From Bacteroidota bacterium (GTDB taxonomy: Bacteria; Bacteroidota; Bacteroidia; UKL13-3), in assembly GCA_027488905.1 (NCBI GenBank), contig JAIYAT010000010.1, positions 147,061 through 211,060 of the forward strand: a stretch of DNA of 64,000 nt, read 5' to 3'. How positions within the stretch are numbered: position 1 is the first letter of the stretch; every line of letters starts with the position of its first letter. The translations under genes and the position numbers were made by a program. The notes beneath the pieces were generated by a model. It saw only the letters and a list, made by a program, of their open reading frames with translations, searched no databases and had not been told where the DNA came from. Below, in pieces: positions 1-64,000 of this stretch.

Positions 1-73
1 CATGAAAGCCGGTATAGAAAACGGCATCAGAAACGCTTTGCCACAAATTACAAAAGTTACTGCGGTGGAATGA
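1..73 (+). CDS. 3' end of NifU-like Fe-S scaffold C-terminal domain (partial)
   Basis: An open frame enters from the left edge and stops at TGA 71-73. The visible residues include KAGIENGIRNALPQI and end TKVTAVE. This resembles the end of the NifU C-terminal domain, where a Cys-x2-Cys iron-sulfur scaffold is followed by a (L)KAGIEN...P.I..V.AV helix and strand. The CxxC motif itself would lie outside the window, so the call rests on about 23 residues. The family supplies nascent Fe-S clusters to apoproteins in the cytoplasm. The call is tentative. Confidence 0.5.
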   Translation, partial: MKAGIENGIRNALPQITKVTAVE

Positions 74-80
74 TAGGGCC

Positions 81-101
81 TCTAGCTTCTAGCCTCTAGC
101 A
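81..101. repeat. Three tandem TCTAGCN heptamers
   Basis: TCTAGCT, TCTAGCC and TCTAGCA follow each other without gaps at 81-87, 88-94 and 95-101, just after the NifU-like stop codon. Each copy contains CTAG, normally a rare tetranucleotide in bacteria. No function is evident. Confidence 0.5.
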
Positions 102-104
102 CCC

Positions 105-147
105 AGCGGCTTGCCAACAACAAAGGCAATAAGCCGCCTACTTTTTC
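105..147. terminator. Probable bidirectional terminator between convergent genes
   Basis: GCGGCTT at 106-112 pairs with AAGCCGC at 131-137, with extra inner pairing of TTGCC (111-115) to GGCAA (125-129). A T-run (142-146) follows on the plus strand. It lies between the NifU-like gene and the convergent lipoprotein gene ending at 138. Confidence 0.5.
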
Positions 148-689
148 CTAAGAAACAACCAGACACCATTGTTTTCATAAGCATATTTTATTATACCCAC
201 TTTACCTGCATAGTAACAAGAATGCCCAGCATCATCTTCCTTATAAGCCCAAGTATAAACAGAATCGGGGGTGGTAACTTCACTTAGCTGGGAGCCATGT
301 CCTCCTATGTCAAATCCATAATCACGCACATTATTCACTATAAATTCGAAGGAACCGCCATCCATTTCTACTCGTATATTGTTCTTTTTGTCTTCAGTAT
401 AAAAGGTTTGTTGCAGAAATTCATATTTTGGTATTGGACAACAATCGCAGCCAGGAGACCTTTCATACGTTGGAAAGCTGTACATACCACCATAAAATAT
501 TAAAGTATCATTTTCAGGAAGCCTTAAAAAGTTTAAAGTATCATTTTCCTTGTATGGATACCACCAAGGATAATAAAGCTTATATGTTTGAATAATTTGA
601 ACTGGAAATACGCAATCTTCTTTACAATTGCTAAAGAAGGTAATCATTAGTAAAATGAAGATTGAAGTGAGTAAAGTGGTATTTTTCAT
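138..689 (-). CDS. Hypothetical lipoprotein
   Basis: This 183-residue protein begins MKNTTLLTSIFILLMITFF followed by SNC, a lipoprotein signal peptide with the lipidated Cys at about residue 22 and a charged KED directly after it. The mature part is rich in Tyr, Trp and Pro. It has a CDCCP cluster near residue 80 and a further Cys late in the protein, which could form disulfides in the periplasm or at the surface. I do not recognise a family. The ATG at 687-689 precedes the signal peptide directly. The gene is convergent with the NifU-like gene and lies 44 nt downstream of the PIG-L gene on the same strand, so it may share that transcript. Confidence 0.7.
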   Translation of the reverse strand: MKNTTLLTSIFILLMITFFSNCKEDCVFPVQIIQTYKLYYPWWYPYKENDTLNFLRLPENDTLIFYGGMYSFPTYERSPGCDCCPIPKYEFLQQTFYTEDKKNNIRVEMDGGSFEFIVNNVRDYGFDIGGHGSQLSEVTTPDSVYTWAYKEDDAGHSCYYAGKVGIIKYAYENNGVWLFLRKK

Positions 690-733
690 GTGTTAAAAAA
701 TCTGTGTTCATCTGTGCTATCTGTGAGCCAATT

Positions 734-3244
734 TTACTTCTTCACAGCATGTTTTCCTTGCTCAATCAAATTTACAAACAGCTTGTACGCCCCAGCATTT
801 CCAGCGGGCAATTGCCTAAAAAATACCAAGCCAGTGTAGGTATAATATCCTTTGCCAAATTTAGTGGTGATTAGGCTGCCAGTGCTCGGTTTTTCGCCGG
901 TATCGCCCATTATCAATAACTGCTTATAGTTGCTGTCAATTTCGGCGGCTTCATAAATACTGCGCTCCTGCACCCAGCCTTCAAAGTCGGTTTCTTTAAT
1001 CTTGTTAGGTACATTAAACACTGGGTGTTGCGGCTCTAGTAAATTAACCATTGCCTGCTCATTGGTTACCCTATTGCGCGAAATCTTAAATGGATAAGGC
1101 CCAATTTCTCCTTTAAATGGTCCTGCAAAACTATTGGTATTGTATTGCACAATTAAGTTGCCTCCATTACGCACATAATCCATTAATTTCGATTTATATA
1201 TCGTAAGATTTTCATTGGTGTTAAACGCCCTCACACCTGTAATGATAGCAGGAAATTCAGACAACTTTCCTTTTTTCAATCGCTCGTCTGTAATCATCAC
1301 CACTTCATATCCCAACTGCTCTAAACAAGCTGCCACTTCATCTCCTGCACCTTCGAGATAGCCAATTTTTTTCACCTTTCTTTTTATTTCGGTTTGAACC
1401 AACTTTACAGAAGCATTAGGAAACAAACCTTGTACTGGAATATGATCATATTTAATTTCTTCATATCCCACATTAAATACTTGCTGATAATCATTTACCC
1501 TTAGTTTTAAGTCTACTTTGCCAGTTTGCATATCCGCATCTTTAGCACTTAGCAGTATCGTCATCTCTTGAATTTCTCCTTTCTTGGCTATTTCAAAAGG
1601 ATAGCTTTTTTCGCCACAAGTCAATACCCCTTTCACTTGATTTTTTTGTGCTTGTAACAATACTTTCATTTTTTTTGAACCCTGTCCATTCATCATCAAA
1701 ATTGAGGATGGAAGCCTTAAAGTTACAGGTGGAACAATTAAATGTGCCCGATATTGTTCGCCTTTATCCGGGTCAACCCATTTGTATTTTAGTACCTCAG
1801 AAAACTGGTAGCTCTCCCCGCCAATATTAATATCAAAAATTACAGAATAATTTGTGCTCAATCCCCACGGCTCTAACATAGGAAGATGGTTAAACTTATT
1901 GTTTTTTATAGGTTGTTCTAGCCAATAAAGCGTGCTAGCAGCAGCATCTTTGCAAGTAACAAAACTGATTACCTTTTGGTAGGGTTTATTGGTAGACAAA
2001 ACCTGTTTATTATTTTCATTGTAAGCACCCGGTTTACATTCGGGTAATTTTCCTCCATTTAAAAACACGCCTATAGATTCAAGTTGTATGGTTGCATTCG
2101 AACGATTGAGCGCTGTTACTTTTATTTTTAAGGAATCACCAGCAGCAGTAGTACCCGCGTTTTCAGCGGTGGCTTCCAAATGAATGCCATACATATGTAA
2201 AAGCAATCTGTAAAGTTTTTCTCTATGGTAAGCCGGAATATCATTGTCATTCGATTGGCATAACACAATGGCTTTTTTCAATAACCTGTTGCAAGCATCC
2301 AAATCGTTTTGCTTCCAAACTTCTAGCAATTCAACCAGTAAGTCTTCTAGTTTTTTACCTGTTTTGAACCTACGAATGCTTAAGTCAATGCCTTGAAATA
2401 TATCCTTTAAATTTGTGGTATCGCCTTTAATGGGTTTAAAATATTCAAATAATTCACCTCTTTGTTTGGCTGAACCAAAACCTTGTGAGCGATGCATGCT
2501 GCGGCTTTCAGCGGCAATTTCGCCATAGCTTTTACCAAGCAAAACATTATAAGTGCCAACATCTACTTTTATGTGACCGCTCATGTCTGCATTTGGGTTC
2601 CAAAACCTTGCAGCAGAATTATAAAGCAATCTTTTGGCCTGCCATACACTCACCGTGCTCAATTGTTCTGGGAACTTTTTTGGATTGGCCGCTGCTTCAA
2701 AAGCTTCCTCTGCTAACATCGCAGAAGCTGTATGATGGCCATGTCCGCCGCTACCGTCTGTAGAAAACCTGGTGATAATTACATCTGGTTTAAAATGCCT
2801 AATTACGTAAACCACATCTGCTAAAATTGCTTCTCTATTCCATTTTTCGAAAGTTTCTTGTGGTGTTTTGCTGTAACCAAAATCAAAGGCTCTTGTAAAA
2901 AACTGCTCTCCACCATCTGTTCTTCTGGCTGCTAATAATTCTTGCGAGCGAATTACACCCAGTTCTGTGCCTTGTTCTGAGCCAATTAGATTTTGACCAC
3001 CATCGCCTCTTGTTAAACTAAGGTAGCCCGTTCTCACACATTTATCATTTGCCAACCACGAAATCAGTCTTGTGTTTTCATCATCTGGATGTGCAGCAAT
3101 GTATAAAACGGAGCCACTTGTTTTTAACTTTTTTATCTCTAATTCAATTTCAGATGAATTTAGATTTCTTGGTGCTTGCCCAAAGGAATGGATACATAAA
3201 AGAAAGGAAAAAGCGGCTGTTAGAAATGGCTTTGAATATTTCAT
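734..3244 (-). CDS. PIG-L/LmbE family deacetylase, large secreted form
   Basis: This 836-residue protein has a Sec signal peptide (MKYSKPFLTAAFSFLL... FGQ) and then a PIG-L/LmbE Zn-dependent de-N-acetylase domain in roughly residues 35-280. The metal motifs AAHPDDE (His about 52) and GGHGHH (about 168-171) are both present. The C-terminal ~500 residues look beta-rich and then GATase1-like (KKIGYLEGAGDEVAACLEQL, GGNLIVQY), as in other large Bacteroidota PIG-L proteins. The family removes acetyl groups from N-acetylglucosamine-type substrates; the substrate here is unknown, and export suggests glycan processing. I placed the start at ATG 3244 rather than five codons upstream, because the upstream codons fall in a -7 box (3257-3264). 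A copy of the dispersed GGTTTGAACC palindrome lies inside the gene, read as VQTE. Confidence 0.85.
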   Translation of the reverse strand: MKYSKPFLTAAFSFLLCIHSFGQAPRNLNSSEIELEIKKLKTSGSVLYIAAHPDDENTRLISWLANDKCVRTGYLSLTRGDGGQNLIGSEQGTELGVIRSQELLAARRTDGGEQFFTRAFDFGYSKTPQETFEKWNREAILADVVYVIRHFKPDVIITRFSTDGSGGHGHHTASAMLAEEAFEAAANPKKFPEQLSTVSVWQAKRLLYNSAARFWNPNADMSGHIKVDVGTYNVLLGKSYGEIAAESRSMHRSQGFGSAKQRGELFEYFKPIKGDTTNLKDIFQGIDLSIRRFKTGKKLEDLLVELLEVWKQNDLDACNRLLKKAIVLCQSNDNDIPAYHREKLYRLLLHMYGIHLEATAENAGTTAAGDSLKIKVTALNRSNATIQLESIGVFLNGGKLPECKPGAYNENNKQVLSTNKPYQKVISFVTCKDAAASTLYWLEQPIKNNKFNHLPMLEPWGLSTNYSVIFDINIGGESYQFSEVLKYKWVDPDKGEQYRAHLIVPPVTLRLPSSILMMNGQGSKKMKVLLQAQKNQVKGVLTCGEKSYPFEIAKKGEIQEMTILLSAKDADMQTGKVDLKLRVNDYQQVFNVGYEEIKYDHIPVQGLFPNASVKLVQTEIKRKVKKIGYLEGAGDEVAACLEQLGYEVVMITDERLKKGKLSEFPAIITGVRAFNTNENLTIYKSKLMDYVRNGGNLIVQYNTNSFAGPFKGEIGPYPFKISRNRVTNEQAMVNLLEPQHPVFNVPNKIKETDFEGWVQERSIYEAAEIDSNYKQLLIMGDTGEKPSTGSLITTKFGKGYYTYTGLVFFRQLPAGNAGAYKLFVNLIEQGKHAVKK
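1391..1400. repeat. Dispersed palindrome GGTTTGAACC, copy 1
   Basis: Flanks are TTC and AA. Inside the PIG-L gene, read on the coding strand as VQT. Confidence 0.8.
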
Positions 3245-3256
3245 AAAGCAAATAAA

Positions 3257-3264
3257 CAAAAATA
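3257..3264 (-). promoter_or_regulatory. -7 box of the PIG-L gene
   Basis: Minus strand TATTTTTG matches the Bacteroidota TAnnTTTG box. Its G is 13 nt from the ATG at 3244. No clear -33 TTG was found. Confidence 0.5.
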
Positions 3265-3304
3265 TGGCGATGTGTTACTAAAGTTCATTACCTATTTTCG
3301 CAAC

Positions 3305-4564
3305 ATGGCAGATTTATTATTGATAAACATTAAGTCCTTAGAAGGTATCGATGAAAGTAGGCGACTCCTTAAGAAAGGGAAAGAAATGCAAGATTGGCAA
3401 ACGCTTAGTGATGCTTGGGTTTGGGTTCAAAACGATACCATAAAAGATTATGGTAAAATGGCAGAAATACCAAGTTTTGAAAGTGCTATTGAAACCATTG
3501 ATTGTAGCGGGAAATTAGTACTTCCTTCGTTTTTAGATTCGCATACACACATTGTATTTGCTGCGAGTAGAGAAGAAGAATTTGTAATGCGCATCAAAGG
3601 AAAATCTTATGAAGAAATTGCAGAAGCAGGAGGAGGCATTTTAAATTCTGCTGCAAAATTAAGCAAAATGTCAGAAGACGAACTGTTTGAAGCCGCTTTC
3701 AGTCGCTTACAACAGCTTATTGCTTGGGGTACTGGTGCTATAGAAATAAAAAGTGGATACGGCCTTAGCGTAGAGGATGAATTAAAAATGCTGAGGGTTA
3801 TAAGAAGAATTAAGGAAGCGAGTGACATCCCGGTTAAGGCAACATTTCTTGGAGCGCATGCCATTCCCTTAGCGTTCAAACAAAACCGTGCTGCCTATAT
3901 AAAATTGATAATTGATGAAATGTTGCCGCTTATTCATGCCGAAAACCTTGCAGACTATATGGATGTTTTTTGCGATAAGGGATTTTTTACGCCAGAAGAA
4001 ACCTCGGAGTTGTTAGTGGCTGCAGCAAAATACGGATTGAAAGCAAAAATTCATGGCAATGAGCTTGGGTATACAGGTGGTGTACAAGTTGCGGTCAAAC
4101 ATAATGCTTTGAGTGTAGATCATTTGGAGTATACAGGGGAAGAAGAAATTGCTTGTTTATTGCAAAGTGAAACCATGCCAGTAGCTTTACCAGGTTGCTC
4201 TTTCTTTCTTGGAATTCCTTATGCGCCACTTAGAAAGATGATAGACGCTGGTTTGCCTGTTTGTTTGGCCAGTGATTATAATCCTGGAAGCACACCGAGT
4301 GGTAGAATGGGCTTTGTATTAAGTTTGGCTTGTGCACAAATGAAATTAACACCAGAAGAGGCCATGAATGCAATGACTATTAATGCTGCTTATGCACTTG
4401 AATTAAGTGAAAATTATGGCTCCATTACTAAAAACAAAAAAGCCAACCTCATTATTACCAAAAAGGTGAATGGGTTGGCTTATTTGCCTTATAGTTTTGG
4501 TGAAAATCTAATTGAAAATGTAATTGTTGCAGGAAAACTTATTTCTGCAAAGCAATCATTTTGA
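3305..4564 (+). CDS. hutI: Imidazolonepropionase
   Basis: This 419-residue amidohydrolase hydrolyses 4-imidazolone-5-propanoate to N-formimidoyl-L-glutamate, the third step of histidine degradation, in the cytoplasm. The metal-binding SHTHIVFAASRE motif (His 80 and 82) is present, followed by GGGI, the family's KSGYGL, FLGAHA, IHGNELG and a late ASDYNPGS block. All are hallmarks of HutI, and the length is typical. I chose ATG 3305 (MADLLL) because the eleven codons upstream are not family-like. No hutU, hutH or glutamate formiminotransferase gene is nearby, so the pathway genes are scattered. The 3' end overlaps the convergent folE by 26 nt. Confidence 0.92.
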   Translation: MADLLLINIKSLEGIDESRRLLKKGKEMQDWQTLSDAWVWVQNDTIKDYGKMAEIPSFESAIETIDCSGKLVLPSFLDSHTHIVFAASREEEFVMRIKGKSYEEIAEAGGGILNSAAKLSKMSEDELFEAAFSRLQQLIAWGTGAIEIKSGYGLSVEDELKMLRVIRRIKEASDIPVKATFLGAHAIPLAFKQNRAAYIKLIIDEMLPLIHAENLADYMDVFCDKGFFTPEETSELLVAAAKYGLKAKIHGNELGYTGGVQVAVKHNALSVDHLEYTGEEEIACLLQSETMPVALPGCSFFLGIPYAPLRKMIDAGLPVCLASDYNPGSTPSGRMGFVLSLACAQMKLTPEEAMNAMTINAAYALELSENYGSITKNKKANLIITKKVNGLAYLPYSFGENLIENVIVAGKLISAKQSF

Positions 4565-5240
4565 TGAATTCTTCTCTGGTTTTCATATCTAAGAACTTTC
4601 CAGAGTAATCCGAAGTTACGGTGCTGCTAGTTACATCTTGCACCCCACGCATGGCCACGCACATGTGATCTGCCTCAATAATAACGGCAACATCATCTGT
4701 TCCTAGAGCCTCTTTTAGCATGTTCGCAATTTGCACTGTCATGCGCTCTTGCACTTGCGGACGTTGTGCAAAGTACCTAACAATGCGGTTTAGTTTAGAC
4801 AATCCTACAACCTTACCATTTGGAATGTATGATACGTGAGCTTTACCGATAATTGGCACAAAATGATGTTCGCAAACACTATGAAAGGAGATGTTTTTTT
4901 CTACCAACATGTTTTTATATTGGTATCTATTGTCGAATAGTTTGGCAATAGGAAGGTTTTTTGGATCAAGCCCTTTAAACATTTCTGTTACATACATTTT
5001 GGCAACACGGTGAGGCGTTCCACTTAAACTATCATCGTTTAAGTCGAGACCAAGAATGAGCATAATCTCTTTAAAATGTTTTTCAATGAGCTCAATTTTC
5101 AACTCATCATCTAATGCAAAGGCATCTTCGCGAAGAGGTGTTTCCATTGAAAAACCTGCATGACTTTCGCCCATCTCTTCATGGGTCATATGCTGATTTT
5201 TAATTTCCGTTGTATTCAACGAAGTTTCTTTCTGTTTCAT
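4539..5240 (-). CDS. folE: GTP cyclohydrolase I
   Basis: This 233-residue enzyme converts GTP to 7,8-dihydroneopterin triphosphate, the entry to folate, pterin and queuosine synthesis. The zinc ligands are visible as Cys123 and His126 in SVCEHHFVP and Cys194 in DHMCVAMRGV; GKVVGLSKLNRIV and RPQVQERMT are also family signatures. The N-terminal ~40 residues are variable. The start shown overlaps the upstream pterin synthase gene by 41 nt; a second ATG at 5189 (MTHEEMG) would begin just after that gene's stop and is equally plausible. The gene is co-directional with the PTPS-type gene, so dihydroneopterin triphosphate is probably passed straight to it. Confidence 0.95.
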   Translation of the reverse strand: MKQKETSLNTTEIKNQHMTHEEMGESHAGFSMETPLREDAFALDDELKIELIEKHFKEIMLILGLDLNDDSLSGTPHRVAKMYVTEMFKGLDPKNLPIAKLFDNRYQYKNMLVEKNISFHSVCEHHFVPIIGKAHVSYIPNGKVVGLSKLNRIVRYFAQRPQVQERMTVQIANMLKEALGTDDVAVIIEADHMCVAMRGVQDVTSSTVTSDYSGKFLDMKTREEFIKMIALQK

Positions 5241-5610
5241 AAAGAATTACTTTAAGTTTAAGGTGTGTTGGAATTTTAGAACGTAATTTATTCCATATTA
5301 CCACTGCAATGTTTTCTGCTGTAGGGTTGAGGTTTTTGAACTCATCACAATCGAGATTGAGATTTTTATGATCAAAGGCATCCTCTACTTCTTGCTTTAT
5401 CCAAGTGCTTAGTTGTTTCATGTCGATAAGATAACCACTGATTGGATCAACTTCACCAATAACAGTTACAATCAAATCATAATTATGTCCATGATAATTT
5501 TTGTTATTACAGTTGCCAAAAAAGGCAAAATTTTCTTCATCCGTCCAAAGAGGAACATGTAATCTGTGTGCGGCATTAAAGTGAGCTTTTCTTGAAACTG
5601 CAATTTCCAT
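5200..5610 (-). CDS. 6-pyruvoyl-tetrahydropterin synthase / QueD family enzyme
   Basis: This 136-residue T-fold enzyme acts on 7,8-dihydroneopterin triphosphate. Zinc ligands are His15 (FNAAHRLH) and His40/His42 (YHGHNY), and the catalytic Cys is Cys34. The Cys-to-HGH spacing is CNNKNYHGH, that is C-x5-HGH. That is the spacing of the animal-type 6-pyruvoyltetrahydropterin synthase, whereas E. coli QueD has C-x3-HGH (family knowledge). The product could therefore be 6-pyruvoyltetrahydropterin or 6-carboxytetrahydropterin; no other queuosine gene is in the window to decide. It overlaps the downstream folE and has its own -7 box only 7 nt upstream. Confidence 0.85.
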   Translation of the reverse strand: MEIAVSRKAHFNAAHRLHVPLWTDEENFAFFGNCNNKNYHGHNYDLIVTVIGEVDPISGYLIDMKQLSTWIKQEVEDAFDHKNLNLDCDEFKNLNPTAENIAVVIWNKLRSKIPTHLKLKVILYETERNFVEYNGN

Positions 5611-5617
5611 AATTATA

Positions 5618-5625
5618 CAAAGGTA
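5618..5625 (-). promoter_or_regulatory. -7 box of the pterin operon
   Basis: Minus strand TACCTTTG matches TAnnTTTG. It ends 7 nt before the ATG at 5610, which predicts an almost leaderless mRNA. Confidence 0.5.
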
Positions 5626-5882
5626 ATAGGATTGAACGCGGCATGCAGTTTTAATTTTCCCTACAAGCTTTGTTTAATGTTATAAGTTAAGAGTTGTACA
5701 AAATGTTTTTTTAGGGTTCAAAAATGTCCTTTTAGCAACTAAAAATAGATTGTAAATGTCTGTTTATTATCACAAAATATGACATTCTAACAGGCGTTAG
5801 GCATATTTAAAAAATTTATCAGTTGAAAATCAACATTTTATGATTTGTTTAACGAAAATTTATAATTGTTAAACAAAATCGC

Positions 5883-5914
5883 TTGCATCTCTCATTATTA
5901 TCCTCATATCTTTG
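5883..5914 (+). promoter_or_regulatory. Promoter of the ECF sigma factor gene
   Basis: A TTG at 5883-5885 and TATCTTTG at 5907-5914 are separated by 21 nt, matching the Bacteroidota sigma-ABfr pattern (TTTG/TTG, 19-21 nt, TAnnTTTG). This decides the start of the sigma gene: an in-frame TTG at 5912 lies inside the box, so translation must begin at ATG 5945. The rest of the 334-nt gap 5611-5944 is AT-rich with no gene seen. Confidence 0.7.
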
Positions 5915-5944
5915 TTTAACAAATCGAAAGAAAACCTAAACAAC

Positions 5945-6487
5945 ATGACTGCAATAGAATTCAAAAGAATGGTTGAAAGAGAAGCAAAGCCTTTAAGACA
6001 ATACGCTTATCAATTAACAAGAAATGTAGAAGACACCAATGACCTTGTTCAAGAAACAATGTTAAAAGCTTTTACATATCAAGATAAATTTGAAAGTGGT
6101 ACAAACTTAAAAGGATGGTTGTACACAATCATGAAGAACACATTTATTAATAACTATCGCAGGATGGTTAAGCGTAATACTTTTATCGATCAAACTGATA
6201 ATGATTTTTATTTAGATAGTGTTGCACCACTTGTAAAAAATGATGGGGAGCAAAAGTTTGTTCGAACCGACATTGAATCTGCAATAAGTAAATTACCTAT
6301 GAGCTTAAGTAAACCATTTACTATGAATGTAAAGGGCTTTAAGTATCATGAGATTGCGGAAATTCTTAGAATACCAATTGGAACTGTGAAGACGAGGATA
6401 TTTGTAGCCAGAAGACAACTTAGGAATAGTCTTTCTATGTATGGGAAAATGTATGGATACAGTAATTCAGAAATGGAAGCAGCCTAA
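5945..6487 (+). CDS. RNA polymerase ECF-type sigma factor
   Basis: This 180-residue sigma-70 family protein has region 2 at about residues 15-75 (LRQYAYQLTRNVEDTNDLVQ, LKGWLYTIMKNTFINNYRR) and region 4 near residues 115-170 (GFKYHEIAEILRIPIGTVKTRIF). Such proteins direct RNA polymerase to a specific regulon. There is no adjacent anti-sigma factor gene. In Bacteroidota, such anti-sigma-less ECF factors are often regulated at transcription, which fits the good upstream promoter. A strong terminator follows 19 nt after the stop, so the gene is a single-gene unit. Confidence 0.9.
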   Translation: MTAIEFKRMVEREAKPLRQYAYQLTRNVEDTNDLVQETMLKAFTYQDKFESGTNLKGWLYTIMKNTFINNYRRMVKRNTFIDQTDNDFYLDSVAPLVKNDGEQKFVRTDIESAISKLPMSLSKPFTMNVKGFKYHEIAEILRIPIGTVKTRIFVARRQLRNSLSMYGKMYGYSNSEMEAA

Positions 6488-6506
6488 GAATAACCAAATT
6501 TTTTTG

Positions 6507-6537
6507 AAAGCAGTTTAGCAATAAACTGCTTTTTTTT
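6507..6537 (+). terminator. Rho-independent terminator of the sigma factor gene
   Basis: AAAGCAGTTTA (6507-6517) and TAAACTGCTTT (6522-6532) form an 11-bp stem with a 4-nt loop, followed by T-residues to 6537. Confidence 0.9.
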
Positions 6538-6542
6538 GCGCT

Positions 6543-6550
6543 TAATTTTG
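6543..6550 (+). promoter_or_regulatory. -7 box upstream of the 6576 gene
   Basis: TAATTTTG matches TAnnTTTG, 25 nt before the ATG and directly after the sigma-factor terminator. No -33 TTG at the right distance. Confidence 0.4.
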
Positions 6551-6575
6551 TATGATTGTGTGTTGAACCAATATT

Positions 6576-7430
6576 ATGAGAAAGCTATTTAACACTGCGG
6601 TATTCATTCTCCTAAGTTTAGGAGCCTTTGCACAATTCGGAAGTTTTAAGAAACGTGCTGATATTGAAAAGTTTAAGGATACAAGGTTAATTATTGTTTT
6701 ATTACAAGATAGCGCATACAATGCTTCTGTAATTGCAGCAGTAGAGCGTTATTGGACCTATACTGGTTATGATTTTGCAGAAGATACTGCCTTGTATAGG
6801 TTCAAAAAAGGAGACTTTGCCTTCCTTTATTTTAGTAAAAGTAAAGGTTCAAAAATTAAGGCTAAGGTAGCTAGTTCAGAAGAGGACATGAATGCGTTTG
6901 TAATTACAAAGAAATTTTCACGCCGAATCACACCAGATATTTTATTGGCATATGCTTATGCAGGAAATAGAATAGATACCGCAGATTGGGATGCAGAAGC
7001 AACAAGAGGAATTCAGCTTTTAAATAATTATTTTAATTATGCAATTCAAGCAACTTCTGATGGTGAGATTTCTGCAAGCAGAATGATGAACAATTACCCT
7101 TCTGACAAAAGTCAGTTGGTTGATAAAAAGCTGTTGATAGAAGACAAGCAATTGGATTTAAAAGGAAAAGAAGATGCCATGACTTTGTTCAATGGTGATG
7201 TAGAAGAAGTTGATATCGAGGAAATTCAGAAATCTATAAAGTGGCAAGACAATTCATTGGTTTATTTTTACTATTCTAAAGATGAAAAGTTTTGCAACAA
7301 ACTTTTTGTAAGCGCTGCCAATAGTGAGTTGCTTTATTATACCTCTGATGGTGCAGAAAAATGTAGATGCAATGCCAAAGATTTGAAAGAACTAAAGGCT
7401 ATAAAAGACAAAGTTGTCTCAGGTAAATAG
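6576..7430 (+). CDS. Secreted protein of unknown function
   Basis: This 284-residue protein has a clear Sec signal peptide (MRKLFNTAVFILLSLGAFAQ), so it is periplasmic or outer-membrane associated. I recognise no family. The N-terminal half contains RLIIVLLQDSAYNASVIAAV and RYWTYTGYDF, an alternating alpha/beta pattern. A charged stretch spans about residues 190-225, and the C-terminus carries a short CRC motif plus one more Cys. It stands between the ECF sigma gene and a convergent TerB-like gene and seems to be transcribed alone. Co-regulation with the sigma factor is possible but unsupported. Confidence 0.75.
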   Translation: MRKLFNTAVFILLSLGAFAQFGSFKKRADIEKFKDTRLIIVLLQDSAYNASVIAAVERYWTYTGYDFAEDTALYRFKKGDFAFLYFSKSKGSKIKAKVASSEEDMNAFVITKKFSRRITPDILLAYAYAGNRIDTADWDAEATRGIQLLNNYFNYAIQATSDGEISASRMMNNYPSDKSQLVDKKLLIEDKQLDLKGKEDAMTLFNGDVEEVDIEEIQKSIKWQDNSLVYFYYSKDEKFCNKLFVSAANSELLYYTSDGAEKCRCNAKDLKELKAIKDKVVSGK

Positions 7431-7441
7431 CAAAAATCTAT

Positions 7442-7807
7442 TTAATCGATTGCCCAAGCATCAAACAGGGAGTGAATAAACTGATTTTCTTCAATCTCCA
7501 TTTTCTTATCAGCCATAACAACCTTCATAGCAAAGGAAATTAAACTGTTTCTTTCTTCTTCAGTACTCATTACATAAAATTGATGAGCCACTTCAGTAAA
7601 GTGATTGATAAGTTCTTCCGTTGGGCAAGCTCTTAGAAAAGCCTGTTCCTTAATAATTTCTATTGGCTCATGAAAACTTTTTTCAAGGAAATCTAAAATT
7701 ATAGTGCTTTCTGCCTTTTGTATCGATCCATCTGCCAAGCTTAAGGTCATCAAGAGGTGAAAACCTGCTTCAGTCTTATTCATTTTGGATATAAATTGCG
7801 TTCTCAT
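7442..7807 (-). CDS. TerB-like (tellurite resistance B) domain protein
   Basis: This 121-residue, wholly helical protein has two internally similar halves: LMTLSLADGSIQKAE near residue 20 and KVVMADKKMEIEEN near residue 95. The hydrophobic-Ala-Asp-Gly/Lys...E signature repeated twice is the TerB/DUF533-like fold, which carries acidic metal-binding residues. The biochemical role of the family is not settled. No other ter gene is present. Two ATGs (7807 and 7783) are possible starts; the second removes MRTQFISK. It is convergent with the secreted unknown at 6576-7430, with 11 nt between stops. Confidence 0.7.
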   Translation of the reverse strand: MRTQFISKMNKTEAGFHLLMTLSLADGSIQKAESTIILDFLEKSFHEPIEIIKEQAFLRACPTEELINHFTEVAHQFYVMSTEEERNSLISFAMKVVMADKKMEIEENQFIHSLFDAWAID

Positions 7808-7935
7808 CCGTGTGTTTATATTGGTAGAAAGGTAATTTAAATTCTTTTAATGCCAAATTTTTCAAATTATTTATTCTATAAGCTAGCCTTTGTAATTGTT
7901 ATTCACTGCTGTAAGTTTGTCAAAATATTTATAAA

Positions 7936-9078
7936 ATGAAGTTTGCAACAAAAGCCATCCATGCAGGTCAAGAACCAGACCCAACCACAGGAGCAGTTAT
8001 GACACCCATTTATCAAACGAGTACTTTCTGGCAAGAAAGTCCAGGAAAACACAAAGGTTATGCATATGCGCGTGGAAAAAACCCTACCAGAACAGCTTTG
8101 GAAAAATGTTTGGCAGCCCTTGAAAATGCCAATCACGGACTTTGCTTTTCAAGCGGAATGGGTGCAACAGATGCTGTAGTTAAACTTTTGCTGCCTGGAG
8201 ATGAAGTAATTACCGGAAATGATTTATATGGTGGTACCTATAGAATGTTTACTAAAATTTATGAACCCATAGGTATTAAATTTCATTTTATTGATTTGGC
8301 TGATCCAAATAATATTTTGAAATATTTGAATGATAAAACAAAATTAATTTGGATTGAAACACCCACCAATCCTACCATGCAAATTGTTGATATTGAAAGG
8401 TGTGCAGCTATTTCAAAAGCTAATAATTTAATCTTAGCAGTAGATAATACTTTTGCCTCACCATACCTTCAAAATCCAATTGATTTAGGTGCCGATATTG
8501 TGATGCACAGTGTAACAAAATATTTGGGTGGGCATAGTGATGTTGTGATGGGTGCTCTCATTACCAACAATCAAGATTTACATGATAGATTAGCCTTTAT
8601 TCATAATTCATGTGGTGCAACTCCAGGCCCACAAGATAGTTTCTTGGTATTACGAGGTTTAAAAACACTTCATTTAAGAATGAAAGCACATTGCGAGAAT
8701 GGAGAAAAAATAGCGCATTATTTAAAAAATCATCCTGCAATCGAAAAGGTATATTGGCCAGGCTTCCCAGAACATCCAAACCATGATGTTGCAAAAAAAC
8801 AAATGAGGGGTTTTGGTGGTATGATTTCTATCGTGCTTAAAGACGCCGATTTAGAGAAAACTTTTAAGATAGCATCTTCGTTTATCATTTTTACCCTTGC
8901 AGAAAGTCTAGGTGGGGTAGAAAGTTTAATAAATCATCCAGCGACAATGACACATGCTTCTATTCCGAAAGCTGAAAGAGAAAAGGCAGGTGTGGTAGAT
9001 AATTTGTTGAGGATTAGCGTAGGAGTTGAGGATATAGAAGACCTTTTAACTGATCTGGAAAGGGCGTTATCTGCCTGA
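7936..9078 (+). CDS. Cystathionine gamma-synthase/gamma-lyase type PLP enzyme
   Basis: This 380-residue enzyme belongs to the Cys/Met metabolism PLP family. The PLP-binding lysine is Lys195 in HSVTKYLGGHSDVVMG. Other hallmarks are YQTSTF, YARGKNPTR, FSSGMGA, ETPTNPTM and the C-terminal ESLGGVESLINHPATMTHAS and RISVGVED. It works in the cytoplasm in trans-sulfuration, joining cysteine to an activated homoserine or cleaving cystathionine. Sequence alone does not separate synthase (metB) from lyase (mccB/metC), so no symbol is given. The gene is monocistronic, closed by a strong hairpin terminator 38 nt after the stop. Confidence 0.9.
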   Translation: MKFATKAIHAGQEPDPTTGAVMTPIYQTSTFWQESPGKHKGYAYARGKNPTRTALEKCLAALENANHGLCFSSGMGATDAVVKLLLPGDEVITGNDLYGGTYRMFTKIYEPIGIKFHFIDLADPNNILKYLNDKTKLIWIETPTNPTMQIVDIERCAAISKANNLILAVDNTFASPYLQNPIDLGADIVMHSVTKYLGGHSDVVMGALITNNQDLHDRLAFIHNSCGATPGPQDSFLVLRGLKTLHLRMKAHCENGEKIAHYLKNHPAIEKVYWPGFPEHPNHDVAKKQMRGFGGMISIVLKDADLEKTFKIASSFIIFTLAESLGGVESLINHPATMTHASIPKAEREKAGVVDNLLRISVGVEDIEDLLTDLERALSA

Positions 9079-9115
9079 TTTTTAACCTGAAATTAAAACT
9101 TAATTTTATCTTAAG

Positions 9116-9148
9116 AAAGCGAACTTTTAAAAGGTTCGCTTTTTTTTT
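9116..9148 (+). terminator. Rho-independent terminator
   Basis: AAAGCGAAC (9116-9124) pairs with GTTCGCTTT (9134-9142), with an inner TTTTAAAA, followed by a T8 run. Confidence 0.9.
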
Positions 9149-9206
9149 ATGAAAAAATTACATTACTTGAATCAGATTATATTCTAAAAAAACTAACTAA
9201 ACTTCT

Positions 9207-12200
9207 ATGACAAATTATTACTTATCAAAACTATTATCTTTAGATTTTAGTATTCGAAGAAAATTTGGATCAGCATTGATGGGTTCATTTTTATTGTTTG
9301 TAGCAGTTTTTGCTACTTTCAAAACAAATGCCCAATGTTATACACCTCCAAATTATTGTACCAGCATTGGTGCAACAAATGTTGCCAACTACCAAATGGG
9401 TATTCAGCAAGTTACACTTGGGACCTCCACCTTACCAACTCAAATCAATAATTTAACTGCCAGCGGGACTGGTGCTCCCATCTATTTTAATTATACTAAT
9501 TTAATTGTGCGTGCACTTGCCTCCGACACAATAAATTATAGCATTAGAGTGGGAGCAGGTAATAGTACTACCTTCAGAATTTATATAGATTATAACAATG
9601 ATGGTACATTTGCTACAACAGCCCCAGAGTTAGTTTTAACTTCACCTCAAACAAATGCAAACCTATTTGTTAATGGTTCATTTATCTTGCCTTCAACCTT
9701 GGCTGCTGGAGCCTATAGAATTAGAATTGCTAGCGATGGTTTAAATCAAATTGCTTCTCCATGTGGACCTATTTTTTACTCAGCAGAGTATGAGGATTAT
9801 ACTTTATTAGTGCCTTCTTCTACTGCTGATTTAATCAGTGGAACCATCACTCAACCTGCTTCTCCTTTTGTAGGTAATAATACAGTGGCATTTAATTTCA
9901 CTAATCTTTCAACAGTTACAATTACCAGCGTAGACATATATTATCAATTAAATAATAATACGCCTGTTTCTCAATCTTTGTCAAGTTTATCTATTGCTCC
10001 TGGAGCTTCTTATACAGCAACATTTACTACCCAAGTGAGTATACCAGCTGTTGGAACTTACTTATTAAGAACTTGGACAGATAATCCCAATTTTGCAGGT
10101 AATAACACACCAGGAAATGATACCATTTGTAGAAGTTTAGCTACTTATTGTTCAGGACCTTTAGCAGGAACTTATACCATTAACCCCGCCGGTTCTGGTG
10201 CAACAAATTTTAGAACTTTTGGTGCTGCAGACTCTGCTATTACTTCATGTGGTGTTTCTGCTCCTGTAGTATTTAATGTAAGCCCTGGTACTTACAATGA
10301 GCAAGTAACTTTCTTTGCCGTTCCAGGTGCAAGCGCAACCAACAATGTAGTCTTTAATTGTGCTGGTAGTACCATGGAATTTAATTGTACTGCCGCAAAT
10401 CCTGCACTCATTCGTTTTCAAGGTGCTAAACACATAACTTTTGATAGTTTAACTGTTCGCTCTACAAGTAATACTTTTGGTTGGGGTTTGCATTTCTTAT
10501 CAAATGCAGATTCGAATACTTTCAAAAACGGAAGAATAGAAATTACAAATGTTACTTCTAGTACATCTAACAACTCGGCAGGTATTGTTTTTTCAAGTAG
10601 TTTAACATCTGTCTTAACTTCCGGAAATAATGGTGCTGGAAACCTTTTTCAAAATAATGTAATTAAAGGTAGCACAGCTAGTTTTGGTTTGTATTACGGT
10701 ATTGTTGGGTTTCCTATGAGCTCTTCTGCAACTTATTCGGGAAATCAATTCATAAATAATAGAATAGAAGATTTTTTCCAATTTGGTATTTATTGGCAAA
10801 ATGGAAATAGAACGGTTTTTAGAGGAAACGTTTTAACAAGGGCCACAAAAGTTCAACAAACAACAGTATATGGTTTCTACCTTTCTTCTCAGTCTAGGTT
10901 CGAAACCTTTGATAGAAACGAAATTACTAATATTTTTAATGGTTCTCCAACCTATACAGGTACCTTCTTTGGATGGTATATGATTAACTATTCTGGAGCC
11001 AATAGCACAACAGAAAGTAATTTGTTTACCAATAACTTGCTTCATAAAATTAATGGAAATGGACCTCAATATGGTTTTTACTTATTGACGAGTTTCAATA
11101 ATCGTTTTTACAACAATACCTTGTTGTTTGACAATGTTAGCAATACTTCTACAACTGCTCAAACATGGGGATTGTATTTCACGGGTGGAACCTCCACTTT
11201 CTCAGCTATAGATTTTAGAAACAACTTAATTTCAATAACACGCGGTGGTACTGGTCAGAAATTGGCACTAAATGTTACAGGAAGCTGGGCCACAGGCGCA
11301 ACTGTAAATAGAAATGCTTATTTTGGAAATACTGCCAATTACAACTTAGCAAATTATTTGGGCGTAAATTATTTAGGCTTGACCCAATGGAGAGCTGCAC
11401 TAACGGTTGCAGACCAACAAAGTATTGAGGTTTCACCTAACTTTACAAATCCTGCTTCAAATGTTTATTCACCTCGAGATGGTGCATACAATGGTAGTGG
11501 AGATACAACCTTACTTGCAACTGTACCAGTTGACTTTACAGGTGCCACTAGAACTAACCCAATGGATATTGGCGCTTGGGAAGCTTCCCCTATTTCAGTA
11601 GATGGAGCGATGGCAGAAATTGTAGTTCCAGCAACGCCATATTTGGCTGGATTACAAAATATAAATGTTAAGATTAGAAATGCTGGTATTAATACCATTG
11701 ACAGTGCCATGATTAATTGGTCTGTTAACGGAGTACCCCAAACGCCAGTTATGTACACTGGTCCACTTGGAGGCGGAGCAGTTTCCGGCAACATCTTATT
11801 GGGTAGTGTTAACTTAACTGTCAACACCTTGTTCAATATCACTGCAACTTTAGGAAATGTTAATGGTAGTGCTGACCCAAATCCAGATAATAATTCTTTA
11901 TCTAGCGTTACAGCGCCTGCTTCTGCTGGCACTTTAACGGTTAATGCAGCAGGAACTGGTGCGGGAGTTTTTCAAAATTTCACCAATGTGGCAACATTAT
12001 TATCTGTAGGAGGAGTTTCTGGTCCAGTTACTATTAATGTTGTAACAGGCTCTGGCCCTTACACAGAACAATTGTTTTTTAGAACTATTCCAGGTGTAAG
12101 CGCTGTCAATAATATCGTTGTAAATGGCAATGGCAATACAATCCAATTCAATAATATCGACCCTTCAAACATTGGTATCATTAACCTAATTGGAGCAGAT

Positions 12201-15200
12201 TTTATGACATTTAATAACCTAACTGTTCGTTCATTAAATGCATCTTATGGCATTGGATACATCTTTACTGCTGGTGCAGATTTTAATAAAATTTTGAACA
12301 ATACCATAGACATTGGTTCGGTAACAGGAAGTTCATTGTCAGCTGGTATTGCATTTACTGGCAGTTTGGGTAATCCAACTACAACCGGTATCAATGGTAG
12401 CAGTAACTTAATTGAGAACAACCAAATCATCGGAAATTCTACTGGAGGTCCTTATTACGCAATTGCTTACCAGCCACAAGCCGTTAATAATGGCGTAAAC
12501 ACATTCAATGTGTTTAAAAATAATATTTTAAGAGATTTTACAGTTTTCGGATTTTATGTAGCATATAGCGCCGGAACTACTTATTCTGGAAATATTTTAT
12601 CTCGTCCAACAAAAACATCTCCAACTACTTTTTATGGATTTTATATGGTAAATAGTGTTAACCAAGATACTATTGAAAATAATGTGATTAAACAACCATA
12701 TCAAGCTTTACAAACTACAACTGGTACTTTCTATGGCTATTATTTGATTGCTACCAATACACAAACTACTAGACCAATTATCATTCGCAACAACCAAATG
12801 TATGATATTAGGTTCAATGGTACTATTTATGGGTTCTACCAATTAAGTGCTAGTAACATAAGGTTGTTCAACAATATTTTTGTGGTTGATCATCCTACTT
12901 CAACTTCTACTAGTGTTACTTATTTATATTATAATTCTGGAACTCCTACAACTACTACCATTAGAAACAATATCTGGTTTTTAAATAGAGGAGGTTCTGG
13001 TGCTAAGTATATTTACTATTTAGCCACAACGGGTGCAGGTTATGTTATCAATAACAATGTAGTACACTTAAAACAAACCGGTACCAATAATTTTGTGGGC
13101 TTCCATGGAGGAAACATCACCACATTCACTGCTTGGAGGGCTGTAAATGCTAGTGCATACGATCAAAACAGCGTGAGTGCTGATCCATTATTCAGATTGT
13201 CGGTTGGGCCTGAATATTACATGCCAGGCAGCGATACTGTTAATAACATCGGTTTTGTTACAACAGATGTTCCTAGAGATGTAACAGGTGCCTTAAGAAA
13301 TGCTATTACGCCAGATCCAGGTGCATATGAATTTGGAATATATGGTGATGATGCAGGTTTAACTCGTATAACTTCACCTATTAATCCAATTTCTTTAGGT
13401 ACTCAAAATGTAAATGTACTCTTGAAGAACTTTGGTACAAATACTTTAACAACATCCTTTATTAATTGGACGGTTAATGATTCCGTTCAATCGCCAAATC
13501 TTTGGAGTGGACTTTTAGCAAAGGATGATACCGTTACCACTTCTGCTGGTACCTTTAATTTTTTAAATCCAGGTGTTTACAGAATTAAAGCTTGGACTTC
13601 GATGCCAAATTCTACATCGGATAGTTTCCCAGTAAATGACACGGCTAGTATTACAGTTTGTACAGCACTTTCTGGTAATTTATTTGTAAATGCTGCTATT
13701 CCTACAAATGATTCTACCTTCAACTCAATTACAGCCGTAACGCAATTGCTTCAAACTTGCGGTGTTAATGGTCCAGTTGTAGTAAATATAGCTCCAGGTA
13801 CTTACAATGGTTCTTTAACATTTACTGGCAAAATACCTGGGTCTTCCCCAATCAATACGATTACCTACAGAGGTGCTGATTCATCTTCTACCAGAATAGT
13901 GCACACGGCCTCTGGTCAAAGAGCTACTATATTAGTGGATGGTGCCAAATATTTAGTATTTAGAAACCTAACAATTGAATCAAATGCGCTTTCAGGTGGC
14001 GGTTATGGTGTTCTATTTACAAACAGTGCTGATAGTAACAGTGTAATTCGTTCTACTGTAAGAGTAGCGCAATTAACAACAGGTTTTACCACATTTGCTG
14101 GTATAGCCTCTAGTGGTAACGCTTTGAACCTAAACTTTGCTGGTAATAATGGTAATGTTTTGCTGGTAGACAGTTGCACAATCATTGGTGGTTACTATGG
14201 TGTGAACTTCTTTAATAACACCACAACAAAATCAGTTGGTAATGTGATTAGAAACTCGAACTTTATTAATCCTTTCTATTATGGAGTTTATGCCTATGCA
14301 CAAAATGGCATTGTAACCACAAGAAATACTATTACTGGTTCTGGAAACGGAATAAATACTTTTGCTTGTCCTCTTTATTATGCTTTGTGTGATAATGGTA
14401 TCATTGTTACTAAAAATCAAACAAGCAACCAACTAGGTGGATACGGTATTTTCTTAACTCAAAATCTTGGAACTTCAACAAATAGAAATGTAATTGCTAA
14501 TAACATGTTCCAGTTAGGTGCAATCACTTATACTACTTATGGAATTTATGATGCAGGAAATGCATTCACAGACATTGCTCATAATTCTGTTCATAATACT
14601 TCTGGAGATGCTAGTTATGTTAGTTGTGCCCTCTATTTAAATTACAATAACATTTCAACCTCAAACAACCTAAGATTAGTTAATAATGTGTTTGCTTCTC
14701 CTAATGGCGCTATGGCTTCTTGGATTCCGTCAACAGGTTCTTTATCTTTTAGTTCTATTCTTGCGAATAACAATGTTTATTTTTCAACTTCTACTTATCC
14801 ATTTAGAATTGTAAACACAATTTATCCAGCGTTGCCTAATTACAAAGTCGCAATGACAGCATTTGTAGCTGGCTTAGATTCTGCTAGTATTTGGACAAAT
14901 CCAAGTTTCTTATCAGCAACAAATTTACGTTCTATTAATCCTCAATTAGATTCAATTGGTATCCCAATTGCAACAGTGGTTGATGATATAGACGGAGTTA
15001 CAAGAAGCACAATTGCTCCAGATGCGGGTGTTAATGAATTCGCTAAGCCAAATGACGATGCTGGTGTAATTGCAATTTTGCAGCCTTCTCAACCAACCCT
15101 TTCTGGTTTAACCAATGTTCGAGTGGTTGTAAGAAACTTTGGAATAAGCACAATCACTTCTCTTAATGTGCATTACAACGGGGGTGCTGGTCCAGTTACC

Positions 15201-17828
15201 AGAACTATTACCAGTACTATTTTGCCAGGCGCAACCGATACTGTTACCTTTGACAGTACAAGTGGCCCAGGTGGAACCAACCAAAGGTTTAACTTTGTTG
15301 GCGGATTAATCACATTTAAGGCATATACTTCACAGCCTAATACTGTTGTTGATCCTCAAAACCTTAATGATACTGCTTTTTTAAGCATCTGCGGTGCTTT
15401 GTCTGGAACCTACACTATCAATCCAAGCGGTTCAGGTGCCAATAACTTCTTAACTATTGGTGATGCGATTAATAGATTAACTTGTGGCGGTGTTGCTGGA
15501 AATGTAATCTTTAATATTGCCTCTGGCACTTATACAGGGCAGTTTGATATGTCACCAATTGCAGGTACCAATGATACTTCACGAATTTTATTCCGTTCAC
15601 AAACTGGTAACCCTGCAAATGTTATTATCACTTCTGCTACTGCCACGCCAGCAGATAACTACACTATTCGTTTAAGAGGTGTTTCTTTTGCTACTTTCCT
15701 TAACTTAACCATTAGAAATACAAATGTTACAAATGGCAGGGTTTTTTCAATTAACAAATGGACACCAACCAATACAAATACGAATAATTTAACTATTAGA
15801 AACTGTATTTTGGAGGGAATTACCACTACAAGTACTAGTGATTTATTGGCCATTGTTTATGGACCTAATGGAGATAATGCTACCAATATCAAAATTGTTA
15901 ATAACCAAATACGCCAAGGTTCTTATGGCGTTTGGATGGGTGGACAAAATATCATTAACCAGTTTTCTCCAGGCTTGGAGATTGACTCTAATAACTTTGT
16001 TCAGGCTTATTGGGCTTCTATTAACTTAACTAGCCGCGCTGAAACCAAAATTAGAAACAATTTCTTCGATGGAAATACCTCTCAAGGATATTATGGTATT
16101 TTCCTAGCAAGTACTTCTGGTAATACCGAAATTAGTAGAAATAACTTTCAGTTGCCTTTCTCTACATATGCTATCTACATGGCAACTAATGGATACTATG
16201 GCGAAACTGGGGTTGGTCAAATTAAGAACAATGTGATTAATATGCTTTCAACAGGCACGCAGTATGGAATAGCATTGTTTAATACTTCGAATTTGTATAC
16301 CATGAATAATACGGTTCGTTTGAATTCTTCTGCAACCTCATATGCTTATTATTATTCTGGTCACTCTACCACACCAACTGTTCCGCAAGTTACAGCCTCT
16401 AATAATGTTAGACTTTTCAATAACATTTTGTGGTCAAATACTGGATATGCAGCTTACTATGCAAATTTCCAAGCAATAACCGGTACCCCTCAATCGGATA
16501 ATAATTTGTACTACACAGGTGGAACCAACTTGATTTACTCAAATGGTTTGAATTATACACCTGCAGCTTTCTTAACATTTAGAAATGCAATTTATGCTGG
16601 GTCAGATAGAAGGTCATTAACTTCAAACATTACCTTTACTTCTAGTAGCAACTTATCTCCTTTGGTAACTGCATCTAATGCTTGGGCATCTAATGGTCGC
16701 GGTGTGCAATCTACTTTTGTAACCAATGATTTCAGCGGTGCAAACAGAAGTACAATGGTAGCAACAGGTGCAACAGATATTGGTGCATTTGAATTTACAC
16801 CAACTTCAACTCCTCCTGCTGTAACCTTTACTGGTTCGATTGGTGGCGGAAACACACAACATATGTTGCTTTACGGTGATACCATTGGTAAATTAGTATG
16901 GGGCTTTTCAGGTACTTTACCTTCAGCAATTTCAGGAACTTATCATTCAGGCGCTTTAATCAGTAATCCTACAAATACTGGAACAATTACTGGCGCACAT
17001 TACATGGATGTGTTCTGGAGAATTAATGCAACAGGTGGGTCTTTCTTTAACTACGATTTAGATCTTATCTATGATCCTAATATGTTAGGAACTGTGCCTT
17101 TTGCATCTGATTTAAAAATGGCTAAGAAACCAACTGGTTCTGGATATTGGGTACATTACGGTTCTACCGCTACAACTGTTGATACTGTTGCAATGGATTT
17201 TGGTGTAACTGGCTTATCAGATTTCTCTGATTTTACTGGTACAACTGATATCTCTCCACTTCCAGTTGCGCTTTCAAACTTTGAAGCGGTTAAGGAAGGC
17301 AGCACCAATGCTGGTTTGTATTGGAACACTGCATCTGAAATAAGAAGCAGTCATTTTATCATAGAAAGAGCCGTAGAATATGGCAAGTTTGAAGCTATTG
17401 ATAAAGTAAAAGCTGCTGGAAACAGCAATAAAATGATTAGCTACCAATTTAAAGATGCAAATGTTGCAGAGGTCTTAAATACTAATGTAGTTTTCTACCG
17501 CTTAAAAATGGTTGATTTGGATGGAACTTTCGAGTACAGCCAAGTTAGAACGGTTCGTTTTGGAGATGATACTGAAACAGATATTACTGTTTTCCCTGTT
17601 CCGTTTAACAATGAAATTTCAATTTTCATCGCAGCTAATGAGGCTGGAAATGGAAATATTGAAGTTGTAAATGTAATGGGTTCTGTTTGTCACAAATCAT
17701 CTTTTACCATTAAAGCTGATGGAGATAAAGTTAGTTTAACTGAACTTTCTAATCTTCCTGCTGGTGTTTATATGATCCGTGTTCAAATGAACAACGAATG
17801 GATAGTTAGAAAAGTAATTAAGCAGTAA
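9207..17828 (+). CDS. Giant T9SS-exported modular beta-helix protein
   Basis: This 2873-residue protein has a signal peptide preceded by a 24-residue N-terminal extension (core MGSFLLFVAVFA, cleavage near TNAQ). Next comes a GEVED-like domain to about residue 210 (YIDYNNDGTF, YRIRIASDG, EYEDYTL). Four long modules then start at about residues 321, 908, 1490 and 2067, each opening with a G-T/N-x-x-x-N-P/A-x-G strand. Each module has a parallel beta-helix rich in Asn/Thr/Ser (N-x-x-x-N-N), then a D-x-x-G-x-x-R...GAxEF block and, after the first three, a CARDB-like segment. After about residue 2640 come an FnIII-like segment (LPVALSNFEAVKEG) and a T9SS type A sorting tail (VFPVPFNNEISI...LPAGVYMIRV). 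It is probably a cell-surface or released adhesin or glycan-binding protein. No enzyme motif was seen. Confidence 0.9.
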   Translation: MTNYYLSKLLSLDFSIRRKFGSALMGSFLLFVAVFATFKTNAQCYTPPNYCTSIGATNVANYQMGIQQVTLGTSTLPTQINNLTASGTGAPIYFNYTNLIVRALASDTINYSIRVGAGNSTTFRIYIDYNNDGTFATTAPELVLTSPQTNANLFVNGSFILPSTLAAGAYRIRIASDGLNQIASPCGPIFYSAEYEDYTLLVPSSTADLISGTITQPASPFVGNNTVAFNFTNLSTVTITSVDIYYQLNNNTPVSQSLSSLSIAPGASYTATFTTQVSIPAVGTYLLRTWTDNPNFAGNNTPGNDTICRSLATYCSGPLAGTYTINPAGSGATNFRTFGAADSAITSCGVSAPVVFNVSPGTYNEQVTFFAVPGASATNNVVFNCAGSTMEFNCTAANPALIRFQGAKHITFDSLTVRSTSNTFGWGLHFLSNADSNTFKNGRIEITNVTSSTSNNSAGIVFSSSLTSVLTSGNNGAGNLFQNNVIKGSTASFGLYYGIVGFPMSSSATYSGNQFINNRIEDFFQFGIYWQNGNRTVFRGNVLTRATKVQQTTVYGFYLSSQSRFETFDRNEITNIFNGSPTYTGTFFGWYMINYSGANSTTESNLFTNNLLHKINGNGPQYGFYLLTSFNNRFYNNTLLFDNVSNTSTTAQTWGLYFTGGTSTFSAIDFRNNLISITRGGTGQKLALNVTGSWATGATVNRNAYFGNTANYNLANYLGVNYLGLTQWRAALTVADQQSIEVSPNFTNPASNVYSPRDGAYNGSGDTTLLATVPVDFTGATRTNPMDIGAWEASPISVDGAMAEIVVPATPYLAGLQNINVKIRNAGINTIDSAMINWSVNGVPQTPVMYTGPLGGGAVSGNILLGSVNLTVNTLFNITATLGNVNGSADPNPDNNSLSSVTAPASAGTLTVNAAGTGAGVFQNFTNVATLLSVGGVSGPVTINVVTGSGPYTEQLFFRTIPGVSAVNNIVVNGNGNTIQFNNIDPSNIGIINLIGADFMTFNNLTVRSLNASYGIGYIFTAGADFNKILNNTIDIGSVTGSSLSAGIAFTGSLGNPTTTGINGSSNLIENNQIIGNSTGGPYYAIAYQPQAVNNGVNTFNVFKNNILRDFTVFGFYVAYSAGTTYSGNILSRPTKTSPTTFYGFYMVNSVNQDTIENNVIKQPYQALQTTTGTFYGYYLIATNTQTTRPIIIRNNQMYDIRFNGTIYGFYQLSASNIRLFNNIFVVDHPTSTSTSVTYLYYNSGTPTTTTIRNNIWFLNRGGSGAKYIYYLATTGAGYVINNNVVHLKQTGTNNFVGFHGGNITTFTAWRAVNASAYDQNSVSADPLFRLSVGPEYYMPGSDTVNNIGFVTTDVPRDVTGALRNAITPDPGAYEFGIYGDDAGLTRITSPINPISLGTQNVNVLLKNFGTNTLTTSFINWTVNDSVQSPNLWSGLLAKDDTVTTSAGTFNFLNPGVYRIKAWTSMPNSTSDSFPVNDTASITVCTALSGNLFVNAAIPTNDSTFNSITAVTQLLQTCGVNGPVVVNIAPGTYNGSLTFTGKIPGSSPINTITYRGADSSSTRIVHTASGQRATILVDGAKYLVFRNLTIESNALSGGGYGVLFTNSADSNSVIRSTVRVAQLTTGFTTFAGIASSGNALNLNFAGNNGNVLLVDSCTIIGGYYGVNFFNNTTTKSVGNVIRNSNFINPFYYGVYAYAQNGIVTTRNTITGSGNGINTFACPLYYALCDNGIIVTKNQTSNQLGGYGIFLTQNLGTSTNRNVIANNMFQLGAITYTTYGIYDAGNAFTDIAHNSVHNTSGDASYVSCALYLNYNNISTSNNLRLVNNVFASPNGAMASWIPSTGSLSFSSILANNNVYFSTSTYPFRIVNTIYPALPNYKVAMTAFVAGLDSASIWTNPSFLSATNLRSINPQLDSIGIPIATVVDDIDGVTRSTIAPDAGVNEFAKPNDDAGVIAILQPSQPTLSGLTNVRVVVRNFGISTITSLNVHYNGGAGPVTRTITSTILPGATDTVTFDSTSGPGGTNQRFNFVGGLITFKAYTSQPNTVVDPQNLNDTAFLSICGALSGTYTINPSGSGANNFLTIGDAINRLTCGGVAGNVIFNIASGTYTGQFDMSPIAGTNDTSRILFRSQTGNPANVIITSATATPADNYTIRLRGVSFATFLNLTIRNTNVTNGRVFSINKWTPTNTNTNNLTIRNCILEGITTTSTSDLLAIVYGPNGDNATNIKIVNNQIRQGSYGVWMGGQNIINQFSPGLEIDSNNFVQAYWASINLTSRAETKIRNNFFDGNTSQGYYGIFLASTSGNTEISRNNFQLPFSTYAIYMATNGYYGETGVGQIKNNVINMLSTGTQYGIALFNTSNLYTMNNTVRLNSSATSYAYYYSGHSTTPTVPQVTASNNVRLFNNILWSNTGYAAYYANFQAITGTPQSDNNLYYTGGTNLIYSNGLNYTPAAFLTFRNAIYAGSDRRSLTSNITFTSSSNLSPLVTASNAWASNGRGVQSTFVTNDFSGANRSTMVATGATDIGAFEFTPTSTPPAVTFTGSIGGGNTQHMLLYGDTIGKLVWGFSGTLPSAISGTYHSGALISNPTNTGTITGAHYMDVFWRINATGGSFFNYDLDLIYDPNMLGTVPFASDLKMAKKPTGSGYWVHYGSTATTVDTVAMDFGVTGLSDFSDFTGTTDISPLPVALSNFEAVKEGSTNAGLYWNTASEIRSSHFIIERAVEYGKFEAIDKVKAAGNSNKMISYQFKDANVAEVLNTNVVFYRLKMVDLDGTFEYSQVRTVRFGDDTETDITVFPVPFNNEISIFIAANEAGNGNIEVVNVMGSVCHKSSFTIKADGDKVSLTELSNLPAGVYMIRVQMNNEWIVRKVIKQ
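10167..16800 (+). repeat. Four-fold internal module array in the giant protein
   Basis: Module openings at about 10167, 11928, 13674 and 15405 give periods of 587, 582 and 577 residues. DNA identity between modules looks low, so this is old duplication followed by divergence. Confidence 0.75.
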
Positions 17829-17848
17829 TACGCTAGCAAAATAACTTT

Positions 17849-17884
17849 AAAGAGGCTGTCTCAATCTTGAGGCAGCCTCTTTTA
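17849..17884 (+). terminator. Rho-independent terminator of the giant gene
   Basis: AAAGAGGCTG (17849-17858) pairs with CAGCCTCTTT (17873-17882), with inner CTCAA/TTGAG pairing. Confidence 0.9.
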
Positions 17885-18157
17885 TTTTATATGTATCTTC
17901 AAATAGTTTTGGCTTGACCCGAGGCTTCTGAAATATCTAAATAGAATTGACTGGCATCTTAAATCTGATAAACTAATGGGAACACACTTAAAATTCCATT
18001 GTGTATTGTTTGAAGAAGAATTTATTGCTACTGTGCAAATTAATCAAACTAACCTTTTATTTATTCATATATGCCTTTAAGGAGTATGCTCCTTGAATTA
18101 TCATTATACTTTCAATAAATAAATATTCTTTCCATTCAAATTGGTTCAAACCGAAAC
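17885..18157. other. Non-coding gap, no gene seen
   Basis: The region holds a small hairpin AAGGAG-TATG-CTCCTT at 18079-18094 and one copy of the dispersed palindrome at 18143-18152. A 34-codon ATG frame at 17976 has no signal peptide or recognisable motif, and I do not call it. Confidence 0.5.
18143..18152. repeat. Dispersed palindrome GGTTCAAACC, copy 2 (intergenic)
   Basis: Flanks are AATT and GAAA. It is one of three intergenic copies and lies next to the bidirectional terminator. Confidence 0.8.
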
Positions 18158-18198
18158 AAAAAAAGCCCCTTGATGACAAATGCACCAAGGGGCTTTTT
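18158..18198 (-). terminator. Terminator of the sugar-transferase operon, probably bidirectional
   Basis: AAAAGCCCCTTG (18161-18172) pairs with CAAGGGGCTTTT (18086+100 to 18097+100, i.e. 18186-18197). T-runs on both strands allow function in both directions. Confidence 0.9.
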
Positions 18199-18211
18199 AA
18201 AGATTAACCTT

Positions 18212-19402
18212 TTAAACGTTTTCTTTTTGAAACAAAGCTGGTATAGTTCTCAAAATAATCTTTATATCATTCAGCAAGGAATAGTTTTTAGCATATTCAT
18301 TATCAAGTTCCATGCGTTCTTCTTCACTCATTTGACCTCCTTTTCCACGTTTGGTAACTTGCCATAAACCCGTTATTCCTGCGGGTGCTAGAAACCTCAA
18401 GGCAAATTGGTCTGTGGTGAGTTTTTCTGCTTCATAAATTGGTAATGGTCTATTTCCAACAATACTCATGTCCCCTTTTAACACATTAAATAACTGAGGC
18501 AATTCATCTATGCTGGTATTGCGCATGATTTTTCCAAAACGGGTTATTCTTGGGTCATTCTCAATTTTAATGAATTTAGAACCTTCTTTCACACGCTTAT
18601 AATCGGCAAATACTTTTTCGCAAATTCTCTCTCCATCCATGTAAAGGCTGTTTTTACAGGATATGTTTGCTGTTTTACATTCCTCACATACAAAATTTTT
18701 GTAATCTTCAAGTGATTTTGCATCAGAAGTATTACTGTATTGATTCAAATGCTTTAGGTTCTTTAACATTGCATCTGCTCCTTGTCTCATCGAGCGAAAC
18801 TTGTAGAAGTCAAAAGGAGTATACCCAGTTCCAACTCGCTTTGCCGCATAAAATACTGGACCTTTCGATTCAAGCATAATAATGATTGCAAAAATGATAA
18901 AGAAAGGCAGTAAAAACAGCAAGGCTAAACTTGCAAATACAATATCAAAAATTCTCTTCGCTAAAGGGATGCTATATTTAGGAAAATTATTAGAAGCAGT
19001 TACAATGCTTTTATGATAACGAGGAGGGTTTTCAATTAAGAAAATAGCTCTTGTTAAGAACTCATCTTGTTTTACTGGCCTTTCGAAAATTTCGGCAAAC
19101 TGCTCCATCAAGGCAATGTTCTTGTTAGCATCTGTAATCCTATCAACTATTAAGACGAAAGGTACATTAGCTATTTTGGGAACGTTTTTACAGTTTTTTC
19201 TTAATGTAATACCGTTTGCACCCAATAAATCAGAATAAGTTACAACCAATTTTACGGTATCGTTTACATTGGTCCATTGAATGAATTGAAAGATATTGTC
19301 AAAGTGAAATATTTCAAACTCCTCCCTAAAAGAATGTGAAAATTCTACAATTGCATCAGGACTAGAAGCTATGAAAGCAATTCTATTTTTAATTGATTCC
19401 AT
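18212..19402 (-). CDS. Sugar-1-phosphate transferase fused to a degenerate receiver domain
   Basis: This 396-residue protein has a C-terminal bacterial sugar transferase domain (polyprenyl-phosphate phosphoglycosyl transferase, PglC/WcaJ type). It starts at about residue 147: KRIFDIVFASLALL membrane segment, FYKFRSMR, the Asp-Glu catalytic dyad in TSIDELPQL (299-300), and GDMSIVGNRPLP. Such enzymes load the first sugar phosphate onto undecaprenyl phosphate at the inner membrane. Residues 1-125 look like a receiver fold that has lost its phosphorylation chemistry: the acceptor position reads LVVTYSDLL, with Tyr56 where Asp is expected, and the conserved Lys-Pro is Arg108-Pro. An insert carries Cys 239, 242, 249 and 261. 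It lies 2 nt after a true receiver gene. Confidence 0.88.
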   Translation of the reverse strand: MESIKNRIAFIASSPDAIVEFSHSFREEFEIFHFDNIFQFIQWTNVNDTVKLVVTYSDLLGANGITLRKNCKNVPKIANVPFVLIVDRITDANKNIALMEQFAEIFERPVKQDEFLTRAIFLIENPPRYHKSIVTASNNFPKYSIPLAKRIFDIVFASLALLFLLPFFIIFAIIIMLESKGPVFYAAKRVGTGYTPFDFYKFRSMRQGADAMLKNLKHLNQYSNTSDAKSLEDYKNFVCEECKTANISCKNSLYMDGERICEKVFADYKRVKEGSKFIKIENDPRITRFGKIMRNTSIDELPQLFNVLKGDMSIVGNRPLPIYEAEKLTTDQFALRFLAPAGITGLWQVTKRGKGGQMSEEERMELDNEYAKNYSLLNDIKIILRTIPALFQKENV

Positions 19403-19404
19403 CC

Positions 19405-19785
19405 CTATAATTTTTTTAATCTTCTAAATATATTATCAATTCTTGCCTCAAGCTCTTCTGGATTAAATGGCTTAATCAAATAATCATCTGCACCTGCCTT
19501 TAAACATTTTATCTTATCACTTGAACCTTCATTTCCTGATAACATAATAAGAGGTACATCTTTGAAAAATCCACTGGCACGAATTTGTCTAATAAACTCT
19601 AGTCCATTAATTTCAGGCATATTGACATCCGCAATAATAACATCTGGAATTACCCCTTGTTGCATCCACTCTAATGCTTCTTTACCGTTTTGTTTTGCAA
19701 CCACGGTATATGTTTTGTTAAAATAAAAGTCAAGAATTTTTAAGATACTTAATTCATCATCTAAGGCTAAAAGTGTCTTTTTCAT
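19405..19785 (-). CDS. CheY-like single-domain response regulator
   Basis: This 126-residue stand-alone receiver domain has the acidic pair Asp9-Asp10, phosphoacceptor Asp53 (DVIIADVNMPEING), Ser83 in MLSGNEG and Lys105 in LIKPF, so the phosphorylation site is intact. There is no output domain, so it probably acts by protein contact. It sits between an NtrC-type activator (22 nt gap) and the pseudo-receiver sugar transferase (2 nt gap). Its likely partner is one of those proteins. No histidine kinase gene is in the window. Confidence 0.92.
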   Translation of the reverse strand: MKKTLLALDDELSILKILDFYFNKTYTVVAKQNGKEALEWMQQGVIPDVIIADVNMPEINGLEFIRQIRASGFFKDVPLIMLSGNEGSSDKIKCLKAGADDYLIKPFNPEELEARIDNIFRRLKKL

Positions 19786-19807
19786 AATTTAATTTGTGAA
19801 GCTGAAG

Positions 19808-21181
19808 TTATTTTTTTAATAATTTTTGGAAACTATCTGTCTTAACAATTCTGTAAATGGTAGACTTCCCGATATTCAATTTTTTAGCAACTATGATTAC
19901 ATTATCATCATATTTTTCTAAGTAGAATTTGATGATAAGATTTGTATAATCATCAAATGTCATTTCTTGCGACATGATATTATTAATCGATTTTTCATTG
20001 TTATAGGTAATATCATCTGCAGCAATAACCTGTTGTTCACAAAGTACACAAGCTAATTCAATGATTGCTTTTAACTCCCTTATATTACCTGGAAAACTAT
20101 ATTCCAACAATTTTTTTTGAGCCTCGCTTGATAAAGTTATCTTACCGGTCTTGTTTTCTTTAATGTACTCATCTATAAAATACTTGGCCAAATGCACCAC
20201 ATCATTGCCACGCTCTCTTAACGGTGGTAAGTGTATCGGTAACCCCAATAACCTATAGTACAAGTCTTCTCTAAATCTGCCTTCTTGAACCTCTAATGCT
20301 AAGTTTTTATGCGTGGCCACTATAATTCTTACATCAATTGGTATAGCATTATTACTGCCAATTCTTGTCACCTCACGTTCTTGCAAAACCCTTAATAATT
20401 TAGCTTGTAGGTTCAAATCAAGTTCCCCAATTTCATCTAAAAAAATGGTTCCTTTAATTGCTTGTTCAAATTTCCCTATTCGTCTAGCGTCAGCACCCGT
20501 AAAGGCGCCTTTCTCATGGCCAAATAATTCACTTTCTATTAAGTCTTTCGGAATTGCAGCAACGTTTACGGCCACAAACGAGGATTTTTTTCTATCACTA
20601 TGATAATGTATGGCTTTTGCAACCAACTCTTTTCCTGTGCCAGTTTCTCCAGTTATTGAAACGGTTATTTTGCTATTTGCCGACTTTTCAATCAACGAAA
20701 AGGTTTTCTTTATGGCATCACTATTGCCAATAATGGTTTTACTAAAATCATACTTTTTGCCTAGGTCTTCTTTTAACTCAACAATTTGAGTTTTTAAATT
20801 TGTATTGATTAGCGCATTGCGAGCCGAGTTCAACAAACGGTTTTTAGTGTCTTCGTTTTTTATCAAATAATCAAAAACGCCCAATTTTAAAAGTTCTACA
20901 GCCGTAGAAACATCCTCTTGCCCAGAAATTACTATTAACTGAATTTGATCGTCTACCTCCTTGATTTTCTTAATCAATTCAGCCCCATTCATGCCCGGTA
21001 AAGAATAATCAATGGTTATTAAATCGGGCTTCAAATGCAAATTTGATAAACAATCCTTAGCATTCTCAAATGCTTGTACTTCGTAATCGGGATTTAATTG
21101 AATGGTATAGGTTAGGAAATTCCTATACCACGTATCATCTTCAACTACAAAAATTTTATAATTATTTTTTTCGTTTGCCAT
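19808..21181 (-). CDS. Sigma-54-dependent response regulator, NtrC family
   Basis: This 457-residue activator has a receiver domain (residues 8-125, phosphoacceptor Asp58 in LITIDYSLPG), and an AAA+ domain with Walker A GETGTGKE (178-185), the sigma-54-contacting GAFTGA loop (225-230), and DEIGELDLNLQAKLLRVLQ. A Fis-like helix-turn-helix (NVIIVAKKLNIGKSTIYRIV) is at the C-terminus. It would activate sigma-54 promoters on phosphorylation. The receiver Lys108 is followed by Asn rather than the usual Pro. I used ATG 21181; the frame extends to a TTG at 21196. It heads the operon with the CheY-like protein and the sugar transferase, so exopolysaccharide control is a reasonable inference. Confidence 0.93.
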   Translation of the reverse strand: MANEKNNYKIFVVEDDTWYRNFLTYTIQLNPDYEVQAFENAKDCLSNLHLKPDLITIDYSLPGMNGAELIKKIKEVDDQIQLIVISGQEDVSTAVELLKLGVFDYLIKNEDTKNRLLNSARNALINTNLKTQIVELKEDLGKKYDFSKTIIGNSDAIKKTFSLIEKSANSKITVSITGETGTGKELVAKAIHYHSDRKKSSFVAVNVAAIPKDLIESELFGHEKGAFTGADARRIGKFEQAIKGTIFLDEIGELDLNLQAKLLRVLQEREVTRIGSNNAIPIDVRIIVATHKNLALEVQEGRFREDLYYRLLGLPIHLPPLRERGNDVVHLAKYFIDEYIKENKTGKITLSSEAQKKLLEYSFPGNIRELKAIIELACVLCEQQVIAADDITYNNEKSINNIMSQEMTFDDYTNLIIKFYLEKYDDNVIIVAKKLNIGKSTIYRIVKTDSFQKLLKK

Positions 21182-21241
21182 AGGGTCTACTGACAAAACA
21201 AATATGCAAGGAAATTTCCAAATTTGGGAATTATTTTATTA

Positions 21242-21976
21242 TTAAAGCTTTTTTCTGAAAATATTAACCATTTCTGATTTTGTATGCTCAGAAAATTTAG
21301 AGTTGTAAATCATTTTATATTGCTTTCCCATTTCAATAGAATCATAGTGCTTAACCTTTATGCTTCTGGTATGAAAAATTGCAATGAGTTCTTTTTTGTA
21401 AAAAACTAATAATATCCTAGGCTCTAGTTTTTGTAAGGTAAATTCGGGTTGAACCAACAAGTATGAAGCATAGTCTCCTTGCTCCATTTGAGGTTTTAAC
21501 TCAAATTTTTGAATAAATGGAAGAAACGTTTCCAGTTTTTCATTATCGCCAGTTTTAAGAAGTATTTTACTAAGTTCTTCCTCCGGCAAATGTGTATTGT
21601 CTAGGCAGCTGTTTTCTAAATATCCCCAAATGATAACCGGTGTTAAGCTGTCAATGGGTTCAAAACTTTGCATCGGATTAAACGGCTCTAATACCTTTCC
21701 AATCAATTTTCTGTTTCTATCATAAATAGAGGCTCCAGAATTGAACCTAATTTCATCATACAAATCTTTTGTCTTTACAAATGCCTCTAACCAAATTCTG
21801 ACTTTAATTTGGCCAGGCGCTGCAATGTAAAATTCTACTTTAGGAAGTAAAGCTAAAACAGGTCTTCCTTTTTCATCATCAGAAAGGTTGCAATGTCCAG
21901 CGGTTCTTTCAGCAAATAGTTCGGTTTGAACCAATAGGCACAAAACAAACAGTAGAAAACTATTTTTTAGGAGCAA
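21242..21976 (-). CDS. Secreted protein of unknown function
   Basis: This protein is about 244 residues if started at TTG 21976. That start places a good signal peptide first (LLKNSFLLFVLCLLVQ... ELFAE) and overlaps the upstream dedA by 17 nt. There is no ATG near the N-terminus, and the frame runs open to a TTG at 22027. The mature part contains VEFYIAAPGQIKVRIWLEAF, suggesting a beta-sandwich, and a Cys in the ENSCLDN segment. I do not recognise a family. Its position suggests co-transcription with dedA. A palindrome copy overlaps the signal-peptide codons, so part of the LVQTE reading may be dictated by the DNA motif. Confidence 0.6.
   Translation of the reverse strand: MLLKNSFLLFVLCLLVQTELFAERTAGHCNLSDDEKGRPVLALLPKVEFYIAAPGQIKVRIWLEAFVKTKDLYDEIRFNSGASIYDRNRKLIGKVLEPFNPMQSFEPIDSLTPVIIWGYLENSCLDNTHLPEEELSKILLKTGDNEKLETFLPFIQKFELKPQMEQGDYASYLLVQPEFTLQKLEPRILLVFYKKELIAIFHTRSIKVKHYDSIEMGKQYKMIYNSKFSEHTKSEMVNIFRKKL
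21923..21932. repeat. Dispersed palindrome GGTTTGAACC, copy 3
   Basis: Flanks are TTC and AAT. In the signal peptide of the secreted unknown, read as VQT. Confidence 0.8.
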
Positions 21977-22616
21977 ATTTGTGTTTGATAATTTGAAAGA
22001 ATATGGGCAAAACAGATAAACCAACAATTCCTAGAACTACCTTTTCAAAGTTTTTTTGAACCCATTCATTACTACCTAAAAAATATCCTGCAAGGGTAAT
22101 GCTGGTTACCCATAAAATGGCACCCACTACACAAAAGGTAATGTATTTACTGTATTTCATGCTGCCAACACCTGCCACAAATGGCGCAAATGTTCTTACA
22201 ATCGGCACAAATCGGGCGATAATAATGGCAACACTACCATGCTTTTCATAAAAATCTTCGGTCTTTTTAATGTACTCTTTCTTTATCGTGAAAATACCGA
22301 AAAGCTTTGCGCCTTCTCCTTTTTTTGCTAAAAATTTACCTATGAAATAATTGGTATTATCACCCATTAAAGCTGCCGTAATTAATAAAATTATAATCAA
22401 CGCAACATCTAACTGATTATTTGGATTGCCTGCAAGAACGCCTGCTGTAAATAATAAAGAATCACCTGGTAAAAGGGGTAGCACAACCAAACCCGTTTCA
22501 CAAAAGACAATTAAAAATAGCAGGCCATACAGCCATAAACCATGATTTGCTACAAATTGCTCTAAAAAAGGTTTTGTGTTGGTAAGCAACTCTTTTAAAA
22601 TTTCAATAATTCCCAT
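21960..22616 (-). CDS. DedA family (VTT domain) membrane protein
   Basis: This 218-residue inner-membrane protein has family hallmarks GLVVLPLLPGDSLLFTAG (about residues 40-60) and ARFVPIVRTFAPFVAGVGSM (about 130-150). The latter includes the conserved Arg residues and Gly-Met needed in DedA proteins. There are about five hydrophobic segments and a Lys-rich end. Members act in membrane lipid homeostasis, some as undecaprenyl-phosphate or phospholipid translocases (family knowledge). That would fit neighbours that use undecaprenyl-phosphate, though the link is inference. ATG 22616 is the start, since the upstream extension begins with TTG. Confidence 0.9.
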   Translation of the reverse strand: MGIIEILKELLTNTKPFLEQFVANHGLWLYGLLFLIVFCETGLVVLPLLPGDSLLFTAGVLAGNPNNQLDVALIIILLITAALMGDNTNYFIGKFLAKKGEGAKLFGIFTIKKEYIKKTEDFYEKHGSVAIIIARFVPIVRTFAPFVAGVGSMKYSKYITFCVVGAILWVTSITLAGYFLGSNEWVQKNFEKVVLGIVGLSVLPIFFQIIKHKFAPKK

Positions 22617-22663
22617 TTGTATTAAAATAAAGTGCAAGTTTACTAAAATCCCGTTGGTTTTTT

Positions 22664-22671
22664 TAATTTTG
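22664..22671 (+). promoter_or_regulatory. -7 box of the small lipoprotein-glycosyltransferase pair
   Basis: TAATTTTG matches TAnnTTTG and ends only 4 nt before the ATG at 22676, implying a leaderless or near-leaderless transcript. Confidence 0.45.
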
Positions 22672-22675
22672 TATC

Positions 22676-22795
22676 ATGCGACAAAAGCTTAACATATTAA
22701 TGATATTGCTCATTAGCTTCCTATTATTGGGTACTTCTTGTAGCAGCCACAAGGGAATTGCACGAGATAAAAAATGTAATTGTCCCAAGTTTTAA
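22676..22795 (+). CDS. 39-residue lipoprotein
   Basis: A short frame encodes a 39-residue product: a hydrophobic signal (MRQKLNILMILLISFLLL), a lipobox GTSC, and an 18-residue mature peptide with a CNCPKF end. After lipidation the mature peptide is basic and Cys-containing (CSSHKGIARDKKCNCPKF). Its TAA stop shares an A with the ATG of the glycosyltransferase (TAATG at 22793-22797), implying translational coupling. A -7 box lies directly upstream. I have the impression of similar tiny C-x-C-P-x-F lipoproteins in Bacteroidota, but know of no assigned function. Confidence 0.65.
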   Translation: MRQKLNILMILLISFLLLGTSCSSHKGIARDKKCNCPKF

Positions 22796-23601
22796 TGGAT
22801 AAAGTTGCCCCAAAGCTCAGCATTATAACTGTTTGTTTCAATGCAGCGCCTTTGATTCAAAAAACCCTTTTTTCAGCTCTCCATCAAACCTTTCAAGATT
22901 TTGAATTGGTTATAGTAGATGGTGGTTCTAAAGACAATACCCTAGCCCTACTTCAGCCATTTCAAAGTAAAATTGGACAACTTGTTTCCGAGAAAGATAA
23001 TGGAATTTATGATGCGATGAACAAAGGGGTAAGTCTAGCAAAAGGAGAGTGGGTTTACTTTTTAAATGCGGGTGACGCTTTCTTTGATGACTTGGTTTTA
23101 GAGAAGGTGTTTAATGAAATTAATATGGCCATGCCAGATTTTTTATATGCCAAGGTTCAAACCTTAAACGAACCAACAGGCATAGATTATGTGGCTGGTG
23201 AAGCAGTAACTTTAAAAGATTTTTGGCATAAGTATCCTATTTGTCATCAGGCTACATTTGCAAAACGGGAAATATTCAATCAAATAGGAATATTCAACAC
23301 CAATTACCAATTAATATCAGATACAGAATGGTTTATTAGGTTGTTTAAAAAAAAGGAACTTAACACGCATTTTATGAACGCGGTAGTGGCATTTTACGAC
23401 GTTACAGGCGCTACCTACCAAAAAAGAATGTTGGGAATGCGTGAGTATATTCATGCAAGTTTTAACCATTTCCCTTTACACATAGCATTGCTTAATTTTT
23501 TGAGTTATCCGCTAATTTGGATTAAAGTTAAGTTGATTAGAGGCTTTCAGCATACGCCTTGGTTCAAGGCTTACCGAAAATGGAAATTTAAACAAAGCTA
23601 G
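22795..23601 (+). CDS. Family 2 glycosyltransferase
   Basis: This 268-residue GT-A enzyme has the N-terminal LSIITVCFNAAPLIQKTLFSA, the nucleotide-binding VIVDGGSKDNT (about residues 40-50), the SEKDNGIYDAMNKG stretch, and a metal site FLNAGD in place of DxD. This set resembles the WcaE-like branch used in exopolysaccharide or lipopolysaccharide assembly. There is no predicted transmembrane segment apart from a hydrophobic stretch near residue 235 that could anchor it to the inner membrane. The ATG at 22795 overlaps the small lipoprotein stop; an in-frame TTG at 22780 is unlikely. The next gene, a Nif3 homologue, follows after 7 nt. Confidence 0.9.
   Translation: MDKVAPKLSIITVCFNAAPLIQKTLFSALHQTFQDFELVIVDGGSKDNTLALLQPFQSKIGQLVSEKDNGIYDAMNKGVSLAKGEWVYFLNAGDAFFDDLVLEKVFNEINMAMPDFLYAKVQTLNEPTGIDYVAGEAVTLKDFWHKYPICHQATFAKREIFNQIGIFNTNYQLISDTEWFIRLFKKKELNTHFMNAVVAFYDVTGATYQKRMLGMREYIHASFNHFPLHIALLNFLSYPLIWIKVKLIRGFQHTPWFKAYRKWKFKQS
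23154..23163. repeat. Dispersed palindrome GGTTCAAACC, copy 4
   Basis: Flanks are CAA and TTA. In the glycosyltransferase gene, read as VQT. Confidence 0.75.
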
Positions 23602-23608
23602 TTTTGAA

Positions 23609-24703
23609 ATGAAAATTAAAGAAATTACAAATTATTTGGAATCATTGGCGCCTTTGGCTTTGCAGGAATCTTATGACAATTGCGGATTATTGGTTGGAAA
23701 TCATGAGCAGGAAGTTAGCAAAATACTTATAACGCTTGATTGCACCGAGGCGGTTGTGGCAGAAGCAGTTTCAAATGGTTGTGAATTAATCATTGCCCAT
23801 CACCCAATTATTTTTGGGGGCTTAAAAAAGCTCAATGGCGCTAATTATGTTGAAAGAACCGTTATAAAAGCCATACAAAATAATGTAGCTATTTATGCCA
23901 TTCATACCAATTTAGACAATTGGGGGATGGGAGTGAATGCTAAAATTGCTGAAAAATTGGGTTTGGTTCAAACCGAAATATTGGCCGAAACCAAAAATAG
24001 TTTGATTAAGTTGGCCACCTACATTCCACTATCACATTTGGAGTTTGTAAGAAACGCACTTTTTGAAGCAGGCGCAGGAAATATTGGCAATTACAGCGAA
24101 TGTTCCTTCGAAGTTTTAGGAAGTGGCACTTTTAAAGCAAATGAACATGCTAATCCATTTTTGGGAAAGACCTTAGAAAGGCATACTGAAGCAGAAATGA
24201 AACTGGAAGTGGTTTTGCCAAGTTGGTTACAAAAGCAAGTAGTTGAAGCCTTAAAAAAGGCACATCCATACGAAGAAGTTGCCTTTGAGTTGTATCCAAT
24301 CAAAAATGAACTGTCATCTACAGGGGCAGGCATGATTGGAAATTTACCAGAAGAATTAGATTCGAAAGGTTTTCTTAAATTACTAAAACAAAACATGGAG
24401 CTTGAAGTGATTAGGTTCACACCTATTAATAAACCCATACGAAAAGTGGCCATTTGCGGCGGGGCAGGCAGCTTTCTTTTGAAAACAGCTATTGCTAAAA
24501 AGGCAGATGCATTTGTGTCGGCAGATTTTAAATATCACGAATTTTTTGATGCCGAAGAAAAGCTAATGATAGCTGATATCGGGCATTATGAGAGTGAGAA
24601 GTTTACCAAAAACCTTTTAAGTGATTTGGTAATCAAGAAGTTCCCTAATCAAATTGTTAGATTATCTTATGTAGTTACCAATCCTATCCAATATTTTACC
24701 TAG
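23609..24703 (+). CDS. Nif3-like dinuclear metal centre protein
   Basis: This 364-residue member of the Nif3/YbgI/YqfO family has metal ligands in IIAHHPIIF (about residues 63-71), AIHTNLDNWG (about 98-107) and the C-terminal IGHYESEKF. The length and a central ~130-residue region correspond to the long YqfO form with an inserted alpha/beta domain. Annotations call it GTP cyclohydrolase I type 2, but the true reaction is uncertain in the literature I know. In Bacteroidota it commonly neighbours the zinc-ribbon coiled-coil gene, which appears here at 25427 behind a convergent lipoprotein gene. A terminator follows. Confidence 0.9.
   Translation: MKIKEITNYLESLAPLALQESYDNCGLLVGNHEQEVSKILITLDCTEAVVAEAVSNGCELIIAHHPIIFGGLKKLNGANYVERTVIKAIQNNVAIYAIHTNLDNWGMGVNAKIAEKLGLVQTEILAETKNSLIKLATYIPLSHLEFVRNALFEAGAGNIGNYSECSFEVLGSGTFKANEHANPFLGKTLERHTEAEMKLEVVLPSWLQKQVVEALKKAHPYEEVAFELYPIKNELSSTGAGMIGNLPEELDSKGFLKLLKQNMELEVIRFTPINKPIRKVAICGGAGSFLLKTAIAKKADAFVSADFKYHEFFDAEEKLMIADIGHYESEKFTKNLLSDLVIKKFPNQIVRLSYVVTNPIQYFT
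23965..23974. repeat. Dispersed palindrome GGTTCAAACC, copy 5
   Basis: Flanks are TTT and GAAA. In the Nif3 gene, read as VQTE. Confidence 0.8.
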
Positions 24704-24714
24704 GCATCATCAAT

Positions 24715-24750
24715 AAAAAAGGCTGCCTCTAGTTTAGAAGCAGCCTTTTA
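24715..24750. terminator. Bidirectional terminator
   Basis: AAAAGGCTGC (24717-24726) pairs with GCAGCCTTTT (24740-24749) between convergent genes ending at 24703 and 24770. Confidence 0.9.
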
Positions 24751-24769
24751 AAGGTTAGTTTAGCTAAAA

Positions 24770-25201
24770 TTATTTTGAAGCTGTTTCTGTAACATTTACA
24801 GTTAAAGAGTCGCTCATTTCCCAAGGATAGGTGATTACAAGACTATTTGTGGTAATATTATCAATAGTTGAGGTAAGTTCGTCTGCAGTACCTTTTTCAA
24901 AAATGATAGTTTTGTCACCAGATAACTCCCAGGTGCCAAATTCTGAACTATCACTGTACATATAGCTGCCATTTGCGCTGTAGGTTACAAATAAATCAGC
25001 AGCCTTCAAGTCATCATTCCAACCTTTTATTACTGCAGCCGTAAAAGGATCAGTTGCTGATGAACTGTAGCCAGTTACTTTCCAAACACCAGAAGTAATT
25101 AGGTCTTTAGTGCTAGTGGTTTTAGTAGTATTCTCATCTTTTTTACATGCGAAAAGAAACACAACTAATAAGGTAAGGGTTAGTTTAAATAAATTTTTCA
25201 T
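24770..25201 (-). CDS. Lipocalin-like lipoprotein
   Basis: This 143-residue lipoprotein has the signal MKNLFKLTLTLLVVFLFAC, with lipidated Cys19 followed by KKDE, a charged start often found on surface-exposed Bacteroidota lipoproteins. The mature domain has a typical lipocalin-like pattern: a LITSGVWKVTGY strand, an ANGSYMYSDSSEFGTWEL hairpin and further strands. Small-ligand binding is a guess. It interrupts the usual nif3/zinc-ribbon pairing and is transcribed the other way, suggesting a later insertion. Confidence 0.75.
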   Translation of the reverse strand: MKNLFKLTLTLLVVFLFACKKDENTTKTTSTKDLITSGVWKVTGYSSSATDPFTAAVIKGWNDDLKAADLFVTYSANGSYMYSDSSEFGTWELSGDKTIIFEKGTADELTSTIDNITTNSLVITYPWEMSDSLTVNVTETASK

Positions 25202-25342
25202 TATATTTTTTTTGTGTAAACAATGTTATAGAATGTTTCTTAAAAAAGAAAAAGTTTGTTAACTTTATGGATATAAATTGATTAATTTAAAATATTTTTT
25301 TGTTTATAAGCCTTTTAAATTAACTAAATCTAAACAAGTGAG

Positions 25343-25370
25343 TTGATTCTCAAAAAAATTCCTACTTTTG
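25343..25370 (+). promoter_or_regulatory. Promoter of the zinc-ribbon gene
   Basis: TACTTTTG at 25363-25370 matches TAnnTTTG, with TTG at 25343-25345 (17-nt spacer, slightly short). The leader is 56 nt. Confidence 0.6.
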
Positions 25371-25426
25371 CAATCCTTTTATCGGGAAAAAATACAAATC
25401 CAATTAATTACTTTAGGTAAAGCAAT

Positions 25427-26191
25427 ATGGCAGGAGCAACAGAGACTAGCATAGAACAAAAATTGAGGGCGCTTTATAAGCTACAGCTCATCGACAGTAA
25501 AATTGACAAATTAACTGCAGTGAGAGGCGAATTACCCATGGAGGTGAGCGACTTGGAAGATGAAATCATAGGGTATGAGACTAGGTTAAATAATATTTTG
25601 GCTGAGGTTAAGCGAATGGAAGAGTCAATTTCAGCTAATAAATCAAAAATTACAGACTCAAAAGCACTTTCAAAAAAATATGAAAAGCAGCTAGAGAACG
25701 TTAAAAATAATAGAGAGTTTGATGCGCTAAACAAGGAAATTGAAATCCAAGGTTTAGAACAACAAGCGCTTGAGAAGCGTATAAAAAATACTCAATTTGA
25801 CATTGAGCAAAAGAAACAAGCTATTGAAGCTTCTAAACTTGAGTTAGAGGGCAGAAAAGTAGACTTACAAACTAAAAAGTCTGAACTTAGCAATATCGTT
25901 GAAGAAACTCAAAAAGAGGAAGATGAATTGTTAAAAGTACGCGCAAATGCTGTTAAAGTAGCAGATGAAAGATTGGTACATTCTTACGATAGAATTAGAA
26001 AGAGTGTAAAAAATGGCATCGGGGTGGCTACCATTGAAAGAGAAAGTTGCAGCGGCTGTTATGCTGGAATTCCACCACAACGCCAAAGTGATATTAAGCA
26101 ACGCAAGAAAATCATAGTATGCGAAAATTGCGGACGTGTGCTCACGGATGCGCAACTTGCCGAAGAAGTTGTAGAAGAATCAAAAATTTAA
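25427..26191 (+). CDS. Coiled-coil protein with C-terminal C4 zinc ribbon
   Basis: This 254-residue protein has a long antiparallel-type coiled coil over about residues 10-190 and then a zinc ribbon with ligands in ESCSGCYAGIPP and VCENCGRVL (two CxxC knuckles about 25 residues apart). This is the CT398/HP0958-like architecture. Those relatives are proposed to act in nucleic-acid or protein complexes such as RNA polymerase sigma and flagellar interactions. A precise role in Bacteroidota is unknown to me. It is usually next to nif3, as nearly seen here. It has its own promoter and a perfect terminator right at the stop. Confidence 0.88.
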   Translation: MAGATETSIEQKLRALYKLQLIDSKIDKLTAVRGELPMEVSDLEDEIIGYETRLNNILAEVKRMEESISANKSKITDSKALSKKYEKQLENVKNNREFDALNKEIEIQGLEQQALEKRIKNTQFDIEQKKQAIEASKLELEGRKVDLQTKKSELSNIVEETQKEEDELLKVRANAVKVADERLVHSYDRIRKSVKNGIGVATIERESCSGCYAGIPPQRQSDIKQRKKIIVCENCGRVLTDAQLAEEVVEESKI

Positions 26192-26221
26192 AAAAAAGCT
26201 GTCTCAGGACAGCTTTTTTTT
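26191..26221 (+). terminator. Rho-independent terminator
   Basis: AAAAAAAGCTGTC (26191-26203) and GACAGCTTTTTTT (26208-26220) form a perfect 13-bp stem with a 4-nt loop; the stem begins at the last base of the stop codon. Confidence 0.95.
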
Positions 26222-26244
26222 CAAGAAACTTCTAACTTTACAAA

Positions 26245-27729
26245 GTGAGAAGTTCAATCTTTATCTTTTTCGTTTGTGTTGCAAATTTGCTATTTGCGCG
26301 AGCCAAAGATGAAATTTATTTTGCGCATAAACCTGAGCATTTAGAAATTCAAAAGGCTATTTGTGAGCTTCGACTTCAATTTGCGAAAGAGCAGCTAGCC
26401 AAACTAAAGATAAGTGATAAAAAAAATGCTACCATAGATTTTTTACAACTTTATACTTCCTATTATAAGGTTTTGGTGCATCTTGACGAAAAATATTTGG
26501 TTGCGTTTAATGCAGCATATGAAAACTTTCTAAAAGTTAATCAACTTTTACCAAATTCATCGCCCCAAAAGAACTACACAAAAGGTAGCGCACTTTTAAT
26601 GAAAGCCATTGTTTCTGGTGCTTTTAATAAATATATAGAGGCAGCTAGTGGTTTTCGTTCAGCCTATTTGGTGCTTTCTGAAAACCAAAAGAAATTCCCT
26701 AACTTCATTTCCAATTTAAAAGAACTCGGTGCTTTGGAGGCAATGATAGGAAGTATGCCTTCACAATATCATTGGATAATTAGTGCTTTGGGTTTAAATG
26801 GCACTATTGCTGGAGGGATTAGTAAAATAGAGTTGTATCTATCAAAAAGTCGGTTTGAACCAATGATTGAGCAGCAACAAGCTTCCATTTATTTGACCTT
26901 GATTCAATTTAATTTTGCCGACAAACAAAAGGCTTGGAACTTTTATAGAGATTATGCCAAAAATATAGAAACCAATTTGATGCAAGCTTACATTGTTGCA
27001 TTTGTAGCCGGCAAATCTGGACATAATAATGAGGCTTTGGCCGCTTTAGAAAACCGTCCTAAAAGCCAAGAATATGAACAACTCCCATATCTAAATTTTT
27101 TGAAAGGAGAGTTTTTATTACACCAATTGAATTTTGAGGCCGCAATATGGTATAAGAAGTATATTTATACAAGTGAAAGCAAAGGTTCAATTAAGGAAGC
27201 CTATCAAAAGCTTTCATGGATTTCTTTGGTTCAAAACGATACAGAAAAGTATTTACTTTATAAAAGCATGTCCGAAAAATTGCAGGCCCATTTAGGTTCA
27301 GAGCAAAAATTAGTGAATACAGATTTGAATCAAAAAATATATTTAAATAAGAATTTGTTAAAGGCTAGGTTTCTTTTTGATGGTGGCTATTTTGAGCAGG
27401 CACTCAATGAGCTTAAACAAGTTGATGTTAAGAATTTGCCAAGTAATTACCAGAAAACTGAGTATTATTACAGATTGGCTAGGGTTTACCACGAGATGAA
27501 TAATATTGCTGAATCGCTAAAAATGTATAAGGAATGTTTGGTAGTTGGTGAAACAATAAATACTTATTTAAAACCAAATGCTTGCTTGCAATTAGGGCTT
27601 ATTTATAAACAAATGGGTTATGTAAATTTGGCAAAGGATTACTTTAAAGAAGTGAGTGCTTTTAAAGATTACGATTACGAGGATAGTATCAAACAAAAAG
27701 CTAAGGCTGGTTTGAACCAAATTGAATAG
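26245..27729 (+). CDS. TPR protein resembling the Iml2/TTC39 family
   Basis: This 494-residue helical repeat protein has a signal-like N-terminus (MRSSIFIFFVCVANLLFARA) and starts at GTG 26245. Residues about 150-200 contain LGALEAMIGSMPSQYHWIIS and LGLNGTIAGGISKIEL. Together with LLMKAIVSGAFNKYIEAASGF this recalls the eukaryotic Iml2/TTC39 arrangement (motif resemblance only). The C-terminal 150 residues hold at least three TPR-like hairpins (YYRLARVYHEMNNIAESLKM; LQLGLIYKQMGYVNLAKDYF). It is probably a periplasmic scaffold. No operon partner is evident. Two palindrome copies lie in the gene, the second at its last codons. Confidence 0.75.
   Translation: MRSSIFIFFVCVANLLFARAKDEIYFAHKPEHLEIQKAICELRLQFAKEQLAKLKISDKKNATIDFLQLYTSYYKVLVHLDEKYLVAFNAAYENFLKVNQLLPNSSPQKNYTKGSALLMKAIVSGAFNKYIEAASGFRSAYLVLSENQKKFPNFISNLKELGALEAMIGSMPSQYHWIISALGLNGTIAGGISKIELYLSKSRFEPMIEQQQASIYLTLIQFNFADKQKAWNFYRDYAKNIETNLMQAYIVAFVAGKSGHNNEALAALENRPKSQEYEQLPYLNFLKGEFLLHQLNFEAAIWYKKYIYTSESKGSIKEAYQKLSWISLVQNDTEKYLLYKSMSEKLQAHLGSEQKLVNTDLNQKIYLNKNLLKARFLFDGGYFEQALNELKQVDVKNLPSNYQKTEYYYRLARVYHEMNNIAESLKMYKECLVVGETINTYLKPNACLQLGLIYKQMGYVNLAKDYFKEVSAFKDYDYEDSIKQKAKAGLNQIE
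26852..26861. repeat. Dispersed palindrome GGTTTGAACC, copy 6
   Basis: Flanks are GTC and AAT. In the TPR gene, read as RFEP, a different frame from the VQT copies. Confidence 0.8.
27709..27718. repeat. Dispersed palindrome GGTTTGAACC, copy 7
   Basis: Flanks are GCT and AAA. At the end of the TPR gene, read as GLNQ, the third frame. Confidence 0.8.
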
Positions 27730-27847
27730 ATTCAAAACGGGAATTTGGACTTTTTTTGAGAAAAAAGTAAGGTTAAATAATTTGATAAGTTAAAGATAAT
27801 CAATGGTATGTAGTTTGGAGTAAACTTTGAAAAGGTGAAATAAAATT

Positions 27848-29857
27848 ATGAAAAAGACAATTATATTTATCGCAACTGCCCTGTCCTTAATTGCTTGTAA
27901 AAAGAGCAGCAATCAGCAGGATGAAAACCCTATCCCTACTGTTATTACTGATATCAATCAGTTAATAGTGCCTCCAGGTTTTAACTATGAAACCTCTAAA
28001 ATTACTGAATTTTCAGTTACATTATTAAGTAATGAAGATTTAGGCATAGGTGGTGTTAGGATAGATATTATGGACAAAGCTCCTGAAGATGGAGGTGTTA
28101 TTTTGTACACAGGAAGTACCAATGAACAAGGCAAATTAATTGTAAAACGTGAGTTGCCTTTAGATATGAAAGAGGTTATTGTTAATACCGATTATATTGG
28201 TTTGCCTAATAATGTAATTTTACCAATTGAGTCTGGCAAAGGTTCTGTTACCATTGGAGGTAGAAATCCGCAACGTATTACCACTGCAAATGCAGATAAA
28301 ATTTACCCAACTGCTCCATTAGGTAAGAATCCAGCTAGATATTCTTACAAATTAGGAAGATTTACGACTGGGTCAAATGCTGGTGTGCCGCTTTATTTAT
28401 TGCCAACCAATGATGCTATCAGCAGTACGTTTTTAGATGATATTAATGCTTCATTGCCTGAATATTTACCAGTTCCTAAACATAACCCACAATATTTAAA
28501 TCCTGGAATAGAAAGAAATTTGATTTTGAAAGAGCAATGTGATGTTTGGATTACTTTTGTACATGAGGGAGCTGGATACAAAAATTCTTTGTTTTATTTT
28601 GTATATAATAAGAACAATAAACCTACTTCAATTACTCAAATCGACTCTTTCATAACCATCTTTCCAAACGCTTCTTATAGCGGAAGTGGAGGAGGAATGA
28701 ACTCTGGAAACAAAGTCTATATTGGTAGATTTGGCGCAGATACAGCAATTGGATTTGCCTTAGCAGCCAATGCTTGGAATGGAACTACACCAACTGCCGG
28801 TGCTGGCCTTTACACTTCTATCAGTGCTTTGAACCCAGAAACAAATCCAGCCAATAAAGAGCATGTTGTTTTGTTATATGATAACCCTACGCAAAGATTT
28901 TTAATTGGTTTTGAAGATATCAATAGAGATCAAGGTTCTGACAATGATTTTAATGACGCAATTATTTATGCAACGGCAAATCCGGTTAAGGCAATTGAAA
29001 TAACCAATATTTTACCAACTACACCTTCCCAAGATACAGATGATGATGGCGTTAACGACGAATATGATGAGTATCCAAATGACGCAGCACGTGCTTTTAA
29101 TGTTTACTACCCATCACAAAATGGCATGGCAACAGTTGCCTTTGAAGACTTATGGCCAAGTAAAGGCGATTACGATTTGAATGATGTGGTTGTAGATTAT
29201 AATTATCATGCAGTAACTAATGGAACCAATAAAATTGTTGATTTAAATGCCAAATACAAACTAAGAGCCGCAGGTGGAAGTTTTCAAAATGGCTTTTCAG
29301 TAATGCTACCTTTTAATAGGAACAATATAACTGTGAAGCAAGGTTCTACAATCGTTGGACTTGAGTCAGGCACAACTGAAGCAATTCTAAATGTCTTTGC
29401 TAATTCAAAGACCTTAATAAACACTTATAATACGCTTCCTGCAAAAGCATTTATTGAAACTGATACCATTTTTGCTAAGTTAACTTTAACCACGCCAATT
29501 GAAGTTGGTTTGGGTGTGTTTAATCCATTTATTTATATTAATGAAGTTGGAAAGGGAAGAGGGTATGAAGTTCATTTGCCTGGGAAAGTCCCAACTTCAC
29601 TAGTAAACAATGCAATTTTAGGCACAAATGCCGATGCAACTAACCCAACTGCAGGTGTTTATTATAAAACTGCAAATGGTTTGCCTTTTGCAATTTCAGT
29701 TCCAGAGAAATTTGATTATCCTTACGAAAAGGAACAAATCATTTTTGCCCACTTAAAGTTTGCCAATTGGGTTCAAAGTGGTGGATCGCAATTTTCAGAT
29801 TGGTATAAAATTAAAAATGGGTATAGAAATAATAGTAAAATCTATACAAAGCCATAA
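27848..29857 (+). CDS. LruC-domain lipoprotein, paralog 1
   Basis: This 669-residue lipoprotein has signal MKKTIIFIATALSLIAC with Cys17 followed by KK. After an N-terminal beta domain with FNYETSKITEFSVTLLS comes a DUF4114-like region (about 230-380; FIGFEDI-like FLIGFEDINR, DNDFNDAIIYA). Next is an acidic Ca-binding-like loop (DTDDDGVNDEYDEYPND, about 398-415) and the LruC domain (FEDLWPSKGDYDLNDVVVDY, about 430-660). LruC was first described from a Leptospira outer-membrane lipoprotein. The role here is unknown; surface exposure and calcium dependence are inference. It is followed by a terminator and a close paralog. There is no palindrome copy in this gene or its twin. Confidence 0.88.
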   Translation: MKKTIIFIATALSLIACKKSSNQQDENPIPTVITDINQLIVPPGFNYETSKITEFSVTLLSNEDLGIGGVRIDIMDKAPEDGGVILYTGSTNEQGKLIVKRELPLDMKEVIVNTDYIGLPNNVILPIESGKGSVTIGGRNPQRITTANADKIYPTAPLGKNPARYSYKLGRFTTGSNAGVPLYLLPTNDAISSTFLDDINASLPEYLPVPKHNPQYLNPGIERNLILKEQCDVWITFVHEGAGYKNSLFYFVYNKNNKPTSITQIDSFITIFPNASYSGSGGGMNSGNKVYIGRFGADTAIGFALAANAWNGTTPTAGAGLYTSISALNPETNPANKEHVVLLYDNPTQRFLIGFEDINRDQGSDNDFNDAIIYATANPVKAIEITNILPTTPSQDTDDDGVNDEYDEYPNDAARAFNVYYPSQNGMATVAFEDLWPSKGDYDLNDVVVDYNYHAVTNGTNKIVDLNAKYKLRAAGGSFQNGFSVMLPFNRNNITVKQGSTIVGLESGTTEAILNVFANSKTLINTYNTLPAKAFIETDTIFAKLTLTTPIEVGLGVFNPFIYINEVGKGRGYEVHLPGKVPTSLVNNAILGTNADATNPTAGVYYKTANGLPFAISVPEKFDYPYEKEQIIFAHLKFANWVQSGGSQFSDWYKIKNGYRNNSKIYTKP

Positions 29858-29886
29858 TTAAATAAAAAGGCAATCTTAACCTATAC

Positions 29887-29925
29887 AAACAGCCATGTTT
29901 CGAAAGAAGCATGGCTGTTTTTTTT
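29887..29925 (+). terminator. Rho-independent terminator between LruC paralogs
   Basis: AAACAGCCATG (29887-29897) pairs with CATGGCTGTTT (29910-29920), then T-run to 29925. The two paralogs are therefore separate transcripts. Confidence 0.9.
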
Positions 29926-30065
29926 GTAATATAAAGCGTTTAACTCAAAATGGGAATATGTTTCAAAAAGGTTCATTTGTTGATTTTAAATTTTAACTAA
30001 GTGTAAGAAAATGAGTATATTGTACTTTGGTAGGTGTTTTGTAATTCAAATGAAAACACCAAACA

Positions 30066-32078
30066 ATGAAAAAGTACATTTTAATTTTAATGCTAGGCTT
30101 ATCTTTAGCTGCCTGCAAAAAAACAACTACTAAGGAGGAAGAAATCCAAACCCCGGTAACAACTATTTCAGACATTAATGAAATAATTGCACCGCCTAAT
30201 TTTAATTATGAAACTTCGAAGCCAGTTGAGTTTTCAGTTTCTTTATTTAACAATGCTGATCAACCACTTACTGGAATTAGAGTAGATATTATGGATAATA
30301 CACCAGAAGAAGGAGGTAAAATAATTTATACTGGAAGCACAGATGCAACTGGTAAAATGCTTGTAAAACGTGAAATGCCTTTAGATGTTAAGCAAGTAAT
30401 TGTAAATACAGACTATATTGGTTTGCCTAACAATGTCATCATGAATTTGGAATCTGGCAAAGGCGCAGTTGTGATTGGTGGTAGGAATCCACAAAGAATT
30501 ACAACAGCAGATGTTAATTTAAATAGGTCCGTAGCACCTCTCGGTAAAAATGCTAACAAATTTTCATTTAGATTAGGTACTTTCTCAACTGGTGTTGGTA
30601 TTCCAAATTATTTAATGCCTACCAATGATGTGATTAGTGCTAATTTTTTAGCTGATATAAATACCTCTTTGCCTGAAAGACAGCCTGTGCCTCAGTTTAA
30701 ACCTGAGTACTTAACTAGTAATGCAGAGAAAAATCTAATTCTAAAAGAACAATGTGATGTTTGGATAACTTTTGTGCACGAAGGTGCTGGTTATACCAAC
30801 AGTTTGTTCTATTTTATTTACAATAAAAATAATAAACCAACTAGTATTACACAGATAGATTCATTTATCACAATTTTTCCTAATGCTTCTTATAGTGGCA
30901 GTGGGGGTGGACTTAACTCTGGTAATAAAGTGTACATAGGCAGATTTGGTGCAGATACTGCTATAGGATTTGCAATTGCTGCCAATGGTTGGAATGGCTC
31001 GAAGGTTGGAAATGGTAATGGTTTATACACCTCTATAAAATCTATGAATCCAGAGACTAATCCTGCTTTACAAGAACATGTGGTATTGTTGTATGATAAC
31101 CCAACCCAAAGATTTTTAATTGGATTTGAAGACATAAATAGAATGCCAAGCATGAGCTCTGATAATGACTTTAACGATGTGATTATTTATGCTACAGCAA
31201 ATCCTGTAAAAGCAATTCAAACCACCAATATTCCACCAGTTACTCCTTCTAATGATGCAGATGACGATGGTGTAAGTGATACTTATGATGAATATCCTAA
31301 TGATCCAGCAAGGGCATTCAATATTTATTACCCTTCACGAACTACCATGGCTACTGTTGCTTTTGAAGATTTATGGCCAAGTAAAGGTGATTATGATTTG
31401 AATGATGTAGTGGTAGATTATCAGTACCATGCAGTAACCAATGGAAACAATGAAATAAAAGATCTTAATGCTAAATACAAATTAAGAGCAGCAGGTGGCT
31501 CATTTAAAAATGGATTTTCAGTAGCATTTCCTTTTAATCGTAGCAATGTTACTATCAAGGAAGGCACTACTATAATTGGTCTTGAAGCCGAAGCAAATGA
31601 AGCGATTTTTAAAGTTTTTAATAATTCAAAAGCACTTATTGGTACTTATAATACATTGGAAGGAAAATCTTTCGTTGAAACAGATACGCTTATTGCAAAA
31701 ATAACTTTAACAAACCCTGAAGCCACAACACTAGGAACCTTTAATCCATTTATCTATATTAATGAAACTGGAAAGGGAAGAGGATTTGAAGTTCATTTGC
31801 CAGGAAAAATGCCTAGCTCTTTAGTAAATGCAAGCATTTTAGGAACTAAATCAGATGCAACAAACCCTGTTGCTGGTATCTATTACAAAACTGCAAATGG
31901 TTTACCTTTCGCCATTTCAATTCCTGAAACATTTGATTATCCTTTAGAAAAAGAACAGATTATTCATGCTCATTTAAAATTTGCAGCTTGGGTGCAAAGC
32001 GGAGGTGTTCAATTCCCAGATTGGTATAAAAACCAAAGTGGAAATAGAAATAATGGAAAGATTTATGTTAAACCATAA
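30066..32078 (+). CDS. LruC-domain lipoprotein, paralog 2
   Basis: This 670-residue protein is a full-length paralog of the preceding gene with the same order: lipobox LAAC at Cys17, N-terminal beta domain, DUF4114-like region, Asp-rich loop (DADDDGVSDTYDEYPND) and LruC domain (FEDLWPSKGDYDLNDVVVDY). By eye well over half of the residues are identical, with differences concentrated just after the lipid anchor (KTTTKEEEIQ against KSSNQQDEN) and in loop 275-320. The KEEE after the Cys is like a lipoprotein export signal for the cell surface (family knowledge). A recent tandem duplication with separate transcription is the simplest reading. Confidence 0.88.
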   Translation: MKKYILILMLGLSLAACKKTTTKEEEIQTPVTTISDINEIIAPPNFNYETSKPVEFSVSLFNNADQPLTGIRVDIMDNTPEEGGKIIYTGSTDATGKMLVKREMPLDVKQVIVNTDYIGLPNNVIMNLESGKGAVVIGGRNPQRITTADVNLNRSVAPLGKNANKFSFRLGTFSTGVGIPNYLMPTNDVISANFLADINTSLPERQPVPQFKPEYLTSNAEKNLILKEQCDVWITFVHEGAGYTNSLFYFIYNKNNKPTSITQIDSFITIFPNASYSGSGGGLNSGNKVYIGRFGADTAIGFAIAANGWNGSKVGNGNGLYTSIKSMNPETNPALQEHVVLLYDNPTQRFLIGFEDINRMPSMSSDNDFNDVIIYATANPVKAIQTTNIPPVTPSNDADDDGVSDTYDEYPNDPARAFNIYYPSRTTMATVAFEDLWPSKGDYDLNDVVVDYQYHAVTNGNNEIKDLNAKYKLRAAGGSFKNGFSVAFPFNRSNVTIKEGTTIIGLEAEANEAIFKVFNNSKALIGTYNTLEGKSFVETDTLIAKITLTNPEATTLGTFNPFIYINETGKGRGFEVHLPGKMPSSLVNASILGTKSDATNPVAGIYYKTANGLPFAISIPETFDYPLEKEQIIHAHLKFAAWVQSGGVQFPDWYKNQSGNRNNGKIYVKP

Positions 32079-32101
32079 TTGTAATTAGAAATCGTTTTTT
32101 T

Positions 32102-32134
32102 GAGCCGAGATTCTTATGAGTCTTGGCTCTTTTC
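32102..32134 (+). terminator. Probable terminator after LruC paralog 2
   Basis: GAGCCGAGA (32102-32110) pairs with TCTTGGCTC (32121-32129), one G-T pair, followed by TTTTC. Confidence 0.75.
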
Positions 32135-32156
32135 TTGATTTTTAAGTATGAATTAA

Positions 32157-32164
32157 TAAATTTG
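32157..32164 (+). promoter_or_regulatory. -7 box of the 32181 response regulator
   Basis: TAAATTTG matches TAnnTTTG and lies 16 nt before the ATG. Confidence 0.45.
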
Positions 32165-32180
32165 AGTAATCCTATCGCTT

Positions 32181-32540
32181 ATGAAGAAAATATTATTACT
32201 AGATGATGATCCAATTAACAATTATGTGAATCAGAAATTTATTGAGAAAACCCACCCAGGCTCTGATGTTACTGAGTTCTTAGAAGCAGGGCAGGCCCTT
32301 AATTATTTAAAAGAGAATACACCAGATCTGATTTTTTTAGATATAGACTTGCCACACATCAATGGATGGCAGTTTTTACATCAATATCAACACTTTCCTA
32401 ATAAATCTAAGATTGTAATCCTAACCTCCTCTATTGATCCAACCGACAAAGAAAGAGCCTTAGCATATGATTGTGTAGACGGTTTTATCGTAAAACCTTT
32501 GAATTCACAAATTACGCGAACTGAGCTAGAAAAAGTTTAA
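32181..32540 (+). CDS. Single-domain response regulator (Rcp1-like)
   Basis: This 119-residue receiver has Asp8-10, phosphoacceptor Asp54 (LIFLDIDLPHINGW), Thr/Ser in VILTSS and the Lys of FIVKPLN. There is no output domain. The NNYVNQKFIEKTHP opening is typical of Bacteroidota Rcp1-like receivers that are partners of hybrid or bacteriophytochrome-like kinases (family knowledge). No kinase is adjacent. It has its own -7 box. lysS follows after 42 nt but carries a separate promoter. Confidence 0.9.
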   Translation: MKKILLLDDDPINNYVNQKFIEKTHPGSDVTEFLEAGQALNYLKENTPDLIFLDIDLPHINGWQFLHQYQHFPNKSKIVILTSSIDPTDKERALAYDCVDGFIVKPLNSQITRTELEKV

Positions 32541-32565
32541 TTTTTAAGTTCTCCTTTGCTTCGCT

Positions 32566-32573
32566 TACTTTTG
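32566..32573 (+). promoter_or_regulatory. -7 box of lysS
   Basis: TACTTTTG matches TAnnTTTG, 9 nt before ATG 32583. It lies in what would be coding sequence if the upstream TTG at 32556 were used, so ATG 32583 is favoured. Confidence 0.55.
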
Positions 32574-32582
32574 CGGCTCTTT

Positions 32583-34145
32583 ATGGAAAATCAATTACAT
32601 TTAAGTGAGCCTGAAAGGCTGCGTCGTCAAAAATTAATAGAGCTTCAAGAGATGGGGATTAATCCCTACCCTGCCGAGGCTTTCCCAGTTAATATTACTG
32701 CAACTGACATTAAGTCGAATTTTGAAGCCGATAAGGAAAATCAAAAGTGGAAAGAAATTGCAATTGCAGGCCGTGTTATGGGGGTTAGAGACATGGGTAA
32801 AGCTGCTTTTGTGGTAATCCAAGATGATTTAGGTAAAGTGCAGGTTTATGTTAGAAGAGATGATATTTGCCCTTCTGAAGATAAATCACTTTATGATGTT
32901 GTATTTAAGAAATTGTTGGACATTGGTGATATTATCGGTATAAAAGGTTTTGTGTTTATCACTAAAACAGGGGAAGTATCTATACACGCAAACGAAATAT
33001 CCATTCTTTCTAAAGCCCTCAGGCCATTGCCAATTGTTAAAGAAAAAGAAGGTGAAACCTTTGATGCTGTAACAGACCCTGAGTTTAGGTATCGTCAGCG
33101 TTATGCCGACCTTATTGTTAACCCACATGTAAAAGATACTTTCCGCAAACGCACACAAATCATTCGCTCTATTAGAGATTTTTTAAATGATCATGGCGCC
33201 ATGGAAGTGGATACTCCTGTTTTGCAAAATATCCCTGGTGGTGCAGCAGCGCGCCCATTCATTACTCATCATAATGCTTTAGACATACCTTTCTATTTAA
33301 GAATTGCAAATGAACTTTATCTAAAAAGACTAATTGTAGGCGGATTTGATTGGGTTTATGAATTCTCGCGCAATTTTAGAAATGAAGGAATGGATAGAAC
33401 CCATAATCCTGAATTTACTATTCTTGAATTCTATGTGGCCTACAAGGATTATTATTGGATGATGGATTTTACTGAGCGTATGTTAGAAAAGGTAGCAATG
33501 GAATTACATGGCACAACTAGCGTTCAATTGGGCGAAAATCAAATTGAGTTCAAAGCTCCTTTCAAACGAATTTCAATTTTTGAAGCCATTCTTGAGAACA
33601 CTGGATTTGATGTAAGTCAGATGGATGAAGAAGGAATAAGGTCTGTTTGTCAAAAATTAAATATTCATACTGAACCAAGCATGGGGAAAGGAAAATTGAT
33701 TGATGAACTATTTAGTGAAACCTGCGAAAGCAAGTTTGTTCAACCTACTTTCATCATCGATTATCCTGTGGAAATGAGTCCCCTTACCAAAAAACACAGG
33801 TCAAAAGAAGGATTGGTTGAACGCTTTGAACTTATGATCAATGGCAAAGAAGTGGCAAATGCCTACTCTGAATTAAATGACCCAATCGACCAAAGAGAAA
33901 GGTTTGAAGAACAAATTAAATTAATGGAAAGAGGAGATGATGAAGCCATGTTTATTGATGATGATTTCCTTCGCGCTTTGGAGTATGGAATGCCTCCTAC
34001 ATCAGGCATCGGTATTGGAATTGATAGGTTATGCATGATGCTTACCAATCAACAATCAATTCAAGATGTTTTGTTCTTTCCTCAAATGAGACCAGAAGTT
34101 AGGCATAAACTTGCAGAAGAAGAATCTCCAGAAAGTAGTAATTAG
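32583..34145 (+). CDS. lysS: Lysyl-tRNA synthetase, class II
   Basis: This 520-residue enzyme charges tRNA-Lys. The OB-fold anticodon domain spans about residues 55-160 (IAIAGRVMGVRDMGKAAFVV), and the class II catalytic core follows. Motif 2 is FRNEGMDRTHNPEFT (about 262-276); motif 3 is TSGIGIGIDRLCMM near residue 480. The protein ends FFPQMRPE plus a short acidic tail. Length is typical for bacterial class II LysRS. Its promoter sits only 9 nt from the start codon, so the mRNA should have a very short leader. Confidence 0.97.
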   Translation: MENQLHLSEPERLRRQKLIELQEMGINPYPAEAFPVNITATDIKSNFEADKENQKWKEIAIAGRVMGVRDMGKAAFVVIQDDLGKVQVYVRRDDICPSEDKSLYDVVFKKLLDIGDIIGIKGFVFITKTGEVSIHANEISILSKALRPLPIVKEKEGETFDAVTDPEFRYRQRYADLIVNPHVKDTFRKRTQIIRSIRDFLNDHGAMEVDTPVLQNIPGGAAARPFITHHNALDIPFYLRIANELYLKRLIVGGFDWVYEFSRNFRNEGMDRTHNPEFTILEFYVAYKDYYWMMDFTERMLEKVAMELHGTTSVQLGENQIEFKAPFKRISIFEAILENTGFDVSQMDEEGIRSVCQKLNIHTEPSMGKGKLIDELFSETCESKFVQPTFIIDYPVEMSPLTKKHRSKEGLVERFELMINGKEVANAYSELNDPIDQRERFEEQIKLMERGDDEAMFIDDDFLRALEYGMPPTSGIGIGIDRLCMMLTNQQSIQDVLFFPQMRPEVRHKLAEEESPESSN

Positions 34146-34197
34146 TATTTTAAGGAAATTATTAGTATTCTGTAAGACAATGAGTTGTGTTTTGAAT

Positions 34198-34205
34198 TAA
34201 ATTTG
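34198..34205 (+). promoter_or_regulatory. Candidate -7 box upstream of the LytTR regulator
   Basis: TAAATTTG matches TAnnTTTG, 97 nt before the ATG. The dispersed palindrome lies between box and start. Confidence 0.35.
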
Positions 34206-34268
34206 TGTTGGCATATTAGATGAACTTAATGTTTTTTGCAGTATTGTTAATTTGTTTTTTCGAAATAG

Positions 34269-34278
34269 GTTCAAACCA
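34269..34278. repeat. Dispersed palindrome GGTTCAAACC, copy 8 (intergenic)
   Basis: Flanks are ATA and AAC. It is 24 nt upstream of the LytTR regulator ATG, in the likely leader. Confidence 0.75.
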
Positions 34279-34302
34279 ACACTTTAACATTTTAAAAGAA
34301 TT

Positions 34303-35052
34303 ATGGCAAAGGATACTATAAAATCAGTGGTTGTAGACGATGTGGACATGATGCGTGCCACACTTAAGAAAGTTTTAGACGGTTTCCCTAATATTGAAAT
34401 TATTGGAGAAGCTTCTGATTATGAATCTGCCAAAAACCTTATCAATGAAACAAAGCCTGATTTAGTTTTTCTAGACATTGATTTAAATGGTCTAACAAGC
34501 ATCGATTTGCTCAATGAAATTAATTGCAATCCAAAGATTATTTTTATCACCTCTCACCCTGATTTTGCAATCAAAGCCTTTGAATTAAACGCAGTAGATT
34601 ATATCTTAAAACCTATTAGCGCAGATAGATTGCGCAGGGCTATAGACCGTGTTACAGAATTGAACACAGACTTTATTGAAGGTTCTGCGATGGACGAGTC
34701 ACAAGAGCGTTTCAAGGCAGACCAAATTATTCTTTTAAACTTTGATAGTAAATTAACTTTTATAAAAGTTCAAGACATCAATTACATCGAAGCTTTTGGT
34801 AATTATACCAAAATCTACATGAATGATGGCAAGTTAAGCATCACTTACAATTCAATTAAAAACTGGGATAACCGTTTGCCTAACGATGTTTTCATCCAAA
34901 TACATCGTTCTTCAATCGTTAATTTATTAAATGTAATAAAGATTGAAAAATGGACAAATGATACGGGTAGATTATTTCTTAAAGGGGTTGAAAAACCTTT
35001 TGAGATTAGTCGCAGTTATTTCTTCCAAATTAAGAAGAAATATAAAGTTTAA
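34303..35052 (+). CDS. LytTR-family response regulator
   Basis: This 249-residue regulator has a receiver domain (residues 8-125, Asp12-Asp13, phosphoacceptor Asp58 in LVFLDIDLNG, Lys of YILKPIS) and a LytTR DNA-binding domain (about 145-249: IKVQDINYIEAFGNYTKIY, FIQIHRSSIVNLLNVIKIEK). LytTR proteins bind direct repeats and often control envelope or extracellular functions. There is no LytS-type kinase next to it. It converges with the methyltransferase gene, with 7 nt between stops. Confidence 0.93.
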   Translation: MAKDTIKSVVVDDVDMMRATLKKVLDGFPNIEIIGEASDYESAKNLINETKPDLVFLDIDLNGLTSIDLLNEINCNPKIIFITSHPDFAIKAFELNAVDYILKPISADRLRRAIDRVTELNTDFIEGSAMDESQERFKADQIILLNFDSKLTFIKVQDINYIEAFGNYTKIYMNDGKLSITYNSIKNWDNRLPNDVFIQIHRSSIVNLLNVIKIEKWTNDTGRLFLKGVEKPFEISRSYFFQIKKKYKV

Positions 35053-35059
35053 GGCTTCT

Positions 35060-35941
35060 TTAAATTTGATGCTTGTATCTGCTTAAAATACCTAAGGGCA
35101 GCTGTATACCAGATTTAGCTTGTAGGTAAAGTTCACCATTTTCTAAGCTCTTTGCCTCTTTAAAATTTCTTTGAACTAAGTTTTGAACCAATAAAGAACT
35201 TAACCCTAATGAATAAACATTGAGGATTAAAAAGTGTTGTTTAGGTTCCAAAAGTTGGGCAACATCTTGCAGCATTTCATTGATGCTATCTTCTAATTGC
35301 CATCTTTCGCCACTTGCTCCAATACCGTATGCGGGCGGATCTAGAATGATGCCATGATAAGTTTTTCCTCGTTTAACTTCTCTTTTAACAAATTTCAATG
35401 CGTCCTCAACTACCCAACGAATATTCTCCAATTTAGAAGATTCCATGTTCTCTCTGCTCCAAGAAATAACCTGTTTCACAGAATCCACATGTGTTACGTC
35501 TGCACCTGCTGCCTTCGCTGCAATGCTGGCCCCACCTGTGTAAGCAAATAGGTTCAAAAACCTAGGGGTTTCTTCAGTTATTTTACTTAGGTTAGCGTGA
35601 ATGTAATCCCAATTATTAGCCTGTTCTGGGAATATACCAACATGCTTGAATGAGGTTAAGGATAAATTGAACATCAATTTATAGTCATCCCCATCATAGG
35701 GCAATTGCCATTTTGTAGGTAGTTTATTTGGGTTGATCCAATCTCCATTATGGCTTCCTTTTTGTTTAAAGGTAATCGGACTTAACTTTTTCCATTCAAT
35801 TTCTGGCCAAACTCTATCCCATAAAGCCTGTGGTTCTGGCCTTCTTAAAATTAGCTTTCCAAAACGCTCTAATTTCTCAAAATTGCCACAATCTAGCAAT
35901 TCATATTCTTTCCAATTACTTGGTGTAAAAGTTTGTATCAT
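35060..35941 (-). CDS. Class I SAM-dependent methyltransferase (RlmI-like)
   Basis: This 293-residue Rossmann methyltransferase has SAM-binding motif I FLNLFAYTGGASIAAKAAGA (about 150-170), acidic VTHVDSVKQ, and the target-base motif ILDPPAYG (about 220), the NPPY/DPPAF type of nucleic-acid methyltransferases. The overall order is like the C-terminal catalytic half of the 23S rRNA m5C enzyme RlmI, but without an N-terminal PUA domain, so the substrate may differ. It overlaps the upstream rnz stop by 4 nt (ATGA), a sign of coupling with an RNA-processing gene. Confidence 0.85.
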   Translation of the reverse strand: MIQTFTPSNWKEYELLDCGNFEKLERFGKLILRRPEPQALWDRVWPEIEWKKLSPITFKQKGSHNGDWINPNKLPTKWQLPYDGDDYKLMFNLSLTSFKHVGIFPEQANNWDYIHANLSKITEETPRFLNLFAYTGGASIAAKAAGADVTHVDSVKQVISWSRENMESSKLENIRWVVEDALKFVKREVKRGKTYHGIILDPPAYGIGASGERWQLEDSINEMLQDVAQLLEPKQHFLILNVYSLGLSSLLVQNLVQRNFKEAKSLENGELYLQAKSGIQLPLGILSRYKHQI

Positions 35942-36852
35942 TCTAGCACAAAGGTAGCACCTTCTTGGGCAATTCTAGTATTTGCAAATTCTTCTTTTGC
36001 TTCGTTCAATAATGGCGAAAGATCTTCATACCGTGAAGAAAAATGTCCTATGATTAATTGATTGACATTGGCTTGCTTTGCTACAATTCCAGCTTGTTTG
36101 GCAGTAGTATGCATGGTAACAATTGCACGGTCTAATTTATCATGCATAAAGGTTGCTTCATGGTACAAATAATCTGCATCCTCAATTGATTTTATGACTC
36201 TTTCATCAAAAATGGTATCTGAACAGTATGCATAAGAAATAGGCCTAGAGCTTGCAAGGGTTAATAACTCATTTTTAATTCTAAGTCCATCAGGAGATAA
36301 ATAGTCTTTACCCATTTTTAAGTCATTGTAATGCGTAAAGGGAATTTTGTTCCTTTGGCACGCATCTACATTTAGCTTTTTTAAAATGCTCCTCTCTGCA
36401 AATAAATACCCAATGGTTGGCACCCTATGAAACAATGGAAATGCCTTTACATTAAAGTATAAATTTTCATAGATTATACCTTCTTTATTTGGATCAAGCC
36501 GATGATAAATTAATGGAAATGAAAATGTAGTTTCTGAATACTTGAAAAACACATCTAAAATTTCAAACAACTCAGCAGGACCATAAACATGAACTGGTTG
36601 CAAATGTTTCATCAAATTCATAGACAACAAAAGGCCTGGAAGTCCCAGAATATGGTCGCCATGCACATGACTTATAAATATGTGCGATAGTTTTGAACGT
36701 TTGATTTTGAATCGCTGCAATTGCATTTGTGTACCTTCTCCACAATCAATCAAAATATGATGATCACATATATTTAAATATTGACCGCTTGGATGCCTAT
36801 TTAAGGTAGGGGATGCCGAGCTATTTCCTAATATGGTTACCTCAAATGACAT
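35938..36852 (-). CDS. rnz: Ribonuclease Z
   Basis: This 304-residue beta-lactamase-fold endonuclease matures the 3' ends of tRNAs. The metal motif is SHVHGDHILGLPG (His62, His64, Asp66, His67). Other ligands are in YCSDT and IIGHFSSRY, and the HEATF motif (LYHEATFMHD) is present. Length matches the short bacterial form. It is the middle gene of a three-gene minus-strand operon, 1 nt after the STAS gene and overlapping the methyltransferase. Confidence 0.95.
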   Translation of the reverse strand: MSFEVTILGNSSASPTLNRHPSGQYLNICDHHILIDCGEGTQMQLQRFKIKRSKLSHIFISHVHGDHILGLPGLLLSMNLMKHLQPVHVYGPAELFEILDVFFKYSETTFSFPLIYHRLDPNKEGIIYENLYFNVKAFPLFHRVPTIGYLFAERSILKKLNVDACQRNKIPFTHYNDLKMGKDYLSPDGLRIKNELLTLASSRPISYAYCSDTIFDERVIKSIEDADYLYHEATFMHDKLDRAIVTMHTTAKQAGIVAKQANVNQLIIGHFSSRYEDLSPLLNEAKEEFANTRIAQEGATFVLE

Positions 36853-36853
36853 A

Positions 36854-37222
36854 CTATTCTTCGTCAGATAAAAACTGCTTTTCTAATTGGTCCATAAACA
36901 CATATTCAATGGCTTCATGTTTGGTAGGCACCAAAACAATCCCATTCTCGGCAAAGGTATCCATCCAATTTTCTTTGCCATTAAAACATAAAAGTAAACC
37001 AAGATTTTGATTACAAATTTCAGTGATTTCAGAAATTACTTCAAAAGCAGCGCTATCAAAATCTGTAACGCTATCCAAATCTAAAAGCACATAGCTTATT
37101 GCCTCTTTTTTTTGTTCGGTTTGAACCAAATGGAGTTGATGCCTAGCTTCACCTATATCCAGTCTATGACTGCTTGCTTTGACCACTATATAGTGTTCGG
37201 TTTTTTCCACTGAATCATTCAT
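36854..37222 (-). CDS. STAS-domain protein
   Basis: This 122-residue protein has a STAS/anti-sigma-antagonist-like pattern: YVLLDLDSVTDFDSAAFEVI (residues about 44-65), where spoIIAA-type proteins have DSSG with the phosphorylated Ser, and then LGLLLCFNGKENW. The motif Asp-Ser-Ala-Ala is close but not identical, so phospho-switching may be retained or lost. The gene leads the operon with rnz, an arrangement I recall from other Bacteroidota; how it might affect RNase Z is unknown. It carries a palindrome copy read as VQTE. Confidence 0.7.
   Translation of the reverse strand: MNDSVEKTEHYIVVKASSHRLDIGEARHQLHLVQTEQKKEAISYVLLDLDSVTDFDSAAFEVISEITEICNQNLGLLLCFNGKENWMDTFAENGIVLVPTKHEAIEYVFMDQLEKQFLSDEE
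37128..37137. repeat. Dispersed palindrome GGTTTGAACC, copy 9
   Basis: Flanks are TTC and AAA. In the STAS gene, read on the coding strand as VQTE. Confidence 0.8.
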
Positions 37223-37256
37223 CTTTGCCTCACCTTAAAGGTCGAAAATAAAAAAA

Positions 37257-38024
37257 ATGATGAACAAAACAGCTTTTATTACTGGAGCATCTGCTGGAAT
37301 TGGCGAAGCAACCGCTAAAATATTGGCAGAGAACGGATATAATATTATTTTGGCAGCCCGAAGAAAAGAGCGAATTGATGCACTTTGCATAGAACTTTCT
37401 GCTAAATATAATGTAAAAGCCGCTGCATGCATCTTTGATGTAAGATTAAAAGAGCAGGTGTTTGAAGCCATTGATGCTTTGCCAGAATGGTGCAAGGAGG
37501 TAGATGTGCTAGTGAATAATGCGGGTTTGGCAAGCGGCCTTTCCACATTAGACAAAGGAAGCTTGGACGATTGGGAGCAAATGATTGATACCAATGTGAA
37601 AGGCTTGTTGTATGTAACTAGAAAAATTGCTCCTGGAATGTTGAGTAGAGGGCGCGGCCATATCGTTAATATAGCAAGTATTGCTGGCAAGGAAGTTTAT
37701 GCCAATGGAAATGTTTATTGTTCAACCAAATTTGCAGTAGATGCCTTAAATAAAGGAATGAGAATTGAGTTTTCGGCAGCTCCTGTTAGGGTTACTGGAA
37801 TTTATCCTGGAGCGGTAGAAACAGAATTCTCCTTAGTTCGGTTTAATGGAGATGAAGAAAGAGCAAGAAAGGTGTACGAGGGTTTTGATAGCTTAATGGC
37901 AATCGACATAGCAGATGCAATTTTATATGCAATCACTCGTCCTGCACATGTAAATATTAATGAATTAATAATTATGCCAACTGCACAACCTATTCCAGGG
38001 ATTATTCACCGAAAAATAGATTAG
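37257..38024 (+). CDS. Short-chain dehydrogenase/reductase (YdfG-like)
   Basis: This 255-residue classical SDR has nucleotide-binding [12 protein letters not shown] (residues 9-20), LVNNAGLA (about 86-93), catalytic Ser in IASIAG and Tyr-x3-Lys in VYCSTK, then [18 protein letters not shown] after strand 2 suggests NADP(H) preference. The YdfG/3-hydroxy acid dehydrogenase group oxidises beta-hydroxy acids such as serine or 3-hydroxypropionate; the exact substrate cannot be read. Two adjacent ATGs (37257 and 37260) are possible. The stop overlaps the convergent prfB stop by 4 nt. Confidence 0.9.
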
Positions 38025-39107
38025 TGACTTGAGTTTTCCATAAGGTAGGCTTTGATAAATTCATCTAAGCCTCCATCCATTACATGCTGCACGTCTGAGG
38101 TTTCAACATCAGTGCGTAAATCTTTCACCAATTTATAGGGGTGAAAAACGTAGTTTCTGATTTGACTGCCCCATTCGATTCTTTTTTTGCCTGCTTCCAC
38201 CATGGCTTTAGCTTCGTTTCGCTTGCGCAATTCAAGCTCGTAAAGCTGAGATTTAATCATCTGCAAAGCTCTTTCTTTATTGCCATTTTGCGAACGCTCA
38301 ACCTGGCAAACTACCACAATTCCACTGGGTTTATGGGTTAATTGAACTTTGGTTTCTACCTTATTAACATTTTGACCACCAGCGCCTCCAGACCTAGAAG
38401 TTTGCATTTCTATATCTGCATCTTTGATTTCAATTTCTATGGTATCATCAATCAAAGGGTAAACATAAACGGAGGCAAAAGAAGTATGTCTTCTGGCATT
38501 TGAGTCGAACGGAGAGATACGCACCAAACGATGCACACCATTTTCTCCTTTTAAGAAGCCATAAGCAAAGTCGCCACTTACTTCAATAGTGCAAGATTTA
38601 ATGCCAGCCCCATCGCCAGCTTGTTCCTCTACTACTTGTGCTTTTAATCCACGCTTGTCTGCATACATAATGTACATGCGCATAAGCATTTCTGCCCAAT
38701 CCTGACTTTCTGTTCCACCAGCGCCAGAATTTATTTGCAGCATGCAGTTCATTTGGTCTTCTTCACCACTCAACATGTTTTTAAATTCAAGCTCTTCAAG
38801 TGATTGCTTGCTTAAAACATATTGTTCCTCAACATCTTCTTCAGTACCTTCTCCTGCCTGGAAAAATTCGTATAGAACAGATAAATCCTCAATAGACTTT
38901 ACAACACCTTCATAGGCATCGGTCCAGATTTTTTTCTGTTTAGTTAATTTCAATAGCTTTTCTGCTTCTTTTGGGTAATCCCAAAAGTCGGGCATTAAGC
39001 TTCTTGCTTCTTCTTCTTTTATATCGAGTAATTTGGTATCAACGTCAAAGATACCTCCTCAGGGCCTCAGCCCTTAATCTCAAATCCTTAAGTTGCTCGC
39101 TAGTCAT
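38021..39107 (-). CDS. prfB: Peptide chain release factor 2 with programmed +1 frameshift
   Basis: RF2 recognises UGA and UAA and releases the peptide. The main frame shows the SPF recognition motif ([15 protein letters not shown]) and GGQ ([13 protein letters not shown], at 38372-38380). That frame alone has only 324 codons from an internal ATG (38995), short for RF2. Upstream on the same strand, ATG 39107 opens [20 protein letters not shown] and then meets an in-frame TGA at 39045-39047. The site reads AGGAGG-TAT-CTT-TGA-C, the classic prfB autoregulatory slippery site. A +1 shift at CTT joins the frames through [17 protein letters not shown] and gives a 361-residue protein, the usual length. 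typA ends 29 nt upstream. Confidence 0.97.
39043..39059 (-). promoter_or_regulatory. prfB: prfB frameshift cassette with internal Shine-Dalgarno
   Basis: On the minus strand AGGAGG (39059-39054), a 3-nt spacer, CTT (39050-39048), TGA (39047-39045) and C (39044). When RF2 is scarce, the UGA is read slowly and the ribosome slips +1, restoring RF2 synthesis. Confidence 0.95.
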
Positions 39108-39136
39108 TGTGTAAGAACAGTTAGATGCTTTAACAA

Positions 39137-40948
39137 TTAAGACATTCCCATAGATGATTTCGCGCGTTTACGTTCGTTTTCATCTAAATGTAACTTACGT
39201 AAACGCAATGAAGTTGGTGTAATTTCTACTAACTCATCTCCCTGAATATACTCCATACATTCTTCTAAAGAGAAGTTGATTTTTGGAGCCATTCTCATCT
39301 TATCATCCGTACCAGAAGCGCGCATGTTAGTTAATTTCTTCTCTTTGGTAATGTTTACAACTAAGTCATCCTGACGATTGGTTTCGCCAATAACTTGACC
39401 CATGTAAATATTTTCTCCAGCTTCAACAAAGAAACGGCCACGGTCTTGCAACTTATCAATAGAATAAGCAATAGCTTTACCCTGCTCACCAGAAATCATA
39501 ACACCACTTCCTCTGTTTGGAATAGTTCCCTTCCAAGGTTCAAAACCTTTAAATCTGTGCGCCATGATTGCTTCACCAGCAGTGGCTGTTAGTACATTGT
39601 TTCTTAAACCAATGATACCTCTAGATGGTATTTCAAATTCAAGGTGGATTAAATCTCCCTTTGGCTCCATCACCAACATATCACCTTTTCTTTGGCTTAC
39701 CAATTCAATTACTTTACCAGAATATTCTTCAGGAACATTCACAGTTAAGATTTCTATTGGCTCACATTTTGCGCCATCAATTTCTTTGATGATAACTTGT
39801 GGCTGTCCAACTTGAAGCTCATATCCTTCTCTGCGCATAGTTTCGATAAGCACAGATAAATGTAGAATTCCTCTACCAAAAACTAAATAAGAATCGGCTG
39901 CATTGGTTTCTTCAACCCTTAAAGCTAAATTCTTTTCTAATTCCTTAAACAAACGATCACGTAAATGTCTTGAGGTTACAAACTTTCCTTCTTTGCCAAA
40001 AAACGGTGAATTGTTAATGGTAAAAAGCATGTTCATAGTTGGCTCATCAATCTTAATTGGAATCAAGCCTTCAGGGTTTTCAAAATCTGCAATGGTATCG
40101 CCAATTTCAAATCCTTCAATACCCATCACAGCACAAATATCTCCTGCTAAAGCTTCTTCAACTTTCAATTTACCTAAACCTTCAAACGTGTAAAGTTCTT
40201 TAATTCTAGATTTTTGAATGCTTCCATCACGCTTAACTATCGACACCGGTTGGTTAACCTTTATGTTTCCTCTTAAAATTCTACCAATCGCAATCCTTCC
40301 AGTAAACGACGAATAATCCAAAGAAGTTATTTGCATTTGAAGAGAACCTTCATGTACAATTGGCGCTGGAATTTCTGAAATAATATCATCCAATAATGGC
40401 GTAAAATCGCTTGAAGGATTTTTCCAATCTCTGCCCATCCAACCCATTTTTGAACTACCATAAACAGTATGGAAATTCAATTGCTCTTCATTGGCTTCAA
40501 GGTTAAAAAATAATTCAAAAACGGCGTCATGAACCTCATCTGGGCGACAGTTTGGTTTATCTACCTTGTTAATTACAACAATTGGTTTTTTACCTAAAGC
40601 CAAAGCTTTTTGCAAAACAAATCTTGTTTGTGGCATTGGGCCTTCAAAAGCATCTACCAATAAAAGTACACCATCCGCCATATTCAATACACGCTCAACC
40701 TCTCCACCAAAGTCACTGTGACCAGGTGTGTCGATGATATTAATTTTGATGCCTTTGTAATTAACTGAAATGTTCTTCGCTAAAATGGTAATCCCACGTT
40801 CACGTTCCAAATCATTGTTATCTAAAATCAGTTCTCCTTTTTCCTGGTTCTCACGGAAAAGTTGTGTCTGATGAATAATTTTGTCTACCAAGGTTGTTTT
40901 TCCATGGTCAACGTGGGCAATAATTGCTATATTTCTGATATTCTGCAT
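39137..40948 (-). CDS. typA: Translational GTPase TypA/BipA
   Basis: This 603-residue ribosome-associated GTPase is of the EF-G family. G1 is [11 protein letters not shown]2 RGITI, G3 [12 protein letters not shown] and G4 NKVDKP. A domain II barrel, domain V and the TypA-specific C-terminal region ([34 protein letters not shown]) follow. It supports 50S assembly and growth under cold or stress. The start is ATG 40948; the frame opens two codons upstream at GTG. A -7 box lies 19 nt upstream. prfB follows 29 nt downstream, so both translation factors may share a transcript. Confidence 0.96.
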
Positions 40949-40967
40949 ATTCACTTTTAACGGGCTG

Positions 40968-40975
40968 CAAATTTA
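40968..40975 (-). promoter_or_regulatory. -7 box of typA
   Basis: Minus strand TAAATTTG matches TAnnTTTG, 19 nt before the ATG. No convincing -33 TTG. Confidence 0.45.
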
Positions 40976-41130
40976 GTGATTTTCAGACGATTTGCCCGAC
41001 ATGTACACAAGATAAGTTGAACTTTATTAAAAATGTATGCTTAAAAAAATCAAAAATTCTTCGCTGTGTCTACACTTGCAAAGGCTTTTCCAATCTTTTA
41101 CCAATTAGGTTATTTTTATGTAAATTATCA

Positions 41131-41138
41131 TATTTTTG
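41131..41138 (+). promoter_or_regulatory. -7 box of the metal-handling operon
   Basis: TATTTTTG matches TAnnTTTG, 6 nt before the TTG start codon at 41145; the transcript should be leaderless or nearly so. Confidence 0.5.
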
Positions 41139-41144
41139 TAATGC

Positions 41145-41546
41145 TTGAAGAAGTATATAGCCATATTACTCGCATTTTTTTTGTTGCTCTCTCAATTTGG
41201 AGTGCATGCAAAAACCCATTATTGCATGGATAGGCTCACCCATTTAGAATTTTTTGACGGAGCAAATCATACCGATGAAGGTTCTTGTGTTTGTGGCATG
41301 GAATTTAGCAAAACATCTGGATGTTGCCAAGATGTAGAGGTGCATGCAAGTGTAGACGTAGATGGAATCTTATTTCAAAATTTATCCTTACAAAAGCAAT
41401 TTGCTATTCTTTTACCAATTAGTAATCTTTTTGTTTTTCGGTTTGAACCAAATCTAGTTGAAGTAGCTTTTACCCAAACTTTTTTAAAACCCAAGTTTCC
41501 CCCGCAATGGCTAGATTGCTGGGAAGTAACCAAATTGTTAATTTGA
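41145..41546 (+). CDS. HYC_CC_PP family secreted protein
   Basis: This 133-residue exported protein has signal MKKYIAILLAFFLLLSQFGVHA and then exactly the features that name the HYC_CC_PP family: His25-Tyr26-Cys27 (THYCMD), a CVC pair (48, 50), Cys60-Cys61 (SGCCQD) and Pro119-Pro120 (KFPPQW). It probably binds copper or another soft metal in the periplasm; this is inferred from the Cys/His content and the following HMA and TonB receptor genes. The start is TTG 41145, since no in-frame ATG precedes the signal peptide. Confidence 0.8.
   Translation: MKKYIAILLAFFLLLSQFGVHAKTHYCMDRLTHLEFFDGANHTDEGSCVCGMEFSKTSGCCQDVEVHASVDVDGILFQNLSLQKQFAILLPISNLFVFRFEPNLVEVAFTQTFLKPKFPPQWLDCWEVTKLLI
41440..41449. 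repeat. Dispersed palindrome GGTTTGAACC, copy 10
   Basis: Flanks are TTC and AAA. In the HYC_CC_PP gene, read as RFEP. Confidence 0.8.
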
Positions 41547-41622
41547 GATAAAATGATTTTTTCTAACTAATTTAACTTAGTTATTTTATTTCCTTTTTTT
41601 ATTTCAATCAAATTTTCAATTT

Positions 41623-41988
41623 ATGAATAACATTAAAAATCATATCATATTAGTTCTTTTAAGTTTTTGTTTTGTTTCGGTTCAAGCCCAAACCCAAACC
41701 AATAAAGTAGTTACAGATACACTCACCGTTTTTGGCAATTGTGGGATGTGTAAATCACGCATAGAGGCAGCTTTAGACACAAAAGGCATTAAAGCTGCAG
41801 AATGGGACATTCAAACAAAATTATTGGTTGTATCCTACGTGCCTTCAAAAATATCTCTTGAGCAAATCAACCAATTGATAATTTCAGTTGGGCATGATAC
41901 CAATTCGAAAAAAGCCGAGGATGGCGTTTACTCAACCTTACCCGGCTGTTGTAGGTTCAGAGAAAATCCAAATACGCACACCGACTAA
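41623..41988 (+). CDS. Secreted heavy-metal-associated (HMA) domain protein
   Basis: This 121-residue protein has signal MNNIKNHIILVLLSFCFVSVQA and one HMA ferredoxin-like domain (residues about 32-97). The metal site is GNCGMC (Cys40, Cys43), where cytosolic HMA domains have MxCxxC, followed by an LPGCCRFRE tail with two further Cys. It is a candidate periplasmic copper chaperone. Its stop shares one base with the TonB receptor start (TAATG at 41986-41990), so the two proteins are translationally coupled and probably act on the same metal. Confidence 0.85.
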   Translation: MNNIKNHIILVLLSFCFVSVQAQTQTNKVVTDTLTVFGNCGMCKSRIEAALDTKGIKAAEWDIQTKLLVVSYVPSKISLEQINQLIISVGHDTNSKKAEDGVYSTLPGCCRFRENPNTHTD

Positions 41989-44249
41989 TGCGATTTTTAT
42001 TTTTAGGGTTGTTGAGTATATTTTGTTTTACTACATCATATGCTCAACAAACCGCTATGCTTAAAGGTGTAGTGGTGGAAACAACAAGTAAGGGTACCAT
42101 TTCTCCCATTGGCGGTGCCATTATCTATTGGAAGGGAACTTTTTCTGCTGTTAGCTCAGACAGTAATGGTACCTTTCAAATAGCTTTAAGTAAACTAAGT
42201 AGGCAGCTAGTTGTAATTGCCACAGGCTACCAAACTGATACTATTTTTGTGAATGATACCAATAGTTTAAAGGTGCTATTGGTAAGCAAAACTCAATTGA
42301 GCGAAGCACTTGTAACTTATGAGCGCAAGAGTTCAGAGGTTTCATTTATAGATCCTTGGAAAACTACGATTATGAATGAAAAGGAACTTTTTAAGGCAGC
42401 TTGTTGCAATTTAAGTGAAAGTTTCGAAACTAATCCAAGTGTTGATGTTGCATACGCCGACGCTCTAAGTGGAACGAAACAACTTCAAATGTTAGGCTTG
42501 TCTGGACAGTACTTACAAGTTTCTATGGAACAAATTCCAGGTTTAAGAAGCATAGCTAGTACAGCTGGATTGAACACCATTCCCGGTGCTTGGATCAATT
42601 CAATTCAGGTTTCAAAGGGAGTAGGTTCTGTTGTAAATGGTAGCGAAAGTATAAGCGGATTGCTTAATATAGAATTACATAAACCAGATGTGAAAGACAA
42701 ATTACTTTTTAATGCCTATGCTGGGGAAGGTGGCCGATACGAATTAAATGCAGTGGTACCTAATAAAATTGGAGAAGGGTTTTCTCAATCTGTTTTGGCG
42801 CATGTTAATTTAACCTCATTGCGCATGGATAGAAACCAAGATGGTTACCTTGATAATCCATTGGGAAATCAAGTAAACTTAATGTACCGGTTCAAGATTG
42901 ATACTAAAAAAAATTGGGTAATTAATGGTGCTATTCAAGGGGTTTCAGACAAGCGGTTTGGAGGAGAAAATAATTTTGATCCTTCTGCTAATATTGACGG
43001 TGATACACTTTCTCCTTATGGGATTCAAACTTTAAATGAAAGAGTATATGCCTTTGGAAAAGTTGGATATGTATTTCCTAGAAAGAAATACAAAAGTGTT
43101 GGATTACAACTTAATTATACCAATCAAAAACTTTCCAATACTTATGGAATTACAAATTATGATGCAACACAAAATTGGTATTATGGAAATTTGATTTATC
43201 AGTCAATCATTAACAATACAAATCACCGCTTTAGAACAGGCATCACGTTTAGCAATGAAAATACAAATGAGGCTGTTTCCATTTTTAGATTGTTTTCTAA
43301 TACAAGTCAATTCAAGAGAACAGAAAAAGTGATAGGTGCCTATTTTGAATATACTTATACTTGGTATACAAAACTCACGGTAGTTGCAGGCTTAAGAGCA
43401 GACCATCATAATTTGTTTGGCAATTATTTCACGCCTCGACTGCATATTAGATATGCACTAAATGAAGATTTTGTGTTAAGAGCTTCCGCAGGAAAAGGTT
43501 GGCGAACTGCAAACATTTTTGCTGAAAATAGTAGTTTGTTTATCAGTAGCAGAAAATTTAATTGGTTCAATACAAACTTAAACCAAGCAGCTTATGGTTT
43601 TAAACCAGAAGAAGCATGGAATTATGGTTTGAACCTAACATATGATTTCAAACTAAATTATAGAAAAGGAACTTTTAGTGCTGATTATTATTTCACGCAA
43701 TTTGCAAATAGAGTAATTGTAGACCGTGATTTAAGTTTTGATGCAGTTTTGTTATACCAACAATTGGCATTTTCTTCAGGATTGCAATTGCAGTTAGATT
43801 ATTCACCTCTTAGAAGATTAGATGTACGAATAGCATATAGATTTTATGATGTTCAAAGTAAGTTTATACAAGGATGGAGCACAGATCCAATGCTTGCTAA
43901 GCATAGAGGATTTGTTAATCTAGCCTATCAAACAAAAAGTAAATGGGCTTTTGATTTTACATCAAACCTCATTGGGGCAAAAAGACTACCAAGAGCCTAT
44001 GCTGTAACTTCAGAAAAACAAAGCTGGTCTGATTTTTCATTGCCCTTTTGGTTGTTTAATGCTCAAGTAACGAAAAGTTTTAAAAAGCGAGTAGACGTAT
44101 ATTTAGGATGTGAAAACATATTTGATTTTAAACAGTTAAATCCAATAATTAATTCTGATAAACCTTATTCTGCTACTTTCGATGCAACCCTCATTTGGGG
44201 CCCTGTTTTTGGTAGGATGATTTATGGTGGAATACGTTGGCGGTTATAG
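41988..44249 (+). CDS. TonB-dependent receptor of a metal-handling operon
   Basis: This 753-residue outer-membrane receptor has a signal peptide (to about residue 19), a CarboxypepD_reg-like domain (about 22-105), and a plug with KAACCNLSESFETNPSVDVA and SGLLNIEL, then a 22-strand-type barrel. The Cys-Cys pair at the plug start is unusual for TonB receptors and fits copper binding; I recall this variant next to HMA and HYC_CC_PP genes. It would move a metal or metal-chelate across the outer membrane with TonB/ExbBD energy. The direction and the metal are inferred. A palindrome copy lies in the barrel, read as GLN. Confidence 0.88.
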   Translation: MRFLFLGLLSIFCFTTSYAQQTAMLKGVVVETTSKGTISPIGGAIIYWKGTFSAVSSDSNGTFQIALSKLSRQLVVIATGYQTDTIFVNDTNSLKVLLVSKTQLSEALVTYERKSSEVSFIDPWKTTIMNEKELFKAACCNLSESFETNPSVDVAYADALSGTKQLQMLGLSGQYLQVSMEQIPGLRSIASTAGLNTIPGAWINSIQVSKGVGSVVNGSESISGLLNIELHKPDVKDKLLFNAYAGEGGRYELNAVVPNKIGEGFSQSVLAHVNLTSLRMDRNQDGYLDNPLGNQVNLMYRFKIDTKKNWVINGAIQGVSDKRFGGENNFDPSANIDGDTLSPYGIQTLNERVYAFGKVGYVFPRKKYKSVGLQLNYTNQKLSNTYGITNYDATQNWYYGNLIYQSIINNTNHRFRTGITFSNENTNEAVSIFRLFSNTSQFKRTEKVIGAYFEYTYTWYTKLTVVAGLRADHHNLFGNYFTPRLHIRYALNEDFVLRASAGKGWRTANIFAENSSLFISSRKFNWFNTNLNQAAYGFKPEEAWNYGLNLTYDFKLNYRKGTFSADYYFTQFANRVIVDRDLSFDAVLLYQQLAFSSGLQLQLDYSPLRRLDVRIAYRFYDVQSKFIQGWSTDPMLAKHRGFVNLAYQTKSKWAFDFTSNLIGAKRLPRAYAVTSEKQSWSDFSLPFWLFNAQVTKSFKKRVDVYLGCENIFDFKQLNPIINSDKPYSATFDATLIWGPVFGRMIYGGIRWRL
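43626..43635. repeat. Dispersed palindrome GGTTTGAACC, copy 11
   Basis: Flanks are TAT and TAA. In the TonB receptor gene, read as GLN. Confidence 0.75.
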
Positions 44250-44255
44250 ACTTAA

Positions 44256-44384
44256 ATGGCAAATCAAAAAAAACTTGTATTGATAAAAATTATGCTTATC
44301 CTTGCATATCAAACCTATTCAGTTCGTGCCTTTTTGGCCCCTTCAAAGGATCCTGCCGAACAGAATAACAAAATCTCATATTAA
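44256..44384 (+). CDS. Possible 42-residue exported peptide
   Basis: A short frame starts 7 nt after the TonB receptor stop and encodes MANQKKLVLIKIMLILAYQT, a short hydrophobic stretch and VRAF, then a polar tail ending QNNKISY. The basic-hydrophobic-AxA-like order fits a Sec signal peptide. It could be the last member of the metal operon, or a chance frame in the rho leader. I recognise no family. Confidence 0.35.
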   Translation: MANQKKLVLIKIMLILAYQTYSVRAFLAPSKDPAEQNNKISY

Positions 44385-44399
44385 TATTCATATCCATAC

Positions 44400-46067
44400 A
44401 TGATGATTGAAGAAACGGGTGAAACACCTGAAGTGAAAGCAAATGAAGAGGCAGCAGCCCCTAAAAAACGTGGTAGAAAACCTAAAGTTGCACAAGAAGA
44501 GTCGGCAGAATTAGTAGTACCGGTTAAAGCTGTAAAGGAAAAATCTACCGAAAAGGTAAAAACTGAACCTGAGCAAATTAAATTAGAAATTCCAATTCAG
44601 GAGCCTCAACAAATCCCTGTAAATACTGAGAAAGCATCGGAGTCGGTTCAAACCGAAACCACCGAAACAGGCGAAAACAAACCCCCGTTTGAAAGAAGAG
44701 AAAACAAATGGAGAGATAGGAATAATAGAAACCGTAACGATAATCGTGGAGGAGACAATAGGGGAGGTGATTACAGAAATGATAATCGCAACAATGAGCC
44801 TAGAAATGAAGTTCGACCTGATGCACCAAAACAAGATTTTGTTAGGCCTGAAGTAACAAGAACAGAAAATGCAAGACCAGAAGGTCCATCGCAAGAAAGA
44901 CCAGAACGCAATGATCGCCCAGAACGCCAAGAAAGAATGACTTACCCAGAATTGGAAGGCATTGTTGAAGCAGAAGGAGTATTGGAAATGATGCAAGACG
45001 GTTATGGTTTTTTAAGGTCTTCAGATTATAACTATATGCCATCTCCTGATGATGTTTATGTGGCACCCTCTCAAGTTAAAGTATTCGGACTAAAAACCGG
45101 CGATACTGTATCTGGAACAGTTAGACCGCCTAAAGAAGGGGAAAAATATTTTGCTTTAGTTAAGGTAAACTCAATCAATGGAAGAATCCCTTCTGAAGTA
45201 CGTGATAGAGTTGCTTTTGAACATTTGACACCGCTATTTCCTGATGAAAAATTAAGGTTAGCTGATAAATCTGATTCTTATTCAACTCGTATTATCGATT
45301 TACTTGCACCCATTGGAAAAGGACAAAGAGGATTAATTGTTGCACAACCAAAAACTGGTAAAACTATCTTATTAAAGGATATTGCCAATGCTATTTCAAA
45401 AAATCATCCAGAGGTTTATTTATTGATTCTTTTAATAGATGAACGCCCTGAAGAGGTAACAGACATGCAAAGAAGCGTGCGTGCAGAAGTGGTCGCCTCT
45501 ACTTTTGATGAACCAGCAGAGAAGCATGTAAAGCTTGCCAATATTGTTTTAGAAAAGGCCAAAAGATTGGTTGAATGTGGGCACGATGTTGTAATCTTAA
45601 TGGATTCTATCACCCGCATGGCTAGGGCTTTTAACACGGCTCAACCTGCATCTGGAAAGATATTGTCTGGTGGGGTTGATGCAAATGCATTACACAAGCC
45701 AAAACGCTTTTTTGGTGCCGCTAGAAAGATTGAAGGTGGTGGTTCTTTAACAATTATTGCAACTGCACTTACTGATACCGGTTCTAAAATGGATGATGTA
45801 ATCTTTGAAGAATTTAAAGGAACAGGAAATATGGAATTGCAATTGGACAGAAAACTAGCCAACAAGCGTATTTTCCCTGCCATTGATATTATCTCTTCAA
45901 GCACGAGACGTGATGATTTGCTTTTAGACAAAACCACCTTACAAAGGGTGTGGGTGCTAAGAAATCATTTAGCAGATATGACTACAGAAGAAGCAATGAA
46001 CCTAATGTTGAAGAACATGAAAGGAACTCGTTCAAACGAAGAATTCCTCGCTTCTATGAATGGTTAA
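44400..46067 (+). CDS. rho: Transcription termination factor Rho with long disordered insert
   Basis: This 555-residue hexameric RNA helicase ends transcription. Residues 1-180 are low complexity: Lys/Glu/Ala-rich, then Arg/Asn/Asp/Gly-rich ([20 protein letters not shown]), then Pro/Glu/Arg-rich. The RNA-binding domain is at about 190-262 ([20 protein letters not shown]). The RecA-like ATPase has Walker A AQPKTGKT (315-322) and Walker [14 protein letters not shown]. The Bacteroides thetaiotaomicron Rho insert is reported to drive phase separation, so a similar role is likely here. The start ATG 44400 is followed by a second ATG. A palindrome copy lies in the disordered part. Confidence 0.96.
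44645..44654. repeat. Dispersed palindrome GGTTCAAACC, copy 12
   Basis: Flanks are GTC and GAAA. In the disordered region of rho, read as VQTE. Confidence 0.8.
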
Positions 46068-46070
46068 GGA

Positions 46071-46898
46071 TTACTCCTTAACCAATACTAACAAAGGAAT
46101 TTTTGTATGGAATGCCATCTTTTTCGACAGACTTCTATGAAAGAGTCTGTCGAAAAAGTTTCTATTGTGTTTAGCCATTACCAATAAATCTGCAGCTACT
46201 TCATCCACATATTTATTAATACTTTGTACTACGTCTCCTTTTTCTAAGTCTATATAATGAATATTTGGATATGAAATATTGTCCTTATTCTTTTTAAAGA
46301 AATTATTTGCAGCATTAAAGTATTTGTCTGCATCAGATTTCACATGAATTACATCAAGTCTACAATCGAAAAGTTCTGCAAAATAAATCAGTCGCATCAA
46401 GGCTGGAAACTCTGGCTCATTATAGTCTGTAGCGTAAACAATTCTTGTATAATCACTATAAGTTAGTTCTTTAGGCACCACCAATACTGGCACCTTGGAT
46501 TTAGCAACTGTTGAGGCTGCATTGCTGCCTATTAAAATTTCTGCTGCCCCACTAGCACCAGTTGTCCCCATTATGATTAAGTCAGCTTCTTGTTCGAAAG
46601 CATAATCGCAAACCTCTTCTGCCACAAAACCCAATAAAGTTTTAAAACTAAATTCAATTTTGGTTTGAACCAAAAGTGTTTCTGAAAGTTCCTGAAATGA
46701 CTTTTCGGTTGCTTCTTCGATTTCGCTTACAAATACTTGATAAGTTTCTGCAGGCATCGTAGCATCTACCATTGCCACCTGATTTACATGAACGATATGA
46801 ATTGAAGCATCTGCTTTAGTTGCTAATTCAATGGCATAAGCCAAAGCCTTATTGGCTGGCTCAGAAAAATCCGTAGGAACCACAATCTTGCTTATCAT
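46071..46898 (-). CDS. Tandem universal stress protein
   Basis: This 275-residue protein has two UspA domains. The first (about 1-140) opens KIVVPTDFSEPANKALAYAI and keeps the ATP-binding GTTGASGAAEILIGSNAAS (G-x2-G-x9-G-S/N pattern). The second (about 150-275) opens RIVYATDYNEPEFPALM and has the weaker VMAKHNRNFFDRLFHRSLS, so probably only the first binds nucleotide. It is convergent with rho, with 3 nt between stops. A 15-bp perfect inverted repeat lies in the C-terminal codons. Confidence 0.92.
   Translation of the reverse strand: MISKIVVPTDFSEPANKALAYAIELATKADASIHIVHVNQVAMVDATMPAETYQVFVSEIEEATEKSFQELSETLLVQTKIEFSFKTLLGFVAEEVCDYAFEQEADLIIMGTTGASGAAEILIGSNAASTVAKSKVPVLVVPKELTYSDYTRIVYATDYNEPEFPALMRLIYFAELFDCRLDVIHVKSDADKYFNAANNFFKKNKDNISYPNIHYIDLEKGDVVQSINKYVDEVAADLLVMAKHNRNFFDRLFHRSLSKKMAFHTKIPLLVLVKE
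46119..46158. repeat. 15-bp perfect inverted repeat inside the usp gene, downstream of rho
   Basis: CTTTTTCGACAGACT (46119-46133) and AGTCTGTCGAAAAAG (46144-46158) are perfect complements around a 10-nt loop. No T-run follows on the plus strand, so it is not a standard terminator; it could protect or end the rho mRNA. Confidence 0.85.
46662..46671. repeat. Dispersed palindrome GGTTTGAACC, copy 13
   Basis: Flanks are TTT and AAA. In the usp gene, read on the coding strand as VQT. Confidence 0.8.
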
Positions 46899-47109
46899 AT
46901 TTCAGTTTATTTAATTGCTAAATATATTTATTAGGTTTTAAGTTATTATTAACCAAAAGCCATTGTCAAATTTAGTCTTCATCATTGGATACTTCACTAA
47001 TTTTTTTCAGTCATTTGAATGATAATTATCAATTAAAAGACTCCGCTAAAAAAAAGGTTTTGGAAATTCTCAATGGAATAGCTTAATTATACCCAATTTA
47101 AACGAAACT

Positions 47110-48708
47110 ATGAGTAATTCAAAACAACAACAAACATCACTTTATACCTTGGCGGTGGTGTTTTTCTTTTGGGGCTTTGTGGCAGCCTCTAATGGAATTT
47201 TTATTCCATTTTGTAAAACACATTTCAATTTATCGCAATATGAATCCCAATTAATTGACGCATCCTTTTATGCAGCTTACTTTTTTGGATCATTCTTTTT
47301 GTATTTGTTATCGCAATACAACAAGCATGATGTTTTAAATAAGATTGGGTATAAATCGGGTATAGTTTACGGTTTGCTTGCTTCCGTTGTGGGTGCTGGT
47401 TTACTAAGTGTATTTTCTGGAATGGCAACTGTAACTTTTGGAATGATATTAGGTGCATTTTTTATCATTGCTTTAGGTTTCTCCTTACAGCAAACTTCTG
47501 CACAACCTTTTGTTGTTGCGCTTGGTCCAATAGAAACTGGCACGCACCGTTTAAATTTTACGGGTGGTGTTAATTCATTAGGGACTTTGCTTGGTCCCAT
47601 TGTAGTTAGTATTGTTTTGTTTGGTGCAATTGGAAGCGGTCAAAAAGCTTCTTTGGACAGTATCCAAACTTTGTATTTAATCTTAGCAGCACTCTTTGCC
47701 GTGGTGGCAATATTTTTCTTTATGAATAAAAGTTTACCGGTAGTTACGAGTGATGAGGCCATAGAAAACAGCGGAAAAGCTACTACAACTTTAGCTATAA
47801 TTGCGATTCCAACTGCCATTTTATTGTTCTTGAATAATTTCTTACCTGCAATTATCAGTAACAATTTTATTTACATATGCTTGGTTGTAATTGTTGGTGT
47901 GTTAATTTACACTTTGGGTGCTTCTAAGAAAAATTCTAACGGTTGGGGTGCTATGCATTACCCTCAATTGGTGCTCGGTATGTTAGGCATTTTTACTTAT
48001 GTTGGCGTTGAGGTTACCATTCAAAGTAATATGGGTGCTTTATTAAAATTACCTGAGTTTGGAGGGTATGATGAATCTTCTATCTCTAACTTTATCAGTT
48101 TATACTGGGGAAGCTTAATGATTGGAAGATGGACAGGTGCCTTGTCTGCTTTCCAAATGAGTACCAATACAAGAAAAATATTGACTTTTATTGTTCCTTT
48201 TATAGCATTTGCTATCATTTTAGGGATAAATTATCTTAGTGGGAATGCAATTGCAGACCTGATACCTTATGCTGTTTGTATTTTAATTGCTGTGATGGCG
48301 TTTTTTATTGGAAATGAAAGACCTGCTCAAACCTTGTTATTGTTTGCAGGTATAGGAATTACAGGGATGTTAATTGGATTAGCAACTACTGGAAACATCG
48401 CAATGTTTGCCTTTATGAGCGGTGGTTTAGCTTGCAGTATCATGTGGCCTAGTATTTTCTCGTTATCTATATCTGGTTTAGGAAAATACACTTCTCAAGG
48501 CGCTTCTTTTTTAATCATGATGATTTTAGGTGGTGCTATCATTCCTCCAATTCAAGGAAAAATTGCAGATGATATGGGCATTCATATTTCATACTTTATC
48601 CCTGTTTTATGTTTTGCTTACTTAGCTTTTTTTGCACTTAAGGCAAAGGCCATTCTAAAAACACAAGGAATCAATGTTGATGAGGTAAAAGCTGCTGCTG
48701 GACATTAA
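47110..48708 (+). CDS. FucP-type MFS sugar transporter
   Basis: This 532-residue inner-membrane permease has about 12 hydrophobic segments. LAVVFFFWGFVAASNGIFIPF, the QYESQLIDASFYAAYFFGSF stretch and ALGFSLQQTSAQPFVVALGP with NFTGGVNSLGTLLGP are signatures of the fucose/glucose/galactose:H+ symporter family. The family takes up hexoses or deoxyhexoses; the specific sugar is not readable. It is transcribed alone with a strong terminator. The 211-nt gap before it shows no clear -7 box. Confidence 0.9.
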   Translation: MSNSKQQQTSLYTLAVVFFFWGFVAASNGIFIPFCKTHFNLSQYESQLIDASFYAAYFFGSFFLYLLSQYNKHDVLNKIGYKSGIVYGLLASVVGAGLLSVFSGMATVTFGMILGAFFIIALGFSLQQTSAQPFVVALGPIETGTHRLNFTGGVNSLGTLLGPIVVSIVLFGAIGSGQKASLDSIQTLYLILAALFAVVAIFFFMNKSLPVVTSDEAIENSGKATTTLAIIAIPTAILLFLNNFLPAIISNNFIYICLVVIVGVLIYTLGASKKNSNGWGAMHYPQLVLGMLGIFTYVGVEVTIQSNMGALLKLPEFGGYDESSISNFISLYWGSLMIGRWTGALSAFQMSTNTRKILTFIVPFIAFAIILGINYLSGNAIADLIPYAVCILIAVMAFFIGNERPAQTLLLFAGIGITGMLIGLATTGNIAMFAFMSGGLACSIMWPSIFSLSISGLGKYTSQGASFLIMMILGGAIIPPIQGKIADDMGIHISYFIPVLCFAYLAFFALKAKAILKTQGINVDEVKAAAGH

Positions 48709-48724
48709 TTGAAATAGCCTTTAA

Positions 48725-48762
48725 ATAAAAAAAGCGCAGGTCCTTAAACTTGCGCTTTTTTT
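48725..48762. terminator. Bidirectional terminator
   Basis: AAAAAAAGCGCA (48727-48738) pairs with TGCGCTTTTTTT (48751-48762) between convergent genes. Confidence 0.9.
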
Positions 48763-48767
48763 ATGTT

Positions 48768-48777
48768 GGTTCGAACC
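48768..48777. repeat. Dispersed palindrome GGTTCGAACC, copy 14 (intergenic, perfect)
   Basis: Flanks are GTT and AAA; a fully symmetric form TTGGTTCGAACCAA, next to the bidirectional terminator. Confidence 0.8.
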
Positions 48778-48783
48778 AAAATC

Positions 48784-49029
48784 TTAATTAACTAGGTTTT
48801 TAACTTTGGTGTTTTTGCTCCACAGGACTTTGTCTGTGTTAACATAAACAGCCCTATCCCTTTCATCCGGTTGCACAATTCTTTTTTTCATTGCAAACAA
48901 TATAAAAACAGATATAACTGGTACAAAAAATCCTATTAACGCCCAAGGCCAGAATTTATATCCTTTCGTGGTGGCTAAATAGCCAAGCACAGGCGGAAAG
49001 AAAAGCTGCATGACAAGTAGTTCTATCAT
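48784..49029 (-). CDS. Small membrane protein of unknown function
   Basis: This 81-residue protein has two hydrophobic segments (LLVMQLFFPPVLGYLA and FWPWALIGFFVPVISVFILF) separated by a short basic TTKGYK turn, followed by a charged soluble tail of about 30 residues. I recognise no family. It starts 36 nt after accC on the same strand, so it may be the last gene of the lipid operon. Confidence 0.65.
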   Translation of the reverse strand: MIELLVMQLFFPPVLGYLATTKGYKFWPWALIGFFVPVISVFILFAMKKRIVQPDERDRAVYVNTDKVLWSKNTKVKNLVN

Positions 49030-49065
49030 ATCAACTTAAAGGCTTTAGATGATACTTTTGTTTTA

Positions 49066-50412
49066 CTATTTCTTAATTTCAAAAGTATTCATGAAAGCAG
49101 TTGTGAAATTACCCTTCTTGAAGTCCTCATTTTGCATTAATTGCAAATGAAGTGGAATGGTTGTCTTAAGTCCAGGTCCTTCAATGATAAACTCTCCAAG
49201 GGCTCTTTCCATCTTAATAATTGCCTCTTCTCTAGTTTGCGCAGTTACAATCATCTTGGCAATCATACTATCGTAGTTACTAGGAATTGTGTATCCTGCA
49301 TAGATATGTGTATCAACTCTAACACCGTGACCACCTGGCTTGTGTAAGTACTCTATTTTGCCTGGTGTGGGTCTAAAGTTATTGTATGGATCTTCAGCAT
49401 TGATACGAACTTCTATGGAGTGACGTGTAGGAAAGTAATTTCTTCCACTAATTGGAACACCTGCAGCAATTAGAATTTGTTCTTTAACTAAGTCAAAATT
49501 GATTACTTCTTCTGTTACAGGATGCTCAACTTGAATACGTGTATTCATTTCCATGAAGTAGAAGTTTCTGTGCTTGTCAACCAAAAATTCAATGGTTCCT
49601 AGACCTTCATAGCTTATGGCTGAAGCACCTGCAATTGCAGCAGCACCCATTTTTTCGCGAAGTTCATCTGTCATAAATGGCGATGGACTCTCTTCTATCA
49701 GCTTTTGGTGACGACGTTGTATAGAGCAATCTCTTTCTGAGAGATGGCAAACTTTTCCATATTGGTCGCCAGCAAGTTGAATCTCAATATGACGAGGCTC
49801 TTCAACATATTTTTCAATGTAAATACCATCATTTCCAAAGGCAGCAGCAGCTTCCTGTCTTGCACTATCCCAATGTCTTTCAAACTCTTCTTCAGCCCAA
49901 ATGATGCGCATTCCTCTGCCACCACCACCAGCAGTAGCTTTGATGATAACAGGATAGCCTATTTCTTTTGCAATGGTTTTCCCTTCTTCAGCATCTTTCA
50001 ATAATCCTTCCGATCCAGGTATAACAGGCACTCCAGCTAGCTTCATGGTGGCTTTTGCACTTGCTTTATCTCCCATAGAATTAATCATCTCTGGGCTAGC
50101 ACCAATAAACTTAATACCGTGGTCTCTGCAAACCTGTGAAAATTTTGCATTCTCGGATAAAAAGCCATACCCAGGATGAATTGCATCGGCATTGGTTATT
50201 TCTGCAGCGGCAATAATATTTGCAATATTCAAATAAGATTGTGCTGAAGGAGGAGGACCAATACAAACTGCTTCATCTGCAAACCTAACATGTAAGCTAT
50301 CTCTGTCTGCTGTAGAATAAACAGCAACAGTTTTGATGCCCATTTCTTTTGCGGTTCTAATTACCCTTAAGGCAATCTCGCCCCGATTGGCAATCAAGAT
50401 TTTTTTAAACAT
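49066..50412 (-). CDS. accC: Acetyl-CoA carboxylase, biotin carboxylase subunit
   Basis: This 448-residue ATP-grasp enzyme carboxylates the biotin on AccB, the first half of malonyl-CoA synthesis. It starts [20 protein letters not shown]. The ATP-binding glycine loop is [12 protein letters not shown] (about 163-174); [33 protein letters not shown] and the catalytic [13 protein letters not shown] are all conserved. Length is standard. It follows accB by 50 nt in a yceD-rpmF-plsX-fabH-accB-accC operon. Confidence 0.96.
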
Positions 50413-50462
50413 AAAATTTTGTTGTTAAAGGATTAACAATCTCAAAGCAAGTAATGCTTTGA

Positions 50463-50963
50463 TTAAATTGGCTCTACCAAAAACAAAGGTTGATCATACT
50501 CAACAGGTGATGAGTTTTCAACCAATATTTTAACAATTCTACCAGAAACTTCGGATTCAATTTCGTTGAATAATTTCATTGCCTCAACGATACATAGCAC
50601 TTGACCTGGTTTTATTTCATCTCCAATTTGAACAAAAGCTGGTTTGTCTGGAGATTGCGACTTGTAATAAGTTCCAATCATTGGAGATTTGATTGTAATG
50701 AAATTGCCAGCAGGAGTTTCTGTTTTGCTCGCATGAGATTCAATGCGCTCCATTGGATATGTTGATTGAGCTGCTGGAGCTGATGTTGAAACGGGAGCTG
50801 CAACAGGTGCAATTTGAGAAACAACAGGTGCGTGCTGCACTAACATTGTTTTTTCTTCTGTTTTTCTGATAGAGATTTTGAAATCCCCACGTGCTACATC
50901 TACCTCAGATACTCCAGATTCTGATACTAGCTTTATGAGCTCTTTTATTTCTTTTAATTCCAT
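50463..50963 (-). CDS. accB: Acetyl-CoA carboxylase biotin carboxyl carrier protein
   Basis: This 166-residue protein has an N-terminal helical segment (MELKEIKELIKLVSESGVSE), an Ala/Pro-rich linker (about 50-80) and a biotinyl domain (about 88-166). The acceptor is Lys130 in VEAMKLFNEI, and TYYKSQSPDKPAFVQIGD is the conserved entry. Biotin is attached by BirA, and the swinging arm carries CO2 from AccC to AccAD. It sits directly before accC. Confidence 0.95.
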   Translation of the reverse strand: MELKEIKELIKLVSESGVSEVDVARGDFKISIRKTEEKTMLVQHAPVVSQIAPVAAPVSTSAPAAQSTYPMERIESHASKTETPAGNFITIKSPMIGTYYKSQSPDKPAFVQIGDEIKPGQVLCIVEAMKLFNEIESEVSGRIVKILVENSSPVEYDQPLFLVEPI

Positions 50964-51033
50964 AATTTTACGATTAGAGAAATCAAATATATTTAAAAAA
51001 ATGAATTGAAAAAGTTAAACTGAAATGAAATCT

Positions 51034-52032
51034 TTATTTAGAATCGTAAGCCCATTTTAAATAAATGGCGCCCCAAGTGAAACCGCCACCAAAAGCAGCT
51101 AAAACTATATTGTCACCTTTTTTAAGACGTGGTTCCCATTCCCATAAACAAAGTGGAAGGGTACCATTTGTTGTGTTGCCAAATCGATCAATATTTATCA
51201 TAACCTTGTCTCTGGTCAACCCCATTCTTTCGGCTGTAGCATCAATAATTCTTAAATTAGCTTGATGCGGAACTAGCCATGAAATATCTTCTGCGCTAAG
51301 GTGATTTCTTTCCATTATTTGCGCTGAAACATCTGCCATATTTGTTACCGCAAACTTAAACACTGTTTTACCATCTTGATATACAAAATGTTCTTTTGCA
51401 TCAATGGTTTCGTGGGTTGGTGGTTTCAATGAACCACCAGCTTTCTGGTGTAAAAAGTGTCTGCCAGAACCATCAATTTTTAACACGGAATCAATAACGC
51501 CTAATCCTTCTTCATTAGGTTCAAGAAGCACTGCACCGCAGCCATCTCCAAAAATGATACAGGTATTTCTGTCTGTATAATCAATGATGGAAGACATTTT
51601 ATCTCCCCCAACTACAACAACTTTTTTGTATTGTCCGCTAATGATAAACTTAGCGGCAGTTTCCAATGAAAACAAAAATCCTGAACATGCTGCAGCAATA
51701 TCATAACCGAAAGCGTTTTTTGCTCCAATTTTGTCAGCTAAAATGCAAGCTGTTGATGGGAACACCATGTCTGGTGTGATGGTAGCAAAAATAATTAAGT
51801 CTATTTCCTCTGCGCTTATTCCGCGCTTTTTAAGCAATCCATTCACTGCCTCAACGCCCATGTCTGAAGTTGCAAGTCCAGCGCCTTTTTGAATATGTCT
51901 TTCTTTAATACCCGTTCTAGTTGTAATCCATTCGTCTGTGGTATCAACCAAAAGTTCCAAATCTTTGTTTGTTAACAAATCCGGCGGAACATATCCATTG
52001 ATTGCTGTTATGGCAGCAGTAATTTTTGTCAT
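51034..52032 (-). CDS. fabH: 3-oxoacyl-ACP synthase III
   Basis: This 332-residue condensing enzyme starts fatty-acid synthesis by joining acetyl-CoA (or a branched acyl-CoA) to malonyl-ACP. The catalytic Cys116 lies in [14 protein letters not shown], His in [11 protein letters not shown] and Asn in [30 protein letters not shown] near residue 35 is a family hallmark. The ATG shares one base with the plsX stop (TAATG on the minus strand), indicating coupling. Confidence 0.96.
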
Positions 52033-52991
52033 TATTGTGAAGGGGGAACTATATTTTGAAAGGCATCATGAATAATTGAAACTAAATTTGATTCAACAAC
52101 ATCATGCGCGCTAATAATCATGTTTTTGAATGCTTTCTTGTTTGAAATGCCGTGTCCTATAATTACTGGGGCATTTACTCCAAGGATTGGGGTACCACCA
52201 AAGTTTTCATAATTGAATCTTTCTAAGTAATCGTCTTGTATGCCACGCTTATGTAGTACAAAATACATTGACTCTAAAGCCTTTAATACAACATTTCCAG
52301 TAAATCCTTCACAAACAATCACATCAACCTTATCAGAAATGATATCTCTACCTTCAACATTTCCAATAAAATGAAATTGCGAAGAATCTTCCATTAAATT
52401 ATGGGCAGAAACAGTAACTAGGTTTCCTTTTTCTTTCTCTTCCCCAATGCTTAACAATCCTACTTTTGGATCAGGATTTTTATATACATGTTTTAATAGG
52501 AGAGAACCTAACACTCCAAATTGATACAACACATCAGGTCTACAATCCGCATTTGCACCAACATCTACAATTAGTCCAACTCCTCCATTTGCTTTAGGTA
52601 CCATTGCTGTAATACAAGGTCTTATTACGCCTTCAATAGGCTTAACAGAAAACATTGAACCAACAAGCATAGCACCAGTATTACCTGCGCTAACGAAAGC
52701 ATCTATTTTTTTATGGGCTAAAAGACCGAAACCAACTGAAATGCTCGAATCCTTTTTTTGTGAAATAGCTTTGGTAGGATGTTCACTCATACCAATAATC
52801 TCAGTGGTATGCACAAAATCGAAATCAGATTCTGCTGCACCTGAATTTGCAATTTGGTGTAAAGCTTCTTCTTTGTTTCCAATTAAAACAATACGCACAT
52901 TTTCGCCAAGCTCTTGCTTAGCCAAGATGGCGCCTTCAATAGCTTCCTTGGGGGCGTAATCGCCTCCCATGATATCAAATCCTATTTTCAT
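52032..52991 (-). CDS. plsX: Phosphate acyltransferase PlsX
   Basis: This 319-residue peripheral membrane enzyme converts acyl-ACP to acyl-phosphate for phosphatidic acid synthesis. It starts [20 protein letters not shown] and has [36 protein letters not shown] and [13 protein letters not shown]. All are diagnostic of PlsX. It lies between rpmF and fabH, its classic neighbours. Confidence 0.97.
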
Positions 52992-53024
52992 GAGCAGGGT
53001 AACAGGGACTATGACAAAAAAGGA

Positions 53025-53210
53025 TTAAATATCCTTTTGCATGTGTGGAAATGCCAAAATTCCCTTGTAGTATCCATTAGGAGTTACACGGTGACGCAAG
53101 TGAACTTCTCCAGAGGTTGGATCTGTTGTAATAGTTGGATTTGCACCCTTGTAGTGCGTTCTACGCTTATCTCTTCTCGAATTAGAGATTTTTCGTTTTG
53201 GATTAGGCAT
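53025..53210 (-). CDS. rpmF: Ribosomal protein bL32
   Basis: This 61-residue basic 50S protein begins [20 protein letters not shown], the conserved bL32 start, and has [13 protein letters not shown]. It has lost the four zinc-ligand Cys seen in some bL32 proteins: no Cys is present. It lies in its usual place between yceD and plsX. Confidence 0.97.
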
Positions 53211-53228
53211 TTTATTATTTCTCCTTTT

Positions 53229-53774
53229 TTAGTTTAACAAATCTTTTAATTTATTCCATCTTGGGTCAGAATTATCTCCTGATTCTCCCTCAACGTTTTC
53301 ATCTTCTTCCTTTTCTTTTTGTTCTAAAAGCTTCAAAACCTCAGGATTGCAACTTTTAGAGATGGCTAGTTCATTGCAATTTTTGCGCTGTGGTACTGCC
53401 AATAGCAAACTTTCATACAGATATTGTGTAAGGTCAAACTCAATTTCTGTTCTTGCTAAATAAACAATTTCAAAATCTTCAAAGTTGCTTACCTCGCTCA
53501 ACTTCATTAACATTTCGAAATCTTTTTGAATTGGAATGTCAATTTCATCTGCACAAGTATCACACGTAGAAGACACAATTCCCTCAAAATGAAACTTTAA
53601 ATCATAAAGATTCTCCGTTTTATTCATTTGTAACCTAACCCCAACATTGGCCTTCTTTATAGGCGAATATTCGAAATCAGCCAAGAAATTGTCATCCAAT
53701 ACATATTCAAATTCATTGCGCCCCATCCGGACTTTATTGAACTCAATTGTGTATTCCTTCTTCCTTGCTCCCAT
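53229..53774 (-). CDS. YceD/DUF177 family protein
   Basis: This 181-residue acidic protein has the YceD core (DLKFHFEGIVSSTCDTCADE, about residues 70-95), whose Cys-x2-Cys is the family's most conserved feature. The C-terminal DPRWNKLKDLL is the family's end motif. YceD is implicated in 23S rRNA accumulation and is found before rpmF in most bacteria. It probably heads the lipid operon; a 108-nt gap separates it from pdxA. Confidence 0.9.
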   Translation of the reverse strand: MGARKKEYTIEFNKVRMGRNEFEYVLDDNFLADFEYSPIKKANVGVRLQMNKTENLYDLKFHFEGIVSSTCDTCADEIDIPIQKDFEMLMKLSEVSNFEDFEIVYLARTEIEFDLTQYLYESLLLAVPQRKNCNELAISKSCNPEVLKLLEQKEKEEDENVEGESGDNSDPRWNKLKDLLN

Positions 53775-53882
53775 GTGTAATAGCCTGCGAAGATAAGCGG
53801 TTAAAAGTAACTTCTGAAAACTTTTTACTTTTTCTAGCGGTGAAATTAATTTAAATGCTAGATAATCAGTGAATTAATAAGA

Positions 53883-54950
53883 TTAAAAGTCGATTCTGAA
53901 TTTCTCCCTTCTAAATTGAGTCATTGGTAAAGGATTTTCATTGATGGTCTCAAAATGGTTCCTTCTTGCCCAAATATCAATTGCCATATAAATAGCATTG
54001 CGCATGCTTTGCGCATCCGCCTCATTTTTTCCTGCAATGGCATATGCCGTTCCATGGTCTGGCGAAGTTCTTACAAATGGAAGTCCAGCTGTGTAATTTA
54101 CACCATCCTTAAATGCCATAAATTTAAAAGGAATCAACCCTTGGTCATGATACATAGCTAAAATTCCATCAAACTGTTTGTATTGGTTCGAACCAAAAAA
54201 ACCATCTGCTGGATATGGCCCATAAACCGAAATTTGTTTGTCATTTCGTGTTTTATCTACTGCTGGAATGATAATTTCATTTTCTTCAGTACCTAATAAC
54301 CCATTTTCTCCAGCATGTGGGTTTAACCCCAGAACTGCAATCTTTGGTTTAATAATTCCGAAATCTTGCTTTAAACTTTGGTTCAACAACACAATCTTTT
54401 CTGTTATTAGACTTTGGCTTAGCTTAGCTGAAACCTCCTTTAAGGGCAAATGTCCTGTAACCAATGCCACTCTTAAACTATCCGCTGTTAGTAACATTAA
54501 ATGGTTGCTATTAGCTTGCTGAGCCAAGTATTCTGTATGTCCATTGAAAGGTAATGAGTCTGAATTCACATTATGCTTGTTGAGCGGACCTGTTACAATT
54601 GCTTGCAGCTTACCTGAAACAGCATCTTTGGTAGCCATTTCAAGTGATTTAAAAGCATATTTCCCTGCAATTTCGGTCACTTCCCCTGGCTTAATTTCTA
54701 ACTCTTCCTCCCAACATGCCAATAAATTTGCTTTTTTGGGATTGACTTGGTCTAAAGACTTAATAATATTAAGTTGAAAATCATTGAGGTTTAAAATTTT
54801 TCTCCAATAGGAAATTATTTTAGGAGAAGCATACACAACTGGAATGCAGTAATCTAAGATTCTATTGTCATGTAAAGCCTTTATGATAACTTCAACGGAT
54901 ATACTATTAATGTCACCAATGGTTATTCCAATCAAGGGTATTTTACTCAT
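53883..54950 (-). CDS. pdxA: 4-hydroxythreonine-4-phosphate dehydrogenase
   Basis: This 355-residue enzyme oxidises 4-phosphohydroxy-L-threonine in the DXP-dependent pyridoxal phosphate pathway. It starts IPLIGITIGDINSI; VTGPLNKHN, INSDSLPFNGHTEYLA-like FNGHTEYLA, the metal ligand site AVLGLNPHAGENGLLG, MYHDQGLIPFK and RTSPDHGTAYAIAG are all conserved. In Bacteroidota it often precedes yceD-rpmF-plsX, as here. A symmetric palindrome copy lies in the gene. Confidence 0.96.
   Translation of the reverse strand: MSKIPLIGITIGDINSISVEVIIKALHDNRILDYCIPVVYASPKIISYWRKILNLNDFQLNIIKSLDQVNPKKANLLACWEEELEIKPGEVTEIAGKYAFKSLEMATKDAVSGKLQAIVTGPLNKHNVNSDSLPFNGHTEYLAQQANSNHLMLLTADSLRVALVTGHLPLKEVSAKLSQSLITEKIVLLNQSLKQDFGIIKPKIAVLGLNPHAGENGLLGTEENEIIIPAVDKTRNDKQISVYGPYPADGFFGSNQYKQFDGILAMYHDQGLIPFKFMAFKDGVNYTAGLPFVRTSPDHGTAYAIAGKNEADAQSMRNAIYMAIDIWARRNHFETINENPLPMTQFRREKFRIDF
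54185..54194. repeat. Dispersed palindrome GGTTCGAACC, copy 15 (perfect)
   Basis: Flanks are ATT and AAA, a second fully symmetric TTGGTTCGAACCAA. In pdxA, read on the coding strand as GSNQ. Confidence 0.8.
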
Positions 54951-54978
54951 TTTTCAACTTTTTAATTCTAGTACCAAT

Positions 54979-56415
54979 TTATTTGTTGCACAATTGCTTT
55001 GCATATTCCAAAATCAAACGTACGCCAACACCTGTGCCGCCTTTGGTTTTGTAAGTTTCTGCCGCACTTATAAATGCGGGTCCTGCAATATCAAAATGCA
55101 TCCATGGATAGTCAATATATTTCTCAAGAAATTTACCAGCTGTAATGGCTCCAGCCACAGGTCCACCAATATTTTTCATGTCTGCAATATCACTTTTAAT
55201 AAGGGCAGAATAGTCGTCCCAAAACGGAAATTCAACCAAACGCTCATGCACAAGATCTCCAGCTTTTTTCAAAGCAATTTTACTTTCTTCATTTGCAGTT
55301 CCCATGCAAACAATTCCATAAGCACCTATTGCAGCCGCAGCAGCGCCAGTTAAAGTTGCAAAATCCAATACTATTTCTGGCTCGTATTTTTTAGCGTAGG
55401 AGAGTGCATCTGCTAAAATCATCCTTCCTTCGGCATCAGTGTTTAAAACTTCAACGGTTTGTCCATCAAACATATGAATTACATCACCAGGAGTGTATGC
55501 AATTTCTCCCGGACGGTTATCTGTTGCTGGTATCAATGCTACAACATGTAGTGGTAGTTTGCTTTTTGCAATAGCAAAAATTCCTGCTGCAACTGCAGCA
55601 GCGCCTGCCATATCACATTTCATCGTATCCATGCCGGCTGTTGGCTTTAGGCTCAAACCGCCAGTGTCATAAACAACTCCTTTTCCAACTAAAACTAAAG
55701 GTTTCTTGTTTTTTGCTTTAGCAGGTTTGTATTCGAGTATCGTAAAAGTGGGAGGTGTTTTACTGCCTTTATTTACAGCTAATAATCCTCCCATTTTCAA
55801 GGATTCAATTTGCTTTTTATTTAAAACCTCACAAGATACTCCAGCATCTTTTGCTGCAGATTGTATTTGTTTAGCAAATACAATTGCATCTAAATGCGAA
55901 ACCGGTTCATTTACCCAATTGCGCGCACGAATTACTTCCTCCAATTGTATTTGCAGCGCTTCAATTTCATTTTTCTTGGTTTTTTCGGTTTGAACCAAGA
56001 TAGATTTTAAAGCATTATTCTTTTTATCGGATTTGTACTTGTTGAATTGGTAGGAAGCTAAAACCACCCCTTCAGAGATATACAAACTTGCTGCAAGATT
56101 GCTTGGGTGGTTACCAACCCAGATCTCTTCGTAATTGTGCGCAGCGAGTGTGTGTGAAATTTTTGCACCAATGGCTCTATATTTTTCTCTTTTTAATCCT
56201 TCTTGCTTAGATTCAAAATCATCAATTTGTTGCAGAAAAATGTGATGAGAAAGTCTATTGATGAGAATAAACTTTTCGTCCTCTTTTAATTTTTTTTCAA
56301 CATAAGCGATTTCTTCTGCAGAAAGCAAAAAGTTTGAAAGCTCTGCGCTGTTTGAGAATAAGAATACAGCATTCTTGTTGGGTTTGAATTTCTCTGAATA
56401 GGTGAGTTTTACCAT
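54979..56415 (-). CDS. M17 leucyl aminopeptidase
   Basis: This 478-residue dizinc exopeptidase removes N-terminal residues from peptides in the cytoplasm. The C-terminal catalytic half has VGKGVVYDTGGLSLKP (about 240-255), MKCDMAGAAAV, and the signature NTDAEGRMILADAL (about 325-338); Lys, Asp and Glu ligands are all in place. The N-terminal half is divergent, as usual. A palindrome copy in the linker between halves is read as VQTE. It is co-directional with pdxA (28 nt) and the small secreted gene (11 nt). Confidence 0.92.
   Translation of the reverse strand: MVKLTYSEKFKPNKNAVFLFSNSAELSNFLLSAEEIAYVEKKLKEDEKFILINRLSHHIFLQQIDDFESKQEGLKREKYRAIGAKISHTLAAHNYEEIWVGNHPSNLAASLYISEGVVLASYQFNKYKSDKKNNALKSILVQTEKTKKNEIEALQIQLEEVIRARNWVNEPVSHLDAIVFAKQIQSAAKDAGVSCEVLNKKQIESLKMGGLLAVNKGSKTPPTFTILEYKPAKAKNKKPLVLVGKGVVYDTGGLSLKPTAGMDTMKCDMAGAAAVAAGIFAIAKSKLPLHVVALIPATDNRPGEIAYTPGDVIHMFDGQTVEVLNTDAEGRMILADALSYAKKYEPEIVLDFATLTGAAAAAIGAYGIVCMGTANEESKIALKKAGDLVHERLVEFPFWDDYSALIKSDIADMKNIGGPVAGAITAGKFLEKYIDYPWMHFDIAGPAFISAAETYKTKGGTGVGVRLILEYAKQLCNK
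55987..55996. repeat. Dispersed palindrome GGTTTGAACC, copy 16
   Basis: Flanks are TTC and AAG. In the aminopeptidase gene, read on the coding strand as VQTE. Confidence 0.8.
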
Positions 56416-56426
56416 GTTTAAATTAA

Positions 56427-56699
56427 TTAAGATTTTGCCTTTGCTTTTGGTTTTGGAGCAGCAGCTTTCTTTTCTTCAGGTTTAATTGCATCTGCTTTGC
56501 AAGCTTTACAAGGTTCGAAACCTCCTTTTTTTGCCTCAGCTAGGGTCATTCCCTTTTTACCTGTTTTTACAAGGCTGCAATTTTTTGCATGGTACTTTTT
56601 GCCATTCTCTGTGGCATAAACAGTTTGAGCAGTTAAATTTCCATAGCCCATAAACAATAGGAAACATAAAAACGCGATTTGTTTTACAAAAGTTTTCAT
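56427..56699 (-). CDS. Small secreted protein with Ada-like metal-binding motif
   Basis: This 90-residue exported protein has a signal peptide (FLCFLLFMGYGNLTAQ) and then one compact motif: VYATENGKKYHAKNCSLVKT, then EAKKGGFEPCKACKAD. The pattern Y-H-x3-C ... P-C-x2-C is a zinc-binding module like that of Ada N-termini and the tails of some secreted nucleases. A Lys/Ala/Pro-rich tail follows. Function unknown. It may be the first gene of the pepA-pdxA unit. Confidence 0.75.
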   Translation of the reverse strand: MKTFVKQIAFLCFLLFMGYGNLTAQTVYATENGKKYHAKNCSLVKTGKKGMTLAEAKKGGFEPCKACKADAIKPEEKKAAAPKPKAKAKS

Positions 56700-56770
56700 A
56701 TATATTTTATTGAATTTGCGGTAAAGGTAAATGCTATTTGATTATTTAGTTTTATTTGCTGCTACAAATT

Positions 56771-57568
56771 ATGCACACACAAGTAAAAGCAAAAAAGTTT
56801 TTGGGTCAACATTTCCTTACCGACCTGCAAATTGCTTCTGATATTGTTGAATCTCTTTTTAAAATTTATCCTCAAGGACAGGTTTTGGAAGTTGGACCAG
56901 GAATGGGGGTTCTAACTAAAATTTTACTGAAAAATAAGGAATTAAAGACCTATGCTGCCGAGATTGATGCAGAATCTGTTACTTATTTATGTGCCCATTT
57001 TCCTGAAATTTCTGAGCGATTGATACAAGAAAGCTTCTTAGAGATTGATTTAAGTACACGGTTTGGGGATGGAATTGCAGTTATTGGAAACTTTCCTTAC
57101 AATATTTCCTCTCAAATCGTTTTTCATATCATCGACCACAGAGACAAAGTTCCAGTAATGGTTGGAATGTTTCAAAAAGAAGTAGCGGAAAGATTAGCCG
57201 CAGGGCACGGTGGCAAAGATTATGGCATCTTAAGCGTTTTGGTTCAAGCCTACTATAAAATAGAGTATTTATTTACTGTACCAGAACATGTTTTTAATCC
57301 ACCTCCAAAGGTTAAATCAGGTGTCATTAGCATGCAAAGACGCAAGGATGCGCTTGATTGTGATGAAATTCTCTTTAAGAAAATTGTAAAAGCCGCATTT
57401 AATCAAAGAAGAAAAAAGTTAAGAAATGCCATATCAGCATTTGGCTTAAATGATACTGATTTAGGAGAATTTGCTGGTAAAAGAGCAGAGGAATTATCTG
57501 TTGATGATTTTGTAATATTAACCAACTTAATTGCTAATTACAGAAATGGAAAAGATACAAGTGGATAA
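56771..57568 (+). CDS. rsmA: 16S rRNA (A1518/A1519) dimethyltransferase
   Basis: This 265-residue enzyme (KsgA) dimethylates two adjacent adenines in helix 45 of 16S rRNA. Motifs are KKFLGQHFLTD near the N-terminus, SAM-binding VLEVGPGMGVLT (about 42-53) and the catalytic NFPYNISSQ (NxPY type, about 113-121). PPPKVKSGVISM and FNQRRKKLRNAI follow near the C-terminus. ATG 56771 is the start; the frame opens at TTG five codons upstream. The 3' end overlaps mgtE by 23 nt. Confidence 0.96.
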   Translation: MHTQVKAKKFLGQHFLTDLQIASDIVESLFKIYPQGQVLEVGPGMGVLTKILLKNKELKTYAAEIDAESVTYLCAHFPEISERLIQESFLEIDLSTRFGDGIAVIGNFPYNISSQIVFHIIDHRDKVPVMVGMFQKEVAERLAAGHGGKDYGILSVLVQAYYKIEYLFTVPEHVFNPPPKVKSGVISMQRRKDALDCDEILFKKIVKAAFNQRRKKLRNAISAFGLNDTDLGEFAGKRAEELSVDDFVILTNLIANYRNGKDTSG

Positions 57569-58907
57569 TGCCGTAGTAAAGCAGTTTAGAAGTTTACTGC
57601 AAAAGGAAAATGTTGCTGAATTAGAAGTGCAACTTTCGCAGATGTATGCCCAAGATATTGCCTTATTAATTGATAGATTACCAGTTGAGGATTCTAGGGA
57701 GATTTTAAATCTTCTCAGTAAAGACAAGGTAATAAAGGTATTGGTAGAAATGGAAGAAAGTGACCGCGCCCATTTCTTGTCGGCATATACGCCATACGAA
57801 ATTGCCAATAATTTTATTGAGCACATGGATAGTGATGATGCTGCCTATTTGTTAAACCATTTGCCTAATAAAATTAAAGAGGATGTAATTGGGCAATTGC
57901 AAGACATTGAGTATGCAAGCAGCCTCTTGAGTCTAACTAATTACGAAGAATACACTGCGGGTAGTTTGATGGCACTCGAATTGGTAAAGGTGAGCATCAA
58001 CCAAACAGTGGCTGAATGCATTGAGGAAATTAGAAGACAAAACGAAAATGTAGATAATATTTATGTAGTTTATGTAGTAGATGATTTTGAAAGATTAATG
58101 GGTATAATTACCCTTAAGAATCTTTTGCTTGCCAAGCCTGATTTTTTGGTTTCAGAAGTTTATAACTCAGAAGTTATAGCTGTTCCTACCGCAGCAGACA
58201 GTGAAGTGGTAGCTAATCTAACAAAAAAGTATGATTTGGTGGTATTACCTGTGGTAGATGTTTTAGGTAGATTGGTGGGTAGAATTACCATTGATGATGT
58301 GGTAGATGTAATTAAGGAAGAAGCCGATGAGGATTATCAATTAATGTCGGGTATTACCTCTGATGTAGCACCCACAGATTCAATTTTTGATTTATCCAAG
58401 GCAAGACTTCCTTGGCTTATCATTGGCTTGTTTGGTGGAATTGTTAGTTCTAGGTTTTTGGGTGTTTACGAATCAGAAATTCAAATTCACCCAGAAATGG
58501 CTTTTTTTATTCCATTGATTGCTGCAATGGGGGGTAATGTTGGTGTTCAGTCTTCTGCTATTGTGGTACAAGGTTTAGCAAATGATACTTTAGGAACTAA
58601 AAATATTGGGCATAAAATATTAAAAGAGCTAAGACTTGCTTTGTTTAATGGACTTATATGTGCCATACTTATTTTAGCATACAATCTCATATTTAATGAT
58701 TCGGTTGAATTGGCCTTAACAGTTGCCATTGCCTTAATTACCGTAATTATTTTTGCCTCTGTTTTTGGAACATTTATTCCCATGTTTTTAAACAAAGTAA
58801 AAATAGATCCAGCTATTGCTACAGGTCCATTTATTACCACAAGTAACGACCTTTTGGGGATTGTCATTTACTTTTCAATTGGAAGGTTAATGTATCAAAC
58901 TTTTTAG
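57546..58907 (+). CDS. mgtE: MgtE magnesium transporter
   Basis: This 453-residue Mg2+ channel has a cytoplasmic N domain (superhelical, about 1-125: LPNKIKEDVIGQL), a CBS pair (about 130-250), a plug helix and five membrane helices (about 275-453). These include GGNVGVQSSAIVVQGLA and the pore-lining PFITTSNDLLGIVIYFSIG. Mg2+ binding between the N, CBS and plug parts closes the channel. ATG 57546 lies inside rsmA (23-nt overlap); a TTG at 57531 is possible but less likely. The rsmA-mgtE order is common in Bacteroidota. Confidence 0.94.
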   Translation: MEKIQVDNAVVKQFRSLLQKENVAELEVQLSQMYAQDIALLIDRLPVEDSREILNLLSKDKVIKVLVEMEESDRAHFLSAYTPYEIANNFIEHMDSDDAAYLLNHLPNKIKEDVIGQLQDIEYASSLLSLTNYEEYTAGSLMALELVKVSINQTVAECIEEIRRQNENVDNIYVVYVVDDFERLMGIITLKNLLLAKPDFLVSEVYNSEVIAVPTAADSEVVANLTKKYDLVVLPVVDVLGRLVGRITIDDVVDVIKEEADEDYQLMSGITSDVAPTDSIFDLSKARLPWLIIGLFGGIVSSRFLGVYESEIQIHPEMAFFIPLIAAMGGNVGVQSSAIVVQGLANDTLGTKNIGHKILKELRLALFNGLICAILILAYNLIFNDSVELALTVAIALITVIIFASVFGTFIPMFLNKVKIDPAIATGPFITTSNDLLGIVIYFSIGRLMYQTF

Positions 58908-58943
58908 TGATGCAACCTTTTGTAAAAATTTGTTTACTTTTAA

Positions 58944-59915
58944 ATGAAACCAAAAAATAACCTTTTATCAAAAAAGTTTTCCATTCTTATCTCAGATGAA
59001 ATGCATGGCTTTTTTATGGAAGGTGCAAAAGCACAAGGACACGAGATTCTATATAGACCAGGAGCCACAAGGGAAGAGATTGCCAGCCTGCTCCCTCAAA
59101 TGGATGCTTGGATATTGCGAACGGGTGTAAGTGCAGATGCAGATTTGCTTTCGAATGGGCGATCTTTGAAATGGATAGGCAGGGCTGGAGCTGGATTGGA
59201 TAATATCGATTTGGTTCAAGCCGAAAAAATGGGAATTGTTTGTGAAAATGCTGGCGAGGCAAATGCAGATGCGGTGGGTGAGCATGCCCTAGGAATGCTC
59301 CTCATGTTAATGCATAACCTTAGTCGTGCGCATGCCGAAGTTAAGGCCGGACTTTGGCAAAGAGAAGCAAACAGAGGAATTGAATTAAGGGGAAAAACAG
59401 TTGGAATCATTGGATTTGGAAATACTGGAAAGGCTGTAGCAGAAAAACTCTCAGGTTTTGGTGTAAAGCTTCTAGTTTTTGATAAATACAAAAAAGGATT
59501 CGGTTTGAACCAAATTCAAGAGGCAAGCCTACAAGATATACAAGCAGCGGCAGATATCATTAGTTTTCATGTTCCTTTGACAGCGGAAACCAAAGGATTT
59601 CTTGATGCTTCATTTATTTTGGCCTGTCATAAACCATTTTTTTTGTTGAACCTAAGCCGAGGAAAGGTTGTAAACCATGAAGATTTAATTAATGGTTTGA
59701 ACCAAGGCAAAGTTTTGGGTGCAGCTTTAGATGTCTTAGAAAATGAAAAGATTGCCACACTTGCTGGCGCAGAATTGGAACGATTTAATAAACTTGCAAA
59801 TGCTCCAAATGTGATTATAACCCCCCATATTGGAGGTTGGACACAGGAGAGTTTCTTGAAAATTTCGCAAGTCCTATTAGATAAGTTGCTGTTTTTTAGT
59901 GGGAATATGAAATAA
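58944..59915 (+). CDS. D-2-hydroxyacid dehydrogenase (SerA-like)
   Basis: This 323-residue NAD-dependent enzyme has the nucleotide fold GKTVGIIGFGNTGKAVAEKL (about 149-168). The catalytic triad is Arg in LLNLSRGKVV, Glu in LDVLENEK and His in ITPHIGG. It resembles phosphoglycerate dehydrogenase, but it lacks ACT or ASB domains and could act on glyoxylate or another 2-keto acid. Two palindrome copies 192 nt apart lie in this gene, both read as GLNQ. It follows mgtE by 36 nt. Confidence 0.88.
   Translation: MKPKNNLLSKKFSILISDEMHGFFMEGAKAQGHEILYRPGATREEIASLLPQMDAWILRTGVSADADLLSNGRSLKWIGRAGAGLDNIDLVQAEKMGIVCENAGEANADAVGEHALGMLLMLMHNLSRAHAEVKAGLWQREANRGIELRGKTVGIIGFGNTGKAVAEKLSGFGVKLLVFDKYKKGFGLNQIQEASLQDIQAAADIISFHVPLTAETKGFLDASFILACHKPFFLLNLSRGKVVNHEDLINGLNQGKVLGAALDVLENEKIATLAGAELERFNKLANAPNVIITPHIGGWTQESFLKISQVLLDKLLFFSGNMK
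59502..59511. repeat. Dispersed palindrome GGTTTGAACC, copy 17
   Basis: Flanks are TTC and AAA. In the dehydrogenase gene, read as GLNQ. Confidence 0.8.
59694..59703. repeat. Dispersed palindrome GGTTTGAACC, copy 18
   Basis: Flanks are AAT and AAG. Second copy in the same gene, read as GLNQ; the closest pair in the window. Confidence 0.8.
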
Positions 59916-60007
59916 TGATTAAGGTATAGTAAAGAGAATAGTTGTTATTTACAATTTAACTCCTTTATTTTACCGCTCTTAAAAAAAAGTTTGAACAAGT
60001 AAATGCT

Positions 60008-63000
60008 ATGTCAATGAAGAAAATATATACAATTTTATTTTGCATGCTGGTTCTAAATCTGGGTGCATTTGCTCAGAGTGGTTTAGGAACAATTCGCGGA
60101 ACAATTAAGGATTCTAAGACCAAGAAGCCCTTAGATTATGTAAGTATAACCGTTAAACTTAATGGTGTAGCCAAAGGTACAGCCATGACAGATGATGATG
60201 GTTCATACACCATTAAAACCTTGCAACCAGGGCAATACACACTTTTCGCTTCCTATGTTGGATACAAAAGCGTAGTAATGGAAGGAATTAATCTTGCTGC
60301 TGAAGAAGACAGATTCGTTAACTTTTTAATGGAATCAACTACTCAATTAAATGAGGTTGTAATTTCACAATATAAAAAGCCAAAGATTGATCCAGGTGGG
60401 GTTAAAGGTGGAAACATTGGAGGTAAGGAGTTATTAAACAGTGGAACCCGCTCCGTAGATCGTTTATCAAGTCAAACCCTTGGTGTAGAATCTAGAACTG
60501 GAAGTACCCCTATCTTTAGAGGTGCACGTGCCGAAGGTACTGCCTACTATATAGATGGAGTGCGTGTAGTTGGTGGTGGTCGCGATATTCCTGCCAATGC
60601 CATTGATAACATTCAAGTTATTACTGGTGGTACACCAGCACAATATGGAGATTTTGTGGGTGGTGCTATTAGTATTACCACAAAAGCGCCTTCTAAAAAT
60701 TTCATCAGAGCTTTAGAATATACATCTGCTTCACCTTTCACAGGTACATTAGACAATACCCAATATAATAATTTTCAAGGCGTATTATCAGGACCGTTAA
60801 AGCTTGTTAACAAAGGAAGAGGAGATGAAGAACGCGTATTGTTAGGGTTTTTAATTTCTGGAAGTGTGGTCTATCAAAAGCAAATTGCCGTGGTGGATTT
60901 ATACGAAGTTAAGCCAGAGAAATTAAAAGAAATTGAGCAAACACCATTGATACCAGGAGCATCTGGAACTTTATTTCCAGCCGCAGAATATTTAACTGCA
61001 AATGATTTACAAAAAATTAATAATAGACCTAATGTATACGACCTTGGTGCAGATGTAAATGGTAATTTCAATTTCCAACCAACTAAAAACTTCAATGTGC
61101 GTTTAGGCTATTTTGGAAACTACAGGCAGGGAAGAAATTGGAATAATTTCCATCATCTGTTAAATTCTTCAAATAATGCTTTTCAAAGAGATTATACTGT
61201 TAGAACTTATTTGCAGTTTACTCAAACCTTCAGGTCAGATGACAAAAAGGATAAAGATGATAAGAAACCTGCTTCAAATATTTCAAATGCATACTATTCA
61301 GTTCGTTTATCTTACGAAAGATTCTATAGAGAGTTGCAGGATCAAGAACATAGGGATGACATTTTTAATTATGGTTATGTAGGTAAATTTACCTCTTATC
61401 AAGCACCAGCTTACCAAAGAGTAATTAAGGGTTTAAATGAAAGACCAGATTCATTTTTAGTGAATAATAATTATGTTTACCTTACAGACTATTACCGTCA
61501 AATTGGGTATCAAGATACTGCCTTTACTTTTGAACAAGCTAATGTAAATAGGGTTAGAGGGAATTACACCCGTTCAGTATACGATTATTTTGGCGCCCAA
61601 AACATTGATAATTTAGGGGATCTTCGTCAAGTAGGAGGTTTAATTAATGGTGATAACCCTAATGGATTATACTCTCTTATGTGGGGTAATGTAGGTGCTC
61701 AGCAAGCTGGATACCAAAAGACAATGGTAGAAACCTTTAATTTATACATCCAAAGTGAATTTACAGTTGCTCCAAAAAGTAACCCAAAAGCAAAACATGA
61801 AATACAGGTTGGTTTAAACTTTGAGCAGCGCTTTTCTAGAAATTATTCTTTAGGTGCAACTGGTTTATGGGGTTTAATGAGGTTATATTCTAACCGTCAA
61901 TTTGCTGGCTTAGATTCTAACAAATCTACACTTAGGTTTGATGAAAACGGAGTATTTAATGATACCGTTAACCTAGGTAGAAAAATTGTTTGGGCAGACC
62001 AAACCAATTTTGATAGAAATTTGAGAAATAAATTAATTGCCATGGGTAGCACAGATGCCTTTGGAAATCCAATTGATTCTAATTCTTTCCTAGATGTTAA
62101 TTCTTATGCACCATCGGTTTATTCATTAGATATGTTTAGTGCGGATGAATTACTAAACAATGGTAATTCTGCTGTTGGTTATAATGGTTATGACCATTTA
62201 GGAAACGTTATCCGTGGTCGTCGTGTAGGTTTAGACGACTTTTTAAATGACAAGGAACGTCGTTTACTTCCTGCCTACCAACCAGTATACTTTGCTGCTT
62301 GGATTCAAGATAAGTTTGTTTTCAAAGATTTGATTATGCGCGTAGGTTTCCGTTTAGAACGCTTTGATGCGAACCAACCTGTTTTAAAGGATCCATATAC
62401 AACTGTTCCAATTTACACAGTAGGTGAGGTACGTAATTCTTCAGATGCTGCTATTAGTGCACTTGCAAACCAAATTCCTGGCAATGTTGATAATGGATTT
62501 GCTGTTTACGTAAATAAAGATGAAAATCAGCAAGTAGGAGGACTATCAAATTCAAAAATAGTTGGCTATCGTGATGGCAATCGTTGGTTCGATGGAAGTG
62601 GTAACCCAATTTCAGACCCACAACAAATTGCCCGTGATGGTGGCACCAATCGTAATGTGCCATTGTTGCTAGACCCAAGTAATCCAAATATTCCAACCAG
62701 CAAATCATTTACAGATTACACACCAGATGTATTGTTATTGCCTCGTATTTGGTTCTCATTCCCTATTTCTACTACTTCTCAGTTCTTTGGTACTTATGAC
62801 ATCTTAGCACAACGTCCTATCAACAATCAAGCACAAATAGATGACTATTACTATTTGCAAAACAGACAGAGTTTAGGACCAATTGCTAACCCAGATTTGA
62901 AAATGGTTCAAGTAACCGATTATGAAATAGGTTTCCGTCAGCAAATTGGGGATGATGCAGCCTTAGGTATTATTGCTTCATACAGAGAATATAGAAATTA

Positions 63001-63799
63001 TGTACAGCAATTTAGATATGTACAAGCTTGGCCAATTGATTATACCACTTTTGGTAACATCGACTTTGCCACTGTTAAAAGTGTGGGTATTGATTACAGT
63101 ATTACTGATATTGGTAACATCACATTAAGTGCGAATTATCAATTACAATTTGCAGATGGTACAGGTTCAAACGCAAACTCAAGTAATGCATTGGTTCAAG
63201 TTGGTTTAGGAACACTTCGTACAATTTTTCCATTAGACTTTGATACACGTCATACCTTAAAAGCAGTTTTTGATTACCATTATAAAACTGGAAAAGATTA
63301 CAATGGACCAATTGTTAACGGTAAGAAGATTTTTGAAAATGCTGGTTTCAACGTAAACTTCGCTGGATATTCGGGAAGTCCTTACACGCAAGAATTAAAT
63401 CCTACACCAGGTGGTGTTCAAAGTGGTGTGGTAGTTCGTAGTCCAATAAGAGGTACTATCAATGGTGCGAATATTCCTCCTCAGTTTACAGTTGATTTGA
63501 ACGTAGATAAAAATTATGTTTTTAAAAGTAAGAAAATAGATGGCTCTACAGTAAATTATAGATTAAGGGTTTTTGTAATGGTTCAGAATTTACTTAATAC
63601 TGCTAACATTACTTCAGTGTTTAGGTATACAGGTTCTGCTTACACAGATGGATTCTTGGCTTCACCAGCTGCACAAGAACAAATTGAGTCTGCAACCAAT
63701 ACCCAGTCATATATTGACTTATACAATATCAGGATGGTTAATCCAGATCGTTTTGCTTTACCTAGAACCGCAAGACTTGGAGCTGCCCTATATTTCTAA
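60008..63799 (+). CDS. Large TonB-dependent receptor with carboxypeptidase-regulatory domain
   Basis: This 1263-residue outer-membrane receptor has a signal peptide (KKIYTILFCMLVLNLGAFAQ) and a CarboxypepD_reg-like beta-sandwich (about 25-112: GTIRGTIKDSKTKKPLDYVS). A TonB plug follows (about 120-230: IFRGARAEGTAYYIDGVRV, IQVITGGTPAQYGDFVGGAI), then a long barrel ending RFALPRTARLGAALYF. It lacks the SusC-type TonB box repeats and has no SusD gene next to it, so it is probably not a glycan PUL receptor. It may take up a peptide, siderophore or protein-derived ligand. The next gene begins 23 nt downstream and encodes a secreted protein that may be its partner. Confidence 0.9.
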   Translation: MSMKKIYTILFCMLVLNLGAFAQSGLGTIRGTIKDSKTKKPLDYVSITVKLNGVAKGTAMTDDDGSYTIKTLQPGQYTLFASYVGYKSVVMEGINLAAEEDRFVNFLMESTTQLNEVVISQYKKPKIDPGGVKGGNIGGKELLNSGTRSVDRLSSQTLGVESRTGSTPIFRGARAEGTAYYIDGVRVVGGGRDIPANAIDNIQVITGGTPAQYGDFVGGAISITTKAPSKNFIRALEYTSASPFTGTLDNTQYNNFQGVLSGPLKLVNKGRGDEERVLLGFLISGSVVYQKQIAVVDLYEVKPEKLKEIEQTPLIPGASGTLFPAAEYLTANDLQKINNRPNVYDLGADVNGNFNFQPTKNFNVRLGYFGNYRQGRNWNNFHHLLNSSNNAFQRDYTVRTYLQFTQTFRSDDKKDKDDKKPASNISNAYYSVRLSYERFYRELQDQEHRDDIFNYGYVGKFTSYQAPAYQRVIKGLNERPDSFLVNNNYVYLTDYYRQIGYQDTAFTFEQANVNRVRGNYTRSVYDYFGAQNIDNLGDLRQVGGLINGDNPNGLYSLMWGNVGAQQAGYQKTMVETFNLYIQSEFTVAPKSNPKAKHEIQVGLNFEQRFSRNYSLGATGLWGLMRLYSNRQFAGLDSNKSTLRFDENGVFNDTVNLGRKIVWADQTNFDRNLRNKLIAMGSTDAFGNPIDSNSFLDVNSYAPSVYSLDMFSADELLNNGNSAVGYNGYDHLGNVIRGRRVGLDDFLNDKERRLLPAYQPVYFAAWIQDKFVFKDLIMRVGFRLERFDANQPVLKDPYTTVPIYTVGEVRNSSDAAISALANQIPGNVDNGFAVYVNKDENQQVGGLSNSKIVGYRDGNRWFDGSGNPISDPQQIARDGGTNRNVPLLLDPSNPNIPTSKSFTDYTPDVLLLPRIWFSFPISTTSQFFGTYDILAQRPINNQAQIDDYYYLQNRQSLGPIANPDLKMVQVTDYEIGFRQQIGDDAALGIIASYREYRNYVQQFRYVQAWPIDYTTFGNIDFATVKSVGIDYSITDIGNITLSANYQLQFADGTGSNANSSNALVQVGLGTLRTIFPLDFDTRHTLKAVFDYHYKTGKDYNGPIVNGKKIFENAGFNVNFAGYSGSPYTQELNPTPGGVQSGVVVRSPIRGTINGANIPPQFTVDLNVDKNYVFKSKKIDGSTVNYRLRVFVMVQNLLNTANITSVFRYTGSAYTDGFLASPAAQEQIESATNTQSYIDLYNIRMVNPDRFALPRTARLGAALYF

Positions 63800-63822
63800 G
63801 ACAATTTAATTAAACGATTATC

Positions 63823-64000
63823 ATGAAAAAGAATAGTGTAACATTAATCAATTGGTTGAAAGCAGCCTTGCTGCTAACACTCTTATTTGGTTTTCAATTT
63901 GTGCAAGCAAGAGAAAACATCGGGTTGCAAAAGTCAGGTAAAAAACCTGCCCTGAAGAAATATGGTGCAGGTTGTGTAGCCGCTACGCAACAAAAGGATT
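63823..64000 (+). CDS. 5' end of secreted protein (partial, runs off the window)
   Basis: ATG 63823 opens a frame that is still open at the window end (59 codons). It encodes MKKNSVTLINWLKAALLLTL, a signal peptide ending near FVQA, then a basic segment (QKSGKKPALKKY) and GAGCVAATQQKD. It is co-directional with the TonB receptor and 23 nt downstream of it, so a shared transcript and partner role are likely. No family can be read from this fragment. Confidence 0.6.
   Translation, partial: MKKNSVTLINWLKAALLLTLLFGFQFVQARENIGLQKSGKKPALKKYGAGCVAATQQKD

Follow-up and report, generated by a model that had tools for sequence, protein, structure and literature searches.

PleD of Caulobacter uses a live and a degenerate receiver jointly in the control of its enzyme, with all domains in one chain and a diguanylate cyclase as the output. 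In Myxococcus xanthus the phosphorylated form of EpsW, a single-domain response regulator, is described as stimulating the phosphoglycosyl transferase (PGT) EpsZ post-translationally by direct interaction (PMC12802240); the grounds given are proximity labelling, activity in a heterologous setting and a model of a 2:2 complex. With reference to O'Toole, Imperiali and Allen (2021), the same paper also mentions that receiver domains may occur in small monoPGTs, and it presents the post-translational control of Wzx/Wzy-type pathways as incompletely understood (PMC12802240).

Control of the first transferase matters because undecaprenyl phosphate serves both exopolysaccharides and peptidoglycan. 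Here we analyse a stretch of 64,000 nucleotides from a Bacteroidota bacterium (hereafter, the window), in which a PGT fused to a dead receiver is encoded next to an apparently live one. Receiver control of a PGT was already known; what is new here is the paired dead receiver and its linkage across the phylum. A first-pass annotation, made from the sequence alone, knew of no described system of this form. Receiver-PGT activation is in fact described in Myxococcus, but in the part of the source considered here it comes without a pseudo-receiver (PMC12802240), and searches of open-licence literature, judged by title and abstract opening, turned up no paper on a PGT that has a pseudo-receiver and a linked receiver as its partner.

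The locus and its gene order

The locus comprises the following features, with the evidence for each in brackets.

18212..19402, minus strand: fusion of a pseudo-receiver with a monotopic PGT, 396 aa (ORF, Pfam, AlphaFold2, structure superposition)
19013..19402, minus strand: pseudo-receiver domain, fusion residues 1-130 (AlphaFold2 fold, VIA Z 17.7, residue states)
18230..18958, minus strand: PGT catalytic domain, fusion residues 149-391 (Pfam PF02397 9.6e-60, VIA Z 21, invariant columns)
18620..18688, minus strand: four-cysteine segment C239-x2-C242-x6-C249-x11-C261, an insert of the PGT domain
19405..19785, minus strand: stand-alone CheY-like receiver, 126 aa, with a complete phosphorylation site (Pfam PF00072 1.4e-27, residues, group of linked receivers)
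19808..21181, minus strand: sigma-54 activator of the NtrC type, including a receiver domain (ORF, Pfam, conserved start)
18160..18198, minus strand: hairpin resembling an intrinsic terminator, directly 3' of the fusion gene (16-pair stem and T run; consensus match only)

On the minus strand the NtrC-type activator is followed by the receiver after 22 nt, and the receiver by the fusion after 2 nt; the three reading frames and both gaps are as the first-pass annotation had given them. The NtrC-type ORF had been listed from a TTG at 21196, and orthologue comparison places the conserved start at the ATG at 21181. Elsewhere in the window, 9207-17828 encodes a repetitive, secreted-looking protein of 2873 residues, the C-terminus of which appears to resemble a type IX secretion sorting domain.

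The fused N-terminal domain has a receiver fold

Pfam finds no receiver in fusion residues 1-130, its only match in the protein being Bac_transf at 149-391, and the receiver alignment drawn by eye therefore needed an independent test. The AlphaFold2 model, built on a 56-sequence alignment, gives the order b1-a1-b2-a2-b3-a3-b4-a4-b5-a5 over residues 6-124, and for every 10-residue block between 11 and 120 the pLDDT is 84-95 (edge blocks 80 and 81); the mean pLDDT of the whole fusion model is 82.2 and its pTM 0.54. Structures were compared by VIA superposition on solved structures, with Foldseek alongside, and the N-terminal domain superposes on the solved receiver 3gl9 with Z 17.7 and an rmsd of 2.1 Å over 120 residues. 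The first-pass alignment of residues 1-125 with a receiver is borne out by this fold and superposition, and predicting the structure of residues 1-130, the check set beforehand, did return a receiver fold. The residue states read at the outset also hold: the acceptor position is Tyr56, the Lys position is Arg108 and the acidic pair is absent. Residues 1-130 are thus a receiver fold without acceptor Asp, acidic pair or Lys, that is, a pseudo-receiver.

An HMM built from 97 stand-alone receivers matches the window domain weakly (E 1.3e-3) and reaches E<1e-3 for 60 of the 84 homologous fused domains described below. Annotation overlooks the domain because only 13 of 56 fusions are matched by the receiver model of Pfam.

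The remainder of the fusion is a monotopic PGT

PF02397 covers fusion residues 149-391 with 201.6 bits (cut-off 27, 9.6e-60), and the catalytic part superposes on WbaP (8t53, Z 21.1) and on PglC (8e37, Z 21.0). Three residues are invariant in 56 of 56 homologues, namely D299 and E300 of the motif TSIDELPQ, which we take to be the catalytic residues, and P166, presumably the helix-kink residue of the PGT. A long hydrophobic helix at 147-179 is the only such helix in the fusion model, hydrophobicity being judged by eye. By every test made (family score, Asp-Glu motif, Pro-bearing membrane helix) the fusion is a monotopic PGT, in agreement with the earlier description of this part as a membrane sugar-1-phosphate transferase. 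It is not a large monoPGT of the WbaP, WcaJ or EpsZ type: the N-terminus is a receiver and not a four-TM bundle plus DUF, and the fusion scores under the cut-off of the WbaP, WcaJ and EpsZ models.

A long PGT insert with at least 4 Cys is present in 52 of the 84 fusions; others have in its place a long insert with at most 1 Cys, or a short one. The four-cysteine segment is possibly a metal or redox site. A tie between this insert and C94 of the linked receiver, which gave p of about 0.01 in a first count, was dropped, the cross-tabulation being loose and the sequences related.

The stand-alone receiver and the NtrC-type activator

The protein encoded at 19405-19785 matches PF00072 (1.4e-27) and has the acidic pair DD, D53, S83, Y102 and K105, and on these residues it is a receiver with a complete phosphorylation site. 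In the upstream gene product Pfam recognises a receiver and a sigma-54 AAA+ domain, and GAFTGA can be read in the sequence; matches to an HTH are weak and under the cut-off. The sigma-54 family itself has one match in the genome. From these features we class the upstream gene as that of an NtrC-type sigma-54 activator.

In the window's family all 19 of the 19 loci have an NtrC-type gene at position -2. The one further occurrence of its cluster is next to L131, which is an additional locus in a genome of the family, and because it is confined in this way we regard NtrC as a local add-on and not as core. The earlier proposal put activator, receiver and fusion in one control circuit; on this distribution the idea that the NtrC-type gene belongs to the core was dropped. 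Within the family, the activator of the same gene row probably adds transcription control.

A sigma-54-like site, GG-N10-GC, lies 5' of the NtrC gene in the window (21219-21206) and at the same place in L007. It was rejected as a promoter of that gene, since other orthologues have no GG-N10-GC there and other matches occur elsewhere; a genome-wide scan gave 24 sites for the sigma-54 pattern against 8 for the reversed pattern.

Linkage to stand-alone receivers across Bacteroidota

Full-length orthologues came from a tblastn-confirmed scan and a search of 60 relatives. The fusion occurs in 18 of the 37 genomes of the window's family covered by the latter search (G000-G036), and profile searches matched 45 of 395 phylum genomes and 59 of 395 class genomes, two samples that overlap. 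The window, 16 of the 18 from the scan, 47 phylum places, 25 new class genomes and nine places in relatives were taken, 98 loci in total, with the distant PGTs L022 and L023 left out. Collapsing two pairs at 95% identity reduced these to 96, composed of 84 fusions and 12 non-fused PGTs of the same family.

A stand-alone receiver, defined as under 200 aa and on the same strand, lies directly upstream of 82 of the 84 non-redundant Bacteroidota fusions. This count answers in the affirmative the check proposed with the first-pass annotation, a search for the fusion in other genomes and for its linkage to such receivers. Neither of the two outcomes named beforehand as refuting, a fold other than that of a receiver and fusions mostly lacking a receiver neighbour, was observed. 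The median gap between receiver and fusion at the 82 loci is 2 nt and the extremes are -74 and 240, the value of -74 belonging to L020, at a contig end, where the ORF call is too long. The fusions without a linked receiver are L089 and L131. Among the non-fused PGTs of the same family, 4 of 12 have a linked receiver. The control consisted of the 30 best-scoring large PGT loci (1.5 kb around the domain match) and 40 hand-picked small ones; a receiver-containing gene was found within 300 nt upstream in 1 of these 70 other phylum PGT loci, and it encodes a 566-residue protein. Fisher values for the linkage overstate certainty because the loci are related.

The fused N-termini were clustered by BLAST single linkage and then compared with receivers as profiles. 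One cluster holds 79 of the 84, including L131, and its profile matches receivers with a probability of 99.7, a cluster value that does not vouch for each member; two further N-termini match receivers at 90.1. Those of L095, L219 and L221 find no receiver support in the profile comparison and are also among the 13 that cannot be aligned to the receiver HMM.

At L089 (fusion at 4935-6017) a histidine kinase reading frame, recognised by eye, stands upstream in place of a linked receiver, and the fusion has no ATG, GTG or TTG start at the expected place. Beyond the linked receiver of three non-fused PGTs (L104, L107 and L114) lies, upstream, a gene for a receiver-domain protein of 684-720 aa, which is possibly the cognate sensor kinase. 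In the linked receiver of L102 (4528-4983) the second helix is followed by roughly 20 inserted residues, and W40, G44 and S71 are absent.

Which receiver keeps its phosphorylation site

Key positions could be read in 71 of the 84 fused domains, the N-termini of the other 13 not being alignable to the receiver HMM. A complete site (D, D, D, S, Y, K) is present in one of the 71, that of L131, and the acceptor residue varies freely among them. The local alignment starts past the acidic pair in 41 of the 71 and stops short of the Lys in 13, and the 15 fused domains with an acceptor Asp were therefore inspected individually. L125 and L209 keep acceptor Asp and Lys with the acidic pair missing, while in eleven others the Lys is absent from its position and an acidic pair is not clearly seen; the corresponding letters of L130 are CEE, and L089 is cut short of the first strand.

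The linked receivers have a complete site in 75 of 82 cases. The incomplete ones are L020 (truncated where its contig stops), L100, L113, L122, L126, L128 and L217. At L100 the fused domain (fusion at 5029-6201) keeps acidic pair, acceptor Asp and Ser, with only the Lys missing, and the linked receiver has Glu at the acceptor; judged by these residues the roles look mixed, and a swap of roles between the fused and the linked receiver is possible.

Loss is complementary across the set: the linked receivers are mostly complete, and the sole intact fused receiver belongs to L131, which like L089 has no linked receiver gene. L131 (4989-6122) is a second locus in genome G003, with a divergent NtrC-type gene alongside. 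When L131 served as query to look for other live fusions, 41 places in 37 of 296 genomes matched; the first 35 of these 41 are loci already in the set, among which the complete site occurs only in L131.

Phylogeny and shared residues of the paired receivers

A FastTree phylogeny of 120 columns comprised 58 fused domains, 85 linked receivers, including the four next to non-fused PGTs, and 69 background receivers drawn from six genomes; a smaller first tree had 31 of the latter. In the larger tree the background receivers are set apart from all others (support 0.868), and the 57 dead fused domains form one clade (support 1.0) with no linked or background receiver inside. The live fused domain of L131 falls outside this clade, nearest to the linked receivers, and looks from this placement as if a partner-type receiver had been fused in cis. 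The smaller tree sets the linked receivers plus L131 apart from the rest with support 0.711. The branching pattern thus gives three groups, with the dead clade joining between linked and background receivers, and long branches could help to group degenerate domains in such a tree.

W40 is found in 66 of the 81 linked and in 38 of the 57 dead receivers, but in about 1% of the 69 background receivers. Being common to the first two and rare in the third, it favours a common origin of linked and dead receivers; a first reading of W40 as a contact residue was given up, since the dead receivers have it too. Further columns distinguish linked from background receivers by frequency: next to W40 (0.81 vs 0.01) these are F64 (0.72 vs 0.06), S71 (0.80 vs 0.04), G72 (0.66 vs 0.03), C94 (0.74 vs 0.14), N108 (0.94 vs 0.14) and P109 (0.98 vs 0.19). 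G44 (0.88 vs 0.01) was set aside as a special residue, its column being a gap in 56 of the 69 background receivers, so that the contrast is partly one of length. The receiver group can be recognised by W40, G44, S71 and KPFNP. Together, tree and shared residues suggest that the linked and the dead receivers likely stem from a single duplication.

Gene context

Context was taken as the four genes downstream on the same strand and scored for four polysaccharide clusters, the labels of which rest on one or two representatives per cluster. At least one such gene follows in 44 of the 65 fusions outside the window's family and in 4 of the 19 inside. Outside the family the counts are 35 for GNVR/Wzc-like proteins, 26 for the outer-membrane efflux type, 18 for flippases and 18 for the Wzy_C type. 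In the window no polysaccharide-cluster genes stand directly behind the fusion; its genome holds four other PGT genes, and three Poly_export genes on other contigs. The earlier suggestion that the first step of polysaccharide synthesis is acted upon fits the gene context elsewhere, but the window itself offers no such neighbours behind the fusion.

Named records, all from a plasmid collection (the Bacteroides record carries trp genes), have the same arrangement. In Parabacteroides distasonis the order is receiver, sugar transferase, TolC family protein, hypothetical protein and O-antigen ligase family protein, and receiver and sugar transferase are adjacent in Bacteroides finegoldii and in a Flammeovirgaceae bacterium. 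The N-terminal domains from B. finegoldii and P. distasonis match those of L099 and L105, missed by the receiver HMM alone. A Hymenobacter yonginensis plasmid has a receiver and a non-fused transferase in the same order, and a Salinibacter plasmid a non-fused transferase without an adjacent receiver.

A proposed split switch on the transferase and its alternatives

We put forward that the transferase is under a single switch made of two halves, one being the stand-alone receiver and the other the N-terminal pseudo-receiver, a reading to which we assign a probability of roughly 0.55. A histidine kinase would phosphorylate the stand-alone receiver, and the phosphorylated form would dock on the pseudo-receiver, or on the pseudo-receiver together with the neighbouring catalytic domain. 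Docking would change the activity or the assembly of the PGT, and the transfer of sugar-1-phosphate to undecaprenyl phosphate, the first exopolysaccharide step, would thereby be set after translation. Because EpsW/EpsZ is the nearest precedent, it seems most likely that the linked receiver controls the PGT after translation, with the pseudo-receiver as a docking or relay module. That the effect would be activation rather than inhibition we infer from EpsW/EpsZ alone. In favour of the switch speak the receiver fold, the linkage at 82 of 84 fusions, the complementary loss of phosphorylation sites, the tree with W40, purifying selection on the pseudo-receiver and the polysaccharide genes nearby in other genomes. 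Weighing against it are the receivers linked to non-fused PGTs, L089, the seven linked receivers with an incomplete site, the mixed residues of L100 and the 13 fused N-termini that resist alignment.

Evidence on a partnership of the two receivers comes from their divergence. Over 81 pairs, receiver and pseudo-receiver distances correlate with the PGT controlled (partial r 0.63, 0 of 500 permutations), against 0.17 (3 of 500) for receiver and PGT distances with the pseudo-receiver controlled. Rank versions on core columns give 0.49 (0 of 300 permutations) against 0.18 (1 of 300) for the PGT; inside the window's family they are 0.71 and 0.28, and outside it 0.42 and 0.09. By these distances the linked receiver and the pseudo-receiver diverge together, and shared rates may contribute because both are receivers in one gene pair. 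A read-through surrogate, in which the L012 receiver was joined to its pseudo-receiver by a short artificial linker (alignment of 40 rows, chain without PGT), folded into two good domains (mean pLDDT 86.9) with no confident relative placement (pTM 0.50). The docking of a live receiver on the pseudo-receiver, as first proposed, thus draws only indirect support from co-divergence, and the surrogate, with its shallow alignment, gives no confident interface for it.

The alternative that survives best stays closer to EpsW: the phosphorylated receiver would bind the PGT catalytic domain, and the pseudo-receiver would be a dimerisation or scaffold domain in place of the cytoplasmic DUF of large monoPGTs. 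In the published EpsW/EpsZ model each EpsW touches both the DUF and the catalytic domain (PMC12802240). Furthermore, receivers of the same group stand beside 4 of the 12 non-fused PGTs, and a receiver is likewise kept in Hymenobacter; it seems, then, that a PGT lacking the pseudo-receiver can still be served by a receiver. Receiver divergence, however, tracks the pseudo-receiver and not the PGT. S71 also counts against this alternative, being present in 68 of 81 fusion-paired receivers but missing from L131 and from all four receivers next to non-fused PGTs, a pattern that would fit contact with the pseudo-receiver, three of the five sequences lacking it coming from one family. We therefore consider the EpsW-like arrangement unlikely, if a serious contender.

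Pseudo-receivers that bind other ligands or partners exist, and the present one might sense a small molecule or another protein, the linked receiver having another target or acting as a phosphate sink and being merely co-expressed. The 7 of 82 linked receivers without a complete site, and L089 without a linked receiver, would sit well with this. The near-constant adjacency (82 of 84) and the co-divergence of both receivers nevertheless make it distinctly improbable, as does L131, where a live, partner-like receiver fused to the PGT puts both in physical contact.

In the four of seven pairs where dS is computable, dN/dS of the pseudo-receiver is 0.034-0.094, values that are rough because dS is above 1 in these pairs and that indicate a domain under purifying selection. 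With this constraint, retention in 84 diverse fusions and conservation of residues rare in background receivers (F79, 0.81 vs 0.10; W40, about 0.69 vs 0.01), we find it very hard to credit that the domain is a decaying remnant without function, kept by fusion to a needed enzyme, even if it is less conserved in identity than the receiver in all 7 pairs and than the PGT part in 6 of the 7, and its acceptor varies freely in 71 sequences.

Returning to the two receivers as halves of one switch, a fuller history can be sketched, which we hold tentatively and at slightly less than even odds. Across Bacteroidota a receiver gene would have duplicated, the copy joined to the PGT losing its site and the other staying free and live. 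The pair would then be a split switch gating exopolysaccharide at the first committed step, with L131 as a case of the live partner in cis.

Comparison with known systems

If this reading is true, receiver control of PGTs would extend from myxobacteria to a wide range of Bacteroidota, the named gut species Bacteroides finegoldii and Parabacteroides distasonis having the same gene order, and the system would test how a dead receiver can act as a docking module.

For the activator, the comparison is with the PEP-CTERM response regulator of TIGR02915, which we take to be linked to exopolysaccharide genes. The NtrC-type protein of the window shares its receiver-AAA+-HTH layout but scores 365.9 bits against a cut-off of 502.6, a resemblance at the level of the NtrC class only. 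PleD (2v0n, 2wb4) is similar in pairing a live with a degenerate receiver, and its chain is among the best structural matches (Z 17.4), whereas at this locus the live and the dead receiver belong to different proteins and a PGT is the output.

The receiver fusions of small monoPGTs (O'Toole et al. 2021, as cited in PMC12802240) likewise join a receiver to a small catalytic domain. EpsW/EpsZ resembles the locus in that a stand-alone single-domain response regulator is encoded with an initiating monotopic PGT, there in a Wzx/Wzy-type exopolysaccharide pathway (PMC12802240). EpsZ, as described there, belongs to the large monoPGTs and has both a TMH bundle and a cytoplasmic DUF, whereas the window PGT is without both and has a dead receiver instead. 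Membership scores are correspondingly far under the thresholds: the receiver at 19405-19785 is not an EpsW by model NF041866 (68.9 bits, cut-off 200), and the EpsZ model gives 159.3 (cut-off 800). By analogy, the fusion would work like EpsW/EpsZ with a PleD-like use of the degenerate receiver.
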